64,000 bases of DNA from NCBI RefSeq assembly GCF_009939295.1, contig NZ_WVIC01000016.1, positions 1 to 64,000 of the forward strand, in the 5' to 3' direction. A program made the translations under genes and the position numbers. A model generated the notes under the pieces. It had not been told where the DNA came from and searched no databases. It saw nothing but the letters and a program-made list of their open reading frames with translations. This stretch comes from Petrachloros mirabilis ULC683 (GTDB lineage: Bacteria > Cyanobacteriota > Cyanobacteriia > Thermosynechococcales > Thermosynechococcaceae). This document shows positions 1-64,000 of the stretch, piece by piece. The stretch's first letter is position 1, and each line of letters opens with the position of its first letter.

Positions 1-2
1 TG

Positions 3-251
3 TTGGACATTACGCTACAAGAAACGCGACTTTATCGAGACATCAAGGAGGAGGGACGAGAAGAAGGACGAGAAGAGGGGGAGCGATTGCTCGTTCTACG
101 CCTCTTGTCTCGACGAGTGGGGGAATTGCCCCAGGAAGCTAGATCGCAGGTTGAGGCTCTGTCGTTGGAGCAGCTAGAAAATCTGGGTGAAGCCTTGCTG
201 GATTTTACCAGTTTGGCTGATTTGGAAGCTTGGATAGCCAATCAGGAGTAG
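3..251 (+). CDS. C-terminal part of a DUF4351/Rpn-type nuclease-transposase family protein (5' end outside window)
   Basis: About 82 residues are visible and the frame is open to the window edge, so the gene is probably truncated by the window rather than starting at the TTG at position 3. A charged stretch rich in Glu-Gly-Arg repeats (EEGREEGREEG) precedes a short helical domain with LLSRRVGELP and ALLDFTSLADLEAWI. This arrangement is typical of the DUF4351 tail that ends cyanobacterial Rpn/PD-(D/E)XK transposase-like proteins. The catalytic nuclease part would lie upstream. The family is often mobile or multi-copy in cyanobacteria; its function here is inferred from family only. Confidence 0.7.
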   Translation: MDITLQETRLYRDIKEEGREEGREEGERLLVLRLLSRRVGELPQEARSQVEALSLEQLENLGEALLDFTSLADLEAWIANQE

Positions 252-252
252 C

Positions 253-330
253 GATCGCCCCATCCATCCGATTGCCCCATCTATTAATCCGATCGCCCAG
301 CCTGCACAAAACCCGATCGCCCCATCCATT
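253..330. repeat. Short degenerate direct repeats of GATCGCCCCATC type
   Basis: Three imperfect copies of a unit like CGATCGCCCCATCCAT occur in under 80 bp directly after the DUF4351 stop. They contain the CGATCG core of HIP1. Similar CGATCGCCCC strings recur at about 36.8-36.9 kb. Confidence 0.5.
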
Positions 331-344
331 GTGAACCCCTAGGC

Positions 345-1043
345 TTATTCTTGAAGAGGTCTAAAGATCTGCGCGGTCAAGTGCTGGAGCTTCTGTAATG
401 CTCGTAAAGAGCCTTGAATGAGAGTTAATGACCGTCGGGGCTGGCGCAACAGTTGCAGGGCTAGGGGTACAGGCTGCATTTGACCTGATGCACTCAGGGC
501 TGGAGAAAGGTCGGGAAGGGGTTGATCGACTTGATCGCTGACCACTCGCACCATTGCTGCCCGAATCTGCCACTGTTGGAGGCACTCAAAGGCGGTGAAT
601 CCTTCCATATCGACGACGGCAACCGGAAATTGTTGGGCGAGCTGCTGTTTCTCGGCCACGGTCGTGATGATGCGATCGCAGCTCACCCCCGAGACCAAAG
701 CCACCTCAGCCCCCAGCCGGGTTTGTATCCATTCTGTTAAGGTGCGATCGCTTTGCCGCACCCGCCCCCTAGACAGACTCGCCCAACAGCATTGATAGAG
801 AACCCCATCCCCCACCTGGCACTGGGGCACCAAACTACCGCAGACCCCCATCAGCAACACCGACTCAATCCCTTCTCCCTGGGTGCAATGCCACTGATCC
901 AAAAATCGCCGCACAGGTTCAGAACCCACAGGAATCGCCCGTACCTGGGGTAAAGCCCCTACACAGGCCACCAAACCCCGACAGACCGCCCGATACTCAG
1001 CCCCCTGTGGAACCAAAATCACATCGACTTGCGTCTTAGCCAT
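345..1043 (-). CDS. Nucleoside phosphorylase/nucleosidase-family protein (possible HpnG-like)
   Basis: The protein is 232 residues from the ATG at 1043; an in-frame ATG at 1091 would add 16 unremarkable residues, and the conserved fold begins with KTQVDVILVPQGAEY. Motifs of the purine nucleoside phosphorylase/MTA-SAH nucleosidase superfamily are visible: a GVCGSL loop near residue 67 and VVDMEGF near residue 144, which normally holds the ribose-binding Met-Glu. It is transcribed divergently from a squalene/phytoene synthase-family gene. Hopanoid clusters encode a phosphorylase of this type (HpnG, acting on adenosylhopane), so a role in C35 hopanoid side-chain formation is possible. That substrate is inference; a general nucleosidase is the alternative. 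Confidence 0.65.
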   Translation of the reverse strand: MAKTQVDVILVPQGAEYRAVCRGLVACVGALPQVRAIPVGSEPVRRFLDQWHCTQGEGIESVLLMGVCGSLVPQCQVGDGVLYQCCWASLSRGRVRQSDRTLTEWIQTRLGAEVALVSGVSCDRIITTVAEKQQLAQQFPVAVVDMEGFTAFECLQQWQIRAAMVRVVSDQVDQPLPDLSPALSASGQMQPVPLALQLLRQPRRSLTLIQGSLRALQKLQHLTAQIFRPLQE

Positions 1044-1530
1044 CAGCACCCCATGACTAAAGTGTTCAAAACAGCCGCCCCACCCATTCACTCCCTCACA
1101 GTTCAGAAAGCGGCACAGTCACTCCCCCAAAACAGCAGAAAATCAACTGAAATAAAAAGGAACAATTCCTGTAGATTAATCTGAGGCAGACCCTATGGCA
1201 GAATTTTCGGCGATGTTGCATCTTCTTCTGGGGAATTGACCCAAATCACGTCTTTTCCCGCTAGCCTATGGTATCTTCCTCGGAGATAGGATATAGTACC
1301 TACCCATCACAAAGCCTCGATAACGCCAATTACGGCAAAATTTCCGCAGCGGAGCAATGCCAGGGCGTCGGGGTTGAGGCAACCGAAGGCCACTATAGAT
1401 CATCATTGCGGCTATCATCCAGTTTGGGAAAGTCGCCGGATGATAAATCCTTTTTAGGTTCTCAGGCAACATTTGTCCTGTGGTGTGGTTTATGTGATTC
1501 AGTTTGGTGTTGAGCAGGAGTGAGCGTCGT
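1044..1530. other. Divergent intergenic region
   Basis: About 490 bp separate two divergent genes and should hold both promoters. An inverted repeat ATCATCC/GGATGAT lies near 1412-1452. Short open frames on both strands show no recognisable protein features. No RNA gene was recognised. Confidence 0.4.
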
Positions 1531-2613
1531 ATGGTTCAGATGGCACTGGAGTCGCCAGTCTATAACAAGCAGGTCGAGCGGTTTTGCCAAGAGATTCTCC
1601 CCCAAGTTTCTCGTACCTTCGCCTTAAGCATTCGATTTCTACCTGGGAACCTAGGTCGAGCGGTGCTGTGCGCCTATCTCATCTGTCGGATTGCTGACAC
1701 CATAGAAGATGACCCTGCGGCCCCTGCTCAAACCAAGACGCGTTTGCTAGAGCAGTTTCTGGAGTGCTTTCAGTCGCCCCACTTGGCAGAGCACTATCCG
1801 GCCATGGTACGCAACGTCACGGGTGAAGCCGCCCATTTAGCCTTAGTCCAGCATACCGATCAGGTATTTTCTTTATTTCGCAGTTTGCCGCCAGCGTCAC
1901 AAAAGTCAATCTGTCACTGGGTGAGTGAGATGGTGGTGGGGATGCAGAAGCTTGTGAATCTACACCCCAATGGCATCCGGATTCAGACTCTCGAAGAGTA
2001 CCGCGAATATTGCTACTACGTGGCTGGAACCGTGGGCTATCTGTTGACTGATCTGTGGTACGAGCATTCGCCCAGCGTTAATCACAAAGTTTACGAAACC
2101 CTGCTCGAAACCTGTGAAGCCTTTGGGGAAGGGTTACAGACCGTCAACATTCTCAAGGACATCGCCTGGGATGCAGAGCATGAAAACTCTATTTACATTC
2201 CCCAGCAAACCCTGCAAGCCCATGGCAGTAGTCAAGATACGCTCCTACACCCCGACTTCTTGCCTAGCAATCATGCCTCAATTAAATCCCTGGTGGAACT
2301 GGCTTGGTCAGACTTAGACAAAGCCGCTGAGTATCTGCTTAATGTGCCCAAGTCTGCAGTACCCATTCGCCTGTTTTGCATCTTGCCCCTCGTCTTTGCC
2401 TACGGCACCCTGCGAGAGATTACCGGCAGCACCGCCATGCTGCACTCGGGGGGCACGGTGAAAATTAGCCGCGCCGAGGTGAAGTCGCTGATCATGGTCA
2501 GCCCGCTCACGGTGGTTAGCAACCATGGAGTGCGCTGGTTAATTGATCAAGTTCGTCATCAGCCGTTTTTGGTGGGCAACAAGCGCTGGCATAAAGTCGG
2601 CGTAGATAGGTGA
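1531..2613 (+). CDS. Squalene/phytoene synthase-family protein (squalene-synthase-like)
   Basis: A trans-isoprenyl-diphosphate head-to-head synthase of about 360 residues that would condense two C15 (squalene) or C20 (phytoene) diphosphates. Both Mg-binding aspartate motifs are present: CRIADTIEDD near residue 56-61 and NILKDIAWD near residue 206. RTFALSIRFLP near the N-terminus and YCYYVAGTVGYLLTDL resemble the squalene synthase (ERG9-like) branch more than CrtB, so squalene is the preferred product guess. The ATG at 1531 follows AGGAG by 10 nt; a TTG at 1504 is an alternative. The last codons and the stop lie inside an attC-like repeat relic, so the C-terminus may have been altered. Confidence 0.8.
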   Translation: MVQMALESPVYNKQVERFCQEILPQVSRTFALSIRFLPGNLGRAVLCAYLICRIADTIEDDPAAPAQTKTRLLEQFLECFQSPHLAEHYPAMVRNVTGEAAHLALVQHTDQVFSLFRSLPPASQKSICHWVSEMVVGMQKLVNLHPNGIRIQTLEEYREYCYYVAGTVGYLLTDLWYEHSPSVNHKVYETLLETCEAFGEGLQTVNILKDIAWDAEHENSIYIPQQTLQAHGSSQDTLLHPDFLPSNHASIKSLVELAWSDLDKAAEYLLNVPKSAVPIRLFCILPLVFAYGTLREITGSTAMLHSGGTVKISRAEVKSLIMVSPLTVVSNHGVRWLIDQVRHQPFLVGNKRWHKVGVDR

Positions 2614-2687
2614 AGTTGTGCAGCGGCAGACAGCCCGAACTCCCTACAGATAGCCCCTGTGCCGTCCACACTAAAGCAGTGGATGCC
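2604..2687. repeat. Degenerate attC-like repeat (copy C1)
   Basis: It shares long blocks with the repeat at 35260-35345, including GGTGAAGTTGTGC, GCGGCAGA and CCGTCC. Its left core AGATAGG and right core GGATGCC are both mutated relative to the AGATAAC and GTTAGCT of that copy. The stop codon of the upstream synthase falls within it. It reads as a decayed recombination site or dispersed repeat. Confidence 0.5.
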
Positions 2688-2742
2688 GCGTTACCCATGC
2701 TTGGTATACGGCTACTACCAAGAATTGTATCGGATTTTAAGG

Positions 2743-2767
2743 TTGACTAGAGCTTTTGTACTATAAT
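2743..2767 (+). promoter_or_regulatory. Possible promoter of the DUF5131-tcmP pair
   Basis: A TATAAT at 2762-2767 lies 32 bp before the chosen start. TTGACT at 2743-2748 precedes it, but the 13-bp spacing is short for a sigma-70-type promoter, so only the -10 element is persuasive. Confidence 0.35.
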
Positions 2768-2799
2768 TTAACTGTGTGACCAGTCCTGCAAGGTATGAA

Positions 2800-3591
2800 A
2801 TGTCAAGTACTAACACTGGTATTGAATGGACTGATAAGACCTGGAATCCCACCACTGGCTGTAATAAGGTAAGTCCGGGGTGCCAGTACTGCTATGCTGA
2901 AGCAATTACAGAGCGGTTTCCTAAGAGCTTTTCACAAGGTTTTAAGCTGACACTGCATCCAGAGCGATTAGAGCAGCCAAAGAAGTGGCGAAAGCCCAGT
3001 CGGATTTTTGTCAACTCCATGAGTGATCTTTTTCATCAAAATGTGCCTTTTGCCTATTTGCAAGAGGTTTTTACGGTGATGAAAGAGACTCCGTGGCACA
3101 TATACCAGATTTTGACTAAGCGTGACCAGAGCCTAGCAGAATTAGCACCTCAGCTTGAATGGTCTGAGAATATTTGGGTTGGTGTATCTGTAGAAAATCA
3201 GAAATATACTCACAGAATTGATGCTTTGAGACAAGTACCAGCAAAAGTTCGTTTTCTTTCATGCGAACCTCTTTTAGGCTCACTGAGCCTAAATTTAGAG
3301 GAAATTGATTGGGTGATTGTTGGTGGTGAGTCTGGACATCAACATCGTCCTATGAATCCAGAGTGGGTGAGCAATATTTTGCGCCAAACACGAGAAGCTG
3401 AGGTCGCTTTCTTTTTCAAGCAGTGGGGAGGACATCACTCAAAAGCTGGTGGCAGAATGCTTGATAATAAAATCTGGGATGAAATGCCATCTGCTTGGTA
3501 TAACCATGTTAATAAGTGGCAAAAACAGAAGACTTCTAAGCATCTCAAGTCTGATGGGTTAGAACAGAGATATTTAGTTTCTGCCAAATAA
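2800..3591 (+). CDS. DUF5131 (phage Gp37/Gp68) family three-Cys-motif protein
   Basis: About 263 residues. The N-terminal TGIEWTDKTWNPTTGC leads into a C-x6-C-x2-C cluster (CNKVSPGCQYC) followed by YAE, the three-cysteine motif that resembles a radical-SAM Fe-S binding loop. Further family signatures are IFVNSMSDLFH, QILTKR, WVGVSVEN, FLSCEPLLG, WVIVGGESG and FFFKQWGG. The ATG at 2800 is preferred over the GTG at 2776 because it begins the conserved sequence and follows an AAGG. A tcmP gene starts 13 bp downstream, the standard partner. Codons are A/T-richer than in the neighbours, suggesting transfer. The family's biochemical role is not established; a DNA repair or modification function resembling spore photoproduct lyase is sometimes suggested. 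Confidence 0.85.
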   Translation: MSSTNTGIEWTDKTWNPTTGCNKVSPGCQYCYAEAITERFPKSFSQGFKLTLHPERLEQPKKWRKPSRIFVNSMSDLFHQNVPFAYLQEVFTVMKETPWHIYQILTKRDQSLAELAPQLEWSENIWVGVSVENQKYTHRIDALRQVPAKVRFLSCEPLLGSLSLNLEEIDWVIVGGESGHQHRPMNPEWVSNILRQTREAEVAFFFKQWGGHHSKAGGRMLDNKIWDEMPSAWYNHVNKWQKQKTSKHLKSDGLEQRYLVSAK

Positions 3592-3604
3592 AGAGAGTCC
3601 AACC

Positions 3605-4486
3605 ATGAGTCGGCTTGGAAGTGAAGGTGAGGATGTTATTGGACGCTGGTCGGAGGAAAAGTTAGATTTACTAGCGAAGTACCTCAAAGCTTACTCTGTC
3701 ATCATGAATGAACAGAAGAAAAGTTGGCTCAGAGCATATTACTATATTGATGCTTTTGCCGGCTCCGTTAGACCTAGAGCAAAAGAGGATGAGCAACGCT
3801 ACATTGATGGCTCTCCTCTACGTGCTTTGCAAACAGAACCTCAATTTGATGGCTATTGGTTTGTTGACGTTTCTCAGCAACGAGTAGAACGCGTAGAGGA
3901 ACTGCGTGCAGAATTTTCAGATTGTGTAATTAATATACGTCAAGGTAATTGTAATGAGATCTTGTGTAATGAGATAGCTCCGCAAATTCCCTACTCATCT
4001 AAGCGGCGAGCATTCGTTTTCCTAGATCCTTATGGTTTACAAGTGGATTGGGAAACAGTAAGAGAACTGGCAAATACCAAAACCTGCGATATTTTTGTCA
4101 ACTTTTCAGTCATGGGTGTTACTCGTCTCCTTCCCAGAGATCAGAACCCAGAACCAGAAGTAATAGAGCGCTTGAGTAAAGTTATGGGGAGTACAAATTG
4201 GATTACTGAGATCTACCGGGAACTACCGGAGATTCAGCTAGACCTATTTGGAAATCCAACGGAACCTACGTCGAGTCGTGACACAATTCAGGCTGAATGG
4301 CTAGCAAGTTTGTATACAAAACAACTGCAAGCTCTCTTCCCACACGTTAGCAGACCTGTACTCATGCGGAACTCGACAAACTCGGTGCTGTATGCGTTAT
4401 GTCTGGCAAGCCATAAACAAACAGCCATTAAGATCACAAACCAGATCTTTGATCGATACGAAAGATTGAGAGATCTGGGAAGATAG
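3605..4486 (+). CDS. tcmP: Three-Cys-motif partner protein TcmP
   Basis: About 293 residues, 13 bp downstream of the DUF5131 gene and almost certainly co-transcribed. Visible hallmarks are WSEEKLDLLAKYLKAY near the N-terminus, YIDAFAGS near residue 50, and RRAFVFLDPYGLQVDW near residue 135. The last two look like the Rossmann core of a methyltransferase-type fold (FAG and DPYG loops). A VNFSVMGV segment follows. TcmP is defined by its co-occurrence with DUF5131 proteins, and the pair is widespread and patchily distributed, as expected of mobile or defence genes. The molecular activity is unknown. A/T-rich composition matches the upstream gene. Confidence 0.85.
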   Translation: MSRLGSEGEDVIGRWSEEKLDLLAKYLKAYSVIMNEQKKSWLRAYYYIDAFAGSVRPRAKEDEQRYIDGSPLRALQTEPQFDGYWFVDVSQQRVERVEELRAEFSDCVINIRQGNCNEILCNEIAPQIPYSSKRRAFVFLDPYGLQVDWETVRELANTKTCDIFVNFSVMGVTRLLPRDQNPEPEVIERLSKVMGSTNWITEIYRELPEIQLDLFGNPTEPTSSRDTIQAEWLASLYTKQLQALFPHVSRPVLMRNSTNSVLYALCLASHKQTAIKITNQIFDRYERLRDLGR

Positions 4487-4540
4487 AACTTTCGCGCTTA
4501 CCCGATAGCCTTTGACTGCACCCTGCCCAAGACTGAGCGG
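4486..4540. repeat. Possible half attC-like repeat after tcmP
   Basis: GAACTTTC at 4486-4493 and CCGATAGCCTTTG at 4502-4514 match, in the same order, GAACTCTC and CCGATAACCTTTG of the 35260-35345 repeat, separated here by a few extra bases. The terminal core is not recognisable. If real, DUF5131-tcmP is bracketed by relics of the same repeat. Confidence 0.25.
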
Positions 4541-4550
4541 CATAACAGAT

Positions 4551-4657
4551 ACAGCAGTTTGCAAATCAATGGAGTACATGTGTTGCAGGGGGCGCTGCTC
4601 CCTGTGTGGGGGTGGAACCCCCACACCCCGTACCTCACTTAGGTGAGAACCGCTATA
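4551..4657. repeat. Family A dispersed repeat, copy A1
   Basis: An imperfect palindromic element ending in AACCGCTATA, containing ATCAATGGAGTACATG and the hairpin GGGGGTGGAACCCCC. It is in the opposite orientation to copies at 20441-20548 and 34229-34336. Its left end (ACAGCAGTTT) has drifted. Confidence 0.8.
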
Positions 4658-4756
4658 TACATCTGGCGTAGATTGTGACAGCTGGGGTGGCTCTGAACCC
4701 CTTAGAGGCCGTCTGAAAAGCCTCATTCATCCCTGCATTAGCCCCCCCGATCCCCC

Positions 4757-4975
4757 AATATTTGGCTACGGTGTACACACATCTCTAGTTCTCCGTGTTC
4801 CACGCTGCATTCGCCCTCTACATCCCCCATTCTGGGGGACTGTGAGATATTCAGAACCCCCCAAATTACGCCCTTCGGGCACGCTTCGCGAGGGGGGGCA
4901 GGGGGGCGAGTGTAAGGATGTTGGAGGATTGTAGTCATCCTTTTAAGATTTGTGTGTACACCGTAGCCAATATTT
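4757..4975. mobile_element. 205-bp MITE-like insertion with target-site duplication
   Basis: Perfect 18-bp terminal inverted repeats begin GGCTACGGTGTACACACA (4764-4781) and end in its reverse complement (4951-4968). AATATTT directly repeats on both sides (4757-4763 and 4969-4975). Removing the element and one AATATTT restores a CCCCC-A/T-GGGGG junction like that of the intact family B copy. There is no coding capacity; the interior carries a fragment of family B and a CGCCCTTCGGGC hairpin. The mobilising transposase is not in this window. Confidence 0.8.
4868..4892. repeat. Small hairpin repeat (ACGCCCTTCGGGC type)
   Basis: ACGCCCTTCGGGC followed by ACGCTTCGCGAG. Small GC-rich hairpin units of this kind are dispersed in many cyanobacterial genomes. 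It lies inside the MITE-like element. Confidence 0.5.
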
Positions 4976-5018
4976 GGGGGAAGAAAGCCAAAAACTCTGC
5001 TCATTTCCCCCCAGAATT

Positions 5019-5042
5019 ACGCCCTGCGGGCATGCTGCGCGA
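5019..5042. repeat. Small hairpin repeat, second copy
   Basis: ACGCCCTGCGGGC followed by ATGCTGCGCGA sits within the interrupted family B copy, at a point where the copy at 49371-49529 has none. This indicates an independent insertion of the unit. Confidence 0.5.
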
Positions 5043-5205
5043 GGGGGGCTAGGGGGGCAAGTGCAAAGTCTAAGCAACTTCTCAAACAAGCTCTTAAGCT
5101 GTTAAGCATCTAAACTGCATGTTGATCGCTCTCAAGCCCTTGCTACAAGGGGATTGACCTGGAAATTTAAATGCCGATCAGCTTAGCTCTCTCGGAGGGG
5201 CAAGA

Positions 5206-5760
5206 TCACTCTGGTGTGGGAAAGTGCGCTGGAAATGTCTGCGCGAGGGCTGCCTGAATTTGCTGTTTTTGGGCGGCATCGTATCCCCAGCGATGGAGAA
5301 AATCGACGTAAGTGCCTGTCTCGGTCGTCAGGCTCTGCCAAAGCTGCTCTGCTTCTGCCTGAATTTCGGGTAGAGCTAGGCGCTGAATCAGTGTGACTGA
5401 ACACTGGCTGACTCGCTGGGAACTCTGGGCTAGATCCTCTGCCTGCTGCCGCTGATGAGCGAGGCTCATGGCTGTAGACATGGCTAGATTTTTGATGAGT
5501 AGACTGGCGACTGGCTCTGGATGAGCTTTGAGGGCTGCCACCACAGCGGGGGAAGGATTATCGGCTAGGGGACGCTCATCGGTGAGATAGGCGACAAAGA
5601 AGCCCCGTGCGCCGTTCATGGTCTGCACCAGATCTTCAATCAAAGGCTGTACCTCTTTCTCTGCGACCTCGCCAGTGTCTAGGTGGGTGAGCAGGGTTTG
5701 AGTGAAGGTGATTGCGGCTTCAAAACTAATCGAGTCGGGCACGGTGAGAGAGCCAGTCAT
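5206..5760 (-). CDS. Conserved hypothetical protein downstream of recN
   Basis: 184 residues, soluble-looking and mostly helical (long Ala/Gln/Leu-rich stretches), with no signal peptide, membrane segment or cysteine motif. A strong CCGGAGG lies just before the ATG at 5760. It starts 43 bp after the recN stop on the same strand and may be co-transcribed. GARGFFVAYLTDERPLAD near residue 50 is its most distinctive patch. I do not recognise a characterised family; it resembles proteins annotated as hypothetical in cyanobacteria. Confidence 0.75.
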   Translation of the reverse strand: MTGSLTVPDSISFEAAITFTQTLLTHLDTGEVAEKEVQPLIEDLVQTMNGARGFFVAYLTDERPLADNPSPAVVAALKAHPEPVASLLIKNLAMSTAMSLAHQRQQAEDLAQSSQRVSQCSVTLIQRLALPEIQAEAEQLWQSLTTETGTYVDFLHRWGYDAAQKQQIQAALAQTFPAHFPTPE

Positions 5761-5803
5761 CGAAAACCTCCGGGAAAGACAAACAAGAAGCAGGACTACC
5801 TGC

Positions 5804-7555
5804 TTAGGGGTTGGCGCTTAGGGGTTGGCGTAAGGTTGCGACCTGATGCAATAGGGTATCGACAAAGGCGAGGGTGCCTTGGGTGGAGCGTCCACCTGCA
5901 ATTTGTGCCAGTTCTTGCCGCCGTTGATCTAGATCCAGGGTATGAACCCGAATGACGGTGCGCTCAGGGTCTGCACCTTGGGCGGGTAGGGTCTGCTTTT
6001 CGACGCGGAAATGATGATCGGCCATGGCGGCAATGATCGGTTGGTGAGTGACGCACAGTACCTGATGGTCGTGGCTGAGGTGATGGAGCTTGGCGGCAAT
6101 GGCTTCAGCCACCTGACCCGAGACACCGACATCAATTTCGTCAAATACTAGGGTTTCCACTGCATCTACCCGAGAAAAACAGGCTTTGAGGGCTAGCAAA
6201 AAGCGGCTCATCTCACCGCCGGAGGCTGTTTCAGCTAGGGGTTGTAAGGGCTCACCGGGGTTGGGGCTGAGCAAAAAGGTGATGCGATCGCACCCCCACC
6301 CCGAAGGCGGCACCGGGGTCAACTGCACCTGAAACTGAACCTTCTCCATTGCCAAGGGTTTGAGCTCATAGAGTAAGCGCTCCTCTAGGGCTTGTGCCGC
6401 CTGCCGTCGCAGACGACTGAGCTGAGCACAGGTTTTTTCTAATACAGCCAGACTGGCCTGACTGGCTTGCTCCAGTGCCTCCACAGAGGTGGCACCATCG
6501 GTGAGTGCCTGATAGTCTGCCTCAACCTGAACTTGGTAAGCGAGGGCATCCGTGAGTGTGGGGCCATACTTACGACAGATCTGCTTCAGTTGCGTCATGC
6601 GTTCGCTGATGGCTTGTAGTCGTTGGGGATCGGTTTCCAAAAGGTCTCCGTAGGTATGGATTTGGCGTCCGGCTTCTTCTACTTGGGTCAGTGCTTCTTG
6701 GACGAGGGCGGCCAGGGGCTGAATCTGCGGATCATAGGTACTCATATCTTCTAAGAGCTGCACCGCTTTGCCCAACTGATCGGCACAGGCTGCCCCTTGT
6801 TCTTGCTCATAGAGCAGTTGGTAAACCTGCTGGCTTTGCGCCTGTAGCTCGACGCTATGACTGAGGCGCTGAAACTCCTGGGCTAACAGGTCGGCCTCGT
6901 CAGGATTGCTCAGCTCAGCCTGCTGTAGCTCCTGGTGCTGAAAGTGCAACAGATCTCGCTGCTGAAGGCGCTGCTGCTCCGTGGCACGATACTGCCCCAG
7001 GGTTTGCTGGGTTTGTAAAAAGTCCCGGTGGGCGACGGCGACTTGCGATCGCAGTTTCTGGAGCTTCTGCCCCCCAAAGGCATCCAGCCAATCTCGCTGC
7101 CGTCCACCCTGAACCAGTTGCACCGTTTGCCCCTGAGCCGTGATTTCCACCACCCGCTCGCGCAACTGCTGCACCTGCTGCCGATTCACAATCACGCCAT
7201 TGACCCGAGAGCGACTGCGAAGCCCTGCCTCTGACTGGCTTAGCTCGCGGCTGCACAGTAGCCCCTCCCCCTCTAGGGGATCAATGTCAATCTCTTGCAG
7301 CCAGTCTCGCAGTCCCGACGTGAGCCGAAACTCGGCCTCTAGGGTGGTGCGATGGCCGGAGGCCGGTCGCAGACCCTCCCTGCCCACACGAACCATGCGG
7401 CTGGACACTTTCCCCCCCAGCACCACATCCAAGGCATCCAAAACAATGGACTTTCCGGCTCCCGTTTCCCCGGTCAAAACATTCAGCCCCGCGCCAAAGT
7501 GAATCACTAGCGCATCTATCAATACAAAATTCTCAATTCTAAGAGACAACAACAT
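5804..7555 (-). CDS. recN: DNA repair protein RecN
   Basis: 583 residues, near full family length. An SMC-like ATPase acting in double-strand-break repair. The Walker A GETGAGKS is at residues 29-36, the ABC signature ASGGEMSR near residue 424, and Walker B with LVFDEIDVGVSG near 447, followed by a His-loop VLCVTHQP. Between them lies a long Gln-rich coiled-coil arm. The start MLLSLRIENF is standard for the family. Its upstream neighbour on the other strand is an ABC1 kinase. Confidence 0.95.
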   Translation of the reverse strand: MLLSLRIENFVLIDALVIHFGAGLNVLTGETGAGKSIVLDALDVVLGGKVSSRMVRVGREGLRPASGHRTTLEAEFRLTSGLRDWLQEIDIDPLEGEGLLCSRELSQSEAGLRSRSRVNGVIVNRQQVQQLRERVVEITAQGQTVQLVQGGRQRDWLDAFGGQKLQKLRSQVAVAHRDFLQTQQTLGQYRATEQQRLQQRDLLHFQHQELQQAELSNPDEADLLAQEFQRLSHSVELQAQSQQVYQLLYEQEQGAACADQLGKAVQLLEDMSTYDPQIQPLAALVQEALTQVEEAGRQIHTYGDLLETDPQRLQAISERMTQLKQICRKYGPTLTDALAYQVQVEADYQALTDGATSVEALEQASQASLAVLEKTCAQLSRLRRQAAQALEERLLYELKPLAMEKVQFQVQLTPVPPSGWGCDRITFLLSPNPGEPLQPLAETASGGEMSRFLLALKACFSRVDAVETLVFDEIDVGVSGQVAEAIAAKLHHLSHDHQVLCVTHQPIIAAMADHHFRVEKQTLPAQGADPERTVIRVHTLDLDQRRQELAQIAGGRSTQGTLAFVDTLLHQVATLRQPLSANP

Positions 7556-7841
7556 AGATTCTGTTTGAGAGCTTGAGGCCAGTCCGTGGAAATCCTCTGT
7601 AAAATTGTGTCACACCCACTCAGGAATTTCCGGGGATCAGCGTTCTTCTGTCCACCTGGAATCGTTCTCCCTTTTGCAGTAGCTTAGAAAACCGCCAACA
7701 CACCGCGAAGTTGTTACAATACTTAATGATAGACTGACGCATCCAGTTCAAGGAATCTGTGCTTTTCCAGTTTGGTTTTGGGTAAGACAGTCTTCTTGAG
7801 CTTGTGGTTTTCACTTGGTAGCCCTTTCACCCCCCAATGGT

Positions 7842-9848
7842 ATGACTCTGGCAGACAGACCCACGCAACGTTCAAAAACGTCGGCACTCGCGCCCGCTGT
7901 TGGCTCCGCCGTGGCCGTGGATTCCCAGGGGTCGTTCCCCTCGTCTAGGGGGGCGATTAAACCCACCCGCACTGAAGTCTACGACCCCGAAGCCATTCGC
8001 CATCTATACCAGGGGCAGTATCTCAAGGTGCTATGGCGCTGGATTATGATTATCTGGCCCCTGGGTGGATTTATCTTGAACCGCTGGTGGGATCGCCGCA
8101 CCGGAAAGGCTCAAGCCCGTGAACATCAGCGCGCTGTGCAGTTGCGCCAAATGTTGACGACCCTGGGGCCAGCCTACATCAAAATTGGTCAGGCGCTCTC
8201 CACTCGCCCCGACGTGCTTCCGGCTGCCTATTTAGACGAACTGGCCAAGCTCCAAGATCAACTCCCCCCCTTTGCCAATGAAATTGCCTTTCAGTTTATT
8301 GAAGAAGAGCTAGGCCAACCTCCGGCACAACTCTATGCTGAGTTGACCCCAGAGCCGATCGCGGCAGCTTCTTTGGGGCAGGTTTACAAAGGACGGCTCT
8401 ATTCTGGTGAATGGGTGGCAGTGAAGGTGCAGCGCCCCGACTTGGCTGAAAAAATCACCTTAGACATCTACCTTCTGCGCAGTTTGGCGGCTTGGGCACA
8501 GCGTCAGTTTGGCAATATTCGCAGTGATCTGGTCGGCATTTTAGATGAGTTTGCCGGACGCCTGTTCGAGGAAATGGACTACACCCTCGAAGGACGCAAT
8601 GCTGAGCGCTTTGCGGAGCTCTATGGGTACCTCGAAGAAATTTACGTTCCCAAAATTTACTGGAACTACACCCATACTCGGGTGCTGACCATGGAATGGA
8701 TCACTGGCACCAAGCTCAACCATCCCGATCGAATTATGAGCCAGGGGATTGATGCCCGCCATCTGATTGATGTGGGGGTACAGTGCTCCCTGCGGCAGCT
8801 TTTAGAGCATGGTTTCTTCCATGCTGACCCCCATCCCGGTAATTTGCTGGCGATGCCCAATGGCAAGTTGGCCTATCTCGACTTTGGCATGATGAGCGAA
8901 ATCAACATAGAGCAACGCTATGGTTTGATCAATGCCATTGTTCACATTGTGAATCGAGAATTTGAAGCCCTGGCTCAGGACTATGTGAACTTGGGTTTTC
9001 TCACCCCCGAAACCGACTTGACCCCCATTATTCCGGCGTTGGGGATGGTGTTTGACAATGCCCTCGGCGCTAGTGTGGCTGAGTTAAATATTCAGCGTAT
9101 TTTTGATCAGCTCTCCGAAATTATGTATGAGTACCCTTTTCGGGTGCCAGCTTACTACGCCCTGATTGTGCGATCGCTCCTCACCATGGAGGGGATTGCC
9201 CTAGGGGTTGACCCCAACTTTAAGGTGTTGAATGCGGCGTATCCCTACGTGGCCAAGCGTCTGCTCACCGACCCAGCACCAGAGCTGCGCACGAGCTTGC
9301 GGGAACTGCTGTTTAAGGATGGTAATTTTCGCTGGAACCGCCTCGAAAACCTGCTCCGCAATGCTCGCACCAGTAGTGACTATGACCTCAGCGGCGCGAT
9401 CAATCAGGCTCTAGATTTTCTGTTCTCAGAGCGGGGCGAGTTTATCCGCGATCGCATCGCCCATGAGCTGGTGAACAACTTAGATCACCTGGGTCAAAAT
9501 ACCCTCCAAACCCTGCTGCACAGCATTCGCCATTACATCGGTATAAATGGCACCTCAGCCCCCTCATCCACCCCAGATGCCACAACACAGAAAAATTTCC
9601 AGCACATGCAGCAAATCTGGACGCTCCTGCAAGATGCCCCTGGGTTTGAACCCCTGGAATTGCTGAGCGCGATCGCAGACATTCTGGGTCGTCCCGAAAC
9701 CCATCGCCTAGGCCGTCAAGTTGCCAGCGGGCTCGCTCAAAAAGCTGCCGCTCGCCTGATTCGGGAATTTTTAATTTCAGAAACGCCCCCGACCGGTCGT
9801 TCTATCCCCACCACACGACCTCTCCCCTCAGCCAAGCTACGCCCATAG
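7842..9848 (+). CDS. ABC1/UbiB-family atypical kinase
   Basis: About 668 residues from the ATG at 7842; a TTG nine codons upstream (7815) is possible. UbiB/ABC1 hallmarks are clear: YIKIGQALSTRPD (the KxGQ motif), AAASLGQVYKGRL (Ala-rich nucleotide loop), WVAVKVQRP, GFFHADPHPGNLL and YLDFGMM. Such proteins in cyanobacteria and plastids act on prenyl-quinone and tocopherol metabolism or its regulation. The N-terminal 55 residues are low-complexity and probably disordered. The C-terminal 250 residues are typical of the plastid/cyanobacterial subgroup. The substrate cannot be assigned. Confidence 0.9.
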   Translation: MTLADRPTQRSKTSALAPAVGSAVAVDSQGSFPSSRGAIKPTRTEVYDPEAIRHLYQGQYLKVLWRWIMIIWPLGGFILNRWWDRRTGKAQAREHQRAVQLRQMLTTLGPAYIKIGQALSTRPDVLPAAYLDELAKLQDQLPPFANEIAFQFIEEELGQPPAQLYAELTPEPIAAASLGQVYKGRLYSGEWVAVKVQRPDLAEKITLDIYLLRSLAAWAQRQFGNIRSDLVGILDEFAGRLFEEMDYTLEGRNAERFAELYGYLEEIYVPKIYWNYTHTRVLTMEWITGTKLNHPDRIMSQGIDARHLIDVGVQCSLRQLLEHGFFHADPHPGNLLAMPNGKLAYLDFGMMSEINIEQRYGLINAIVHIVNREFEALAQDYVNLGFLTPETDLTPIIPALGMVFDNALGASVAELNIQRIFDQLSEIMYEYPFRVPAYYALIVRSLLTMEGIALGVDPNFKVLNAAYPYVAKRLLTDPAPELRTSLRELLFKDGNFRWNRLENLLRNARTSSDYDLSGAINQALDFLFSERGEFIRDRIAHELVNNLDHLGQNTLQTLLHSIRHYIGINGTSAPSSTPDATTQKNFQHMQQIWTLLQDAPGFEPLELLSAIADILGRPETHRLGRQVASGLAQKAAARLIREFLISETPPTGRSIPTTRPLPSAKLRP

Positions 9849-10213
9849 GTCAAACAGTAACCATCAGGACCGTGAGCGACCTTTTTGGGGGATTCCCCGC
9901 TGACTCTTGCTCCGTAGCGTTATTGTCAAAAACAGCTCTGCCCCACAAAAGGCATGCTCAGGTAATGTTGCAAAGTCGCAATAAAAGATAACAGGCTAGT
10001 GCCGCCTAGGGGAAATAGGCCAACCGTTTGCGCCAGGGTCTCGCTGGCCGCAGGCTAGCAGCCCACGCTTTGATCACTCTGGAGATTTACGTCACAGGGT
10101 ACTAGAGCTAGGGGAACAGACTGAGTACAATTAAGTTCTGCGCCGAGGGGATCTTAGCTTTTGCGGGTTCAGCCTCAGCTCATGGGTAGGATCAAACGCT
10201 CATCAATGTCCAC
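9849..10213. other. Intergenic region before hemL
   Basis: About 365 bp with no convincing open frame or RNA gene. It should contain the hemL promoter and a leader. No riboswitch or terminator structure was recognised by eye. Confidence 0.4.
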
Positions 10214-10219
10214 AAGGAG
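10214..10219 (+). promoter_or_regulatory. Ribosome binding site setting a TTG start for hemL
   Basis: AAGGAG ends 6 nt before the TTG at 10226. No in-frame ATG lies between it and the conserved [12 protein letters not shown], so the TTG is the likely start. Confidence 0.75.
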
Positions 10220-10225
10220 AGAGCC

Positions 10226-11524
10226 TTGCTAACTGACACCTTTAAGACCACAAAGTCAGAAGAAATTTTTGCCGCAGCGCAGAAACTTATGCCGGGAGGA
10301 GTCAGTTCGCCCGTGCGGGCTTTTAAGTCCGTCGGGGGGCAGCCCATCGTCTTTGATCGAGTCAAGGGCGCTTACATCTGGGATGTAGACGACAATCAGT
10401 ATATTGACTACGTAGGCACCTGGGGGCCAGCCATTTGCGGCCATAGTCACCCCGATGTGATTACAGCACTCAGAGAAGCCTTAGACAAAGGCACTAGCTT
10501 TGGAGCGCCCTGCCAACTGGAAAACGTGTTGGCAGAGATGGTGATTGCTGCTGTTCCCAGCATTGAAATGGTTCGGTTCGTCAACTCAGGCACAGAAGCC
10601 TGTATGGCAGTCTTGCGCCTGATGCGAGCCTTTACCAACCGCGAGAAAATTATCAAATTTGAGGGGTGCTACCACGGCCACGCCGACATGTTTTTGGTCA
10701 AGGCGGGGTCAGGGGTAGCCACCCTGGGGCTGCCCGACTCCCCAGGGGTGCCCAAAGCTGCCACGGCCAGCACCTTGACAGCCCCCTACAACGACCTGCA
10801 AGCGGTTCAAAAGCTGTTTGAAGAGCATCCTGACCAAATCGCTGGGGTTATCCTCGAACCTGTGGTTGGCAATGCTGGCTTCATTCCTCCCGAGGCTGGA
10901 TTCTTGGCAGGGCTGCGGGAAATCACCCGTGAACAGGGTGCTCTCCTGATATTTGACGAAGTGATGACCGGATTCCGGATTGCCTACGGCGGTGCCCAAG
11001 CCAAATATGGCATTACCCCCGATCTCACCACCCTGGGTAAAGTGATTGGCGGGGGGCTTCCCGTGGGAGCCTATGGTGGGCGACAAGAGATCATGAGTAT
11101 GATTGCTCCGGCAGGGCCGGTCTATCAGGCCGGAACCCTCTCGGGTAATCCCCTGGCCATGACCGCCGGAATTAAAACCTTAGAGCTGTTACGTCGTCCC
11201 GGCAGCTACGAGCAGCTCGATCAAATCACCGGCAAGCTGATTAATGGATTGCTGGCCGTGGCCAAAGCAACTGGGCATGAAGTTTGTGGTGGCCATCTTA
11301 GCGGTATGTTCGGGATGTTTTTTGCCCTTGGCCCAGTACACAACTACGAGGACGCCAAGCAAGCGGATGCCGCCAAATTTGCCAAATTTCATCGCGGCAT
11401 GTTGGAGCAAGGCGTATATTTAGCCCCCTCACAGTTTGAGGCTGGGTTTACCTCCCTCGCCCATACGGACGCAGATATTGAGAAAACCCTGGCGGCGGCT
11501 AAAGTCGTTCTTGAGAGTCTCTAG
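10226..11524 (+). CDS. hemL: Glutamate-1-semialdehyde 2,1-aminomutase
   Basis: 432 residues, full length. A PLP-dependent enzyme converting glutamate-1-semialdehyde to 5-aminolevulinate, the C5-pathway precursor of heme, chlorophyll and bilins. Signatures include [18 protein letters not shown], the substrate gate region [33 protein letters not shown], and the PLP-lysine context [14 protein letters not shown] near residue 272. Translation probably starts at TTG with a good ribosome binding site. The yjbQ gene follows within 10 bp. Confidence 0.97.
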
Positions 11525-11532
11525 CCCCTGTG

Positions 11533-11979
11533 ATGCAAACCTCAAGCCCCATTACCCATCAATTTCAGACTACCCTTAAGGTTTCCACCCGGGGGAAGGC
11601 TCTGCATAACATCACCGCTCCTGTGCAGCAAGCCGTAACCCAGTCCGACCTTGATACCGGGCTGTGTCATCTGTTTGTGCGGCATACCTCTGCCAGCTTA
11701 CTGATCCAGGAAAATGCTGATCCAGATGTGCTCAAGGATTTAGAAGCCTTTTTTTCCCACCTGGTTCCAGAGCAGGGGTTTCCCTATCGTCATGCTGCTG
11801 AAGGGCCTGATGATATGCCGGCTCATATTCGCACAGCACTCACTCAGGTCACCCTTTCCATTCCGCTCTGCCGAGGCCGACTTGCCCTAGGCACTTGGCA
11901 GGGCATCTACCTCTGGGAGCACCGCCAACAGGGTTCTCAGCGCCAGGTCATCCTTCATTTGACGGGGTGTGAAGGCTGA
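11533..11979 (+). CDS. YjbQ family protein (UPF0047)
   Basis: 148 residues from the ATG at 11533 (GTG at 11530 is equivalent). Family signatures are LFVRHTSASLLIQENADPDV near residue 51 and GTWQGIYLWEHR near the C-terminus; conserved His and Glu residues form the putative active site. Members can have weak thiamine-phosphate synthase activity, but the physiological role is unsettled. It lies immediately after hemL and its 3' end overlaps the convergent phosphatase gene by 25 bp. Confidence 0.9.
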   Translation: MQTSSPITHQFQTTLKVSTRGKALHNITAPVQQAVTQSDLDTGLCHLFVRHTSASLLIQENADPDVLKDLEAFFSHLVPEQGFPYRHAAEGPDDMPAHIRTALTQVTLSIPLCRGRLALGTWQGIYLWEHRQQGSQRQVILHLTGCEG

Positions 11980-13418
11980 ACCTGAAAAACTATTAAGGTT
12001 CGGTCATCAATGCTAGGGATTTTGGGGGTTTGACTGGTGCGATCTTCGGTACTTGGAGGCTGTGAACCCACAAAGGCTTCAACGGTGGCAAACAGTTCGT
12101 CGAGAATGGCCTGGGAGTTTGAGCAGGTGTGACAAGCCTGACGAAACGCTAGAATTAAATTTTCTTCTTCAAATCGTCCGCCATTGGCATTGGCTGCATC
12201 GGTAAACCCATCGGTATAGTAAATAATCGTGTCACCGGGATAGAGCCGCACCTGCGCTTCTGGGTAGAGGCTGTCTGGATCCAAACCAATCAACATGCCA
12301 TCTGAGTCTAAGCGCTCAATGCTGTCAGCGGCAGCGCGCCACAGCAGGGGGGGATGATGGGCAGCGTTGCTGAATCGCAAAATCTGGGTCGTAGGATCGT
12401 ACTCCGAATAAAACAGGGTGACAAACCGATTGGAATTTTCTAGATCGGTATACATGACCTGGTTGAGATTCTGCAAAATCTGGCCAGGGGAATGACGATT
12501 GAGAATATTGGTGCGAAGAATGCCTCGGGTCATGGTCATAATTAACCCTGCGGGCACCCCCTTACCCATGACATCCCCAATCACAATACTCCAGCGATCC
12601 GGGGGGTCAAGGTGCAAGTGTCGGGGACTTTGTGCCGCAAAATAAATGGGAATGAAGTCGTAGTAGTCTCCCCCCACCTGATTGGCTGTTTTACAAGTGG
12701 CGGTCACAGAGACCCCTTCAATTTGGGGATGACGATTGGGGAGTAACCGCGCCTGAATTTCAGCCCCAATTTCTAGCTCCCGAGCGAGGCGTTCTTTTTT
12801 GCGTAACTCGACGGTCAGTTCTTCGTTTTCAATGGCAACTGCGGTTTGATCTGCCACGAGCTGGGCAAGCTTTTGCCGAGTCTCTGTCCATTCATAGTCT
12901 GGATCGCTGCTAAACAGGTAGAGCCGGCCTCGTTCATGGGGCTCCAGGTTACGAATCAAAATGGCAGTGCTAAACCAGCGATAGTCAGTGGGCAAGAATT
13001 GCCCTAGATGTTGATCTAGGTGATGGAGGTTGCGCCGGGGGTTTAGGCCGGGGGCGCTCAAGTGCCGAGTTGCCTTTTCTAGAGCCCAGCGAATGTTGTG
13101 ACACTGATGACCTTCATGGCAATAGAGGTGCTCTAGAGAGACTTGACCATTGTTGCGGCACAAAATCAGAGCAGCGGCATCGGCATCGGTCACTCGCGTG
13201 CCAATCAGGGGAATCAGCGCTAAAAACTGATTGAGATTGTTAAAGCTGCGTAACGAAAAGCTCAGAGAACTGAGGAGATCGTGGGCTTTGGTTTGCTCAC
13301 GCTGAAGTTTGGCCACTAGCTTTTTGAGCGCGGCCACGGCTGCTACAGGGGGGTAGGTCTCTGGATAGCCATAATCTAGAGACTGTGCAGGTTGTTGCGG
13401 GGTGGGTACAGCCGCCAT
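11955..13418 (-). CDS. GAF-domain PP2C-type (SpoIIE/RsbU-like) serine phosphatase
   Basis: 487 residues. An N-terminal GAF-like sensor region (about 60-200) is followed by a short coiled coil (VELRKKERLARELEIGAEIQ) and a PP2C/SpoIIE domain. Metal-binding motifs GGDYYDF, VIGDVMGKGVPAGL and IIYYTDGFTDAAN are present. RsbU-type phosphatases dephosphorylate anti-sigma-factor antagonists in partner-switching pathways; no partner gene is adjacent. It lies downstream of nusB-ftsY on the same strand, an order I recall as common in cyanobacteria. Confidence 0.9.
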   Translation of the reverse strand: MAAVPTPQQPAQSLDYGYPETYPPVAAVAALKKLVAKLQREQTKAHDLLSSLSFSLRSFNNLNQFLALIPLIGTRVTDADAAALILCRNNGQVSLEHLYCHEGHQCHNIRWALEKATRHLSAPGLNPRRNLHHLDQHLGQFLPTDYRWFSTAILIRNLEPHERGRLYLFSSDPDYEWTETRQKLAQLVADQTAVAIENEELTVELRKKERLARELEIGAEIQARLLPNRHPQIEGVSVTATCKTANQVGGDYYDFIPIYFAAQSPRHLHLDPPDRWSIVIGDVMGKGVPAGLIMTMTRGILRTNILNRHSPGQILQNLNQVMYTDLENSNRFVTLFYSEYDPTTQILRFSNAAHHPPLLWRAAADSIERLDSDGMLIGLDPDSLYPEAQVRLYPGDTIIYYTDGFTDAANANGGRFEEENLILAFRQACHTCSNSQAILDELFATVEAFVGSQPPSTEDRTSQTPKIPSIDDRTLIVFQVQPSHPVK

Positions 13419-13589
13419 AAAGTCAAGGCCGAAGGATGATAGCGGGAAACCCTGGCCATACAGTTGGCAGGAATTTCTGATGTGCTAGCTTAGCACTCTT
13501 CCTGGCTGAACGGGTGAGCAGTTTTCCATATTTGCGAGACCAAGTGTGCTTAGCAGAAGCTCCTAGGCAGGTTCCTTGATAAACGGTGT

Positions 13590-15161
13590 CTAGGAGCTGA
13601 GTAGGGCTTCCACAAATTCATAGCTGGAGAACGGGCGTAAATCTTGGATGCCTTCGCCAGCTCCAATAAAGCGAATGGGCAAGCCCAGTTGTTGCACCAC
13701 CGCCAGTGCTACGCCCCCTTTGGCGGTGCCATCTAGTTTGGTCAGCACAACCCCCGTGAGCTGAGCTGCTTCTGAGAAGACCTGAGCCTGACGGAGGCCA
13801 TTTTGACCTAAGGTGGCATCTAGTACTAGCAGCGATTCAATATGAGCTTGGGGGGCTTTTTTGTCAAGGATACGGCGAACTTTGCTCAGCTCGTCCATGA
13901 GGTTCTTTTTATTTTGCAGGCGACCAGCGGTGTCTACAAGCAGTAATTCTATCCCGCGGGACTGGGCGGCGGAAATTGCATCAAACACGACTGCCGCTGG
14001 ATCTGTGTTTTTGCCAGGATTGGCTACCACATCGACTTGGCTGCGTTGACCCCAGATTTTGACCTGCTCAACAGCAGCCGCTCGAAAGGTGTCCGCTGCT
14101 GCAATTAAGCAGCTATAGCCTGATTGAGTCGCTACATGGGCAATTTTACCGATGGTGGTGGTTTTGCCAGCCCCGTTGACGCCTGTCATTAACCAGACGG
14201 TGAGGGTTCCTTTTTCGGGGGCAAGCTGGGCATGATATTGTCCCGATTGGATGGGGCGATCGAGAATGTCTTGCAAAATTTGTTTGAGGTATGCGATCGC
14301 AGCATCAGGGGGCAGTGCCTCCTGTCTGAGTTTCTCCTGTAGCGCCTGAATCACAGTATCCGTGGCTTCAATGCCCACATCCGCTTGCAGGAGCAGCGCC
14401 TCAATTTCCAGGACAGCATCGGCATTCAAGGGTCCTTGACCCACCACCGCTTTAAGCTGATTGACCAGTCCCCGGCGAGTTTTATCTAAGCCTCGCCGCA
14501 GCTTTTGCAACCAGGTAATTTCTTCTACAGAAATATCTTCCGGACGCCGCCCTTGAGCCGCCAAAACTTCTGCGGACCAGATAAAGCCTTCATCAAAGGT
14601 CATCTCAGTCTCAACATCCCCCTTGGACACAGCCTCCACCCTAGTAGGCGTTGGCGGTTGAGTCTGAGCGGACGGCTGAGCTAGAGACTCAGACTGCATT
14701 GGGGCAGGTGCGATCGCATTAGATTTCAACCGCTCCAGGCGATCTTGGCGCTCGACCTCTGAGCGTGCCCATAGGGGCGTAGACTTTGTTGCCTGCGCCT
14801 GGGACTCAGAGGCTTCGTGTGCAGCTTCCGGCGGTGCTATCAGCTCAGTTTCCTCTGAGGGTGCCGTAGGGGCAGTTGCAGTCAACTCAAGAGCCTCTGC
14901 GCCGGAGATCTCCGCCTCGTCAGCGTCGGACTCTAGGGGAGGCAACTCTGTCCCCAACTGTCGTTGCTGAATATTTTGGTAGGCCGTCTTAGCCCAGTTT
15001 AAATAGTCCTCTGGGTCGGTTTCTGGGTCAGCCTCGGCAGTAGCCCCTGATGTGATCTCGGCAGCTTTTGGGGCGACAGCAGCACCCTGAACAGATGGCG
15101 GGGTATCCTCCGCCACCTCATCATCAGGGTTGTACTGTCGCCGAAACCAGTTAAAGACCAT
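13590..15161 (-). CDS. ftsY: Signal recognition particle receptor FtsY
   Basis: 523 residues. The N-terminal 200 residues form an acidic, Ala/Glu/Pro-rich A domain opening with the amphipathic MVFNWFRRQYNPDDEVAED membrane-targeting segment. The NG GTPase domain follows, with GVNGAGKTTTIGKIA (G1), DTFRAAAVEQ (G2), LLVDTAGR (G3) and LTKLDGTAKGG (G4). It docks SRP-ribosome complexes at the membrane for co-translational insertion. nusB lies upstream with 79 bp between them. Confidence 0.97.
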   Translation of the reverse strand: MVFNWFRRQYNPDDEVAEDTPPSVQGAAVAPKAAEITSGATAEADPETDPEDYLNWAKTAYQNIQQRQLGTELPPLESDADEAEISGAEALELTATAPTAPSEETELIAPPEAAHEASESQAQATKSTPLWARSEVERQDRLERLKSNAIAPAPMQSESLAQPSAQTQPPTPTRVEAVSKGDVETEMTFDEGFIWSAEVLAAQGRRPEDISVEEITWLQKLRRGLDKTRRGLVNQLKAVVGQGPLNADAVLEIEALLLQADVGIEATDTVIQALQEKLRQEALPPDAAIAYLKQILQDILDRPIQSGQYHAQLAPEKGTLTVWLMTGVNGAGKTTTIGKIAHVATQSGYSCLIAAADTFRAAAVEQVKIWGQRSQVDVVANPGKNTDPAAVVFDAISAAQSRGIELLLVDTAGRLQNKKNLMDELSKVRRILDKKAPQAHIESLLVLDATLGQNGLRQAQVFSEAAQLTGVVLTKLDGTAKGGVALAVVQQLGLPIRFIGAGEGIQDLRPFSSYEFVEALLSS

Positions 15162-15240
15162 AGAAACTGCCTAAATTGCTGCACCTTTTTACAATAAACA
15201 AAAAGCCGTTCAGAGCTGCGAGATCCTAAAGCATCCTCAA

Positions 15241-15891
15241 CTAAGGCGTCTCTGAAACCCCAGCCTGAGATCTGTCCTTGGCCAATTGGTGGGTAACCCG
15301 TCGCAAAACCCCATTGACAAACCGATGGGCATCTTCGGCGCTATAGCGTTTGCACAACTCAACCGCTTCGTTGATGGCCACCCGATCCGGCACTTCTAAA
15401 AACACCATCTCAGCCGTAGCAATGCTGAGAATACCCCGATCAATCTGAGCCAATCGGTGCAACTGCCAATCCACCAGAGAATCGGTGAGCAGTTGGTCAA
15501 TCTCTGCCCGACGGCGGATCAATGTCTGGAGGATTTTCATGGCGTAGTCCCGCACCTCTTCCCGCAGCGCCAACTGAATAAACTCTGGCAGCTCCATGGC
15601 AGTGCCGAGGCGGTTCACAGCGGTTTGGGTCAGCTCAATGGCTTCTGAGACCATGGTGCGAGCACTGGGAAGATCTGCTGCTCGAAACTCACTGTTGATA
15701 AGTTGCTCATTTCCTCGTTTCAGCTCCGTTGCTGCGGTTTCCAAGGCTTCTCGCACCTCCCCAGACAACGTACGCACAGCGGCTAATACTAAATTCTGTA
15801 AATCCTGCTCAGCAAGGCGTTCAGACTGATTAGGAAGCTGCCCCACACTGAGGAGCGCTAACTCACGGGCAATTCGACGGGGCTGCATCAC
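15241..15891 (-). CDS. nusB: Transcription antitermination factor NusB
   Basis: 216 residues, longer than the roughly 140 of E. coli NusB but usual for cyanobacteria, where an N-terminal extension is inserted. It opens MQPRRIARELALLSVGQLP. The C-terminal all-helical NusB fold is recognised by DRVAINEAVELCKRYS and HRFVNGVLRRV. It binds boxA RNA with NusE/S10 to prevent termination in rRNA operons. It is the first gene of the run with ftsY and the phosphatase. Confidence 0.95.
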   Translation of the reverse strand: MMQPRRIARELALLSVGQLPNQSERLAEQDLQNLVLAAVRTLSGEVREALETAATELKRGNEQLINSEFRAADLPSARTMVSEAIELTQTAVNRLGTAMELPEFIQLALREEVRDYAMKILQTLIRRRAEIDQLLTDSLVDWQLHRLAQIDRGILSIATAEMVFLEVPDRVAINEAVELCKRYSAEDAHRFVNGVLRRVTHQLAKDRSQAGVSETP

Positions 15892-16007
15892 AGGCTTAAT
15901 TGAGAAGGTTCAGAAGAGCAAACCCCTTGATCTTAATACCCAAAGGGTTCGGTTGACAGCCAGAATGCTACTGAACCCCAGAAATCTCATCATCCCTATC
16001 CCGGCGT

Positions 16008-16928
16008 CTAGGTGGCAGGGCAACCAATAGAAACAGTGGGAACTTGGGGATAATAGTCGAGGAGTTGCCAATATTGAGGCCAGTTAAAACTGCGTGGGTC
16101 TCGACGGCTGCCGGAGCGATCCACTGCCTGATGGGTGGTAATGCGAGATCGTGGCACCCCCGTTTGAGCCGTTAGCCATCCTAGGGACAGGTATTGGGCG
16201 TCGGTATAGCCCTGATGACTGTTGCCGTTGTGGTTGCCCCCAGGCGGGGTTTCTAGGGAAATATGGTAAGCAAAATTGTTGACCGAAGGAGACAGACGCG
16301 GATTCGTTTGCACCGTTTCTACCCCTTGGGAGCCAGGAAAGACAGAATTGCCAGCCCCGAAGGCTCGCTTGTCTGGTGGCACAAGGTAGACAACGGTTCC
16401 ATCCAATAAAATCAGCGTATGGTAGCTGGCTTGATCGGCATCGCGGGGATGGGGGGTTTGAAAGTAGTTGATGGCGCTACGACCGGAGCCAACGGTTTCA
16501 TGTAGCACCACAATGGGATCGCGGTAGAGAGAGCGACCTTGCAAATCCTGGAGATAGCGCTCACCAAAGTTGGTGGGGTCTGCCAGAGCCACCCGCTCAG
16601 GGGGGCGGTATTGGTGCAGACGCTGGATTGGATCGCTTGTCAGGGTAGCGGGCAGCAGATCTTGACGAAAGCGGGTCAGAGTTAAGCGACCCGCCACAAA
16701 CCGGGTTTCCAGGTTGGGTTGAGGGGGGTTAGGATGGGGCTGCTGGGTACACCCCTCTACCGGGATAGCCTCTAGCGGAGAGCCGTGGGTTGTGGCAATG
16801 GCTGAGTGGAGGGCTTCGGAGGCCGTGGCAGCCCTGAATCTGAATATCCCTGTTTGGTGACTGCCCAGCCACAAGGTGATACAGAGGGTGAGCAGGGTCA
16901 GGATGGGAAGCCAACGTTTGGAATTCAT
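16008..16928 (-). CDS. N-acetylmuramoyl-L-alanine amidase (Amidase_2/PGRP type), exported
   Basis: About 306 residues from the ATG at 16928; an upstream in-frame ATG at 17024 would add residues before the signal. A signal anchor (KRWLPILTLLTLCITLWLG) is followed by a linker and the zinc amidase domain. The latter contains YRDPIVVLHETVGSG (first Zn-binding His), ISLETPPGGNHNG, and the downstream ITTHQAVDRSGSRRDP (distal Zn His and catalytic Asp context). It would cleave the amide between muramic acid and the stem peptide during wall turnover. Confidence 0.88.
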   Translation of the reverse strand: MNSKRWLPILTLLTLCITLWLGSHQTGIFRFRAATASEALHSAIATTHGSPLEAIPVEGCTQQPHPNPPQPNLETRFVAGRLTLTRFRQDLLPATLTSDPIQRLHQYRPPERVALADPTNFGERYLQDLQGRSLYRDPIVVLHETVGSGRSAINYFQTPHPRDADQASYHTLILLDGTVVYLVPPDKRAFGAGNSVFPGSQGVETVQTNPRLSPSVNNFAYHISLETPPGGNHNGNSHQGYTDAQYLSLGWLTAQTGVPRSRITTHQAVDRSGSRRDPRSFNWPQYWQLLDYYPQVPTVSIGCPAT

Positions 16929-17027
16929 GAGTGTTTCGACGGTCTTGACAACAAAAAGCGGGATAACCGACCTACATAAATCCGGTTCAACAAGTCGGGG
17001 TCGCGGGGGTATATTCCCCATCAAGCC

Positions 17028-17399
17028 TCAGGGAGACTCCTGCGGTGGTGCATGGCGCAATACTGGCTGCCAGCGATACCGCCGTAGATCAATGGTGTCT
17101 TGAGCATCAAACATAATTGCTTCTTGCATCAACAGTAAACGCTGTAAGGCATCGCTTCCTTGGCGCTGGGGAGTCTGGGAAATTTTTCCCTGGGCGTTAA
17201 TGACGCGGTGCCAGGGAATGTCGCTGTCTGGATCGACCCGGAACAGTGCATAGCCAACCTGACGCGCCTGGCCATGCCAGCCCAGCAACTCAGCAATCTG
17301 ACCATAGGTTGCCACCTGTCCAGGGGGAATTTGGCGAACCAGCTCATAAACCTGCTGATAGCGGGGAGAAATTTCAGCCATGGTACTAGACATATCCAT
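17028..17399 (-). CDS. Alkyltransferase-like (ATL) MGMT-family protein lacking the catalytic cysteine
   Basis: 123 residues, the C-terminal DNA-binding/active-site domain of O6-alkylguanine-DNA alkyltransferases only. The active-site PCHRV of MGMT reads IPWHRVINAQGKIS here: Trp replaces the acceptor Cys, the diagnostic change of ATL proteins. IPPGQVATYGQIAELLG and RQVGYAL form the DNA-binding helix region. ATLs bind O6-alkylguanine lesions and hand them to nucleotide excision repair. The gene overlaps the upstream ribE gene by 14 bp. Confidence 0.9.
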   Translation of the reverse strand: MDMSSTMAEISPRYQQVYELVRQIPPGQVATYGQIAELLGWHGQARQVGYALFRVDPDSDIPWHRVINAQGKISQTPQRQGSDALQRLLLMQEAIMFDAQDTIDLRRYRWQPVLRHAPPQESP

Positions 17400-18051
17400 G
17401 CTCAGCCAAGAAATCGGGACTCACGGATTTTGGTGCAGCCACCGGAAAGTCTAGGGCTGCTTCAGGGGGATAACGGAGAAATTTCGCCACATATTTCCCC
17501 AAAACGTCGGTTTCGATATTGACTAATGTGTGGGGTTGGAGGTAGCGCAAATTGGTCATTGAAAAGCTATGGGGAATCACAGCAACCTGAAACCAATTGC
17601 CCTGGAGGTTGCAATCGGCGATGGTGAGGCTGACACCATTGACGGCAATACTGCCCTTCGGAATCACGTAAGCGGCAATGGCATCCGGAACGGTAAAACT
17701 CAGCAGCCAGGATGTTTCGGTTGCACTCAGAGATTCCGTTTCGCCTACCCCATCAATATGACCTGTCACAAAGTGTCCCCCCAGGCGATCGCCTACTCGC
17801 AGAGCCAGCTCCAAGTTGACCGGATGTTGAGTATTCAGCTTGTGCGCTAGGGTAGTTCTTGCCAAAGTCTCTGGGGATGTGGTTGCCAAAAAGCCTTGGG
17901 GCAGACATTCCGCCACAGTCAGGCAGACCCCATCTACAGCCACGCTATCGCCGAGAGCTAAGGTGGCTGTCAATTCCGGGCAGTGGACTTCCACTTGAGA
18001 AGCCCCTGCAGGGTGTAAGGTGCCAATTGACTGAGTGAGGCCAGTAAACAC
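17386..18051 (-). CDS. ribE: Riboflavin synthase alpha subunit
   Basis: 221 residues with the characteristic tandem duplication of lumazine-binding domains: MFTGLTQSIGTL with LGDSVAVDGVCLTV in the first half and FVTGHIDGVGE with KGSIAVNGVSLTIADC in the second. It dismutates two 6,7-dimethyl-8-ribityllumazine molecules to riboflavin. The 3' end overlaps the ATL gene. No FMN riboswitch was recognised in the 280 bp upstream. Confidence 0.96.
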   Translation of the reverse strand: MFTGLTQSIGTLHPAGASQVEVHCPELTATLALGDSVAVDGVCLTVAECLPQGFLATTSPETLARTTLAHKLNTQHPVNLELALRVGDRLGGHFVTGHIDGVGETESLSATETSWLLSFTVPDAIAAYVIPKGSIAVNGVSLTIADCNLQGNWFQVAVIPHSFSMTNLRYLQPHTLVNIETDVLGKYVAKFLRYPPEAALDFPVAAPKSVSPDFLAEHGYV

Positions 18052-18328
18052 AATCTAAGGACTTTAACGTTTTGTATGGATTGCCAAACGTTTGCGCAGA
18101 TCGATACGATCAAGGTAATGCGTCAAACTAATGGCTGAGCCAAAATTAAGTGGTACCCCCTTTCTCCTATGCAAATGTCTCCTATGCAAAGACTAAGGGA
18201 TGTCTTATGTTTGATCGCTCAGGGTCATTATAAGAATAAAGTACAGGGGGCAGATCACGCTTCTGCAAGGCTCTTCTCATCTCCTGACTTAGCTTTCGAT
18301 GTGCCACACCGTCCTTGAGGCTTGTCTC

Positions 18329-18835
18329 ATGATTGAAATGAATGTCGCTGGTATCGCCCTTGATGCGGCAACCCGCATTCCCATTGTGTTGCTCAAAGAT
18401 GGGACGGAGCGGCGAGCGTTGCCGATTTGGATTGGTCAGAATGAGGCGCGAGCGATTCTCAGCGTTTTAGAAAATCAAAAAACGCCGCGCCCGATGACCC
18501 ATGATTTGATGGTCAATTTGCTGAGTGAATTTGAGGTGGTGCTCAAACGCGTGGTCATCCATGCCCTGCAAGACAGCACTTTTTATGCCATCTTGACGGT
18601 GCAGCAGGGTGAGGTCACAAAGCAAGTTGATGCTCGTCCCAGTGATGCTATTGCTTTGGCTTTACGGACAAATGCTCCCATTTGGGTGATGGAGGAGGTG
18701 GTGGCGGATGCCTCGATTCCAGTTGATCCCGATATAGATGAGGCGGAGCGAGAGGCATTTCGAGAGTTTTTAGCAAATATTAATCCCGAGGATTTCAGCC
18801 AAAGTCGCGGGGACGGTGAGCCCTCCGCTAGTTAG
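18329..18835 (+). CDS. Bifunctional nuclease family protein (DUF151)
   Basis: 168 residues from the ATG at 18329, where MIEMNVAGIALDAATRIPIV begins the conserved domain. Family signatures are IVLLKDGTERRALPIWIGQNEA, RPMTHDLMVNLL, and RPSDAIALALRTNAPIWV. Plant and bacterial DUF151 members have DNase/RNase activity, but the cyanobacterial function is uncharacterised. The C-terminus is acidic. The aldo/keto reductase gene starts 2 bp after the stop. Confidence 0.9.
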   Translation: MIEMNVAGIALDAATRIPIVLLKDGTERRALPIWIGQNEARAILSVLENQKTPRPMTHDLMVNLLSEFEVVLKRVVIHALQDSTFYAILTVQQGEVTKQVDARPSDAIALALRTNAPIWVMEEVVADASIPVDPDIDEAEREAFREFLANINPEDFSQSRGDGEPSAS

Positions 18836-18837
18836 CT

Positions 18838-19974
18838 ATGCAGTATCGACGCTTTGGTCAGACTGGATTAAGCCTATCTGTGTTCTCTTTGGGGACGATG
18901 CGCTATTTGGCCGATCCTGAGATGGCTTACAACACTCTGGTTCGGGCTGTGGAGCTGGGTGTTAACCATCTAGAAACTGCCCAGGGATATGGAAACAGCG
19001 AGATCTACTTGGGGCAGGCACTCCAGCGAGGACTGCCCCGATCCCGAGAGCAACTTGTGGTGGCGACAAAGATTGCTCCCCAGCCGGATGCCCAGTCGAT
19101 GCAGGCAGCGATTCAACGGTCTCTAGAGCGCTTAGGGGTGTCTTATATCGATTGTTTGGGGATTCATGGCCTCAATACTTGGGAGCATTTGCAATGGATC
19201 ACGGATCCTCAGGGATGTATGGTGGCGGTTAGGGCTGCGATCGCAGCCCAACAAGTGCGCCATGTAGGGTTTTCCACCCATGGTTCTCTGGAGTTGATTC
19301 TGGCAGCCATCCAAACCCATTTCTTTGAGTTTGTGAATCTGCACTACACCCTCCTATTCCAGCACAATGCTCCAGCCGTCGCCCTGGCCGCCACAAAGGA
19401 CATGGGCGTGTTTATTATTTCCCCAGCCGATAAAGGGGGAAACTTGTATACACCGCCCCCCACCCTGGCCAAGCTATGTGCGCCCCTCGACCCGCTGCAT
19501 CTCAACGCTCGATTTTTACTGAGTCAACCTTCGATCACCACCCTCAGCGTCGGCCCCGCCTGTCCTGAGGAACTAGACTGGCCCCTGGCAGTAGCCGATC
19601 AAACCGAACCCCTGACCCAGAACGAGCAAGTAATCCTAGAGCGGCTTGCCCAGCATCAAGTCCAAGCCCTCGGCTCAGACCTCTGCGAGCAGTGCTATCA
19701 GTGCCTCCCCTGTCCTGAAGACATCCACATTCCCGAGGTGCTGCGATTGCGGAACTTAGCTGTGGCCTACGGCATGACCGAATTTGGCCGCTATCGCTAT
19801 CGCATGTTTGAAAATGCTGGCCACTGGTTTCCCGGGCGCAAAGGCAACCATTGCACTGACTGTGGCGATTGCCTGCCCAAATGTCCAGTCTCACTGCCTA
19901 TTCCAGATCTTCTGCGCGATAGCCATGAGCGGTTTCAGGGTGCCCCCCGCCCTCGCCTGTGGGAATCAATTTAG
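18838..19974 (+). CDS. Aldo/keto reductase with C-terminal Fe-S cluster motifs
   Basis: 378 residues. The AKR barrel begins MQYRRFGQTGLSLSVFSLGT, with LETAQGYGNSE carrying the catalytic Asp/Tyr-equivalent region and GFSTHGS further on. The C-terminal 100 residues contain two cysteine clusters: CEQCYQCLPC near residue 282 and CTDCGDCLPKC near residue 341, the latter a classic 4Fe-4S motif. This ferredoxin-tailed subfamily is common in cyanobacteria, but its substrate is unknown. Translation is probably coupled to the DUF151 gene (2-bp gap). Confidence 0.9.
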   Translation: MQYRRFGQTGLSLSVFSLGTMRYLADPEMAYNTLVRAVELGVNHLETAQGYGNSEIYLGQALQRGLPRSREQLVVATKIAPQPDAQSMQAAIQRSLERLGVSYIDCLGIHGLNTWEHLQWITDPQGCMVAVRAAIAAQQVRHVGFSTHGSLELILAAIQTHFFEFVNLHYTLLFQHNAPAVALAATKDMGVFIISPADKGGNLYTPPPTLAKLCAPLDPLHLNARFLLSQPSITTLSVGPACPEELDWPLAVADQTEPLTQNEQVILERLAQHQVQALGSDLCEQCYQCLPCPEDIHIPEVLRLRNLAVAYGMTEFGRYRYRMFENAGHWFPGRKGNHCTDCGDCLPKCPVSLPIPDLLRDSHERFQGAPRPRLWESI

Positions 19975-20086
19975 CTCTGATGACATTCTTATGAGACTTT
20001 ATAGATGCGGAAACGACAATCTTCGGCTTTCGGAAAGCAACTGAACTTGAATTCAATGTTCTGTCAAAGCTAGATCGGCAAATATT

Positions 20087-20278
20087 ATGCGTTACCACAT
20101 CATGCTGCAATTGGTTGTACTCATCACCATTGTTCTGGCTTTCACCGCTGCCCTATTTGCTTGGCTACAAGAGCGCGACCCTACCCAGACTGAGGTTGAG
20201 TTACCCCAGCCTGGCTTAGAGGCTGTCTTTAATCTACATTCGCCCCCGAACCCTCCGGGGGGCTTTAATCCCTCTTAA
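20087..20278 (+). CDS. Small single-pass membrane protein with repeat-derived tail
   Basis: 63 residues. Residues 5-26 (IMLQLVVLITIVLAFTAAL) form one transmembrane helix, followed by the charged WLQERDPTQTEVELP. Residues 44-63 are encoded by the inserted family B repeat, so the original C-terminus was replaced or extended. The size and topology suit an accessory subunit of a thylakoid complex, but I cannot assign one. Confidence 0.55.
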   Translation: MRYHIMLQLVVLITIVLAFTAALFAWLQERDPTQTEVELPQPGLEAVFNLHSPPNPPGGFNPS

Positions 20279-20344
20279 GTCCCCCAGAATGGGGGATTTA
20301 GGGGGCTAGTGCAAGGCGTTAGAAACTTTCCAAACCGCCTCTAA
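20216..20344. repeat. Family B repeat, subtype II
   Basis: It begins TTAGAGGCTGTCTTTAA and ends AAACCGCCTCTAA, with an internal hairpin CCCCCAGAATGGGGG. It overlaps the 3' end of the small membrane protein gene. Related copies are at 54264-54398 and 56072-56214. Confidence 0.85.
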
Positions 20345-20440
20345 CGCAAGAGCATAAGCTGCCTAAAACTGCGTTGGCGCGAACGAAGCAGAGTTTGTCG
20401 GTGGGCACTCAAGGTTATCTGCCGCCGCCCGACTTCTTTA

Positions 20441-20548
20441 TATAGCGGTTCTCACCTGAGTGAGATACGGGGTGTGGGGGTGGAACCCCCACGCAGGGGG
20501 CACTGCCCCCTGCACCCCACGTACTCCATTGATCTGTAAACCGCTATA
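20441..20548. repeat. Family A dispersed repeat, copy A2
   Basis: A 108-bp element with perfect 10-bp inverted ends, TATAGCGGTT and AACCGCTATA. Its interior pairs GTGGGGGTGGAACCCCCAC and GCAGGGGGCACTGCCCCCTGC as two hairpins. It provides the TAG stop codon of the convergent 126-residue gene. Confidence 0.85.
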
Positions 20549-20924
20549 AAGGCTTTACTTGATGTTCAAACCAGGCCACGATTTGGGGCAAGGTTAGCTC
20601 TTCAATTTCGGTAACTTCGTGTTGGGCAATGGTTTGGAGCGGCACCAGGGAGGCGGTGAGCAGATGGGTAAACCAGTCCACAAAGGAGGCATCCAGATTG
20701 GCCTGGGTCTGCATCTGGGGCTCTTGCTGTACCCAGGTTTTAATTTGCTCAGAGGTGAGGTCTGCGATCGCCATCCCCAACCCAGCCCCAATCTGCTTCA
20801 AGTAGCGCAAACTGTAAACCGTAATCCGCATCGAGAAGCGATCGCGCGTAGGCAAGAGGGTCTGGTCAATCATCGCGCATTCTTCCGGGGTCAGCAAGGC
20901 TTCCAGCGACTCGGATACATTCAT
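20544..20924 (-). CDS. Conserved hypothetical protein downstream of sufR
   Basis: 126 residues, helical and soluble, with no cysteines suited to Fe-S binding apart from a single Cys near residue 16 (TPEECAMID). It starts 20 bp after the sufR stop on the same strand, so it is probably co-transcribed with the regulator. Distinctive patches are LLPTRDRFSMRITVYSLRYL and QIVAWFEHQVKPL. Its stop codon lies in the family A repeat end, so the native C-terminus may have been trimmed. I do not recognise a characterised family. Confidence 0.7.
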   Translation of the reverse strand: MNVSESLEALLTPEECAMIDQTLLPTRDRFSMRITVYSLRYLKQIGAGLGMAIADLTSEQIKTWVQQEPQMQTQANLDASFVDWFTHLLTASLVPLQTIAQHEVTEIEELTLPQIVAWFEHQVKPL

Positions 20925-20944
20925 AAAAGATCACATCAACTCGG

Positions 20945-21598
20945 TTAATTCTTCTGGGGTTGGATCAAATAGCCACAGCGATGTTCGCCATTGACCAGCC
21001 AGTGGGTGCGCTCCACCTGACAGTCGGGGAGTGCGATCGCAAACATCTCTAGCTCATGGTCACACACACTCGGGAACGACTCCGCCACATGGGAAATAGC
21101 ACAGTTATACTCCGTCAAAATAAACCCGGTCGCCTCTGAAGAATTCACTCCCTCCGGCAATGGGTAAGACTCGGCCATATAGCCCTCTGCCCGTCGCAGC
21201 GCCACCAGCCGCGTCACCCGCTCTGCTAGGGAACCCTGCCCCAATTGGGCTTGATATTCCAGAGCCTTGCGCTCCCACTGCTTGCGTAGGATCGAGCGCA
21301 TCTGCTCTGGGCCAACGGTTTCGGCCAGAGTGTCTAATAGATCCAAGGCAAACTCATCATGACGATTGGGGAAGCGATCGCGCCCCTCCTTACTGAGCTG
21401 ATACAGATGCTGGGGACGCCCCATGCCCGCCTGTACCGTCTCAAACTCAATCAGACCCTCTGCCTCCAAATCTTTGAGGTGGCGACGAATCGCCTGGGAG
21501 CTGACCGCCAACGACTCTGCCAACGCCTGCGCTGAAGCCTGCCCCCGCTTGAGCAACTGATTCAGAATATCTTGCTTGGTAGACGTTCCAACTGTCAC
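20945..21598 (-). CDS. sufR: Iron-sulfur cluster biogenesis repressor SufR
   Basis: 217 residues. An N-terminal winged helix-turn-helix (DILNQLLKRGQASAQALAES, then SSQAIRRHLKDLEAEGLIEF) precedes a C-terminal Fe-S sensor region with conserved cysteines in NCAISHVAESFPSVCDHE, PDCQVER and HRCGYLI. In cyanobacteria SufR is an Fe-S-bound repressor of the divergent sufBCDS operon and of itself. Two CAAC-N6-(G/A)TTG sites in the intergenic region support this assignment. Confidence 0.96.
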   Translation of the reverse strand: MTVGTSTKQDILNQLLKRGQASAQALAESLAVSSQAIRRHLKDLEAEGLIEFETVQAGMGRPQHLYQLSKEGRDRFPNRHDEFALDLLDTLAETVGPEQMRSILRKQWERKALEYQAQLGQGSLAERVTRLVALRRAEGYMAESYPLPEGVNSSEATGFILTEYNCAISHVAESFPSVCDHELEMFAIALPDCQVERTHWLVNGEHRCGYLIQPQKN

Positions 21599-21703
21599 AA
21601 CTTGGCTACCCCAACTGACCTGTATCCCATCTCAATGATTGTCTGGGCGGCAATCTTAGCCCGCCTGACCCCGGAAGCTTATCTGACGCTTTTCAGACTT
21701 TGA

Positions 21704-21717
21704 CAACCTTACTATTG
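21704..21717. promoter_or_regulatory. Secondary, imperfect SufR-type site
   Basis: CAAC-N6-ATTG, one base off the published cyanobacterial SufR motif CAAC-N6-GTTG. It lies nearer to sufR than the perfect site and could mediate autoregulation. Confidence 0.5.
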
Positions 21718-21743
21718 CTAAAGTAACCTAAGATGAAGTTAAA

Positions 21744-21757
21744 CAACAAAAAAGTTG
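21744..21757. promoter_or_regulatory. SufR operator
   Basis: CAACAAAAAAGTTG is a perfect CAAC-N6-GTTG inverted repeat, the motif known for SufR in Synechocystis. It lies between sufR and sufB, next to A/T-rich sequence (TTTAATTATAC) that could be the sufB -10 region. Confidence 0.85.
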
Positions 21758-21912
21758 CTTTAATTATACACAGGCCACTCCGGTCCGTAAGATTAAATCT
21801 GGCTCCATTCCCAGATGTGACAGAGACTCCAAACTGTATTCATCGGGAATGCCTCTAGCTGGCTCCAACCGCCGATTCATTCAGAGACCCCCGATTCAAG
21901 AGAACCGCTGCG

Positions 21913-23349
21913 ATGACTGCCTCCGTTCAAACACTGGTTAACCAACCTTATAAATACGGCTTTGTCACCACTATCGAGACTGAGACCATTCCCTCCGGCC
22001 TCAGTGAAGACGTCATTCGCCTGATCTCGGCCAAGAAAAACGAGCCCCAGTTCATGCTCGATTTTCGGCTCAAAGCCTATCGCCAGTGGCTAAAGATGAC
22101 CGAACCCACCTGGCCCCATGTCAGCTACCCCGCCATCGATTACCAGAACATCACCTACTACTCCGCTCCTAAAAAGCAGCAGAAAAAGCAAAGCCTAGAT
22201 GAAGTCGATCCGGCTCTCCTAGAGACCTTTGAAAAGCTAGGGATTCCCCTATCTGAGCAAAAGCGACTCAGCAACGTGGCCGTCGATGCCGTCTTTGACA
22301 GCGTTTCCGTGGCCACCACCTTCCGGGAGCAATTGGCCCAAGAAGGGGTGATTTTCTGCTCCATCTCCGAAGCCGTTCATGAGTATCCCGAACTGGTCGA
22401 GAAATACCTGGGTAGCGTGGTTCCCGTCAACGATAACTTTTACGCCACCCTCAACGCCGCCGTGTTTAGCGATGGCTCTTTTGTGTACATCCCCAAAGGC
22501 ACCCGCTGCCCCATGGAGCTGTCCACCTACTTTCGCATCAACACCGAAGGTGCGGGGCAGTTTGAGCGTACCCTGATCATCGCCGAAGAGGGCAGTCATG
22601 TCAGCTACTTAGAAGGCTGCACCGCTCCCATGTTTGACACCAACCAGCTCCACGCCGCCGTGGTGGAACTGGTGGCGTTGGACGATGCCGAAATCAAATA
22701 CTCCACCGTCCAGAACTGGTTTGCAGGCGACGAAAACGGCAAAGGGGGCATCTACAACTTCGTCACCAAGCGGGGTCTGTGCGCCGGTAAAAACGCCAAG
22801 ATTTCCTGGACTCAGGTGGAAACCGGCTCCGCGATCACCTGGAAATACCCCAGTTGTGTTCTGGTGGGCGACAACTCCGTGGGCGAGTTTTACTCCGTGG
22901 CCCTGACCAACAACTGCCAACAGGCCGACACCGGCACCAAAATGATCCATGTGGGCAAAAACACCCGCAGCACCATTATTTCCAAGGGTATCTCCGCCGG
23001 GCGCTCCCAAAATAGCTATCGGGGGCTGGTGAAAATGGGGCCAAAAGCCAAAGGCGCTCGCAACTACTCCCAGTGTGACTCCATGCTGATTGGCAGCGAT
23101 GCCGAGGCCAACACCTTCCCCTATATCCAGGTGCAGAACCCCACCGCCCGGGTTGAACATGAAGCTTCGACCTCCAAGATTGGCGAAGACCAGTTGTTCT
23201 ACTTCACCCAACGGGGGATCTCCATGGAGGATGCCATTTCCATGATGATTAGCGGCTTTTGTAAAGACGTATTTAATCAACTGCCCATGGAATTTGCCGC
23301 CGAAGCCGATAAGCTCTTGAGCTTGAAGCTTGAAGGCAGCGTCGGCTAA
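21913..23349 (+). CDS. sufB: Fe-S cluster assembly scaffold subunit SufB
   Basis: 478 residues, full family length. A core component of the SufBC2D scaffold on which Fe-S clusters form. Conserved blocks are [71 protein letters not shown] and the C-terminal [19 protein letters not shown]. It heads the suf operon under SufR control, but sufC does not follow directly: two nuclease-like genes and a sufC relic intervene. Confidence 0.97.
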
Positions 23350-23366
23350 ACCCGGAGGACTTGATC

Positions 23367-23987
23367 ATGGTGCAAACCCTACCAGCCCGCGACGTTGATC
23401 TTGGATACCTTGTTCATCGGTTTGGACTGCAACGGATTCGAGAACCCAGGTTTTTCTCTGAATGGCAGGAAGGCTTACCCGAGCTGATTGAGGCCGAGCA
23501 ACACTTTCTGGGGCACATTCAGGAAGGCTACATTAACCTGGTAGAATACCCACCCGTTCTGGAAAGGGCGGTTCAACTGTCTATTTTGAGTCCTCTTTTA
23601 TTTCTGGCTGGATTTTTCCTGCCCCCCTTTCATATTCAGGTTGAGAAATCCATTGAAGTTTCAGACCAGAACGAAGAGGTCACTATCCGAGGGCAAATCG
23701 ATATTCTCTTGATCAAAGATCAGTTTTGGGTGATGGTGATTGAATCTAAGAAAGCTTCATTTTCGACTGAAGTGGGGCTGGCACAGCTTCTTGCGTATAT
23801 GTTGGCCAATCCGCATCCCCATCGGCCAGGATTTGGCATGGTGACGACAGGTAGTGCCTTTCTATTTGTCAAATTGGTGCAAGGTGATACCCCCCAATTT
23901 GCAACCTCCGATCAGTTTGGCATTCTGAATACCACTCAGGGTATCCATGAAGCATTCAGGGTTCTCAAGCGCTTAGGCCAACTTTAA
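23367..23987 (+). CDS. Restriction-endonuclease-like protein (PD-(D/E)XK type)
   Basis: 206 residues from the ATG at 23367 behind CGGAGG. A PD-(D/E)XK-like core is visible: GQIDILLI with Asp112 and VMVIESKKA with Glu126-x-Lys128. LAQLLAYMLANPHP then gives the conserved Gln-containing helix, and GMVTTGSAFLFVKL the closing strands. Similar proteins are commonly labelled restriction endonuclease subunit R in cyanobacteria and exist as many solitary copies; no methyltransferase or specificity gene is nearby. It is inserted between sufB and sufC, 17 bp after the sufB stop. Confidence 0.75.
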   Translation: MVQTLPARDVDLGYLVHRFGLQRIREPRFFSEWQEGLPELIEAEQHFLGHIQEGYINLVEYPPVLERAVQLSILSPLLFLAGFFLPPFHIQVEKSIEVSDQNEEVTIRGQIDILLIKDQFWVMVIESKKASFSTEVGLAQLLAYMLANPHPHRPGFGMVTTGSAFLFVKLVQGDTPQFATSDQFGILNTTQGIHEAFRVLKRLGQL

Positions 23988-24021
23988 AATACTACAAATA
24001 CAGTCTTAGAGAGGGTGATCT

Positions 24022-24093
24022 GTGATCCGCGAACAGAGTGAAACAATTTTATCCGTCAAAAACCTGACGGCGGAAGTCGAAGGAACTCTATGA
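24022..24093 (+). pseudogene. Relic of the 5' end of sufC
   Basis: From a GTG with a GAGAGGG upstream, 22 codons align with the intact sufC start: both encode ILSV(K/Q)NLTA(E/A)VEG at the same spacing, and about 14 of the first 22 residues match. The frame then reaches a TGA that overlaps the ATG of the Uma2 gene (ATGA at 24090-24093). This looks like a vestige of an earlier sufC start left behind when the operon was rearranged. Confidence 0.75.
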
Positions 24094-24746
24094 CGTATTT
24101 GCCATTCTCAAAGGGATTGGCCAGCAATCGGTTCAGTGGAGGAACAAGAACTGTGACTCAGGCAACCTCAACCCTGCAACAGACCCGTCAGCCCAGCCTC
24201 ATCGAAGGCATCTCCTGGGAGACCTTTGAGGCCATTGAAGCAGCCTTTGCATCGGTGGCGGGGATTCGCTTGGCCTATCTGGATGGGGTAATAGAGCTGA
24301 TGCCCATTAGTGATGACCACGAAGAGTTGAAGTCAACCCTGGGTCGCTTATTAGAAGTCTATATGCGCGCGATGGGCATTCGCTACTATGTCCGGGGTGG
24401 TCCCTCTCTCGGCAGCAAAGGGGATGCGGCTCGGCGACAGCCGGATGAGTCTTACAACATTGGCACGAAAAAGGATCGGGCTGATATTGCCATTGAGGTT
24501 GTCCTCACCAGTGGCGGAATTGATAAGCTGGCCTGTTACCAACGCTTTGGCATCCCTGAAGTGTGGTTCTGGCAGGAGGGGAGCTTGAGACTTTATGGCC
24601 TTCGCGAGGGAGCCTATCAGCAGGTTTTTGTCAGTCAGTTTTTGCCGGACTTAGATCTAGCAGAGCTGGTGGCTGCGGCCAATCTGCCCGATCAGTATGA
24701 TGCCGTAACTGCTTACATGGAGCGGGATCACCAGTCGCCGCGCTGA
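24090..24746 (+). CDS. Uma2 family endonuclease (DUF820)
   Basis: Up to 218 residues from the ATG at 24090; a later in-frame GTG near 24153 is possible because the first 20 residues are unremarkable. Uma2 signatures are LAYLDGVIELMPISDDHE, RADIAIEVVLTSGG with the acidic active-site region, and RFGIPEVWFWQ. These PD-(D/E)XK-fold proteins are extremely abundant in cyanobacteria and poorly understood. It interrupts the suf operon. A relic of the same subfamily lies after murG at 61.9 kb. Confidence 0.85.
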   Translation: MTYLPFSKGLASNRFSGGTRTVTQATSTLQQTRQPSLIEGISWETFEAIEAAFASVAGIRLAYLDGVIELMPISDDHEELKSTLGRLLEVYMRAMGIRYYVRGGPSLGSKGDAARRQPDESYNIGTKKDRADIAIEVVLTSGGIDKLACYQRFGIPEVWFWQEGSLRLYGLREGAYQQVFVSQFLPDLDLAELVAAANLPDQYDAVTAYMERDHQSPR

Positions 24747-24806
24747 GGACAGCGGGGGAAGCCCCCTGCCATAGATGACGTTTTTTCTCTAAAGTTCACA
24801 TCTGCA

Positions 24807-25595
24807 ATGATTATCGAAAATAGTCCGGTTATCTTATCTGTCCAGAACCTGACGGCGGCAGTCGAAGGGATTGAAATTATCAAAGGCTTGAGCCTAGAGA
24901 TTAAGGCTGGCGAAATCCATGCCATTATGGGACCCAATGGTTCGGGCAAGAGTACTTTTTCTAAGGTGCTGGCGGGGCATCCCGACTATACGGTGACGGG
25001 GGGCAAAGTCCTCTACCAGGGCAAGAATCTTTTAGAGCTAGAGCCGGAAGAGCGGGCGCGGGAAGGGGTGTTCTTAGCCTTCCAGTACCCGCTGGAAATC
25101 CCGGGGGTCTCTAATCTCGACTTTTTGCGGGTGGCCTACAATGCCAAGCGTAAGCACCAGGAACTCGAAGAAGTGGATATTTTTGACTTCGATGACTTGG
25201 TGCATGAGCGCCTGGAAGTCGTGAAAATGGATCCGGCCTTTTTGGAGCGCAGCGTCAATGAAGGATTTTCAGGGGGCGAGAAAAAGCGTAATGAAATCCT
25301 GCAAATGGCGCTCTTGGAACCCACCCTGGCCATTCTGGATGAAACCGATTCTGGGTTGGATATTGACGCCCTCAAGATTGTGGCCAATGGGGTGAATCAG
25401 TTGATGCGCCCAGACAATGCCACCCTGATGATTACCCACTATCAGCGTTTGCTGGACTATATTGTGCCGGACTTTATCCATGTGATGCAGGGCGGTCGGA
25501 TTCTGACCACGGGGGGCAAGGAACTGGCGCTAGAGCTGGAAGCCAAGGGCTATGATTGGCTCCAGGAAGGTGAACTGGCGGAGGTGACGGCATGA
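24807..25595 (+). CDS. sufC: Fe-S cluster assembly ATPase SufC
   Basis: 262 residues, complete. ABC ATPase of the SufBC2D complex: Walker [12 protein letters not shown] near residue 43, Q-loop [15 protein letters not shown], signature [12 protein letters not shown], Walker [15 protein letters not shown] and a His in MITHYQR. It overlaps sufD by 4 bp (ATGA), the usual coupling. Its own start has only a weak ribosome binding site, and its first 22 codons are echoed by the relic at 24022, so its initiation region may be recent. Confidence 0.97.
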
Positions 25596-26905
25596 GTATA
25601 GAAGTGTCTACGCCGAACGCTCGTCCCCATTCCACCGGGGTGGATCGTGATGCAGTGTTGAAGCAGTGGCTGACCCTGCGGGCTGACCTGCCCCAGGCTC
25701 CGGATTGGGTACAAGGGGTGCGCGATCGCGCCCTCCCTCTGCTCCAAGAACAAGCGCTGCCCACCCTGCGGGATGAAGACTGGCGTTTTACGGATCTGGC
25801 TCCGCTCTATCAGGTGGCGTGGCAGGCGGCATCCCCAACGGGTCTCCAGATTGGGGATCTGCCCCTACGGACAGGGCTAGAAGGGGCACTGCAACTGATT
25901 TGTGTGAACGGGTTCTATGCCCCCCACCTGTCTACGACAGACTCAAACCTAACGGTACAGTCCCTAACGACCTTGGAGCCATCGCTTCAACCCTATCTGG
26001 GACAGCAGCCTCAGGCTGGGGATGTCTTCGCTAGCCTCAATACCTACAGCTTGTCGGACGTTCTAGTCCTTCGGGTGCCCCCCAATCAGAGTTTGGAACA
26101 GCCGATTCATTGCCTGTTTATCACCGTGGGGGATCTGCCGATCATGGCCCATCCACGACTGCTGGTGGTGGCCGAGTCCGGCAGTGTGGCAACCTTAATC
26201 GAAGACTATGTGTCTCTGGGTACTGCTCCCGTGTTTACCAATGCGGTCAGCGAGCTGTTTGTGGCGGCCAATGCCACCCTGAACCATGTGCGGTTGCAAC
26301 GGCAGAGCCTAGATACGTTCCACATCGGTAAAACAGGGGTTACTCAAGCTCAGGATAGCCACTATCGAGCTTTCAACCTCAGTTGGGGTGCCCAAATCAG
26401 CCGCCACGAGCCGGAAGTGATCCTCCAGGGGGCGCAAACCGACACCCAGTTGGATGGGTTGACCCTGGCGGTGGGGACGCAGTTGGCCGATACCCATTCT
26501 GCGATCGCATTTCAGCAACCCCGCTGTACGGCTCGTCAGTTGCACAAGTGCATTATTGACGATCGAGCCCGGGCGGTCTTCAACGGCAAAATCTTTGTAC
26601 CCAAAGTTGCCCAGGAAACCAATGCTGGGCAACTCAGCCGCAACCTGCTGCTGTCGCCCAAGGCGCGGGTGGACACCAAACCCCAGCTCGAAATTGTGGC
26701 CGACAATGTCAAATGTGCCCATGGTGCCACCGTCAGCCAATTAGACGCCGATGAAGTCTTTTATCTGCAAAGTCGAGGTCTAGATCATGACAGTGCCTGT
26801 GACCTGTTGGTAAATGCCTTTGCCACCGAAGTGATCGACAAAGTGCCAGTTCCGGAACTGCGTCCGGCTCTGCGCCAAGCAATTCTTGCCCAACTCCATT
26901 CGTGA
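25592..26905 (+). CDS. sufD: Fe-S cluster assembly protein SufD
   Basis: 437 residues. The SufB paralogue in the SufBC2D scaffold. An N-terminal helical part ([19 protein letters not shown], then [15 protein letters not shown]) precedes the beta-helix core, and the C-terminal [24 protein letters not shown] is the family hallmark. It overlaps sufC by 4 bp and is followed 7 bp later by sufS. Confidence 0.95.
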
Positions 26906-26912
26906 GCCGCTT

Positions 26913-28175
26913 ATGATTGCCACCCAGGAAAAAACCCTTGCTGCCCAAGTTCGCGCTGATTTCCCGATTCTGGATCAGGAGGTCAATGGACACCCTTTGA
27001 TCTATCTGGATAATGCCGCCACCTCCCAGAAACCGAGGGCGGTGGTGCAGGCGCTGCAAGCCTACTACCAGCACTACAATGCCAATGTCCACCGGGGGGC
27101 GCACACCCTCAGCACCCGAGCCACCGATGCCTACGAAGGGGCACGGGACAAGGTGGCAGCTTTTATTCATGCGGCTCACCGCGATGAAATTGTGTTTACC
27201 CGCAATGCCACCGAGGCCATTAACCTGGTGGCCTATGCCTGGGGGCAAACCCAGCTCCAGGCCGGGGATGAAATCATCCTGTCGGTGATGGAACACCACA
27301 GCAATCTGGTGCCCTGGCAGATGGTGGCCCAGCGCACAGGCGCGGTACTCAAGTTTGTGGGGCTGACCCAGACCCAGGAATTTGATCTCGATCAGTTTCA
27401 ATCTCTGATCTCGGACAAAACCAAGCTGGTGGCCGTGGTTCATGCCTCCAATACCCTGGGGTGCATCAATCCGGTGCAGGAGATTGGTGCGATCGCCCAC
27501 CGCTATGGCGCTAAAGTCCTAATCGACGCCTGCCAGAGCGTCCCCCACCTGCCCATCGATGTGCAGGCTCTCGACTGCGACTGGCTGGTAGCCTCCGGCC
27601 ATAAAATGTGTGGCCCCACCGGCATTGGTTTCCTCTACGGCAAACAGGACTTACTGCGAGCCATGCCCCCCTTCCTGGGCGGCGGCGAAATGATTGCCGA
27701 TGTTTACCTCGATCACTCCACCTATGCCGACCTGCCCCATAAATTTGAAGCCGGGACGCCTGCTATTGCTGAGGCCATTGCCCTAGGGGCAGCGGTGGAC
27801 TACCTCTCTGGTTTGGGCATGGAGCGCATCCACGCCTACGAAGCCGAGCTGACCGCCTACCTCTTCCAGCAGTTGCGTCAAATTCCCCAGCTCCAGCTCT
27901 ATGGCCCCCTACCCAACGCCCAGGGGGAAGGCCGGGCAGCCCTGGCAGCCTTCACTGCGGGTGAAGTACACGCCCATGACCTGTCGATGCTCCTCGACCA
28001 AGCTGGGGTGGCAATTCGTTCGGGCCACCACTGCACTCAGCCCCTGCATCGAGAGCTGCAAGTCAGCGCCACAGCCAGAGCCAGTCTGTACTTCTACAAC
28101 ACCCACGCAGACATTGATCGGTTTATTCAGGCCCTCAAAGAAACCATTGACTTCTTCAGCGGCCTCATGGGGTAG
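26913..28175 (+). CDS. sufS: SufS family cysteine desulfurase
   Basis: About 420 residues from the ATG at 26913, the start of [22 protein letters not shown] enzyme mobilising sulfur from cysteine for Fe-S assembly. Motifs: [31 protein letters not shown]-like [11 protein letters not shown], the PLP-lysine context [12 protein letters not shown], and [10 protein letters not shown] with the persulfide cysteine. It is the last gene of the suf operon. Confidence 0.97.
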
Positions 28176-28275
28176 GGGTTGGTATTGGGGACTCAACTTG
28201 TCATCGGTGGATAGCGGTACGCTTGCTAGACTTAAGCGGTGCTTGGCTTTAGTTTGACTCCGGTGCGGTGTATCT

Positions 28276-28692
28276 TTATGGAATTTGCTCTGCAATCAAG
28301 CCTATTTCTTGTCCATAAGACAGTTCAAGCGTGTGACCATCTGGATCTCTCAGGAAAGCCCAATAACCGATTGGATATCCAGAGTCTTTTGGTTCTTGAA
28401 GCAGAACTTCTTCCTGTTTTGCTTTTTCACAAAGAGAATCAATTATTTCTCGACTTTGACACCCAACTCCAAGATGTGCAAGGGGAGATAGAACAGAATT
28501 CACTGAGCTTGTCTGGATGAGAACAATGACAAAGGGGCGAGTGCGATCGCAAAGCCAGACCACTGCAAAACCTGTCTCTGCATCAACGCGAGAATGAATC
28601 ACTTGCATTCCAGCGTAAGCCGCATAAAATTTAATACTTTGGTCAATATCTGTAACGGGAAGTGCTATGTGAGTTAATCCAACATCAATCAT
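28276..28692 (-). CDS. VOC family (glyoxalase-like) protein
   Basis: 138 residues with one glyoxalase/bleomycin-resistance fold: GLTHIALPVTDIDQSIKFY at the N-terminus and the C-terminal FLRDPDGHTLELSYGQ, holding a metal-binding Glu. His and Glu ligands typical of VOC metalloenzymes are present. The substrate is unknown. Composition is A/T-richer than the suf operon, and it opens an accessory patch with decayed genes. Confidence 0.85.
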   Translation of the reverse strand: MIDVGLTHIALPVTDIDQSIKFYAAYAGMQVIHSRVDAETGFAVVWLCDRTRPFVIVLIQTSSVNSVLSPLAHLGVGCQSREIIDSLCEKAKQEEVLLQEPKDSGYPIGYWAFLRDPDGHTLELSYGQEIGLIAEQIP

Positions 28693-28851
28693 CGCAGTCT
28701 ACCTCTTGCTTTATCTAGAGATGATAGTTGTCTGAAAATGCACCTTGTAAGCAGCCCAAGTAGGTGGGTGTAACTAAACTTAAGACGCTGAAGCTTGAAA
28801 TCTTTGCCTGGTGGAAGCTTATCTAAAAAATAATCCTGCCTATCCACTTAA

Positions 28852-29296
28852 CGTTCCAATTCAGCAGTTGTCATAACCTTGAACTTAGCACCAGCGGCTT
28901 CCTTCAATCTGCTATACCAGGGTTGTTATTCATCACCTTGATGTTTTAAGAACGACACTAAATGCATCATAAAATCACGCTTTCCTATTGACGCCCCTTC
29001 CATACGTAGGATGTTATAAGCTGTCGTCATATGAAAATAAAAGTTTGGTATTAGAAAATCATTTACATACGAGAGCCCAGGTAATTCTATATATAGCTCT
29101 TGCCCAAGCTCAAGCCGGTAGATTTCTGAAAGCTTAGCATCAACAACATTGACACCTGCTAGAAGCTCCTTGGTGGATGAAATATGACTACGAGCTTCAG
29201 TTAAAGATGATACGTCAGGGTTTAAGTTGTTTGCTGACTGACCTAAGCACCATAATGCGAAGTTACGAGGCTGATTACAAGTAAACGCTATTTGTG
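28852..29296 (-). pseudogene. Truncated DUF1993-family gene with an appended gene tail
   Basis: Reading the minus strand, codons from about 29296 to the TAA at 28926 give a DUF1993-like C-terminal half: ELPGLSYVNDFLIPNFYFHM, TTAYNILRMEGASIGKRDF. The N-terminal half is missing and the frame runs into unrelated G/C-rich sequence. After the TAA the same frame continues with WYSRLKEAAGAKFKVMTTAE to a second stop near 28852, which looks like the tail of another gene. Neither piece should be functional. Confidence 0.6.
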
Positions 29297-29372
29297 CACC
29301 AAAGCCCTGGCGATGGCCGCCCCCTCCACCCAGAAACCCTGACCTGTAAATTTATTGATCACCCCTTGTTCC

Positions 29373-29414
29373 ATAACTATCAGTTATAAGCCTGCGCTTA
29401 AAACTGATAGTTAT
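29373..29414. repeat. Near-perfect 42-nt palindrome
   Basis: Arms ATAACTATCAGTT (29373-29385) and AACTGATAGTTAT (29402-29414) are perfect, and inner TAAGC/GCTTA extends the stem to 18 pairs with one A-A mismatch around a CTGC loop. It could be a terminator-like hairpin, an operator or a transposon-end remnant at the junction of two decayed genes. Confidence 0.7.
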
Positions 29415-29492
29415 CGCATACTATCCCTCTTTTGTCACTTTTATGGGAGAAAATCTGGAATACCCAAATTACGTTGCTGGCATGACGATAGT

Positions 29493-29891
29493 ATGAGCTA
29501 TAGGGAACGAGCGAATAGAGGCTTCAAATTCTCTCTGCCTAGAGTAACAAAAGAGAGATATTGTCTTGCTAATGGAGTTGTGGCACAAACTTCTGCAACG
29601 GGTCGGGTTCGACGCAATATGCCTGAGCCGATTCCAGTTATGGTGATTGGACGGCTGGCAGTTGATCATCGTTGGCAAGGCAAAGGTATGGGTCGCGCTT
29701 TGCTACGAGACGCAATTCTGCGCACGCTGCAAGCTGCTGAGATTGCAGGCATACGTGCAATTCTTGTACATGCTATTTCGGAAGAGACGAAGCAGTTTTA
29801 TGAGACGTGTGGTTTCACTGCTTCGCCTGTTGATCTGATGACACTGATGGTAAAAGTTAATGATGCCACTGTTTCTCTTAGTTCGCTCTAA
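29493..29891 (+). pseudogene. GNAT-family acetyltransferase (TacT-like toxin), N-terminus degraded
   Basis: The C-terminal 100 residues are clearly GNAT: NMPEPIPVMVIGRLAVD, then HRWQGKGMGRALLRDAILRT with the acetyl-CoA-binding Q/R-x-x-G-x-G/A loop, and AILVHAISEETKQFYETCGF. This wording is typical of toxin acetyltransferases paired with DUF1778/RHH antitoxins. The N-terminal region that should contain the DxWL-type motif is scrambled, and no antitoxin gene lies upstream. It could still be translated from the ATG at 29493, but loss of function is more likely. Confidence 0.6.
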
Positions 29892-29952
29892 TGCGCTGCG
29901 TGGAAGAGTTGCCGAGTAAGCCAGCTCATGACGTTGTGTCGAGGATTTTGTC

Positions 29953-30504
29953 ATGTTCTCAGATAAAAGAATTGAGACTGTTTTAGAGTTCTGGTTTGAG
30001 ACCTTATCGCCCAAGCAGTGGTGGTCAAAAGACGCAGAACTCGACCATCTGATCCAAGACCGCTTTGGGGAACTGCATCGCCAAGCTGCCCAGTGCGAGC
30101 TGTACCCCTGGAGAGACAGTGCCCCAGGGCGGCTGGCGGAGATTATTGTGCTAGACCAGTTCTCCCGCAATATCTTTCGCAACCAGCCCCAAGCCTTTGC
30201 CCAGGATTGCCAAGCCCTTGTGCTGGCTCAAGAAGCCGTCTTCTGCGGGGATGCCGCAAAACTAAGTCCCCAGCAAAAGGCAATTCTGTACCTGCCTTAT
30301 ATGCACAGTGAGTCCAGGGCAATCCATGAAATTGCAGTTCGGCTCTACGGAGAGCTTGGACTTGCGGAAAACTTGGACTTTGAACTGCGGCACAGAGCCA
30401 TCGTTGATCGCTTTGGCCGCTACCCGCACCGCAATCAGATTCTGGGTCGTTCTTCTACCCCAGAGGAGATGGAATTTCTAAGGCAACCAGGAACGTCGTT
30501 TTGA
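29953..30504 (+). CDS. DUF924 family protein
   Basis: 183 residues, all-helical TPR-like fold. Family signatures: VLEFWFETLSPKQWWSKDAE, IIVLDQFSRNIFRNQPQAF, AILYLPYMHSES and FGRYPHRNQILGRSSTPEE. The biochemical role is unknown. It ends at the same base where the convergent P450 gene ends. Confidence 0.92.
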   Translation: MFSDKRIETVLEFWFETLSPKQWWSKDAELDHLIQDRFGELHRQAAQCELYPWRDSAPGRLAEIIVLDQFSRNIFRNQPQAFAQDCQALVLAQEAVFCGDAAKLSPQQKAILYLPYMHSESRAIHEIAVRLYGELGLAENLDFELRHRAIVDRFGRYPHRNQILGRSSTPEEMEFLRQPGTSF

Positions 30505-31908
30505 TTATGGACTGTGTAACCTTGCCGAGGTTACTGTCCTGGGGCGAGGAATTACGGGGATGAACCCCTCAACCCGAAGGTGAACCGGGGAAGCCCCTGC
30601 CGTCAATCCTCGACGGATGGGTCGCGCGGGTTTGGAGTTGGCCAGGCTTAGCTCTACCTCGCTCAGGATGTGTGCCAGCACCACCTTCATTTCAAATTGG
30701 GCAAAGGCCATGCCAATGCACCGACGGGCACCCCCGCCAAAGGGTAGATATTCGTAGGGTGAAAACTGGCGCTCTAAAAAGCGTTCCGGTCGAAACTGCT
30801 CTGGCTGCGGATACACGGACTCGCAACGGTGGGCCAGATAAATGCAGCCTAATATAATGGTGCCGGGGTCTAAAGTGTGGCCTGCGATCGCAACCGGGGT
30901 ACGCACCACCCGAGGAAAGGTGAGGATGCCCACAGGATGAATCCGCAAGGTTTCAGAGCAAACGGCGTTGAGGTAGGGAAGCCGCAACAGGGCATTGACA
31001 TCTTCTAGGTCTTCTAAGTTCTGAAGTTCTGAGCGCAGGTGTGTACGAACGTCAGGCAGTTTGTGTAGCCAGTACATAGCCCAGGTCAATGCTGTTGCGG
31101 TGGTCTCATGACCCGCGACCAATAGGGTCATTAATTCATCGCGCAGTTCTTCATCGGTAAGACCCGCCCCCGTTTCATCCTGCGCTGACATCAACAGTGT
31201 CAAAATGTCTTGCCGCTCTGGATTGGGATGGGCACGGCGATCGGCAATTTCAGCGTAGATAATCTGGTCGATCTGCTCACGGGTGCGCAAAAAGTTTCCC
31301 CAAGGGCTCCACGAGCCCCAGTCTTGGCGCAGCGACCGAAAGTAGAGCATGCTGGCTCCAAGGGAACTCCCCATATCGTTGAGCATCTTGGCCAACAATT
31401 GCTCTAGACGTTGATAGCGGGAGCCCACTTCAACCCCGAACACGGCACTGAGAATCACCCGCATCGAAATGGACTGCATGGCTGCATGCACGTCAATGTT
31501 TTGTCCCACCGACCAGGTGCCAATGACCGTCTGGGTGATCTCGCCCATGAGCTGACTGTAGGATCGCATCCGCTCGCCGTGAAAGGGCGGCATCATCAGT
31601 TGGCGCATCCGACGGTGAGGCTCTCCCCCCAAGCCCAGCACTGACTGCGACCCTAACAATGGCTCAAAGATTTCATTCAGTTCGCCAGGTACATCAAAAT
31701 CTTTGCCATTGTCGCTACTCAAGAGATGCTGGAGCGCCTCTGGGGCACTGACTAGCACCATGGGCGGAAATTTTGTACTCAGAGCCAAAGAAAAGCAATC
31801 GCCATAACGCTGAGCGCAGCGCTCCATCAAGGTAAAAGGCTGGACGATCCAGCTCAGCATTTGCCAAATGACGGGAGCTTTTAATCCTGGAGGAAATGAC
31901 ATAGACAT
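30505..31908 (-). CDS. Cytochrome P450 (CYP110-like)
   Basis: About 467 residues from the ATG at 31908; the preceding residues of the longer frame are not P450-like. Motifs: LMTLLVAGHETTATALTWAM (I-helix oxygen-activation), ETLRIHP (ExxR), FRPERFL, and FGGGARRCIGMAFAQFE with the heme-ligating Cys. SFPPGLKAPVIWQML at the N-terminus matches the cyanobacterial CYP110 group, whose members oxidise fatty acids, alkanes or terpenes. No dedicated ferredoxin partner is adjacent. Confidence 0.92.
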   Translation of the reverse strand: MSMSFPPGLKAPVIWQMLSWIVQPFTLMERCAQRYGDCFSLALSTKFPPMVLVSAPEALQHLLSSDNGKDFDVPGELNEIFEPLLGSQSVLGLGGEPHRRMRQLMMPPFHGERMRSYSQLMGEITQTVIGTWSVGQNIDVHAAMQSISMRVILSAVFGVEVGSRYQRLEQLLAKMLNDMGSSLGASMLYFRSLRQDWGSWSPWGNFLRTREQIDQIIYAEIADRRAHPNPERQDILTLLMSAQDETGAGLTDEELRDELMTLLVAGHETTATALTWAMYWLHKLPDVRTHLRSELQNLEDLEDVNALLRLPYLNAVCSETLRIHPVGILTFPRVVRTPVAIAGHTLDPGTIILGCIYLAHRCESVYPQPEQFRPERFLERQFSPYEYLPFGGGARRCIGMAFAQFEMKVVLAHILSEVELSLANSKPARPIRRGLTAGASPVHLRVEGFIPVIPRPRTVTSARLHSP

Positions 31909-32024
31909 TGAACTCAATAAAGCCAGCCTGTGACTCGCAGTGAGGTTGGCTGCGCGCACACCTATTCAGTGTATCCAATGTCCAGAATGGGTGATGCAGA
32001 AACCGATACAACTCAAGCTGGTGG

Positions 32025-32609
32025 TTAGGGCTGAAGCGATTTCAATCGCTCCATGACTTTTGTTTCATCTTTCCCTTTTCTTTGGGCTCTGAAAAACTCC
32101 GCAGCTTTTTGATAGTCTGCGATCGCAGCTTCTTTATTTCCCAACGCAGCAAAGGCATCGCCCCGTCGTTCATAGGCAAGTGGGTCATTTTCTTTGAGTT
32201 GCAGCAGTGCAGAATAGTCCCCAATAGCAGCTCGATGCTGACCCATGGCCTGGAGCGACTCACCTCGATATAGGTAAGCAAAGGGCTGCTGGGGATTGAG
32301 TTGCAGCGAGCGGCTGTAATCTTGAACTGCCGACTCATGCTGCCCCATGCGGCGGTAGGCACTGGCGCGATTGTAATAGGCATAGGCAGAGCTGGGGTTC
32401 ATGCGCAAAGCCTCAGTGTAGGCTGCGATCGCAGCCTCATAATTCCCCCGTCCAAAATGCCGATCGCCCTGACGCATCGACTCAGCCGGACGCACCGCAG
32501 ATGCCTGAGCCAGAGCCACCCCAGGCATCATCAGGCCACCAACGCCAAGAACCCATAGACCACTGGCCAGACATAGACCCCGAACATAACGCAACTGAAG
32601 CCCTGACAT
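32025..32609 (-). CDS. Exported tetratricopeptide repeat protein
   Basis: 194 residues. A signal peptide (LCLASGLWVLGVGGLMMPGVALAQA) is followed by four TPR units, each with A-x-A-Y/F spacing, for example YEAAIAAYTEALRMNPSSAY and HESAVQDYSRSLQLNPQQPF. The protein probably mediates protein-protein contacts in the periplasm or thylakoid lumen. It is divergent from ahcY across about 285 bp that hold no recognisable gene. Confidence 0.88.
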   Translation of the reverse strand: MSGLQLRYVRGLCLASGLWVLGVGGLMMPGVALAQASAVRPAESMRQGDRHFGRGNYEAAIAAYTEALRMNPSSAYAYYNRASAYRRMGQHESAVQDYSRSLQLNPQQPFAYLYRGESLQAMGQHRAAIGDYSALLQLKENDPLAYERRGDAFAALGNKEAAIADYQKAAEFFRAQRKGKDETKVMERLKSLQP

Positions 32610-32765
32610 AGAACCCTCCTTGATAGCTATCCAAGTTAAATCAAATCACCCATTCTGACATTGAATCAATCCCACCCCATCCTCCCCAGGATTGGCAAAC
32701 GATGCTAACCTTGCCCCACGAACCTGTGGCAAACCCAATGTGCTCACCTTGACTCCACCCTCTAA

Positions 32766-34172
<1,407 letters not shown>

Positions 34173-34201
34173 TCTGAACCATCTATTGCACATCGATAAA
34201 G

Positions 34202-34226
34202 CCCTACCCATTGGTAGGGTTTTCTT
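34202..34226 (+). terminator. Rho-independent terminator of ahcY
   Basis: A 7-bp stem CCCTACC/GGTAGGG with a CATT loop is followed by TTTTCTT, 30 bp after the ahcY stop. Confidence 0.85.
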
Positions 34227-34228
34227 AA

Positions 34229-34336
34229 TACAGCGGTTCTCACCTGAGTGAGGTACAGGGTGTGGGGGTTCCACCCCCACGCAGGGGGTACTGCCCCCTG
34301 CACCCCACATACTCCATTAATCTATAAACCGCTATA
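34229..34336. repeat. Family A dispersed repeat, copy A3
   Basis: It begins TACAGCGGTT and ends AACCGCTATA in the same orientation as copy A2, and has the same two internal hairpins (GTGGGGGTTCCACCCCCAC and GCAGGGGG/CCCCCTGC). It abuts the ahcY terminator. Confidence 0.85.
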
Positions 34337-34355
34337 AAAGGTGTTATCGGTCGCT

Positions 34356-34985
34356 ATGGCTCGTCTTTCTCTTGAATTGCAGCGACACTTTCTGGAAACC
34401 CAACGACCCTCGACGCGGGTCACGCTAGTAGACGTGCTTCAAATTGCTGAAGAGCGAGTTTTTGGTCTCCTGTTTGTCATGTTGGCGCTTCCTTCTGCCT
34501 TGCCAATTCCTGCGCCGGGGTACTCCATCCCCTTCGGAATACTGATTTTTATCCTGGCAGTTCAGTTAATTGCCGGTTCCGCCCGTCCTTGGTTTCCCCA
34601 GTGGGTCTTAAGCCGTTCCTTCTCACTTCAGCAACTTCAGGGCATCCTGAAGTCTGGAATTCCCTGGTTAAGGCGAATTGAGGCCGTGACTCGTCCTCGT
34701 TATACTCCCATTTGCACCAGTTTTCCCGGTCGTCTGACCATTGGTATAGCTGTAGCCCTCATGGCAGTGTCAATGATGATTCCCATTCCTGGCACCAATA
34801 CCCTGCCAGCTATTGGGGTTTTAATCACCGGCTTTGGGCTATTGGAAGATGACGGCATCATCAGCCTTGCGGGGCTGGGGCTCTGTGTGATGGGGGGAAT
34901 CCTGTCCCTATCGATTCTGCTGGCGGTTTTGTGGGGCGGCCATAGCCTGCTGGACTGGATCCAGGTGTGGCTCCAACGCCAATAA
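34356..34985 (+). CDS. ExoD family membrane protein
   Basis: About 209 residues from the ATG at 34356 (GTG at 34341 is possible). ExoD signatures: VTLVDVLQIAEERVFGLLFV, LALPSALPIPAPGYSIPFG, and the membrane segments VQLIAGSARPWFP and GIAVALMAVSMMIPIPGTN. Family members affect exopolysaccharide production and alkali tolerance in rhizobia; the mechanism is unknown. The 3' end overlaps a remnant gene on the other strand. Confidence 0.88.
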   Translation: MARLSLELQRHFLETQRPSTRVTLVDVLQIAEERVFGLLFVMLALPSALPIPAPGYSIPFGILIFILAVQLIAGSARPWFPQWVLSRSFSLQQLQGILKSGIPWLRRIEAVTRPRYTPICTSFPGRLTIGIAVALMAVSMMIPIPGTNTLPAIGVLITGFGLLEDDGIISLAGLGLCVMGGILSLSILLAVLWGGHSLLDWIQVWLQRQ

Positions 34986-35165
34986 ACGACTATGGCGATC
35001 CTTAAAGTCCTCACTACGAACTAGGTTCATACTTCCACCTCTACGGTAATCGAGGTATCGCAGCAAATCGGCAAATTCCACTAAGTAACGGGGTGACTTA
35101 CCGGGGTAGATTTCAAGAATGGTGCCAACTTGCCCAATGGGTAGCTGTTGGATGGACTTAAAAAG
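34908..35165 (-). pseudogene. DUF4926-like gene remnant
   Basis: The first 35 residues (MLFKSIQQLPIGQVGTILEI, YPGKSPRYLVEFAD) resemble DUF4926 proteins, small toxin-antitoxin-associated or cassette-borne genes. After VEFAD the reading frame becomes unrelated and runs through the 3' end of exoD, so a frameshift or truncation is likely. Confidence 0.4.
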
Positions 35166-35259
35166 CATGAAGACGCAAACGTCTGCCGTCAATTATAGCC
35201 ATCGCTCCAACTGCCGCCAAATCAAGCTTTTTGACGGATGGAATGAGTGCATTAAAGCA

Positions 35260-35345
35260 AGATAACGGTGAAGTTGTGCGGCGGCAGATAACCTTGAACT
35301 CTCACCGATAACCTTTGTACCGTCCGCACCAACGCAGTGTTAGCT
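35260..35345. repeat. attC-like imperfect inverted repeat (copy C2)
   Basis: 86 bp. The ends AGATAAC and GTTAGCT are complementary except for one base, and the next arms (GTGAAGTTGTGCGG versus the complement of CCGCACCAACGCAGT) pair with one unpaired base, as in integron attC sites. The core deviates from the consensus GTTRRRY at one position. It lies 5 bp beyond the vapC stop. Confidence 0.55.
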
Positions 35346-35350
35346 GGCGA

Positions 35351-35806
35351 TCAACGTGGGGTAATATTTTGCCACAACTCGGCTGCTATAAACCTCGATA
35401 AATGTCCCACATTCGTTGTTGCAATGACAACATCTGGAATTGCTAGGTTCATTGCTTGAGCAATCAAAATCATATCACCGTCAATCGTTTTATCCCCTGC
35501 TGTTGGTTGTCCTTGCTGACGAGCTTGCGCCCAAAGCAGCGCTGCTTGATGCATTGCAGTTGTTGTAATCGGCAAATACTCAAGAATCTTTGCCAACTCG
35601 TCTAAACGAGAAACACCTTTCGTCTTGTGTGCCCGAAATAACTCACGCCGAACTTCGTAGTCTGCAATCTCCGGAATGAGAACACGGTTTCCTAGTGTTA
35701 TGTGGGCTTGGAGCCACTGAGCACAAGCAACACTCTCAGCAGAAAGTTTTGGATTGGTGACTAGACCCAGTGGTCCTGCATCTAACACAATGACTCGACT
35801 CACCAA
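35351..35806 (-). CDS. PIN-domain ribonuclease toxin, VapC family
   Basis: 151 residues. PIN-domain acidic residues are placed in IVLDAGPLGL (first Asp), IADYEVRREL (Glu), TIDGDMILIAQAMN (Asp) and ATTNVGHLSRF. VapC toxins cleave tRNA or rRNA and are neutralised by the upstream-encoded antitoxin, whose gene overlaps this one by 7 bp. Flanking attC-like repeats suggest the pair arrived on a mobile cassette. Confidence 0.85.
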   Translation of the reverse strand: MVSRVIVLDAGPLGLVTNPKLSAESVACAQWLQAHITLGNRVLIPEIADYEVRRELFRAHKTKGVSRLDELAKILEYLPITTTAMHQAALLWAQARQQGQPTAGDKTIDGDMILIAQAMNLAIPDVVIATTNVGHLSRFIAAELWQNITPR

Positions 35807-36084
35807 GTTATACCCTTCAACTCGGACGGAAATAACTTGCGCTCAGACAGTCGATCATCATCTAGAGCACGAATTAAATACTGACCTGTCTCTTGCTGTT
35901 CCTCATCGTCCTCATCATCAATCCAGGACTGAAGCAAATTAACCGCTTCAGCTTGTTTTTGCTTCAGTAGGATAGAATTTGTTAAAAGCTGTAATGCTAA
36001 TGCCTCCACTGAAAGCCCATGCTGATTGGCTTCCTGTAAGAGATATTGCTCTAGTTCGGGCGACAGATTAAGGGTTAGAGTCAT
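35800..36084 (-). CDS. Antitoxin partner of the PIN-domain toxin
   Basis: 94 residues. The N-terminal MTLTLNLSPELEQYLLQEAN and GLSVEALALQLL form a ribbon-helix-helix-like segment; the C-terminal acidic part (DDEDDEEQQE, then LDDDRLSERKLFP) is a typical toxin-wrapping tail. It overlaps the toxin gene by 7 bp. Confidence 0.8.
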   Translation of the reverse strand: MTLTLNLSPELEQYLLQEANQHGLSVEALALQLLTNSILLKQKQAEAVNLLQSWIDDEDDEEQQETGQYLIRALDDDRLSERKLFPSELKGITW

Positions 36085-36150
36085 AGGTCTGCAAAGAATA
36101 CACTTTACATTCTAACCCTGAGAGGCTAAAGAGTTGGTTGGTGTGAAGCG

Positions 36151-36453
36151 CTAACCTTTAATACCGAATTGGTCGTACAACATTTTTCTCAAAACATCAC
36201 TACCGCGTTCTACAAATTCATCCTCAGTTTCCATCTCTGACGATAGACCGATGCGATCGCTAAACTCAGATATAAACTCCTCGTCACGAACTAAATTGGA
36301 AACCTTTTCTGAAAATTCCTGCTTCTTGTCCATTGGAATAGGCACTGGGGTAAGGAGATTACTAACGGCTGATGTTAAAGCAGTTTCGATAGCTGAAAGC
36401 GATGTGTTAGAAGATGGCAAAGCTTTATTGGGTGAATTCTCAGCCTTGCTCAT
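36151..36453 (-). CDS. Small hypothetical protein in the attC-flanked patch
   Basis: 100 residues, hydrophilic, Ser- and Glu-rich, with no membrane segment or known motif. The C-terminal half (FSEKVSNLVRDEEFISEFSD, then EDEFVERGSDVLRKM) looks helical. It lies between vapBC and a second attC-like repeat, on the same strand as vapBC. I do not recognise the family; expression is not certain. Confidence 0.5.
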   Translation of the reverse strand: MSKAENSPNKALPSSNTSLSAIETALTSAVSNLLTPVPIPMDKKQEFSEKVSNLVRDEEFISEFSDRIGLSSEMETEDEFVERGSDVLRKMLYDQFGIKG

Positions 36454-36471
36454 AAATTCCTTAAAGTTAGT

Positions 36472-36514
36472 TATAGCGGTTTACAGATCAATGGAGTACA
36501 TGGGATGCAGGGGT
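36472..36514. repeat. Family A dispersed repeat, truncated copy A4
   Basis: The first about 43 bp of a family A element, TATAGCGGTTTACAGATCAA onward to GATGCAGGGG, after which similarity stops abruptly. It lies just upstream of the small hypothetical gene. Confidence 0.75.
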
Positions 36515-36703
36515 CAATAATTTGACGTTTTGTTTTCTCATCTAATCGCTCCCATAGCTGTCGAATTCACGAAGCTAGTCCTCATAGCCGATCAATTATC
36601 ATTGCTCATCCCAAAATAACCTTAAGACAATGCTACAGAAGCACCTTGATGGTACTGTACCCGCAGGTAGCTTATAAGTATTGTCACCACCGAAGACTAA
36701 GCC

Positions 36704-36789
36704 AGCTAACGACCAAATTGAGCGGCAGCGGGGGACTTCAACTTTAACACCAGCTACTTTTATCTGTCCGCTCCGATGACTTGTTAGCT
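36704..36789. repeat. attC-like imperfect inverted repeat (copy C3)
   Basis: 86 bp, the same length as copy C2. The ends AGCTAAC and GTTAGCT are perfectly complementary, and inner arms TTGAGCGGCAG and CTGTCCGCTCC pair with one bulged base. The interior differs from copy C2, as expected for attC sites, which conserve structure more than sequence. Confidence 0.55.
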
Positions 36790-36798
36790 GAGCGACGC

Positions 36799-36895
36799 AC
36801 CGATTGCCCCCCAGTACCGCTCCACCGATCGCCCCCTGTGACTTCGTCCTGATCGATCGCCCCTCGCTACCGCCCTCACCGATCATCTTCTGGGT
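36799..36895. repeat. Degenerate CGATCGCCCC repeats
   Basis: Several imperfect copies of a CCGATCGCCCC-type unit in about 100 bp upstream of the aminopeptidase gene, resembling those at 253-330. Confidence 0.45.
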
Positions 36896-37065
36896 GCTTT
36901 CGGGCTGACCGATAACACTCGAACCACCGCCTCAACCAGCACCCTCCTGAGCGTTTTCGAGCTCACCAATAACCCTGAAGGATGAGTGTAAAGGCTCAAG
37001 AGCGGAGCCAGCTAACTGGAAATAGACAAGTTACCCTGGTAAAACAACTTGGACGCGGAGGTATT

Positions 37066-39696
37066 ATGTCTCAATCTCACCGTTGGGATGCTGACCAGAC
37101 TAGCAACCACAAATCCTTTGAGTTGGCAGGAGCCCGTCCTCATTACACTCCCGACCGCCCCGGACAGGTCGAGCATATCTTTCTGGATCTGATGCTTGAT
37201 CTCGAACGGCAGCGCTGTGAAGGGACGTGTCAGATTCGCCTCAGTCCGGTGCGCAGCGGCATCAAGACCCTCGCCCTTGATGCAGTGGATATGGAAATCC
37301 AGTCCGTGCAAGTGGGTCGAGCACGGCAACGGTTTGATTACAACGATGAGCAGCTCACGCTGCACCTTCAGCACCCCACCAAGGTGGGCAAGCCCCTCAC
37401 CCTAACCATTGAGTATGTGTTGGATCATCCCCAACGGGGGCTGTATTTCATTCAACCTGATGAGCATTATCCCGATAAGCCTGTTCAAGTCTGGACTCAG
37501 GGTGAAGATGAAGACTCTCGGTTTTGGTTTCCCTGCTTTGACTATCCGGGACAACTGGCGACCTCTGAAATCCGCGTTCGCGTTCCCCAGAAGTTCCTGG
37601 CTATCTCCAACGGAGCGCTGATGTCGGTCGATACGGAGGGCGATCAAAAAATCTATCATTGGTCACAGCCCCAGGTGCATCCCACCTATTTGATGACCCT
37701 AGCTGTGGGACAGTTTGCCGAATTGCAGGACATTTGGCAGCACCAGGGTGCTGACATTCCCGTTACTTACTACGTGGAAAAAGGGCGGGAGAAGCAGGCT
37801 CGATTAAGTATGGGCAAAACGCCCCGGATGATCGCCTTTTTCAGTGAGAAATATGGCTATGCCTACCCCTACCCCAAATATGCTCAGGTCTGTGTGGATG
37901 ACTTTATCTTTGGGGGCATGGAAAACACCTCGACCACGTTGTTGACTGATCGCTGCCTCTTGGATGAGCGTGCTGCTGTGGATAATCGCTCCACTGAAAG
38001 TTTGGTGGCTCACGAGCTGGCGCACCAGTGGTTTGGGGATTTGGTGGTGATTAAGCATTGGTCTCACGCCTGGCTCAAGGAAGGCATGGCTTCTTACTCT
38101 GAGGTGATGTGGACAGAGCATGAGTATGGAGCGGATGACGCTGCTTACTATCGCCTGCAAGAAGCCCGCAATTACTTCAACGAGGATAAAAATCGCTACC
38201 GGCGACCTGTGGTTACCCATGTCTATCGGGAGGCGATTGAACTGTACGATCGCCACCTTTACGAGAAGGGAGCCTGCATTTATCACATGATCCGGGCGGA
38301 GCTAGGTGAGGAACTGTTCTGGCAGGCCATCCACACCTTTGTCCAGGACAATGCCCATTGCACTGTAGAGACGGTGGATCTGCTCCGCGCCATTGAAAAG
38401 GCGACGGGGCGCAATCTACTGTTTTTGTTTGACCAGTATATATTTCGGGGTGGCCATCCTGACTACAAAGTAGGCTATAGCTGGGATGGCGATCACCAGA
38501 TGGCCAAGGTGACGGTGACTCAAACCCAGGTGAGCGACAAGGATGCCAACAACCATCGAGCCTTGTTTGATCTCAAGCTTCCCGTTGGCTTTGGTTTTTT
38601 CAAGGGGAAAACTCAGGTGACGCGGCAATCTTTTACGGTGCGGGTGCATGAGCGCGAACAGAGTTTCTACTTTGCCCTGCCTGACAAGCCTGCCTTTGTC
38701 AGTTTTGATCTGGGCAATCATACCCTCAAAACAGTGGAGCTAGACTATGCTCTGCCGGAACTGAAAGCTCAGCTCCTCCATGACTCCGATCCGCTGTCGC
38801 GCATTTTTGCGGCGCAGGCTTTGGCTAAGAAAGGTGGCCTAGAGGTGGTGAAAGCTTTGGGGACAGCACTTAAGGAGGATCCTTTCTGGGGAGTGCGGGT
38901 GGAGGTCGCGGGTCAATTGGCGACGATTAAGCTCGATCAGGTGTTGGCTGCCCTCAAGCCGGGACTCAAGGATCCAGAGGCGCGGGTACGACGAGCGGTG
39001 ATTGATGCGATCGCAGCCCTCAAGCGTACCGAAGCCTATAAACTACTCAAACCCATTGCTGACAAGGGTGACCCCAGCTACACCGTGGAGGCGACTGCCA
39101 TCCAAGCCCTAGGGGCAGTGGCAGCACTACCCCTTGATGGCAAGCCCAAGGAAGACAAGATCCTGAAGTTGCTCAAGTCAGTCTTGAAAGAACGCTCAGG
39201 CTGGAATGAGGTTGTTAGATCGGGTGCGATCGCAGCCCTCAGTCACCTCAAAACCTCCGTGGCTGCCCTGGATTTGGTTTTAGACTACACTGCCTTGGGT
39301 ACGCCCCAACCCCTGCGACTGGCAGCCATCCGAGCCTTGGGCACCCTTTCCACCGGACAAACCCCCGATCAGGTGGATCGGATTCTGGCTCATTTGTCTA
39401 CCTTGGCCGGAGAAAGCTTTTTTCTGACCCAAGTGGCGGTGGTGATCGCCCTGGGCAAAATGGAAACTCCCAAAGCTATTGGCATCCTGCGTGCCCTTGC
39501 CGACCAGACCCCCGATGGTCGGGTGCGCCGCCTAGCCGACGAAGCCATCCAACGGGTGCAAAAAGCGGCTGGCTCAAATCCGGCTCTCCAAACCCTGCAA
39601 GAGGAATTTGAGCAACTCAAAAAAGAAAATCAAACCCTCAAAAGTCGCTTAGAGACATTGGAAGCCCGATCGAACAAAATCGAGGCAAAGTCTTAG
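37066..39696 (+). CDS. M1 family aminopeptidase with HEAT-repeat C-terminus
   Basis: About 876 residues from the ATG at 37066, preceded by GGAGGT; an in-frame start at 36982 is less likely. The zinc metallopeptidase core has the exopeptidase motif FGGMENTSTT (GAMEN variant) and HELAHQWFGD near residue 316 with the downstream Glu in WLKEGMASYSE. After the catalytic and beta domains, residues from about 600 form HEAT-like repeats, for example LKDPEARVRRAVIDAIAALK, and the last 30 residues are a coiled coil (FEQLKKENQTLKSRLETLEA). It removes N-terminal residues from peptides; the repeats may bind partners. Confidence 0.93.
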   Translation: MSQSHRWDADQTSNHKSFELAGARPHYTPDRPGQVEHIFLDLMLDLERQRCEGTCQIRLSPVRSGIKTLALDAVDMEIQSVQVGRARQRFDYNDEQLTLHLQHPTKVGKPLTLTIEYVLDHPQRGLYFIQPDEHYPDKPVQVWTQGEDEDSRFWFPCFDYPGQLATSEIRVRVPQKFLAISNGALMSVDTEGDQKIYHWSQPQVHPTYLMTLAVGQFAELQDIWQHQGADIPVTYYVEKGREKQARLSMGKTPRMIAFFSEKYGYAYPYPKYAQVCVDDFIFGGMENTSTTLLTDRCLLDERAAVDNRSTESLVAHELAHQWFGDLVVIKHWSHAWLKEGMASYSEVMWTEHEYGADDAAYYRLQEARNYFNEDKNRYRRPVVTHVYREAIELYDRHLYEKGACIYHMIRAELGEELFWQAIHTFVQDNAHCTVETVDLLRAIEKATGRNLLFLFDQYIFRGGHPDYKVGYSWDGDHQMAKVTVTQTQVSDKDANNHRALFDLKLPVGFGFFKGKTQVTRQSFTVRVHEREQSFYFALPDKPAFVSFDLGNHTLKTVELDYALPELKAQLLHDSDPLSRIFAAQALAKKGGLEVVKALGTALKEDPFWGVRVEVAGQLATIKLDQVLAALKPGLKDPEARVRRAVIDAIAALKRTEAYKLLKPIADKGDPSYTVEATAIQALGAVAALPLDGKPKEDKILKLLKSVLKERSGWNEVVRSGAIAALSHLKTSVAALDLVLDYTALGTPQPLRLAAIRALGTLSTGQTPDQVDRILAHLSTLAGESFFLTQVAVVIALGKMETPKAIGILRALADQTPDGRVRRLADEAIQRVQKAAGSNPALQTLQEEFEQLKKENQTLKSRLETLEARSNKIEAKS

Positions 39697-39747
39697 CTAG
39701 ACTTACCTGCTAGAACAATCTTCACCCACTGCTCAGCTAATCTTCAG

Positions 39748-41139
39748 TTACCCAACTAACTTCCAAATCCAATACCCAACTCCGAGAAATAGAATCATCC
39801 CAACGATCCACGTAAGCTTTGTCAAGAGTGGAGAAGAAGTATCAGGAGGAGTCACCTTCACCTGAAAATTTGGAGTGCTGAGATACGAGAGAAGATTTTC
39901 TGGCGTGGCTATATCCATAAAAATCTTAGTGACACTAGGCCAAACATAGTCGGTGTTATAGGTATTAGGGCCATCTTTTACACCCCCAAAACTTTTGAAT
40001 AGGGCATCGTCATAATATTGGGTAGAAGTCACTGCTTGATTATGGAAAGCTATCAGTGGAGGATTTTTCTTTAGGTTAGAACAGGAAAAATAAATGGCTT
40101 TGTTTTGACTAGCAATTGCCTCATAATTGGAACATTGTCCAGAACGGGAAACCACCCATTGACTGGGTGGAACCAATGTATCGGAGCCACCATGCAAAAT
40201 TGCCACAGGCTGCGTTAGACTTTTTCCCGTGTTCCGAATCAGGATAGGGTCTGCCGTAAATGGAGATTGAAACAACTTCAAGATCCAAATCGCAAATTTT
40301 GGAATTCCCATTTCTGTACTTGCGGCGGGATCAGCTGTGACAATTTGCTTAGGAAAAAATCGATTGTTGGGCGAATCTTTCAACCCGAAGGGAAAACTCA
40401 AGGCAATTAACCCTCCCAAGGAATGACCAAAGACAAACGTATCTAAGATCTCCTGATTCCAATGGGCATAGCGCTGCTGATGGCACAGATACTCCCAAGC
40501 ATCTTCCGTGAGGGCGATCGCATTTGCCAGCCATTCCATCGGAGAATCAACTAAGCTCAAGGCGGTCGTGGATAAAAGATGAATTAAATTTTTCCCGTAC
40601 TCCCGACGAAACCAACTGCAAACATTCAACAATGCAATAATAACGACCAAGGCTTGAGCCACTCTCCGCAATTCCCCAGCACTAAATTCGGATAATCCAC
40701 GACTCAAACCCACATCACCCCGTTCATAAATCTCTGAAAACATGGGATAAATATCTTCTACTGACAAGGAATTCTGGGCAGGAATCTCAGACTGAGTGGC
40801 AACAGATAGCCATGTCTGAAAATGAGCCAGAGACGGGCGGGGCGGGGTGGGGGTTTGGGGTGGAGTATTGGGATAAAAACTCCGTTGAAAATCAGGAAAA
40901 AAGACAATATATCCCTGCTTTACTAATTCAACGAGGTGAGCCTCATAAAAAGCAGGCATGCAGAGAGCAAATCCATGTAAATAGAGGATGGCGTTCAGTT
41001 TTGTTTCAGAATTTGAGGCTGACTCCGGGACATACACTCTGATAAAGGTACCATCAGCATGGCTGCCGCCTTGATACACATAATATTTATCCTCTGGCAC
41101 ATGCACACAGATCCAAGATGGAGATAAAGCAAGTGACAT
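39748..41139 (-). CDS. Alpha/beta hydrolase with C-terminal membrane anchor
   Basis: 463 residues. ILYLHGFA (residues 51-58, oxyanion region), the nucleophile elbow FVFGHSLGG (236-243, Ser240) and ILHGGSDTLVPPS near 313 (acid Asp) indicate a serine hydrolase of lipase/esterase type. An internal insertion of about 100 residues separates the first strand from the elbow. The C-terminus ends in one transmembrane helix (WIVGMILFLGVGYWIWKLVG). It lies 13 bp downstream of a polytopic membrane protein gene on the same strand. The family is not recognised beyond the fold. Confidence 0.75.
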   Translation of the reverse strand: MSLALSPSWICVHVPEDKYYVYQGGSHADGTFIRVYVPESASNSETKLNAILYLHGFALCMPAFYEAHLVELVKQGYIVFFPDFQRSFYPNTPPQTPTPPRPSLAHFQTWLSVATQSEIPAQNSLSVEDIYPMFSEIYERGDVGLSRGLSEFSAGELRRVAQALVVIIALLNVCSWFRREYGKNLIHLLSTTALSLVDSPMEWLANAIALTEDAWEYLCHQQRYAHWNQEILDTFVFGHSLGGLIALSFPFGLKDSPNNRFFPKQIVTADPAASTEMGIPKFAIWILKLFQSPFTADPILIRNTGKSLTQPVAILHGGSDTLVPPSQWVVSRSGQCSNYEAIASQNKAIYFSCSNLKKNPPLIAFHNQAVTSTQYYDDALFKSFGGVKDGPNTYNTDYVWPSVTKIFMDIATPENLLSYLSTPNFQVKVTPPDTSSPLLTKLTWIVGMILFLGVGYWIWKLVG

Positions 41140-41152
41140 GGCTATAGCGTCC

Positions 41153-42025
41153 TTAATTTGATGGGACAGGTTTATTCAGCTCTTTGGAGCTAGCTTCACG
41201 TCCTTTTAGATAAACAAGCCCTGTAAAGATTGCAACTCCAGTTTCAGTTCCAGCTAAGTCATGCAAAATATGAAATAATGCATTCAAGGTGACATTAGGA
41301 CTGGTATAGGGATCACCACCATATTTTTGCAATAAAAACACAAAAAATAAATTCACCCCAACTGAGAAAATAGGAAAGAAAATAATTCGCCAATCGTCAA
41401 GTAGTTTATATCCGCGATAGGTGAGTACACTAAAGATCAACGTGAGCGCAATATAGATGGGAATTTTATAGTTACTGTTTTCTGACATATCCCCGACAGA
41501 ATACAATATCGAAATCACTAATAAACTCAGTGCAAAGATAATATTGAGAACTTGAGTGATCCATGTATGCTTAACAGCAAGTCCATCGCCCCATAGGGCA
41601 AAGGCAGAGAGCAAAAAGAAATAAAACATAAAGTTTAGCATGGTAAATTCATCTTGGTAATACCAGCACTGAGTAACGTGCCAACCAATTTCTGATGCGA
41701 TCGATACCATGATGAATGACAAACCCAATTGAGATGCAAAAATAGTACTTTGAGGCAATTTCAAGACTGTTAATGAATGGTAGAAAATTTTCATTGACAC
41801 AGGAATCAGGACAAATGCCACGATATGGGTCAAGATCAAAGCAAGTTTCCAAGAGCCTGTAATACAAGTACGACCAGAAAGAGAGCCGGATGTTTCTGGA
41901 AGCGTACTTAAGATATAACCTAGTCCAATAAAAGAGATTAAGAAAAATACAAAGATACGTTGGAATGTAGAATCTATTATTCTTTCATTGGATAATTGTT
42001 TAGATGCATTGATTTGTTTGATCAT
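41153..42025 (-). CDS. Polytopic membrane protein, possible CREST-like hydrolase
   Basis: About 290 residues from the ATG at 42025 (an upstream ATG at 42070 is possible), with roughly seven hydrophobic helices. Polar residues in membrane segments stand out: SIASEIGWHVTQ and HILHDLAGTETG (H-x3-H followed by Asp). A similar pattern of Ser, Asp and His defines the CREST membrane hydrolases (ceramidases, PAQR, Per1), but the match is by eye only. Composition is strongly A/T-rich. It is probably co-transcribed with the downstream alpha/beta hydrolase. Confidence 0.6.
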   Translation of the reverse strand: MIKQINASKQLSNERIIDSTFQRIFVFFLISFIGLGYILSTLPETSGSLSGRTCITGSWKLALILTHIVAFVLIPVSMKIFYHSLTVLKLPQSTIFASQLGLSFIMVSIASEIGWHVTQCWYYQDEFTMLNFMFYFFLLSAFALWGDGLAVKHTWITQVLNIIFALSLLVISILYSVGDMSENSNYKIPIYIALTLIFSVLTYRGYKLLDDWRIIFFPIFSVGVNLFFVFLLQKYGGDPYTSPNVTLNALFHILHDLAGTETGVAIFTGLVYLKGREASSKELNKPVPSN

Positions 42026-42174
42026 TACAAGTTCCAGATATAGAGCGGTTTTTACAACTATGGCATACAACCATTATGTCAAAAAGCTTGCCCTGAAATG
42101 CTTTGGCTGTTCTCGCATTTATGAATTTCGCTATAGCTGTCGTGCGTAGATTATTACAAAATGACAACAACATT

Positions 42175-42879
42175 TTAAGTCTTGACAAATTTCAGAGCCA
42201 TATTAAAGGCACGAGTCCCATAATCTCGCTCAAATTCTGTAGCACAACGGGCGTTCAGCCAAGGCAGCTCTGCTGGCATCAATCCTCGTTTAGACAGTCC
42301 CTCGACCCACGATAGGAGCGGATCGTAGACATACCCCCAGTAGCGTGCCTCCACAAGTTTCAGGGGTTGAAACTTTTGAGACAAATCTTCTTGAGTGTAA
42401 TGTTGATGACCCTTACGGACATCGCACTCCCCATTGTGAACTTGGTTGTAAAGCCCTAGACGCCACAGGATGCCCTGGAGTCGGGGCTTGAGATCATAGG
42501 GGTCTAACCAAGCAAAGGTTCCTTGATGGGGGACCGATAACACTAGTGTTCCCCCTACCGGTAAGAGAGTCTGGCAGCGATCAATAAAAGCTGGCTCTTG
42601 CTCAAGCTGAACATGCTCAAAGACATCAGACACCACAATGACGTCATAGTGCGATCGCGGCAATTCAACCGTCGTAAAGTCACCTGTAATACCCTGAACA
42701 TGGGCAGGAATCGGCTCAACTTGGCATAGCTTCCAGTCTAGACAGGTGATCTGCTCAGCTCGATCAGCATAGGGATACCCTGGCGTAATCGGACCACTCC
42801 CCACATCAAGGAGGGCATTCACCGGACTAGGCAGTAAAGCTCGAATCATGGCCTTGCGTTGATCGCTTTGAATGGACAT
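42175..42879 (-). CDS. Class I SAM-dependent methyltransferase
   Basis: 234 residues from the ATG at 42879, the first Met before conserved sequence; a longer in-frame extension would overlap the glycosyltransferase gene. Motif I is ALLDVGSGPITPG, motif II follows in ITCLDWK, and YDVIVVSDVFEHVQLE and GGTLVLSVPHQG are motifs typical of Methyltransf_11/23 enzymes acting on small molecules or glycans. It starts 20 bp after the glycosyltransferase stop and is probably co-expressed. Confidence 0.85.
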   Translation of the reverse strand: MSIQSDQRKAMIRALLPSPVNALLDVGSGPITPGYPYADRAEQITCLDWKLCQVEPIPAHVQGITGDFTTVELPRSHYDVIVVSDVFEHVQLEQEPAFIDRCQTLLPVGGTLVLSVPHQGTFAWLDPYDLKPRLQGILWRLGLYNQVHNGECDVRKGHQHYTQEDLSQKFQPLKLVEARYWGYVYDPLLSWVEGLSKRGLMPAELPWLNARCATEFERDYGTRAFNMALKFVKT

Positions 42880-42898
42880 CGAAGCACCCCGAAAACGA

Positions 42899-43963
42899 CT
42901 ACCAATAATTGAGGCCGCCCTGGCGGTGAAGTTCACGATTGGCTTGCCAGAAAACCCACCAATCCACACAAAATGCCACCAAGACCAAAGGAAACCGCAG
43001 ACATCGATTCCTCCAAGAATAATGCCGCAAAACCCCAAAGCGTCGAAACCAAAACGCCCGGGGAATCAGCCACCATCCCCGCTCCTGCACCGCCGCCTGA
43101 ATTAAATGGTGCAACCATTGAGGGTTGCTGTGGTTGTTGTGACAAATAAGGGTGCCTGCATCACAATCGGGGGTGGCATTTTCCCATAGGTAATGATAGA
43201 TGAACGCATTCAAGGTGCTACCCACAACCAACCGGATTTCATGGCGAATCAGCGCTTGAGGGGTGACGTAAGCCTCAAATTGATGGGCTGCCTCTGGGGT
43301 TCTTTGAATGCGACTAAGCCGTTCAGGCTCCGTAAAGCGATTAGTAACGATCATAGCCCGGAGAAACCCATCTTCTACCGGGAGTCCCGGTGGCATCCAA
43401 ATCGTGCGCAGGGCAGCAGCGCGACCACAGTACAGTTGTCCACAGATTGCCACTTTAGCAGAGCTGGCGGTAGAAGAGGCGCGCAGAGATAACCACTCTA
43501 AAAAGGTCTTTGTCGGCTTGAGTTGAATGTCTTTGATGGGGGTATCGACCGACACCCAGGCTTCTGGGTGGTGCTCAAGGGTCTGTATCATCCGCTCCAG
43601 GGTGCGGGGTGCCACAAACTGAATATCTGCATCCATCAAAATCAGGTATTCTGCCTCGGTGGCTGCATAGTCATGGACATACAAGTTCCAGGCATGGCTC
43701 TTGCCCGGTTGAGCCACATCATGAACATACCAATGGACAGTGGTGAGGCCATCGTCTAGCGCCAATACCTCCAGGGTTGCCTGGGCAACTGAAACCGTGG
43801 CGTCGGTACACCCATTGGCAACCACAATCACTTCTAGGTGAGGCTCGGGGATCTGGGGGAAGGCGCTAGCAGCTTGAAACAAAGATTGCTGAAAGAGCGA
43901 CTCTAGCGTCTGGGGTAAGGTTTCAGCTTCGTTACAAGCCAGCAGACCAATGCTAATATTCAT
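42899..43963 (-). CDS. Family 2 glycosyltransferase
   Basis: About 354 residues from the ATG at 43963. GT-A fold: MNISIGLLACNEAETLPQTL at the N-terminus, VIVVANGCTDATV, the metal-binding LILMDADIQF (DxD-type) and a GYP-less acceptor region. The C-terminal 60 residues contain a hydrophobic segment (FPLVLVAFCVDWWVFW) suggesting membrane association. Its ATG overlaps the recQ stop (ATGA), so translation is coupled. The acceptor glycan is unknown. Confidence 0.88.
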   Translation of the reverse strand: MNISIGLLACNEAETLPQTLESLFQQSLFQAASAFPQIPEPHLEVIVVANGCTDATVSVAQATLEVLALDDGLTTVHWYVHDVAQPGKSHAWNLYVHDYAATEAEYLILMDADIQFVAPRTLERMIQTLEHHPEAWVSVDTPIKDIQLKPTKTFLEWLSLRASSTASSAKVAICGQLYCGRAAALRTIWMPPGLPVEDGFLRAMIVTNRFTEPERLSRIQRTPEAAHQFEAYVTPQALIRHEIRLVVGSTLNAFIYHYLWENATPDCDAGTLICHNNHSNPQWLHHLIQAAVQERGWWLIPRAFWFRRFGVLRHYSWRNRCLRFPLVLVAFCVDWWVFWQANRELHRQGGLNYW

Positions 43964-45837
43964 TCTTTCTGAGCCTGACAATAGTTGCAAATCTCAGCTA
44001 CAAAGGCATCCCCATACTGCTCTAGTTTACGGCGACCCACCCCAGAGATTTGAGCAAAGTCCGCCAGGGTTTGGGGTTGCTGCTGAGCCATTTGCCGCAG
44101 ACTGGAGTCTGCAAACACAATATAGGGCGGTAGGGACTGCTCATCTGCTAGCCGTTTACGCAGCGATCGCAGCCGTTGGAACAGCGCCTCGGCCTCCGCC
44201 TGGTTCGCGGCTGAAACCCGCTTGTCAGAACCCTTGTCGATGGCGGCTGGGGTGGAAAGGACAGATACCTGGACAGATTGTTGCCCCCGTAAAATGTTCC
44301 AGCTTGCGGCATTGAGCTTCAGGACGGGGTAGCCATCGGTGGTTTCGTCTAGCCAGCGCTGGTGCAGGAGGGTACGCCCCAAGAGCCGCCACTGATCGGC
44401 GGTGCGATCGCGCCCAATTCCATAGGTTGAGAGTTTGTCGTGCCCCTTACCCAACACCTTTTGGCTTTTAGAGCCTCGCAGCACCTCAATAATGTGGTTC
44501 ATGCCAAACCGCTCCCGGCAGCGAGCCACACAGGAAAGAAACTTTTGAGCCTCTACCGTCCAGTCTTCCAACGGTTTGGGCTGAGCGCAGTTATCGCAGT
44601 TGGCACAGTTTCCGGCAAACGCTTCCCCAAAATAGGCCAATTGAATCGTCCGACGACAGACCGTTCCCTCCGCATAGTCTAAAATTTGGCGCAGTTGTTG
44701 ACGAGCCACCCGTTGCTCGTGGGCTAAAGGCTCCCCAGTTTCCGGATGCACTTTTTGGGCAATCAACCAGTCCAGCGTCCGCAGATCCTTAGGGCTGTGA
44801 TAGAGCAGACAGGTAGCAGGTTCACCATCGCGTCCAGCCCGTCCTGCCTCCTGATAGTAGCCCTCTAGATTTCGAGGCAAATTGTAGTGAACCACAAGAC
44901 GCACATCTGACTTGTTAATGCCCATGCCAAAAGCAATCGTAGCCACCATAATTTGGACATCATCTCGGATAAATTGCGTCTGATTTCGGCTGCGATCGCC
45001 ATCACTCATACCGGCATGGTAAGGCAATGCCCGAAGGCCGTCTTGCTGCAACCGGGCACTGAGATCTTCAACTTCTCGGCGGCTAAGGCAATAGATAATG
45101 CTAGAGCCTTGAGTTTGGCGCAGCATTTGCACCAACTCAGGGTAGGCTTGACGGTGCTTGGGTCGCACTTCGTAGTAGAGATTGGGACGATTGAAACTGG
45201 CAATGTGAATGTAGGGCTGTTGCAAGCCCAACTGCTGCCCAATGTCTTGACGCACCCGCTCTGTAGCCGTAGCCGTCAGTGCCATCAGGGGCAGATGAGG
45301 ATACCGCTGCCGCAGCTCTGCCAAGCGACGATACTCTGGTCGAAAGTCGTGACCCCATTCTGAGACACAGTGGGCTTCGTCAATGGCTAGGGCGCAAAGA
45401 CCTACCTGAGCTTGAACTTGATCGAGAAACGCCAAGAATGTTGGGGTCAGCAACCGCTCTGGGGCAACATAGACCAACTTGATCTCACCCCTTAAGATTT
45501 GAGCCTGTCTCTGACGGCTCTCGCTGCCGCTGAGACTGCTATTGAGAAAAGTAGCCGCCAGATCATTGGCCTGTAGCGCATCTACTTGATCTTGCATCAA
45601 GGCAATCAAGGGTGAAACCACCAGCGTGATCCCCGATCTCAGAAGCGCAGGCAATTGAAAACAGAGAGACTTACCGCCTCCGGTCGGCATGACCACCAGC
45701 AGGTCGCGGTTCTCTAGGGCAGCTTCAATAATGGCTTGTTGTCCGGGTCGAAAGGTTTCATAGCCAAAATACTGCTTGAGCGCCGTCTCTAAACAAAGGG
45801 GCTCAGGGGGCGGCGCAGTCGGGCGAGAGAACATCAC
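43960..45837 (-). CDS. recQ: ATP-dependent DNA helicase RecQ
   Basis: 625 residues, near full-length. Walker A MPTGGGKSLCFQLPA, motif 0 region YFGYETFRPGQ, DEAH box LAIDEAHCVSEWGHDFRPEY, motif VI QEAGRAGRDG, the zinc-binding cluster GNCANCDNC, and a C-terminal HRDC domain (LRSLRKRLADEQSLPPYIVF, then ISGVGRRKLEQYG). A 3'-5' helicase in recombination and fork restart. It is unusual in forming an apparent operon with a glycosyltransferase and a methyltransferase. Confidence 0.96.
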   Translation of the reverse strand: MMFSRPTAPPPEPLCLETALKQYFGYETFRPGQQAIIEAALENRDLLVVMPTGGGKSLCFQLPALLRSGITLVVSPLIALMQDQVDALQANDLAATFLNSSLSGSESRQRQAQILRGEIKLVYVAPERLLTPTFLAFLDQVQAQVGLCALAIDEAHCVSEWGHDFRPEYRRLAELRQRYPHLPLMALTATATERVRQDIGQQLGLQQPYIHIASFNRPNLYYEVRPKHRQAYPELVQMLRQTQGSSIIYCLSRREVEDLSARLQQDGLRALPYHAGMSDGDRSRNQTQFIRDDVQIMVATIAFGMGINKSDVRLVVHYNLPRNLEGYYQEAGRAGRDGEPATCLLYHSPKDLRTLDWLIAQKVHPETGEPLAHEQRVARQQLRQILDYAEGTVCRRTIQLAYFGEAFAGNCANCDNCAQPKPLEDWTVEAQKFLSCVARCRERFGMNHIIEVLRGSKSQKVLGKGHDKLSTYGIGRDRTADQWRLLGRTLLHQRWLDETTDGYPVLKLNAASWNILRGQQSVQVSVLSTPAAIDKGSDKRVSAANQAEAEALFQRLRSLRKRLADEQSLPPYIVFADSSLRQMAQQQPQTLADFAQISGVGRRKLEQYGDAFVAEICNYCQAQKE

Positions 45838-45881
45838 AACCTCAATACTCAGTCAACACTATCAAGTCCAGGATTCAGGAG

Positions 45882-46343
45882 TCACGCTGACGGGATTGCC
45901 TGAAGCGCTTTGAGGGCTTCGTCCACATGCCCCTGAAAGTTGAGCTGAGAGTTAAATAGATGACACACCGTTCCCTGCTGATTGATAATATAAGTCACCC
46001 TCCCTGGCAGAATGCCGAGGGTGCTGGGAACCCCAAAGCTCTTGCGGACTCGATTTTGGGAGTCGCTCAGCAACAGGAATGGCAATTGATAGGCCGATGC
46101 AAATTGCTGATGAGATTGCTCTGAATCAGCACTAATCCCTACAACTTCAGCTCCAACCTCCTGAAAGACTTCATACTGATCTCGAAAGGCACAGGCTTCT
46201 TTGGTACACCCTGGGGTATTGTCCTTGGGGTAGAAAAAGAGCACGACGGGCTTGCCCTTGAGCAGTTCGCTTAGCTGAATGGTCTCGCCTTGGGCAGACT
46301 TGAGCTTAAAATCAGGAGCCTGATCGCCGACTTTGATGGCCAT
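45882..46343 (-). CDS. Peroxiredoxin Q/BCP
   Basis: 153 residues. The peroxidatic and resolving cysteines are in NTPGCTKEACAFRD (C-x4-C), within FFYPKD context typical of PrxQ. It reduces hydrogen and alkyl peroxides using thioredoxin. A second PrxQ gene lies at 51218-51655. Confidence 0.94.
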   Translation of the reverse strand: MAIKVGDQAPDFKLKSAQGETIQLSELLKGKPVVLFFYPKDNTPGCTKEACAFRDQYEVFQEVGAEVVGISADSEQSHQQFASAYQLPFLLLSDSQNRVRKSFGVPSTLGILPGRVTYIINQQGTVCHLFNSQLNFQGHVDEALKALQAIPSA

Positions 46344-46657
46344 AGCGGAAATGATTTATAGAATGAGTTGATACAGAGTCACAGGTTGACTGGAATGTGC
46401 AGGATCCCAATTTTGCCCCTGGGTTTGGCTACTATTCTATAGTGACGGGCAACATCTCGACGGGTGCTCAGATCAGGACTGCCCCTCAAGTTGTATCTTG
46501 GCGCACCAAAGTGCGATCGCACTTTGGTTAACTTGGTGTTCAGCCAACAATCTTCAATTGCCCCAGACCCCAGCTTGAGAGATAGCCTCTTTCACGCATG
46601 CAGAGGGCTGATTTGTGGTTTTACCCTGTTAAAGAACTTCTTGGAAGTAATCGGTGC
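46344..46657. other. Divergent promoter region between prxQ and ntcB
   Basis: About 310 bp. It contains a 24-bp palindrome at 46505-46528 and a half-matching NtcA-type site at 46493-46506 (GTA-N8-CAC instead of GTA-N8-TAC). No gene was seen. Confidence 0.4.
46505..46528. promoter_or_regulatory. 24-bp perfect palindrome centred on HIP1
   Basis: Arms ACCAAAGT and ACTTTGGT flank the HIP1 octamer GCGATCGC. It lies about 130 bp upstream of ntcB. The symmetry far exceeds HIP1 itself, so it could be an operator or a hairpin; the role is unknown. Confidence 0.6.
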
Positions 46658-47623
46658 ATGCGTTTAGAGCAACTGCAAGCGTTTCTGGCGGTTGCCCAGT
46701 CCGGCAGCTTTCAGCAAGCCGCCCGTCAATGTGGGGTCACCCAATCCACCATCAGTCGTCAAATTCAGGGACTAGAGGCCGATCTAGGTATGCCTCTGTT
46801 TCATCGAGGCGCTCACAGTAAACTCACCTTGGCCGGAGAGCAGTTGTTGCCCCACGCCCGTAAAATTGATCAAGAATGGCAATCTGCGGTGAGCGCCATT
46901 ACTGATCTCAGAGATGGCAAACAGCCAGAGCTCTGCGTCGCTGCGATTCAATCTGTGTGTGCCTATTACTTGCCCCCTGTGCTCCAACAGTTTTCCCAGC
47001 TTTACCCCAAAGTGCAGTTGCGAGTCACCTCCCTGGGGAGCGATCGCTCCCTCAAGGTACTCAAAGATGGCCTGGTAGACTTGGCCATTGTCATGAATAA
47101 CCCCTTTCTGCTGCAAACTGCGGAAGCGGTGGTGGATTCTCTCTATCACGAACCCATTCAGGTGCTAATGGCAGCCGATCATCCTCTGGTCAGCCAAAAT
47201 TGGGTGCGGTGGGTCGATTTAGCGCAATATCCCCAGGTGGTGTTCAAAGACGGGTACGGAATGCAGCGCCTGGTTCAAGAGCAATTTCGACAGCTTGGTC
47301 TGGAACTGAAAGTGGCCATCGAACTGAATACCCTAGAGGCTTTTCGGGGGGTCATCCGTCAAGGACTCATGCTGGCTCTGCTTCCCCAAGGAGCTTTAGT
47401 CGAATCCAGCACCGATCCGACCCTGGCGGTACGAGAGCTGGCACCGGTCACCTCTAGTAAAGGCTTCTCAGCAGCGGTGCTCACCCGAGAGGTGGTGATG
47501 GTGACCACCCAAGACCGGCTGCTGATTCCACCCATTGCTAACTTTCGGCGGTTAGTCCAAGATTTTTTCAGCGCTCAGGTGCGATCTGCTACTGATTCCA
47601 CACTGAGCCTCTCAGGGGCTTAA
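46658..47623 (+). CDS. ntcB: LysR-family regulator, NtcB-like
   Basis: About 321 residues from the ATG at 46658. The N-terminal winged HTH MRLEQLQAFLAVAQSGSFQQ, AARQCGVTQSTISRQIQGLE closely follows cyanobacterial NtcB as I recall it, and the C-terminal effector domain is standard LysR. NtcB activates nitrate/nitrite assimilation genes under nitrogen limitation. Directly downstream is a CnaT-like gene and then mobA, an arrangement that strengthens the assignment. An upstream in-frame ATG at 46598 is rejected because its residues are not LysR-like. Confidence 0.8.
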   Translation: MRLEQLQAFLAVAQSGSFQQAARQCGVTQSTISRQIQGLEADLGMPLFHRGAHSKLTLAGEQLLPHARKIDQEWQSAVSAITDLRDGKQPELCVAAIQSVCAYYLPPVLQQFSQLYPKVQLRVTSLGSDRSLKVLKDGLVDLAIVMNNPFLLQTAEAVVDSLYHEPIQVLMAADHPLVSQNWVRWVDLAQYPQVVFKDGYGMQRLVQEQFRQLGLELKVAIELNTLEAFRGVIRQGLMLALLPQGALVESSTDPTLAVRELAPVTSSKGFSAAVLTREVVMVTTQDRLLIPPIANFRRLVQDFFSAQVRSATDSTLSLSGA

Positions 47624-47656
47624 CAACAGCTCCGATCTATTTTGCCAGGAGAAGCC

Positions 47657-48724
47657 ATGAGTCAGGCGTTTCGGGAGTTGCTTAAAAAGATTGGGAGTGG
47701 CCCACATACCGGCAAGTCCTTGAGCCGAGAGGAAGCCAAGGCCGCCACCCTGATGATGCTGCATCAAACCGCAACCCCAGCCCAAATCGGGGCGTTCATG
47801 ATTGCTCATCGCATTAAGCGTCCGACCCCCCCAGAGCTGGCCGGTATGCTCGACGCCTATGATCAACTTGGCCCTCAGGTGGGGGCGATTGCCTCGGCTC
47901 AGCCGGTGATCGTGTTTGGCATTCCCTACGATGGGCGATCGCGCACGGCTCCGGTGTTACCCCTGACGGCCTTGATTTTGGCGGCAGCCGGTCAGCCAGT
48001 GCTCATGCACGGGGGCACTCGTATGCCCACCAAGTATGGCATTTCTCTGACCGAACTCTGGCAAGGGCTGGGGGTAGACTGGACCTATTTGTCTTTGGCT
48101 CAGGTGCAGGAGGGGCTTGCCCAGACGCGGTTGGGCTATGTGTACTTACCTGAGCATTTCCCCCTGGCACAGGCTCTAGTCCCCTATCGAGATCAGATTG
48201 GCAAGCGCCCTCCTTTTGCCACCTTAGAGTTACTTTGGTGTCCCTATGCTGGGGATGCCCATTTGATTTCTGGCTTTGTGCATCCACCGACGGAGATTAA
48301 CCTGCAAGCAACCCTTGCTCTGCGTGGCACCCATCACTACACGACAGTGAAAGGACTCGAAGGAAGCTGCGATTTGCCCTGCGATCGCACCGCTATTGTG
48401 GGCTATCATCCCCCTGAGGCCGAACTCCAGCGGTTGCTACTTGCTCCCCGAGACTACAATCTTGGCGGTCGTGCAGTGCCCTTAGCTGACGAAGGGATCT
48501 TGTTGCACCAAATGCAGCAGGCTCTCAAGGGTCAAGACTGTGACCTACTTCCTGCCGTGCTGTGGAATGGAGGCTTTTATCTTTGGCATACAGGCTGCTG
48601 TGCTGACTTGTCCCAGGGCATTGCCCAAACCATGGAGTTGTTGCAATCTGGATTGGTGTTAGCTCAACTGGCCCAGTTGCAACAATGGCATCAAACTCAG
48701 AAGTCTTTAGCCACCTTTGCTTAA
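47657..48724 (+). CDS. cnaT: CnaT-like anthranilate phosphoribosyltransferase-family protein
   Basis: About 355 residues from the ATG at 47657, behind AGGAGA. A TrpD/glycosyltransferase family fold: SLSREEAKAATLMMLHQTAT, GIPYDGRSRTAPVLPLTALI and LMHGGTRMPTKYG. Conserved TrpD phosphoribose-binding GTGGD is absent, so tryptophan biosynthesis is unlikely. In Anabaena, CnaT, next to ntcB, is needed for expression of the nitrate assimilation operon. Position 33 bp after ntcB makes this the best assignment. Confidence 0.75.
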   Translation: MSQAFRELLKKIGSGPHTGKSLSREEAKAATLMMLHQTATPAQIGAFMIAHRIKRPTPPELAGMLDAYDQLGPQVGAIASAQPVIVFGIPYDGRSRTAPVLPLTALILAAAGQPVLMHGGTRMPTKYGISLTELWQGLGVDWTYLSLAQVQEGLAQTRLGYVYLPEHFPLAQALVPYRDQIGKRPPFATLELLWCPYAGDAHLISGFVHPPTEINLQATLALRGTHHYTTVKGLEGSCDLPCDRTAIVGYHPPEAELQRLLLAPRDYNLGGRAVPLADEGILLHQMQQALKGQDCDLLPAVLWNGGFYLWHTGCCADLSQGIAQTMELLQSGLVLAQLAQLQQWHQTQKSLATFA

Positions 48725-48751
48725 GGGTTCCTGTCATGAGCTTATCCCGAC

Positions 48752-49369
48752 ATGGCTGAGCCGAACCGACCCACCGTTACCGCCTTGATTTTGGCAGGGG
48801 GTCGAAGCTCTCGCATGGGTACGGATAAAGCCCGCATTCCCTGGCAGGGCATCCCCCTGCTCACCCGAGTGGTGTGTGCTGCCAATCAGTGCTGCGCCAC
48901 TGTGGTTGTATTAACGCCCTGGCCAGAGCAGTATGCTGACTGGGTTCCCCCCACTGTGCAGTGGCTACCGGAAGAACATCCCGACCAAGGCCCATTGGTT
49001 GCTCTAGCCCAGGGGCTCAAGCAGCTAAATAGTACTTGGGTACTACTTCTGGCCTGTGACCTGCCCTGCCTAGATCCGCAGATCTTGCAGAGCTGGATTC
49101 AGATGACCGGTGCTTTCCCCTACTCTGACCCATTGGCCGCAGCGCCGCCCATCTGGGCCTATGTCCCCCGCAGCCCTCAAGGCTGGGAACCCCTGTGTGC
49201 CTTGTACCATGTGTGTTGTCAGTCATCACTGCAAACCTTTATTGAGCAAGGTGGCCGATCTTTTCAGCGGTGGCTTGGCCAAATTCCTGTACAAACCCTG
49301 CCGTTGACGCCTCGGGTCTCCGCCATGCTGTGGAATTGCAACACCCCCCAAGATCTACTTGAGGGGTAG
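48752..49369 (+). CDS. mobA: Molybdenum cofactor guanylyltransferase MobA
   Basis: 205 residues. The nucleotidyltransferase signature LILAGGRSSRMGTDKA lies at residues 12-27, with VLLLACDLPCLDP (metal-binding Asp) near residue 97. It attaches GMP to molybdopterin; nitrate reductase of cyanobacteria needs a Mo cofactor, which fits the ntcB-cnaT neighbourhood. It starts 27 bp after cnaT. A family B repeat follows the stop by 1 bp. Confidence 0.88.
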   Translation: MAEPNRPTVTALILAGGRSSRMGTDKARIPWQGIPLLTRVVCAANQCCATVVVLTPWPEQYADWVPPTVQWLPEEHPDQGPLVALAQGLKQLNSTWVLLLACDLPCLDPQILQSWIQMTGAFPYSDPLAAAPPIWAYVPRSPQGWEPLCALYHVCCQSSLQTFIEQGGRSFQRWLGQIPVQTLPLTPRVSAMLWNCNTPQDLLEG

Positions 49370-49370
49370 A

Positions 49371-49529
49371 TTAGAGGCAGTCTGAAAAGCCTCATTCATC
49401 CCTGCATTAGCCCCCCCGACCCCCCAAAATTGGGGGGAGAAAGCCAAAAACTCTGCTCATTTCCCCCCAGAATTGGGGGGCTAGGGGGGCAAGTGCAAGG
49501 TCTAAGCAACTTCTCAAACAAGCTCTTAG
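49371..49529. repeat. Family B repeat (subtype I), intact copy
   Basis: It begins TTAGAGGCAGTCTGAAAAGC, contains two hairpins (CCCCCCAAAATTGGGGGG and CCCCCCAGAATTGGGGGG) and ends AAACAAGCTCTTA. It starts 1 bp after the mobA stop and probably acts as its terminator region. It is the empty-site reference for the element at 4757-4975. Confidence 0.85.
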
Positions 49530-49602
49530 ACCGATCTGCCATCTAGGGGATGACAAATGACCCTAGTTGAGAATATTTTGTAATTAGAATTGAGGGCATA
49601 CT

Positions 49603-50208
49603 ATGGGGAAATTTAAGTACAAACAGACTTCTAAATTTAGCTTAGAAGGCAGGTTTGCGGCATTTGAAGGTGGCAAACCCCATCAACCCAAAGCCTTAAC
49701 ACTCCTGACCTCTGAGGGTGAGTACAGCCTCAAACTCGCTAAATATTTGCGATTACCCCTCCTCAAGGGGTTGATGCCAGGGGACTGGATTCAAGTGGAG
49801 GGGTTGCAGGCAGAGGATCTAGAAACCGGGCTCTTCAAGTTCAAAGCCTATCAAGTGCGCTTGCTATCGCCCCATCCGAGCGATCCAGAGGTCACGAATT
49901 CCTTGCCCGCTTGCCCCAAATCAACCGCAACCAAGGTGTTGATTTGCCAGTCCTCTAGCTGCGTTAAGCGGGGGTCTAAGCAGGTGCAAAAAGCCCTGGA
50001 AGCAGCTCTGTGCGATCGCGGCCTTGCTGACCAAGTTATGATCAAAAAAACGGGCTGCATGGATGCCTGCAAAAAAGGCCCCCATGTGGTAGTGATGCCC
50101 GGTAAGGCTCGCTATCAAAGACTCCATCCCCAAGACATTCCGGCATTGGTGAGCGAACATTGGCCCACTGCAACGCAGAACTCCCAGGTCGAGTCTATGA
50201 TTGATTAA
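49603..50208 (+). CDS. Thioredoxin-like [2Fe-2S] ferredoxin domain protein
   Basis: 201 residues in two parts. The N-terminal 90 residues (KYKQTSKFSLEGRFAAFEGG, then GLMPGDWIQVEG) form a beta-rich domain seen in cyanobacterial relatives. The C-terminal part has the thioredoxin-like [2Fe-2S] cysteines ICQSSSCVKRGS and KKTGCMDACKKGP (C-x4-C and C-x3-C). This is the fold of the NuoE/HoxE-type ferredoxins. The role is unknown; electron transfer or Fe-S sensing is plausible. Confidence 0.85.
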   Translation: MGKFKYKQTSKFSLEGRFAAFEGGKPHQPKALTLLTSEGEYSLKLAKYLRLPLLKGLMPGDWIQVEGLQAEDLETGLFKFKAYQVRLLSPHPSDPEVTNSLPACPKSTATKVLICQSSSCVKRGSKQVQKALEAALCDRGLADQVMIKKTGCMDACKKGPHVVVMPGKARYQRLHPQDIPALVSEHWPTATQNSQVESMID

Positions 50209-50308
50209 CACAGCATCTCCTTGCCAGCATCCCCTGCCAGAGGGCTTGCCCTTTATACTTGACAAAGGCATTTGATCGACCCTGTATTCATGCCCACTTT
50301 CCACCACC

Positions 50309-51055
50309 ATGCTCCTGCATCTGTCTACCTGGCAAGACGTTGAAACTTACTTAAAAACCTCCCCAGGCATCCTGCTGCCCATTGGCTCAACCGAGCAGCA
50401 TGGCCCCACAGGACTGATTGGCACAGATGCCATTTGTGCTGAGGTCATCGCCAAGGGCGTGGGCGAGGCAACCGGTGCCCTGGTGGCTCCCACCCTCAAT
50501 GTGGGCATGGCGCTGCATCATATGGCCTTCCCCGGCAGCATGAGCCTGCGCCCCTCTACCCTGATTTTGGTGATTCGAGATTACCTGGTCAGCCTGACTA
50601 GAGCTGGCTTTTCCAAATTTTTCTTTATCAATGGCCATGGGGGGAATGTGGCCACCCTTAAGGCCGCGTTTGCCGAAACCTATGCGGCTCTGGCAGATCT
50701 GCAAATGCCCGGTTGCGATCGCGTTCAGTGCCGCCTGAATAACTGGTACATGAACCGAGACGTGATCAAACTGGCGCAGGAGCTCTATGGCGATCGAGAA
50801 GGATCTCACGCCACCCCCAGCGAAGTGGCGTTGACCCAGTTTGTTTATCCAGAAGCCATCAAAACAGCACCCCTCACCCTAGAGCCAGGCCAAGGCCACG
50901 CCATCTACGGAGCTGAAGACTTTCGGCGACGGTACCCCGATGGACGCATGGGCTCTGACCCCTCCTTGGCAACCCCAGAGCAAGGCCAACGATTTTATGA
51001 GACTGCGGTTGCCGCCATTCAAACAGATTATGTGAAGTTCTTAGCTGACTCCTAG
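50309..51055 (+). CDS. Creatininase family amidohydrolase-like protein
   Basis: 248 residues. Metal-binding residues of the creatininase/MftE fold: PIGSTEQHGPTGLIGTDA (Glu29, His31, Asp40), MALHHMAFPGS, and FFINGHGGNV, plus a later Glu in TPSEVAL. Members cleave cyclic amides or peptides; bacterial creatininase itself is only one branch. A true creatinine substrate is unlikely in this context. Confidence 0.9.
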   Translation: MLLHLSTWQDVETYLKTSPGILLPIGSTEQHGPTGLIGTDAICAEVIAKGVGEATGALVAPTLNVGMALHHMAFPGSMSLRPSTLILVIRDYLVSLTRAGFSKFFFINGHGGNVATLKAAFAETYAALADLQMPGCDRVQCRLNNWYMNRDVIKLAQELYGDREGSHATPSEVALTQFVYPEAIKTAPLTLEPGQGHAIYGAEDFRRRYPDGRMGSDPSLATPEQGQRFYETAVAAIQTDYVKFLADS

Positions 51056-51059
51056 TCGT

Positions 51060-51143
51060 CCCTGCATTCGCCCCCTACATCCCCCATTCTGGGGGACTAG
51101 GGGGGTAAGTGCAAGGTCTAAGCAACTTCTCAAACAAGCTCTC
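51060..51143. repeat. Family B repeat (subtype I), 3' partial copy
   Basis: It contains CCCCCATTCTGGGGG and ends TAAGCAACTTCTCAAACAAG followed by CTCT, matching the last half of the copy at 49371-49529; the TTAGAGGC end is absent. Confidence 0.75.
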
Positions 51144-51217
51144 AGTTTGAGGTCGCACCCTTGGGAGGCAACAGCGAAGTTGTGACTCGCTATTACCTCT
51201 CAAGCGCCATCTAGTGC

Positions 51218-51655
51218 CTAGAGACCTAGGTCGGCCAAAATATCACTAGCGTGAGTATCCGTTTTGACGCTGGTGTAGGCATGACTAATTTTGCCATCTG
51301 AGCCAATCACGTAGGTGACACGCTTGGCATAGCCTCCCCCATCGGCATCGTAGGCTTTGATGATCGAAAAATCGACATCCGCAAGCAGGGGAAAGGGCAG
51401 ATTAAACTTTTGGGTAAAGGCTTGATGAGACGATTCATCATCGGCGCTCACCCCAAGCACCACAACATCTTTGCCTTGATAGTCTGTGTAGTTATCTCGA
51501 AAACTACAGGCTTCTTTGGTGCAACCCGGGGTATCGTCTTTGGGATAGAAGTAGAGCACCACGGTTTTACCCGCAAAGTCTGACAGAGAAACGGTGTTGC
51601 CGTTCGTATCTTTGGCCGTAAAGTCTGGGGCAGACGTGCCAACCGTTAAAGCCAT
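51218..51655 (-). CDS. Peroxiredoxin Q/BCP, second copy
   Basis: 145 residues from the ATG at 51655; the ATG at 51673 adds six residues. YFYPKDDTPGCTKEACSFRD holds both redox cysteines (C-x4-C). It differs from the copy at 45.9 kb through most of its length (for example VLGVSADDESSHQAF versus VVGISADSEQSHQQF), so the two are old paralogues rather than a recent duplication. Confidence 0.94.
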   Translation of the reverse strand: MALTVGTSAPDFTAKDTNGNTVSLSDFAGKTVVLYFYPKDDTPGCTKEACSFRDNYTDYQGKDVVVLGVSADDESSHQAFTQKFNLPFPLLADVDFSIIKAYDADGGGYAKRVTYVIGSDGKISHAYTSVKTDTHASDILADLGL

Positions 51656-51748
51656 AACGATTCTCCAATGCAAAGGACAGAATAGGGCTAGAAAACAAGC
51701 CCCTGTCGTATGGTATACCTTTTATTCAGGTTATTTCTGGGATTATTT

Positions 51749-54136
51749 CTAGGGGTATGTCTGGTGGTGCTGAATAGGTTGAGCCAGGGGGGTTGGCTGG
51801 GCAGCGGGGTAAGAAATGCGCTTGTGATGAAACTGGAGCCACACTTTGACAAACACATCAGCTAGAAGCTTGAGGTCATCTCGGGTCAGCCCTGCATCCA
51901 AAAGTTGATTATCTTGCCACCGTGCCTTAAAGATCTTTTTGATCATTTGCAGGGCAATATCAGCATTTTCTTCTTTTAGAGAGCGCAGAGCCGCTTCACA
52001 AGAATCTGCTAGCATGACGATCCCTGTTTCCCGAGACTGCGGCGTCGGGCCGTCGTACCGAAAATCTGCCTCTTGGACAGGAGGCATCTCTGGGTCTGCA
52101 ACCGCTTGCTGTTGGGCTTGGTGGTAAAAATAGGCAATCACCATAGAGCCTTGATGTTCGGGGATAAAAGCGCGCACGGCAGTCGGCAGCCGACATTTGC
52201 GCGCCATGACTAGTCCTTCGGTGACATGCTTTTTAATCAGAGCGGCACTTCGCCAGGGATCATTGATTTGATCATGTTTATTGGGTAGGCCAAATTGATT
52301 TTCAATAAAGCCCTCGGGATCGTGGAGTTTGCCAATATCGTGATACAGGGCACCCGTTCGCACTAGCTCGACGTTGCAACCCAAGGCTCGGGCTCCGGCC
52401 TCCGCCAGGGTGGCAACCAGCAAGGTGTGCTGAAAGGTGCCTGGGGCATCAGTTGCGAGGCGCTTCAACATGGGGCGGTTAGAATTAGCCAGTTCTGCTA
52501 GGCGGATGGGGGTCACCAAGTCAAAGACATGCTCTAAGTAGGGGCTAATTCCTAGGGCCACAACCCCCCATCCCATGCCCACCAACCCCAATCTCAGAGC
52601 AGTGCCTAAGGCCACATAGATGCCTACGCCAGTGATGCCCAACAACACCAAGGCGACCAACCCTTGGGTGACGGCGACAATAACCCCAACGAGGGCGAGA
52701 TCTTCGCGCGATCGCGTCTGGTGCGCCACCATAGCACCGACTAAACTTGCTGAAGCGACAGCAGCCAGCTCAATCCAGCCCCCGACCAGTGCCAAAGGCA
52801 TCAGTGCCGACAACAGGAGCACCACGGTCGCCCCCAGAATCGAGCCATAGAAACTTCCCACCAACATCCCCACCGCTGGCAAGCTGGCATAGCTAAAGCT
52901 GCCGGTACTCCAGACCACCAGAGGCGAGCTGAGCGACAGCAGCAGCAACAGCACATAGTCTCTCCGCGATAGAGACTGGTGGGTATGCTGCGAAACCCAC
53001 CACACCCCACCTACGGCAATACTGACAAGGCCAGTAGTGCCCAGCAAGCCCAACCAGTTAGGTTGGCGACGGCTCAGCTTAAAGTGCTCTAGGAGCACAA
53101 AGTCTGCTTGGGTGATGGTTTCCCCCGCCTGCACAATCAGGTCTCCCTGTTGAATCTCAATCCGAATTGGTGTCACAGCCTCGGCGGCAGTATTTTCTTG
53201 GCGCTTGGTGCCTTCAAAATCAATGATCAGATTGGCTCGCAACAGATTAGACAGCAGGTGTACCCCCAAAGCCTGAGTGGCAGGCGCAGCGTCTGAGAGC
53301 TGTAACTTAATCGCCTCTCGCAAGGTGTCCAGGGGCAACCCAGGAGGGATGCCCTGAACCAACATTCGACTCGTTGCCAGCCGGATCTGCTGCTCCGCCT
53401 CTTGCCAATCGGCATCCGATAAACTTAAGGCATCCTGAAGTTGGGAATTGGGGAGGGCGGCATCCGCCGTCCGTAAGGCACGCTGATAGCGCTGTTGAGC
53501 TTGACGGATTTGGGAGTTTAGCTCGGTAGGGTTTGAGGTGCGATGGTCGAAGACCGCCCTTTGGGCATCGCGGTAGGCTTGCAGTTGCTCTCGTGCTTGT
53601 TGTGCTAGGGATGGAGAGGCAAGAAGTGTTCGCCCTGAAGTGGATGAAGCCAAAATATCCTCTAAATCAGAGGTCGCAGCTTGCCGCAGATAGTGCTGCA
53701 CCGGGGTAGATAAAATTTCAGGAGTGACAAAGGGAAAAGCGCCTACCGCCTGACGCACGTCTCGAACTTGACTGAGGGTTGCCTCTAGGCTGAGGCGAAT
53801 TCGATCTGTAGCCGTCTGACTGCGCATAAACAAGCTGATGGTCTCTTGGCGCGCCTGCCGACGAGCCTCTTCGGTCGCATAGGGATCTTCGACACTCGTC
53901 GATGCCGGGGCTCGAATGGTCTGGGGAGCGGGTCGTCCAGGGGCTAAACGAGGCTCATTATAGAAGGAGTGACCGACTACACCCGTCAATAAAACAATTG
54001 ACGACCCGGCCAAGAGAAAGGGCGACCGGCGACGTTGAGCAGGCCGATAGCAAGCAGAGTATTTTGACTTAAGGGGATTCCGAAGAGATGTCCACCATTG
54101 ATTTAGCCATCGCCGTTGGGAATGAAACAAGCTCAT
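51749..54136 (-). CDS. 7TM-HD (HDIG) family phosphodiesterase, PgpH-like
   Basis: About 795 residues from the ATG at 54136; a frame extension to 54247 is possible. One N-terminal TM helix (FLLAGSSIVLLTGVVGHSFY), a large extracytoplasmic 7TM-HDED domain, a bundle of seven TM helices (residues about 390-560), and a cytoplasmic HD domain with FQHTLLVATLAEAGAR and TGALYHDIGKLHDPEGFIEN. Homologues such as Listeria PgpH hydrolyse cyclic-di-AMP, a plausible but unproven activity here. Confidence 0.92.
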   Translation of the reverse strand: MSLFHSQRRWLNQWWTSLRNPLKSKYSACYRPAQRRRSPFLLAGSSIVLLTGVVGHSFYNEPRLAPGRPAPQTIRAPASTSVEDPYATEEARRQARQETISLFMRSQTATDRIRLSLEATLSQVRDVRQAVGAFPFVTPEILSTPVQHYLRQAATSDLEDILASSTSGRTLLASPSLAQQAREQLQAYRDAQRAVFDHRTSNPTELNSQIRQAQQRYQRALRTADAALPNSQLQDALSLSDADWQEAEQQIRLATSRMLVQGIPPGLPLDTLREAIKLQLSDAAPATQALGVHLLSNLLRANLIIDFEGTKRQENTAAEAVTPIRIEIQQGDLIVQAGETITQADFVLLEHFKLSRRQPNWLGLLGTTGLVSIAVGGVWWVSQHTHQSLSRRDYVLLLLLSLSSPLVVWSTGSFSYASLPAVGMLVGSFYGSILGATVVLLLSALMPLALVGGWIELAAVASASLVGAMVAHQTRSREDLALVGVIVAVTQGLVALVLLGITGVGIYVALGTALRLGLVGMGWGVVALGISPYLEHVFDLVTPIRLAELANSNRPMLKRLATDAPGTFQHTLLVATLAEAGARALGCNVELVRTGALYHDIGKLHDPEGFIENQFGLPNKHDQINDPWRSAALIKKHVTEGLVMARKCRLPTAVRAFIPEHQGSMVIAYFYHQAQQQAVADPEMPPVQEADFRYDGPTPQSRETGIVMLADSCEAALRSLKEENADIALQMIKKIFKARWQDNQLLDAGLTRDDLKLLADVFVKVWLQFHHKRISYPAAQPTPLAQPIQHHQTYP

Positions 54137-54263
54137 CTTTGAACTGCCACCTGAAAAGGGTAGGGGTCGAGTCAAAGGGAAAACTTTGTCACCCAACCGA
54201 ATTACAGACGTGCTGTTGTGCTGATCTCGGAGAGCGGCAGGGAGCACCGCTTGTTTTAGATCG

Positions 54264-54398
54264 TTAGAGGCTGTCTTTAAAGTCTTGCTCTATATTCGCC
54301 CCCCCATTCTGGGCGGCCTTGATCACACTTAAGTCCCCCAGAATGGGGGATTTAGGGGGCTAGTGCAAGGCGTTAGAAACTTTTCAAACCGCCTCTAA
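54264..54398. repeat. Family B repeat, subtype II
   Basis: It begins TTAGAGGCTGTCTTTAAAGT and ends AAACCGCCTCTAA, with hairpin CCCCCAGAATGGGGG. It fills most of the gap between the HDIG gene and the Crp/Fnr gene. Confidence 0.85.
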
Positions 54399-54503
54399 GG
54401 TCTCCTGAAAGATCCTGGAGCGCATCACCCGCAGGTTTTGCTGAGGTTCCTTACCCTAATTATAGTCAACTTGACCTGTGCGCCGTAGATTCATCCACAA
54501 CGT

Positions 54504-55157
54504 TCATTGTTGCCCAGTAATGCTCAGCCGTTGCTGGGGGATTGGCAAAAGGATTCTTCCGCAGATCCAAGACAGATACTTTTCTGACTCTAAGTGGCTC
54601 AACAGACGGGTCACAGTGACTCGGGTTGTGCCTAAAATGTCGGCAATTTCTTGATGGGTGAGGCGAATGTTCAGGTGAATGCCCTGATCTGTAGAGCGCC
54701 CAAATTTTAGCGCCAACCAATCTAACAACTGAAGTAAACGCTGCTGCATGGGGCCGCTGCGGATGCTGAGCAACTCTTGCGATTGATGGAGATGAGCCAG
54801 CAAAATTTGATTGAGATAGGCACTGTGAACGGTGACCAGTGGAGATACGTTGACCGTACTCAGACATTCTGCTTGATGAGGCCGAATCTGAGCTAGGGCA
54901 GATCCTACAACATCACCTACTCCCCAGAGTCCCAGGGTAATCAGGGCACCGTCTTCTGCCAGGGTGAAGGTGCGAACTGTCCCGGCTTCCAGACGCCAGA
55001 GGATGTCTTGAGGCAGGGGGATTAACTCCCGCTTCCGGAAGGTTTGATTGCGCCTTGGGGGTAAGGAGGGGTTTTGCAACACATCTCCTCGCAGACGCGA
55101 GGAGACAAACGATCTTTGGGGCTGGGGATCACGACGGTTGTGGATGAGGATAGACAT
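54504..55157 (-). CDS. Crp/Fnr-family transcription regulator
   Basis: About 217 residues from the ATG at 55157; residues upstream in the longer frame are not conserved. A cyclic-nucleotide-binding-like fold (DILWRLEAGTVRTFTLAEDG, LITLGLWGVGDVVG) is followed by a C-terminal HTH (RLTHQEIADILGTTRVTVTR). The HTH resembles NtcA closely but the sensory domain differs, so this is a paralogue rather than NtcA itself. Its start is overlapped by the preceding gene. Confidence 0.85.
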   Translation of the reverse strand: MSILIHNRRDPQPQRSFVSSRLRGDVLQNPSLPPRRNQTFRKRELIPLPQDILWRLEAGTVRTFTLAEDGALITLGLWGVGDVVGSALAQIRPHQAECLSTVNVSPLVTVHSAYLNQILLAHLHQSQELLSIRSGPMQQRLLQLLDWLALKFGRSTDQGIHLNIRLTHQEIADILGTTRVTVTRLLSHLESEKYLSWICGRILLPIPQQRLSITGQQ

Positions 55158-55486
55158 GAGGGTGTCTGCATCGAAAGAACAGGAATCTGGGAAACTTGAA
55201 AATCTGGGCAGGCAATGGCAGCCTTTGTAAAGGCTTGGCAAGGCCGCACTGTACATTTAAGCCGATAGTCTTGGGTGAAATAGAGACAGCGATCGCAGGG
55301 AATCTGATGTAGCTCTTGCAGATGTTGACATCCCTGGCGCAAGGATCGCCACAGGTTATAGATCAGTAAAGCTATCAACATCCAGGCGCAAAGGCCACAG
55401 GTAAGGGTTTGGAGATCCCAGGAGATGAGTGCCATTGCAGTCATGAGCAGCCACAAAAGTACGAGGTTGGAGACAAATTGGATCAA
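55022..55486 (-). CDS. Small membrane protein with a Cys-rich motif
   Basis: 154 residues in frame, of which about the first 100 look genuine: two TM helices (FVSNLVLLWLLMTAMALISW, TCGLCAWMLIALLIYNLW) then a cytoplasmic segment with IPCDRCLYFTQDYRLKCTVR and PCQAFTKAAIACPDF. Five cysteines there could bind a metal. The frame then overlaps the Crp/Fnr coding start by 136 bp with low-complexity residues, so an ancestral stop codon was probably lost. Function unknown; conserved in cyanobacteria as I recall. Confidence 0.65.
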   Translation of the reverse strand: MIQFVSNLVLLWLLMTAMALISWDLQTLTCGLCAWMLIALLIYNLWRSLRQGCQHLQELHQIPCDRCLYFTQDYRLKCTVRPCQAFTKAAIACPDFQVSQIPVLSMQTPSCLSSSTTVVIPSPKDRLSPRVCEEMCCKTPPYPQGAIKPSGSGS

Positions 55487-55525
55487 GGGGCTGGGTTAAT
55501 CTCAGGCGTTATTGACGAACCCCTC

Positions 55526-56038
55526 TCAGAGCTGAAAAGCCTGCTTGAGTTGATTGACCCAGGTGGTGACGCGCTCTTGGGTTAAATCGGGCTGATTGTC
55601 TTCATCAATGGCCAGCCCTACAAACTTGCCATTTCTCAGTGCCTTCGATTCGTTGAAGTCGTAGCCCTCTGTTGACCACTGGCCAACCGTTTGACCCCCT
55701 TGCTCCGTAATTTTGGCCTCCAGAATGCCGATGGCATCCATAAAGTTATCGGCGTAGCCCACCTGATCCCCAGGGCCAAAGTAGGCCACCTGCTTATCAG
55801 TGAAATCAACGTCATCTAATTCAGGGAAAATTCCCTCCCAGTCGCTCTGGAGTTCACCAATATTCCAGGTCGGACACCCGATAATCAGTGCCTTGAACTC
55901 AGCAAAGTCACTGACCTGCGCCTGAGAGATATCCACCATTTCCACCTGATCGGCACCGAAGGCCGCGCAGATCATTTCGGCAACCGCTTCGGTGTTGCCA
56001 GTTTGAGTTCCGTAAAACAAACCAATTTTGGCAGACAT
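55526..56038 (-). CDS. isiB: Flavodoxin (IsiB-type)
   Basis: 170 residues, the long-chain cyanobacterial type. FMN-binding motifs: FYGTQTGNTEAVAEM (phosphate loop), LIIGCPTWNIGELQSDW (isoalloxazine-stacking Trp) and YFGPGDQVGYADNF. It replaces ferredoxin in photosynthetic electron transport under iron limitation and is usually Fur-regulated. GGAG precedes the ATG. A family B repeat starts 34 bp upstream of the start codon and occupies the expected promoter zone. Confidence 0.96.
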   Translation of the reverse strand: MSAKIGLFYGTQTGNTEAVAEMICAAFGADQVEMVDISQAQVSDFAEFKALIIGCPTWNIGELQSDWEGIFPELDDVDFTDKQVAYFGPGDQVGYADNFMDAIGILEAKITEQGGQTVGQWSTEGYDFNESKALRNGKFVGLAIDEDNQPDLTQERVTTWVNQLKQAFQL

Positions 56039-56071
56039 GCAGACTCCTAAATTTACAACTGTTTGGATTGC

Positions 56072-56214
56072 TTAGAGGCTGTCTTTAAAGTCTTGCTCTA
56101 CATTCGCCCCCCAACCCCCCGTTCTGGGGGGCTTTTATCACTCTTAAGTCCCCCAGAATGGGGGATTCAGGAGGCTAGTGCAAGGCGTTAGAAACTTTTC
56201 AAACCGCCTCTTAA
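56072..56214. repeat. Family B repeat, subtype II, upstream of isiB
   Basis: It begins TTAGAGGCTGTCTTTAAAGT and ends AAACCGCCTCTTAA. Hairpins CCCCCCGTTCTGGGGGG and CCCCCAGAATGGGGG. It fills the space between the zinc-ribbon gene and isiB, both on the minus strand. Confidence 0.85.
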
Positions 56215-56224
56215 CCCCTCAGCC

Positions 56225-56458
56225 TTAGCTGGCCTGTGCCATGGGGTTAGGTGGCCTCGACTGGCGTAGCCTCCTGCTGGGGTAAGCCCGTTGGCATACA
56301 GTGCGTCGTGAACTCATTAGTGCGAGTTGCTCGCGCTTCTGAGCGCTGAAGTTGGGCATTTCTTGCCAGCAATGGGGGCAAAACCAGTGAAGTCCTGCCT
56401 CGTGAATGTGACAAAGCAAGCTTCCTGAACAGCAAGGGCATAAATTTGTCGCCGTCAT
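56225..56458 (-). CDS. Small zinc-ribbon protein
   Basis: 77 residues from the ATG at 56458. Two CxxC pairs (LCPCCSGSLLCHIHEAGLHW, then FCPHCWQEM) form a zinc ribbon. The C-terminal 30 residues are low-complexity and basic. Similar short proteins with HW-F-C-x2-C-x-Q-E-MP are common in cyanobacteria with unknown function. It lies upstream of isiB, separated by a family B repeat. Confidence 0.7.
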   Translation of the reverse strand: MTATNLCPCCSGSLLCHIHEAGLHWFCPHCWQEMPNFSAQKREQLALMSSRRTVCQRAYPSRRLRQSRPPNPMAQAS

Positions 56459-56913
56459 CCCAACCTCCAATCCCACAGACGCATTTTGGGTGGTCAATCT
56501 GTCCTGCTGGCCAGCCACCGCACTGCTGAGGGCGTACTGTTGAGAATAGCTTTATTGAGAATTAAAGTCAATAAGCTGATAGATTTTAGTCTCGCCTTAT
56601 TGAAATCGCCCCTCCCGTTGTCTGAGTCTAAGACCCTTGCCTAGATTAGGTCGCTGCCAATGTCTATCCTTGATAAGGCTCTAGTTCAATAAAGGGATTT
56701 GGCCTTGTTTTTCCCAGGTGTGTGGGGTGCCGTTGTGGTTTAAGAGTGGCTCAAATCTTAAGTTCTCTTTAGAATCTGTGCATCTAAAGTGGGGATCGCA
56801 TAGGTTAACTTCAGTCCTTCTGTTGATCTGTATGATCTAACAGAAATAGCCCTCTCTACGAAAGGCTAGATGGGGGCTAGATGAGAGCAAGTTGCCAGCA
56901 AGGTTTAAGGTTT
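56459..56913. other. Divergent region between the zinc-ribbon gene and the GH57 gene
   Basis: About 455 bp. It contains two direct TTGAGAAT repeats (56540 and 56555) and an inverted repeat TTATTGA/TCAATAA. No gene or RNA was recognised in the rest. Confidence 0.4.
56552..56574. promoter_or_regulatory. Possible Fur-like operator
   Basis: TTATTGA-N9-TCAATAA, with a TTGAGAAT inside that repeats 15 bp upstream. Cyanobacterial Fur boxes are A/T-rich and use similar ATTGAGAAT strings. The link to iron is suggested by the nearby flavodoxin, but isiB lies beyond the zinc-ribbon gene. Confidence 0.3.
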
Positions 56914-59619
56914 ATGACAACGGCCACGTTTTCTGAAGCTGTCGTAGAGACAGCTATTGCGCCTATTTCTGACCCAGTTTCCACGGCCACTGTTGAACGT
57001 TCGCCGTTGCTGACCTCAGGCGTCTTCGTCACAATTCATGGGCACTTTTATCAGCCCCCCCGGGAAAATCCTGACCTGAATGCCATTGAGCGCCAGCCCA
57101 GTGCTGCCCCGTTTCATGACTGGAATGCGCGCATTTGCCATGAGTGTTATCGCACCAATGCTTTTGCGCGCGTCCTCAACGATCGTGGCGAAGTGATCCA
57201 AATCGTCAATAATTTTGAGTATCTCAGCTTCAATATTGGGCCAACTTTGATGAGCTGGCTGGAGGGATACGATCCCGAGGTGTATGAGCGGATTATCGAG
57301 GCCGACCGCCACAGTTGTGAGCGTCTTAATGGCCATGGCAATGCGATCGCACAAGTCTATAACCACATCATCTTGCCCCTGGCCAATCCCCGAGATAGAT
57401 TGACCCAGATTCGCTGGGGCAAAGCCGACTTTCGTGCCCGGTTTGGCCGCGACCCCGAAGGCATGTGGCTAGCTGAGGCGGCAGTAGACTACCCCACCCT
57501 AGAAGCCCTGGCCTCAGAAGGCATCCAATTCATTATCCTGGCCCCCTCTCAAGCCCAGCGCTGTCGTCCCATTCCCGCCGATGCCGCCGACAGTCACCCC
57601 TGGCAAGAGGTGGGTGGGGGGCAAATTGACCCTACCCGTCCCTATCGCTGTTTTTTACCTGGCGGGGCTCGCCAGGACTTCATTGATATTTTCTTCTACG
57701 ACGGTCCTATTTCCCGAGATATGGGTTTTAACGATGTGCTAAGCAGCTCTAACCACTTTGCCGGTCGCTTGGCCCAGGCGGTGCGGGGCGACCGCCAGAC
57801 CGCCCAACTAATTTCAGTGGCCACCGATGGCGAAACCTTCGGCCACCATAAGCGCAACACCGAGCGTGCCCTGGCCTATGCCCTAGTAGCCGAGTTCCCA
57901 CAGCGAGGCTGGAGCGTCACCAACTTTGCCCACTATCTCAGCTTAGAAGCCCCCACCTGGGAAGTGGAGTTAAAGCCAGTGACCGCCTGGAGTTGTGCCC
58001 ACGGTGTCGATCGCTGGCAAGACGACTGTGGTTGCGGCGGTGAAGGCAGCCTCTGGCATCAAAAGTGGCGACGCCCCCTCCGAGATGCCCTCGACTGGCT
58101 ACGCGATCGCCTAGCACAGGTGTATCAAGATGCTGGAGAGCCGCTATTGGTTGATCCCTGGCAGGCACGAGATGCCTACATTGAAGTCTTTGGAGCTAGC
58201 TCCAATTCAGCGGAGCAAGCAGATCGAGCCGCCAAAATTGCCGCTTTTCTGGAACAACACCAGCAGCACCCCCTGTCTCCAGCCGAGCAAGTCGACGCCC
58301 TGCGGCTGTTGGAAATGCAGCGGCACACCCTGTTGATGTACACCAGTTGTGGCTGGTTTTTTGAAGAACTCTCTCGCCCCGAAGGCGTGCAATTGTTGCG
58401 CTATGCGGGTCGCGCCATTGCCTTAGCCAGTGAGGTCACTGGGGTCAACCTGGAGGGTGCCTTTATTCAACGCTTGGCCTTAGCCCCCAGCAACGTGGAA
58501 ACCTTTCAAAATGGGGCTGAAGTTTATCGCCAATTGGTGTTGCCCTCTCAAGTTAACTTTGAGCAAGTAGCGGCTCACTATGCCATTACCTCCTTATTTA
58601 CCACCTATCCCCAGAGCGCTCAGGTTTACTGCTTTCAAGCTCAGCAGCTTGACTATCAACTCCAGCGCATGGGGACGTTGACTTTAGCCTTTGGTCAACT
58701 GCACCTCACCTCAGAGATTACCCAGGAAACTGCCCATCTAATGTTTGGGGTTTTACACCTGGGTGGCTGGGACTTTTACTGCGGCGTACAGCCCTTTGGC
58801 GGACGCCGCACCTATACCGAGATGAAAGCCCAAGTCCTAGAGGCATTACAGCAAGCCAGCACTGTTCAGGTGATTTTGGCGCTGTCTGAAGCGTTCGGAG
58901 CTAACAGCTATAGCTTGCATCATTTATTTGCAGAGGAGCGCCACCGAATCATTACCCTCTTGTCTCAGGACACCCTAAGTCGCCTGGATCAGCTTTACAC
59001 CCAGGTGTATCGCAATAATTACAGCCTGCTGATGGCCTACCGTCGGGACAATTTAGAGGTGCCGGAGGAGCTGAAAATGGCGGCGCAAGTGGCTCTGCGT
59101 TATCAAGCCATCAAGTTATTGCAGTCTCTAGAGCAAGCCCTCAACAGCCCTGAAGCCCTGACCACCCAAGCGGAAACAGGGTATTTGAATGAATTGACTG
59201 CTGTGGCCACAGAGGCGCAACAGTTGGGCTGTCCGCTTTCCCTAGGGGATGGGGAGCAAATTTTAGAGGGGTTAATTTTACAATCACTGACTCAGCTCTT
59301 GGTGCAGGGCAAGACGGAGCATCTAAAGCTGCGGCTCCAGCGATTGACCCAACTGATTGAGTTGGTACACACCCTCCACCTAGAGGTGCAACTCGATCGC
59401 GCCCAAGAGCTGTATTATCAAGCTTTTCAAACCCATCTGTTGCCCGTAATCTGGCAACAGATTCCGCCTGAAAATCAGCCCCAAGGGTCAGAGGCTCCTG
59501 AGCCTCCAGATGCAGACAACCCATTTTTGCCCTTGTCCAACGGCGAGCTTCGGCAACTCCTGCGTCTAGGTGTGACGCTAGCGGTTGACGTGCATGGCTG
59601 GTTCAAGCAGATGGAGTAG
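56914..59619 (+). CDS. DUF3536/GH57-like glycoside hydrolase family protein
   Basis: About 901 residues from the ATG at 56914. The N-terminal GH57-type barrel starts FVTIHGHFYQPPRENPDL, with VNNFEYLSFNIGPTLMSWLE, GMWLAEAAVDYPTLEALA and VATDGETFGHHKRN carrying the acidic active-site residues; DUF3536 forms the following part with MYTSCGWFFEELSRPEG. GH57 enzymes act on alpha-glucans (amylase, branching, amylopullulanase). The precise glycan substrate is unknown. Confidence 0.9.
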   Translation: MTTATFSEAVVETAIAPISDPVSTATVERSPLLTSGVFVTIHGHFYQPPRENPDLNAIERQPSAAPFHDWNARICHECYRTNAFARVLNDRGEVIQIVNNFEYLSFNIGPTLMSWLEGYDPEVYERIIEADRHSCERLNGHGNAIAQVYNHIILPLANPRDRLTQIRWGKADFRARFGRDPEGMWLAEAAVDYPTLEALASEGIQFIILAPSQAQRCRPIPADAADSHPWQEVGGGQIDPTRPYRCFLPGGARQDFIDIFFYDGPISRDMGFNDVLSSSNHFAGRLAQAVRGDRQTAQLISVATDGETFGHHKRNTERALAYALVAEFPQRGWSVTNFAHYLSLEAPTWEVELKPVTAWSCAHGVDRWQDDCGCGGEGSLWHQKWRRPLRDALDWLRDRLAQVYQDAGEPLLVDPWQARDAYIEVFGASSNSAEQADRAAKIAAFLEQHQQHPLSPAEQVDALRLLEMQRHTLLMYTSCGWFFEELSRPEGVQLLRYAGRAIALASEVTGVNLEGAFIQRLALAPSNVETFQNGAEVYRQLVLPSQVNFEQVAAHYAITSLFTTYPQSAQVYCFQAQQLDYQLQRMGTLTLAFGQLHLTSEITQETAHLMFGVLHLGGWDFYCGVQPFGGRRTYTEMKAQVLEALQQASTVQVILALSEAFGANSYSLHHLFAEERHRIITLLSQDTLSRLDQLYTQVYRNNYSLLMAYRRDNLEVPEELKMAAQVALRYQAIKLLQSLEQALNSPEALTTQAETGYLNELTAVATEAQQLGCPLSLGDGEQILEGLILQSLTQLLVQGKTEHLKLRLQRLTQLIELVHTLHLEVQLDRAQELYYQAFQTHLLPVIWQQIPPENQPQGSEAPEPPDADNPFLPLSNGELRQLLRLGVTLAVDVHGWFKQME

Positions 59620-59629
59620 AAGTGCTAAT

Positions 59630-60016
59630 TTAAGGGTAGACAAGAAGGTCAAGCTGTTGGATAAAGCGAAAGTCACGCTGATTTTTGCTGAGAAGAGGAA
59701 TTTGATTTGCGATCGCAGCTGCGGCAATTAGGGTATCAGCAATTCTCAAGCCGTGACTAAGAAAATACTTTTGGAGTAGCTGAGTGGCGAGATCGCTAAC
59801 TTGACTGTTCAGAGTCAACACTTGAAACTGTGAGAGAAATTGACTTAAAGCCTGTAGTTCGACTTTATTGCGGCACCCAACTGTTAACTCCATAACGGTG
59901 ATGGTAGAAACGGTTAGGTTGTTTGTTTCGCTCTCATGGGCTAAGCGCTCTTTGGCGATCGCATCATCGTTGGCAACATCAATAAGAATATCAGTATCCA
60001 CCAAAATTTGGGTCAT
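59630..60016 (-). CDS. PIN-domain toxin, VapC family
   Basis: 128 residues. Acidic PIN residues in ILVDTDILIDVA (Asp7/Asp9), ITVMELTVGCRN (Glu), and GLRIADTLIAAAA (Asp). It follows the antitoxin gene by 1 bp. Unlike the pair at 35.4 kb, no attC-like repeat was seen around it. Confidence 0.88.
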   Translation of the reverse strand: MTQILVDTDILIDVANDDAIAKERLAHESETNNLTVSTITVMELTVGCRNKVELQALSQFLSQFQVLTLNSQVSDLATQLLQKYFLSHGLRIADTLIAAAAIANQIPLLSKNQRDFRFIQQLDLLVYP

Positions 60017-60017
60017 A

Positions 60018-60254
60018 TCAACTGCGCCAGTGTTGTTGCCGAACTTGCCCGACCCAGATAGTGCTGTCTTTCATTTCTGGACGATCACTCCACATGCCGA
60101 CAAAAGGCTCATTTTCCAGGTTGAGAGATTGTGGGATAGAGTTTTGTGACAGAGGGTAGCGTTGTTTGAGAAAAGCAACGAAATCTACTACAAGCTGCTG
60201 AGCCGTGGTAGGAAGGGTAGAAATATCATCCCTTAGTTGATCGAGTTTAAACAT
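60018..60254 (-). CDS. DUF2281-like antitoxin
   Basis: 78 residues. LRDDISTLPTTAQQLVVDFV and AFLKQRYP match the DUF2281 antitoxin type; the C-terminus ends SDRPEMKDSTIWVGQVRQQH, a usual DUF2281 toxin-binding tail containing a D-S-x-x-W-V element. It is directly upstream of the PIN toxin. Confidence 0.85.
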   Translation of the reverse strand: MFKLDQLRDDISTLPTTAQQLVVDFVAFLKQRYPLSQNSIPQSLNLENEPFVGMWSDRPEMKDSTIWVGQVRQQHWRS

Positions 60255-60419
60255 GACCGTGCTCTCTGAAAATATGAGTTAGCTGGCAAAAAACTGATTA
60301 CTGATTCTCTACTTTGAGTGGCAAGAAAAAACATGGGGCAGGCATAGCTGCGACGACAGAATGCTCTATGGCCATGACTTCCAGACAGCACATCTATTGA
60401 CTCTACTTTAGCGGAGTTA

Positions 60420-61820
60420 TCATGAGAAAGGGTAGCTGCGAGGGGTGTACACCCATGGGGTGCCATCTTGACGAGCCAGGGTGCGAGTCTGACTAGAGCC
60501 AATCAAAATCACGGTTCTCATGTCGGTGTCTTCAACCGATAACTGCGCCAAGGTCTTAACGATTATGGCTTGAGCGGATCGGCCAACGCTTTGGGCTAAT
60601 ATCAACGGCGTTTCAGGGGCACGCCATTGCAACAGCAAATCCTTAGCCTGCTGGAGCTGCCAAGTGCGCTGCTTGGAGACAGGGTTATAAATGGCAATGG
60701 CAAAATCAGCCTGAGCCGCCGCGGTCAGCCGTTGGGCAATTACCGACCAGGGTTTGAGAATATCTGAGAGGGAAATCACACAAAAGTCATGGCCAAGGGG
60801 TGCCCCCACCTGAGCCGCCGCCGCCTGCATGGCGGAAATGCCAGGGCAGACCTGAATGGAAATCTGTTCCCAGGCGGGATTGGCCTCTTGCTCTAAGATT
60901 TCAAACACGGCGGCGGCCATGGCAAAGATCCCCGGGTCGCCCGAGGAAATCACGGCGACTGAACGCCCCTGAGCGGCGAGGTTGAGAGCTAGGTGGGCGC
61001 GATCGCGCTCCACCCGATTATCGGATCTATGGCAAATTGTGTGGCTGGGTCGCAGCGGTTCAACCAGCTTTAAGTAGGTTTTGTACCCCACCCAATCGGT
61101 TGCTGAACGCAGAACGCGCTGCACTTCTGGGGACATCCACTCCATCGCCCCTGGCCCGGTGCCCACAATTGCTAAATGCCCGGTTTTCGCTGCTTGGGGA
61201 TGAAACCGATACACTAGATGCTCTGGGCTGGGGGAGGTAGTGGGGTCTTGCTCGGTTACCTCGATGGTGAGGCTGCCAGTCTCCGTGAGCGGCAATTGAC
61301 TTTGCTGGAGCCAGGGCGCAGTGCCAATCAGTTTGACGGACTCCCCCGCCAGCAAATTAGACAAAAACGTTTTGGCATCCTCAGGGTTGACCAGGGTATA
61401 GCCTGCCGGCGGTGAAAGCAACGCCGCTCGAAACCGCAGTTCCCCCGGGGTGGTAATAGCTGGCTCAATGTTCAAGAGAGCCGCCAGATGCCGAGCCAGG
61501 TCGTTAGCACCCTGTAAGCCGCCCAGGAGGGGCACCACAGCGCTACCATCTTCTGCGATCGCCAGCACCGGGGGTTCCTGCCACTTGTTGGTGAGTACTG
61601 AAGCCAGGGTGCGAATCAGAATCCCGGCTGCACAGACCCCAATGATCGGCGTTCCCGCTTGAAAGAGCTGTCGTAGCGTTTCCCCAAAGTCCTGAAAGGG
61701 AATATCCACATCTTCAGTGCGCCCCTCTAGTCCATAGAGCAAGGAGTCCGGAATAGAAGGCATCACAGTACGGGCAAAATCTGCCCCCGTTTGATTCAAG
61801 GCAATAATAGCAACGCTCAT
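60420..61820 (-). CDS. cobJ: CbiG-CobJ fusion: precorrin-3B C17-methyltransferase
   Basis: About 466 residues from the ATG at 61820. The N-terminal half is CbiG-like (AGTPIIGVCAAGILIRTLAS, AIAEDGSAVVPLLGGLQGAN), and the C-terminal half is a tetrapyrrole methylase (IVGTGPGAMEWMSPEV, VISSGDPGIFAMAAAVFEIL, FAIAIYNPVSKQR). It contracts the corrin ring during B12 or pseudo-B12 synthesis. CbiG-CobJ fusions occur in other cyanobacteria. No other cobalamin gene and no cobalamin riboswitch are visible nearby. Confidence 0.92.
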   Translation of the reverse strand: MSVAIIALNQTGADFARTVMPSIPDSLLYGLEGRTEDVDIPFQDFGETLRQLFQAGTPIIGVCAAGILIRTLASVLTNKWQEPPVLAIAEDGSAVVPLLGGLQGANDLARHLAALLNIEPAITTPGELRFRAALLSPPAGYTLVNPEDAKTFLSNLLAGESVKLIGTAPWLQQSQLPLTETGSLTIEVTEQDPTTSPSPEHLVYRFHPQAAKTGHLAIVGTGPGAMEWMSPEVQRVLRSATDWVGYKTYLKLVEPLRPSHTICHRSDNRVERDRAHLALNLAAQGRSVAVISSGDPGIFAMAAAVFEILEQEANPAWEQISIQVCPGISAMQAAAAQVGAPLGHDFCVISLSDILKPWSVIAQRLTAAAQADFAIAIYNPVSKQRTWQLQQAKDLLLQWRAPETPLILAQSVGRSAQAIIVKTLAQLSVEDTDMRTVILIGSSQTRTLARQDGTPWVYTPRSYPFS

Positions 61821-61875
61821 GGAGTCTTGAACCCTACTCAACTTAAATTCCACCGTAATCAAAATAGGGCAAAGA

Positions 61876-62151
61876 CTATTTCCGCTGCTCTTGAATGCCC
61901 CGCCGAAACGCCTTGGCCGCGGCTAGGGGACTGGAGTTCTGCACACAGCCTCTCAACAGATTAAAATCTAAGTCGGGAAGGAGTTCACTGCGAGCGATCT
62001 TCTCATAGCCAGAGGTCTGAGCCAACCGTACCGAATTCTCTTCACGCCTGTGGTAGAGGATGAAACAGCTGTTTTGCCAGAACCACACCTCTTTCACCCC
62101 CAATCGTTGAAACCGCTTCAGGCGGTTCAGCCCTCCACTGGTGACGATAAC
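61876..62151 (-). pseudogene. C-terminal remnant of a Uma2 family endonuclease
   Basis: Codons immediately after the murG stop (TAG) read on in the same frame as VIVTSGGLNRLKRFQRLGVK and EVWFWQNSCFILYHRREE, the second half of a Uma2 protein. The N-terminal half with the catalytic region is missing. It resembles the Uma2 gene at 24.1 kb (VVLTSGG, FGIPEVWFWQ). A piece starting at the ATG at 62103 could be made but should be inactive. Confidence 0.75.
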
Positions 62152-63243
62152 CTACAGAAGAACTTGTTGGGCGACTGCTGCAAATTGTGCGGTACTGTCC
62201 TGAACCGCTAAGCTTTGGGCATCTGCCGCCATAGCCTGTCGCCGCTTGGGATTTTTGAGCAACTCCAGCACCACTTCTTCTAGGCGACCGGCAGTTAGCT
62301 CCTGTTGTCGAAAGCTGAGTGCTGCTCCAGCATGGGTGAAGACAGCAGCATTGTATGCCTGATGATCTTCCGCTGCGTAGGGATAGGGCACCAAAATTGA
62401 AGGTGTTCCCGTGATCGCTAGTTCTGTGAGGGTTCCGGCTCCGGCGCGACTAATCGCTAGGTCAGCCCGCTGCAACAAACCCGCCATCTGATCATAAAAA
62501 GGACGCGCCAGATAGTGAGGATGTTCAAAACCGTAGAGATCCGGATCTCGATCTCCGGTCAGATGCACAATCCAGGTTCCAGCCTCCAGCCAAGCTGGGG
62601 CACATTCTCGCACGAGTTTGTTCAGTGCCACAGCCCCTTGACTGCCTCCGGTCACCACAATTAAGAGCGCGCCGTCTGGGATGGGTAGATCACAGGGGTT
62701 GGACTGTTGAAACGCATCCCGCACCGGGGTGCCGACTACGGTGGTTTTGGCTTTGGGTAAATATGGCACCGCTGCTGCAAAGCCCAAGGCCACTACACTA
62801 CAGTAAGCACTCAAAAATCGCGTGACTTTGCCGGGTAGTGCATTTGAGTCATGTAAAACACTGGGCAGCCCCAGGGACTTGGCTGCCAAAATGGCGGGAG
62901 CGGCAATGTAGCCCCCTGTGGTCAGCACACCCTGGAACTTTCCGGTTTTCAGCAGTTTGCGGGTTTGCCAAATTGCCACCCCAAACCTAATCAGGGTTCG
63001 CAGTGTCCCTAGGCTCGGTCGTCCCTGGAATCCCTCTACGGCTATAGTATGGAGACGATACTGCTGGGGCACCAGTTGGGTTTCTAGGCGGTCGGGCACC
63101 CCCAGCCATTCAATTTGCACCTGTTGCTGAGCCAAGGCATCTGCCACTGCGATCGCCGGAAACAAATGCCCCCCTGTACCACTAGCCGCAACCAACAGCC
63201 GGGGGTTTCCGGAAGAAAGCGGTTTGCCCAAGGGTGTATCCAT
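62152..63243 (-). CDS. murG: UDP-GlcNAc undecaprenyl-PP-MurNAc-pentapeptide transferase MurG
   Basis: About 363 residues from the ATG at 63243. Membrane-associated glycosyltransferase making lipid II. Motifs: LLVAASGTGGHLFPAIAVAD (first G loop), TTGGYIAAPA, VTGGSQGAVALN and the C-terminal GAGTLTELAITGTPSILVPY. The stop codon joins directly to a Uma2 remnant in frame, so the final residues may differ from the ancestral sequence, though length is normal. Confidence 0.96.
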   Translation of the reverse strand: MDTPLGKPLSSGNPRLLVAASGTGGHLFPAIAVADALAQQQVQIEWLGVPDRLETQLVPQQYRLHTIAVEGFQGRPSLGTLRTLIRFGVAIWQTRKLLKTGKFQGVLTTGGYIAAPAILAAKSLGLPSVLHDSNALPGKVTRFLSAYCSVVALGFAAAVPYLPKAKTTVVGTPVRDAFQQSNPCDLPIPDGALLIVVTGGSQGAVALNKLVRECAPAWLEAGTWIVHLTGDRDPDLYGFEHPHYLARPFYDQMAGLLQRADLAISRAGAGTLTELAITGTPSILVPYPYAAEDHQAYNAAVFTHAGAALSFRQQELTAGRLEEVVLELLKNPKRRQAMAADAQSLAVQDSTAQFAAVAQQVLL

Positions 63244-63375
63244 CAGCATCCATGCCGTGTAAAAGCCATCCGAATCATACCGTTTCCCATTAAAATCAAG
63301 ACCCAGTTGCGCTCAGAACATGCTAGAACTAGCAGCAAAGGATTACCTCAATCCAGTCCATAGGATGTCGTCAGT

Positions 63376-64000
63376 ATGGTGAACCAATCTTTCCCTAGGG
63401 GTGTTGCCCTGTCCCAGCGGCTACGTTTTTCGATGATGGGGCTGATACTCCTGTGTATTCCACTCGGCCTGGGAGATCCGGGCAAAGCTCTCACCATTGC
63501 CGAGGCGCAATTACCCTCAACCAGCGCTCAGCCAGCAACCAGTGCCCCCGCAGACCTAAGCGATCGCTTGGCGGAGATTGATGCAGCGGCCAATCGCCAA
63601 GATCTCAATGCCTTGATGCGTTTCTACAGCAGTGATTTTCAGCATCAGGATGGGTTGAACCATGCTGCGATGACAGAGGTGATCAAAAATTTTTGGGACA
63701 CCCATGAGCAGGTAGAGTACACCACCAAGCTGTTGTCTTGGCAATCCACTGGGACAAACCGATACACCGCTGAAACCGAAACCACAGTAACGGGAACCCA
63801 GATCTTGAGCGATCGAGAGCTGAAACTAACCGCAACCCTGCGATCGCAACAGCAATTTGTCGAAGGGCAAATTGTTCGCCAGACCACCTTAGCAGAGCAA
63901 AGCCAGATTACCTCGGGAGAAAGTCCCCCCACTGTGACCGTGAATATGCCCGCTCAAGTGCAAGCAGGGCAGTCTTTTAACTTTGATGCCATTGTCCAAG
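63376..64000 (+). CDS. Exported NTF2-like protein (3' end outside window)
   Basis: The frame is open from the ATG at 63376 to the window end, 208 codons. A signal segment (FSMMGLILLCIPLGLG) is followed by LADRLAEIDAAANRQ-like sequence (DRLAEIDAAANRQDLNALMR) and FYSSDFQHQDGLNHAAMTEV, which fit a SnoaL/NTF2-like fold with a pocket for small ligands. A new domain (PPTVTVNMPAQVQAGQSFNF) begins before the edge. Cyanobacterial homologues are annotated hypothetical. The function is unknown. Confidence 0.75.
   Translation, partial: MVNQSFPRGVALSQRLRFSMMGLILLCIPLGLGDPGKALTIAEAQLPSTSAQPATSAPADLSDRLAEIDAAANRQDLNALMRFYSSDFQHQDGLNHAAMTEVIKNFWDTHEQVEYTTKLLSWQSTGTNRYTAETETTVTGTQILSDRELKLTATLRSQQQFVEGQIVRQTTLAEQSQITSGESPPTVTVNMPAQVQAGQSFNFDAIVQ

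Follow-up and report, generated by a model that had tools for sequence, protein, structure and literature searches.

A nested, hairpin-rich MITE in Petrachloros mirabilis with IS50-like ends and a likely Tn5-like partner IS in related genomes

In Petrachloros mirabilis ULC683, two ORFs converge (3605-4486 on the plus strand and 5206-5760 on the minus strand; ORFs rather than proven genes), and in the gap between their 3' ends one short repeat lies inside another. We asked what kind of element it is, what could have moved it and how it came to sit there. The DNA analysed, a stretch of 64,000 nucleotides, is called the window throughout. The first-pass annotation had described a 205-bp MITE-like element with perfect 18-bp TIRs and a 7-bp target duplication, nested in a family B repeat, and each of the parts it named was present: the 18-bp inverted repeats at 4764-4781 (plus) and 4951-4968 (minus) agree without mismatch, AATATTT stands on both sides of the element, and the family B repeat is split. 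Allowing up to three mismatches, the 18-bp repeat matched the window twice, against 0.02 matches expected from shuffles. The element carries no transposase gene, as had been claimed; among ORFs of at least 80 aa, the only one to span it is an 88-aa chance ORF (4738-5004, minus strand). With the ends as corrected below, the inner element (family A) occupies 4766-4966, is 201 bp long and has 16-bp perfect TIRs (CTACGGTGTACACACA / TGTGTGTACACCGTAG). It is flanked by the 11-bp target duplication CCAATATTTGG at 4755-4765 and 4967-4977; no strand is assigned to the element or to either copy of the duplication.

The interrupted repeat is a family B MITE at 4705-5093 (plus), with TTA flanks at 4702-4704 and 5094-5096, and the family A element landed at the centre of its left hairpin. 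An unsplit family B copy (49374-49525, plus; TTA flanks at 49371-49373 and 49526-49528) had been taken as the state before insertion. The re-joined flanks of the nest did align with it over the full length with few substitutions, but the loop differs by one base in length (AATATTT at the nest, AAAATT in the unsplit copy) and the other hairpin holds an extra, separate 24-bp insertion. Judged by its sequence, the unsplit copy is a paralogue, near to the pre-insertion state and not identical to it. The 24-bp unit is a dispersed repeat: one copy sits within the family A element, in its right hairpin (4868-4891, reading TCGCGAAGCGTGCCCGAAGGGCGT on the minus strand), and the second within that of the family B element (5019-5042, minus). 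A third repeat occupies the same ORF gap at about 4550-4657, some 47 bp upstream of family B. It has TATAGCGGTT-like ends and relatives in the window near 20434-20550 and 34222-34338, and the copies near 20486 and 34274 carry a CCCCCACGCAGGGGG hairpin; we assume that it may be an IS630-type MITE.

Genome-wide, the TIR 18-mer had 227 matches at up to two mismatches (110 forward and 117 reverse) in 4.12 Mb on 79 contigs, while the reversed 18-mer, used as a control, had none. The first-pass annotation had named the lack of any further TIR copy as what would count against it; these 227 matches, together with a full IS in relatives, speak the other way. From the TIR places listed, a subset of the 227, we obtained 59 TIR pairings at fetched loci of this genome, with the overlapping pairings at L124 and L125 included; most measured 178-181 or 203-205 bp with the outer GG and CC counted. 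Identities between closest copies ran from 0.994 downwards, and some copies are therefore recent relative to others. The 24-bp repeat was found in 19 of the 59 pairings, the L124 copy being counted twice, between ATT and the G-run of the core hairpin or in mirror image, and it explains most of the size difference between the forms of about 200 and about 176 bp. These inserts resemble, by description, the kind of small dispersed repeat that Elhai and colleagues reportedly described from cyanobacteria in 2008. That work is cited in the accessible part of PMC3116915. The element in the window itself looks mosaic, as its first 75 bp or so (4766-4840) match the 176-bp form and, over the whole length, its nearest copies are forms of about 200 bp. 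Elsewhere in the genome, on contig G000:C15, two family A TIRs lie about 5 kb apart (positions 3230 and 8175 of L043), and their outer flanks are mutually reverse-complementary (TCTCCCCTTTTG / CAAAAGGGGAGA), perhaps through an inversion between copies. Short, bounded by TIRs, flanked by target duplications, present in many copies and lacking a transposase gene, family A fits the criteria for a MITE. The nested MITE is real and well supported. As an element it belongs to a familiar MITE type, of which it is a variant; what is unusual is its landing habit, together with the frame-shifted transposase gene of its likely partner (described below).

Where the element ends was less simple. Ends at GGCTACGG...CCGTAGCC with a 7-bp duplication, as first proposed, have in their favour that the window element and many other copies show both the GG/CC and the 7-bp repeat. 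As the choice of duplication length might otherwise have been fitted to the outcome, we fixed the offset of each pairing on inner bases only and then read the junction bases, for which 40 of the 59 pairings were usable. Where the left junction was not GG, the deviating base agreed with the corresponding position in the other copy of the target in 17 of 18 cases, and deviations from CC on the right did so in 13 of 14, giving 30 of 32 together. Junction bases that follow the other target copy mark GG and CC as target, and therefore the corrected termini are CTACGG...CCGTAG with the outer GG and CC belonging to the target; the element is 201 bp rather than 205, its TIRs 16 bp rather than 18 and the duplication 11 bp rather than 7. 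The junction-base test led us to reject the shorter duplication, which we now regard as very improbable. The outer end of Tn5 agrees with these ends at 13 of 19 positions, 10 of them among the last 11. The corrected terminus is independently supported by the end consensus of the IS50 subgroup, CW------Y---CA-A--W- (from the part of PMC2266710 available to us), all seven fixed positions of which fit when the element starts at CTAC; the same seven are satisfied in the ends of the full IS L074 (described below) and in the column majorities of the 59 pairings.

With the ends set at CTAC...GTAG, 42 of the 59 pairings carried duplications of 8 bp or more with no more than two mismatches, and 17 had no clear duplication. 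Lengths among the 42 were 11 bp (n = 21), 10 bp (n = 16), 9 bp (n = 4) and 13 bp (n = 1), and exact duplications were of 10 bp (n = 9), 11 bp (n = 7) and 9 bp (n = 2). When left flanks were paired with foreign right flanks as a control, 230 of 3422 combinations passed the same criterion. These duplications and the conserved IS ends also bear on another reading, that of a structural or regulatory RNA or a REP-type repeat and not a transposable element. Such a reading could draw on the strong folding of the family A element (-99.5 kcal/mol, z -7.5), but it leaves the duplications and ends aside, and no Rfam family was found in the window between 3500 and 6000; we consider it hardly credible.

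For family B the genome gave at least 40 rows at 176 bits or more among the 40 of 264 candidates that were scored, two of the rows (C41 and C4) being incomplete. An alignment of 31 rows, two of them from the same place, showed GAGGCCGTCTGAAAAG-type ends, with TNA duplications (TTA, TAA, TGA, TCA) in most rows as judged by eye. Family B has the 3-bp TNA duplication together with GAG-type TIRs, and from this duplication and the GAGGCCGTCTGAAAAG-type ends we take it to be an IS5-like MITE. Three divergent elements resembling family B, alike in core layout and bounded by GAGGCTGTCTTTAA-type ends, also lie in the window at about 20220-20344, 54264-54398 and 56072-56213.

The two families have unrelated ends and a common core. 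Between family B and L024, a family A copy of 176 bp, 92 of 110 columns were identical (84%), with a local score of 122 against a mean of 17.5 and a maximum of 28 in 500 shuffles. The family A element of the window is less alike, scoring 35 against the shuffle maximum of 28. Some family B match was present in 11 of 28 other genomes, many confined to the core. We considered a free-standing core and dropped it, as what adjoins the core in G005 and G016 may be family A-like termini that have diverged. In Nostocales, elements with the same ends carry a different hairpin type, CCCCCCTTAAAAAGGGGGG, and at least two of them (L262 and L273) are inserted in hairpins of that local type; the stretches compared were 10 from Dolichospermum sp. 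ST_sed8 and 3 from Trichormus sp. M33_DOE_039, a set from which records near our own genome may be missing. As far as such comparisons reach, the pattern fits MITE ends being combined with lineage-specific hairpin cassettes.

We then considered the target sites. When the 42 targets were re-joined, at least 8 of 10 arm pairs at the centre were complementary in 12, whereas the same criterion was satisfied at 79 of 127,880 centres (0.06%) in the window as background. At least 7 of 8 pairs were found at the exact centre in 13 of the 42, and at any of 20 other offsets in at most 2. Across the 42 sites, a site's own arms paired better than site-shuffled arms in 5000 of 5000 shuffles. Mean pairing was 5.69 of 10 within sites and 4.99 across different sites, and much of the arm pairing is composition common to the sites. 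Fewer than 6 of 10 arm pairs were complementary in 22 of the 42. The CTCTCCC/GGGAGAG class made up 19 of the targets, and with it removed the pairing signal was weaker: for the other 23 sites own pairing beat shuffles in 4891 of 5000, with 109 of 5000 reaching it. The target of the window element is the family B hairpin, and that of L152 resembles the hairpin of the third repeat. Twin hairpins, CTCTCCCAACATTGGGAGAG, spaced 53 bp start to start and BIME/REPIN-like, were also seen at many places in the genome (for example, G000:C2:65295-65367 and, within L144, G000:C7:131852-131924).

Insertions are therefore enriched at the exact centres of small hairpins. This could arise with no preference of the transposase, if palindromic targets were simply places that tolerate insertion, such as intergenic hairpin repeats. 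The position of the nest between two convergent 3' ends would suit that explanation, as would the supply of landing sites, for CTCTCCC-N3-9-GGGAGAG hairpins occur exact and uninterrupted at 106 sites of the genome (none in the window). Against it, the offset test indicated that insertions strike the exact centre. Moreover, 11 targets of the partner IS introduced below, 10 of them from genomes outside the taxonomic family of the window, paired above the window background (mean 5.09 versus 2.01 of 8 pairs; at least 7 of 8 in 2 of the 11). Three of these (L216, L237, L241) represent a single IS within a single genome, and the set comprises loci with a clean duplication, 17 others being left out. 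We consider tolerance alone an unlikely explanation and continue with a preference for hairpin centres.

An element with no coding capacity would have to be mobilised in trans, as the first-pass annotation had argued, and it had proposed looking for an autonomous IS with the same TIR. Nine of the 29 genomes of the order, our own counted, had TIR matches at up to one mismatch. In G001, two TIRs enclose a 1490-bp IS (L074) flanked by a 10-bp duplication, CCATGCTTGG. Its transposase, P0001, whose first ten residues precede the shift site described below and are read in the wrong frame, scored 350.8 bits against the IS4-family model NF033590 of NCBIfam (cut-off 160), matched Pfam DDE_Tnp_1 and, among PDB entries, found Tn5 transposase structures at E 9.5e-34. 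It also carries the Y(2)R(3)E(6)K motif, read as YKFRWRIERLFAQLK, which is a hallmark of the IS4 family according to the portion of De Palmenaer et al. (2008; PMC2266710) that we could draw on. Of 388 genomes sampled from the class, 24 contained relatives of P0001 at E <= 1e-60, and G303 and G251 have several near-identical copies. These IS are mostly about 1.4-1.6 kb long and end in CTAC[CG]GTGTACACACA or the related CTACTAAGTACACA, CTGCTGTGTACACA and CTGCCGCTTATACA. Among 27 further IS loci (L215-L241), 10 had duplications of 10-11 bp at up to one mismatch, in a scan run with no shuffled control; the remaining 17 were cut, truncated or lacked such a duplication. Together, these sequence comparisons point to a Tn5-like IS4-family element as the likely partner, one that makes 10-11 bp duplications and has ends identical or related to those of family A, and a full IS with such ends in relatives supports mobilisation in trans.

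No such IS turned up in our own assembly, although a MITE need not always have its partner in its own genome. P0001 had no match there, and the family-model search returned no full transposase and only one C-terminal piece (L184; 40.9 bits with the IS4-family model, below its cut-off). An ORF scan of 16 stretches around TIRs, in which the first residues of the frames were judged by eye, gave no obvious transposase. Contig edges inside TIRs (8 starts and 9 ends listed), where an autonomous copy might be hidden, leave a few dozen bases each, and those long enough continue as MITE. With the partner absent from the assembly, the family A copies are therefore probably stranded, or dependent on an IS that is unassembled or lost. 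Cyanobacterial hairpin-rich MITEs lacking a partner IS in the same genome have been reported before, as the available text of PMC3542288 indicates.

The partner transposase gene has an unexpected feature. Of 29 IS loci examined, 24 kept the 5' part (L074, L176, L215-L228, L230, L231, L233 and L237-L241). In every one of these the first codons are in frame +1 with respect to the body of the transposase, so that a -1 shift at a run of A and G connects the first 23 or so residues with the body. The first frame commonly begins with M[ED]NPILIHA...FGDxRLxKRG, and the joint is AAAAGGGGG in 23 of the 24 and AAAAGGGGA in the decayed L233. For comparison across lineages we used one copy per genome, 18 in all from 15 genera, a set that excludes L233 and the repeat copies in G303, G251, G135 and G328; the nine columns of AAAAGGGGG were invariant among them. 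By the rule of the first start, the part before the shift has 23 codons in 11 of the 18 and 24-41 in the others. Unshifted, the first frame meets a stop 8-34 codons further on in 17 of the 18, and in L220 there was none within the 39 codons examined. Third-position variability in these 18 copies was 0.597 versus 0.30 and 0.29 upstream of the joint in the first frame, and 0.579 versus 0.30 and 0.26 downstream in the body frame. Selection on both sides of one invariant run argues for a programmed -1 shift, and this pattern suggests frameshifting by slippage of either the ribosome or the polymerase. RNAalifold found no conserved RNA structure 3' of the shift site, and on the upstream side, where GGAGA, GGTGA, GGCGA and GGGGA all occur, inspection by eye showed no conserved stimulator of the Shine-Dalgarno kind. 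The literature searched, which took in the accessible parts of PMC2246112 and PMC7335449 and lay outside ISfinder, yielded no earlier description of such a frameshift.

Taken together, family A is very probably a non-autonomous MITE with ends of the Tn5/IS50 type within the IS4 family, moved in trans into hairpin centres. A transposase made elsewhere would excise the element at CTAC...GTAG and insert it with a staggered cut of 10-11 bp, preferring the centres of small GC-rich inverted repeats; the nest would have formed when one copy landed in the left hairpin of the IS5-like family B MITE. Cut-and-paste in trans by a Tn5-like IS type is the step that we infer. A wider proposal, to which we give about even odds, is that the partner represents an undescribed cyanobacterial subgroup of Tn5-like IS that would make full-length transposase only through the -1 shift at AAAAGGGGG, cut with a 10-11 bp stagger, favour hairpin centres and give rise to nesting MITEs with host cassettes. 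Under this proposal MITEs that carry the hairpin cassette of their lineage would provide new landing sites each time, and nests would accumulate.

Few DNA transposases have been studied as well as that of Tn5, and one large hairpin-rich family of cyanobacterial MITEs can now be tied, as a likely link, to an IS of the Tn5-like type. Through its atypical duplication length, its bias towards hairpin centres and its conserved frameshift, that partner makes the locus more interesting than its first reading suggested. How cores pass between transposase systems also becomes a question, since two MITE families whose ends are unrelated have one in common.

Among known systems, IS231A has the target GGG-N5-CCC, which differs from the CC(C)-N-(G)GG found here, and the transposase here is of another subgroup. 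The two are alike in belonging to the IS4 family and in having a palindromic target, and the duplications of IS231A are of 10-12 bp (as far as the consulted part of PMC2266710 goes). ISRm22 is likewise an IS4-family element found in REP palindromes (available portion of PMC1525189), but it comes from another host and from subgroup IS4Sa (PMC2266710, in part), and the targets here also include hairpins within other MITEs. The 'type II' MITEs of Anabaena sp. 90 resemble family A in being hairpin-rich and in lacking a partner IS within their own genome (PMC3542288, in the sections available), a likeness by description and not by sequence; here, in contrast, a likely partner IS type was found in other genomes. 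A further comparison is with the IS50 (Tn5) subgroup, which the partner IS resembles in its NF033590 transposase, in having Tn5 as nearest structure, in the YREK motif, in the end consensus and in its length, mostly 1.4-1.6 kb. It differs in two respects: duplications of 8-9 bp are tabulated for the subgroup in the accessible part of PMC2266710, whereas those here are of 10-11 bp, and the same part of that paper lists the absence of a frameshift as a hallmark of the IS4 family, whereas the transposase here is spread over two frames in 24 of 24 copies.
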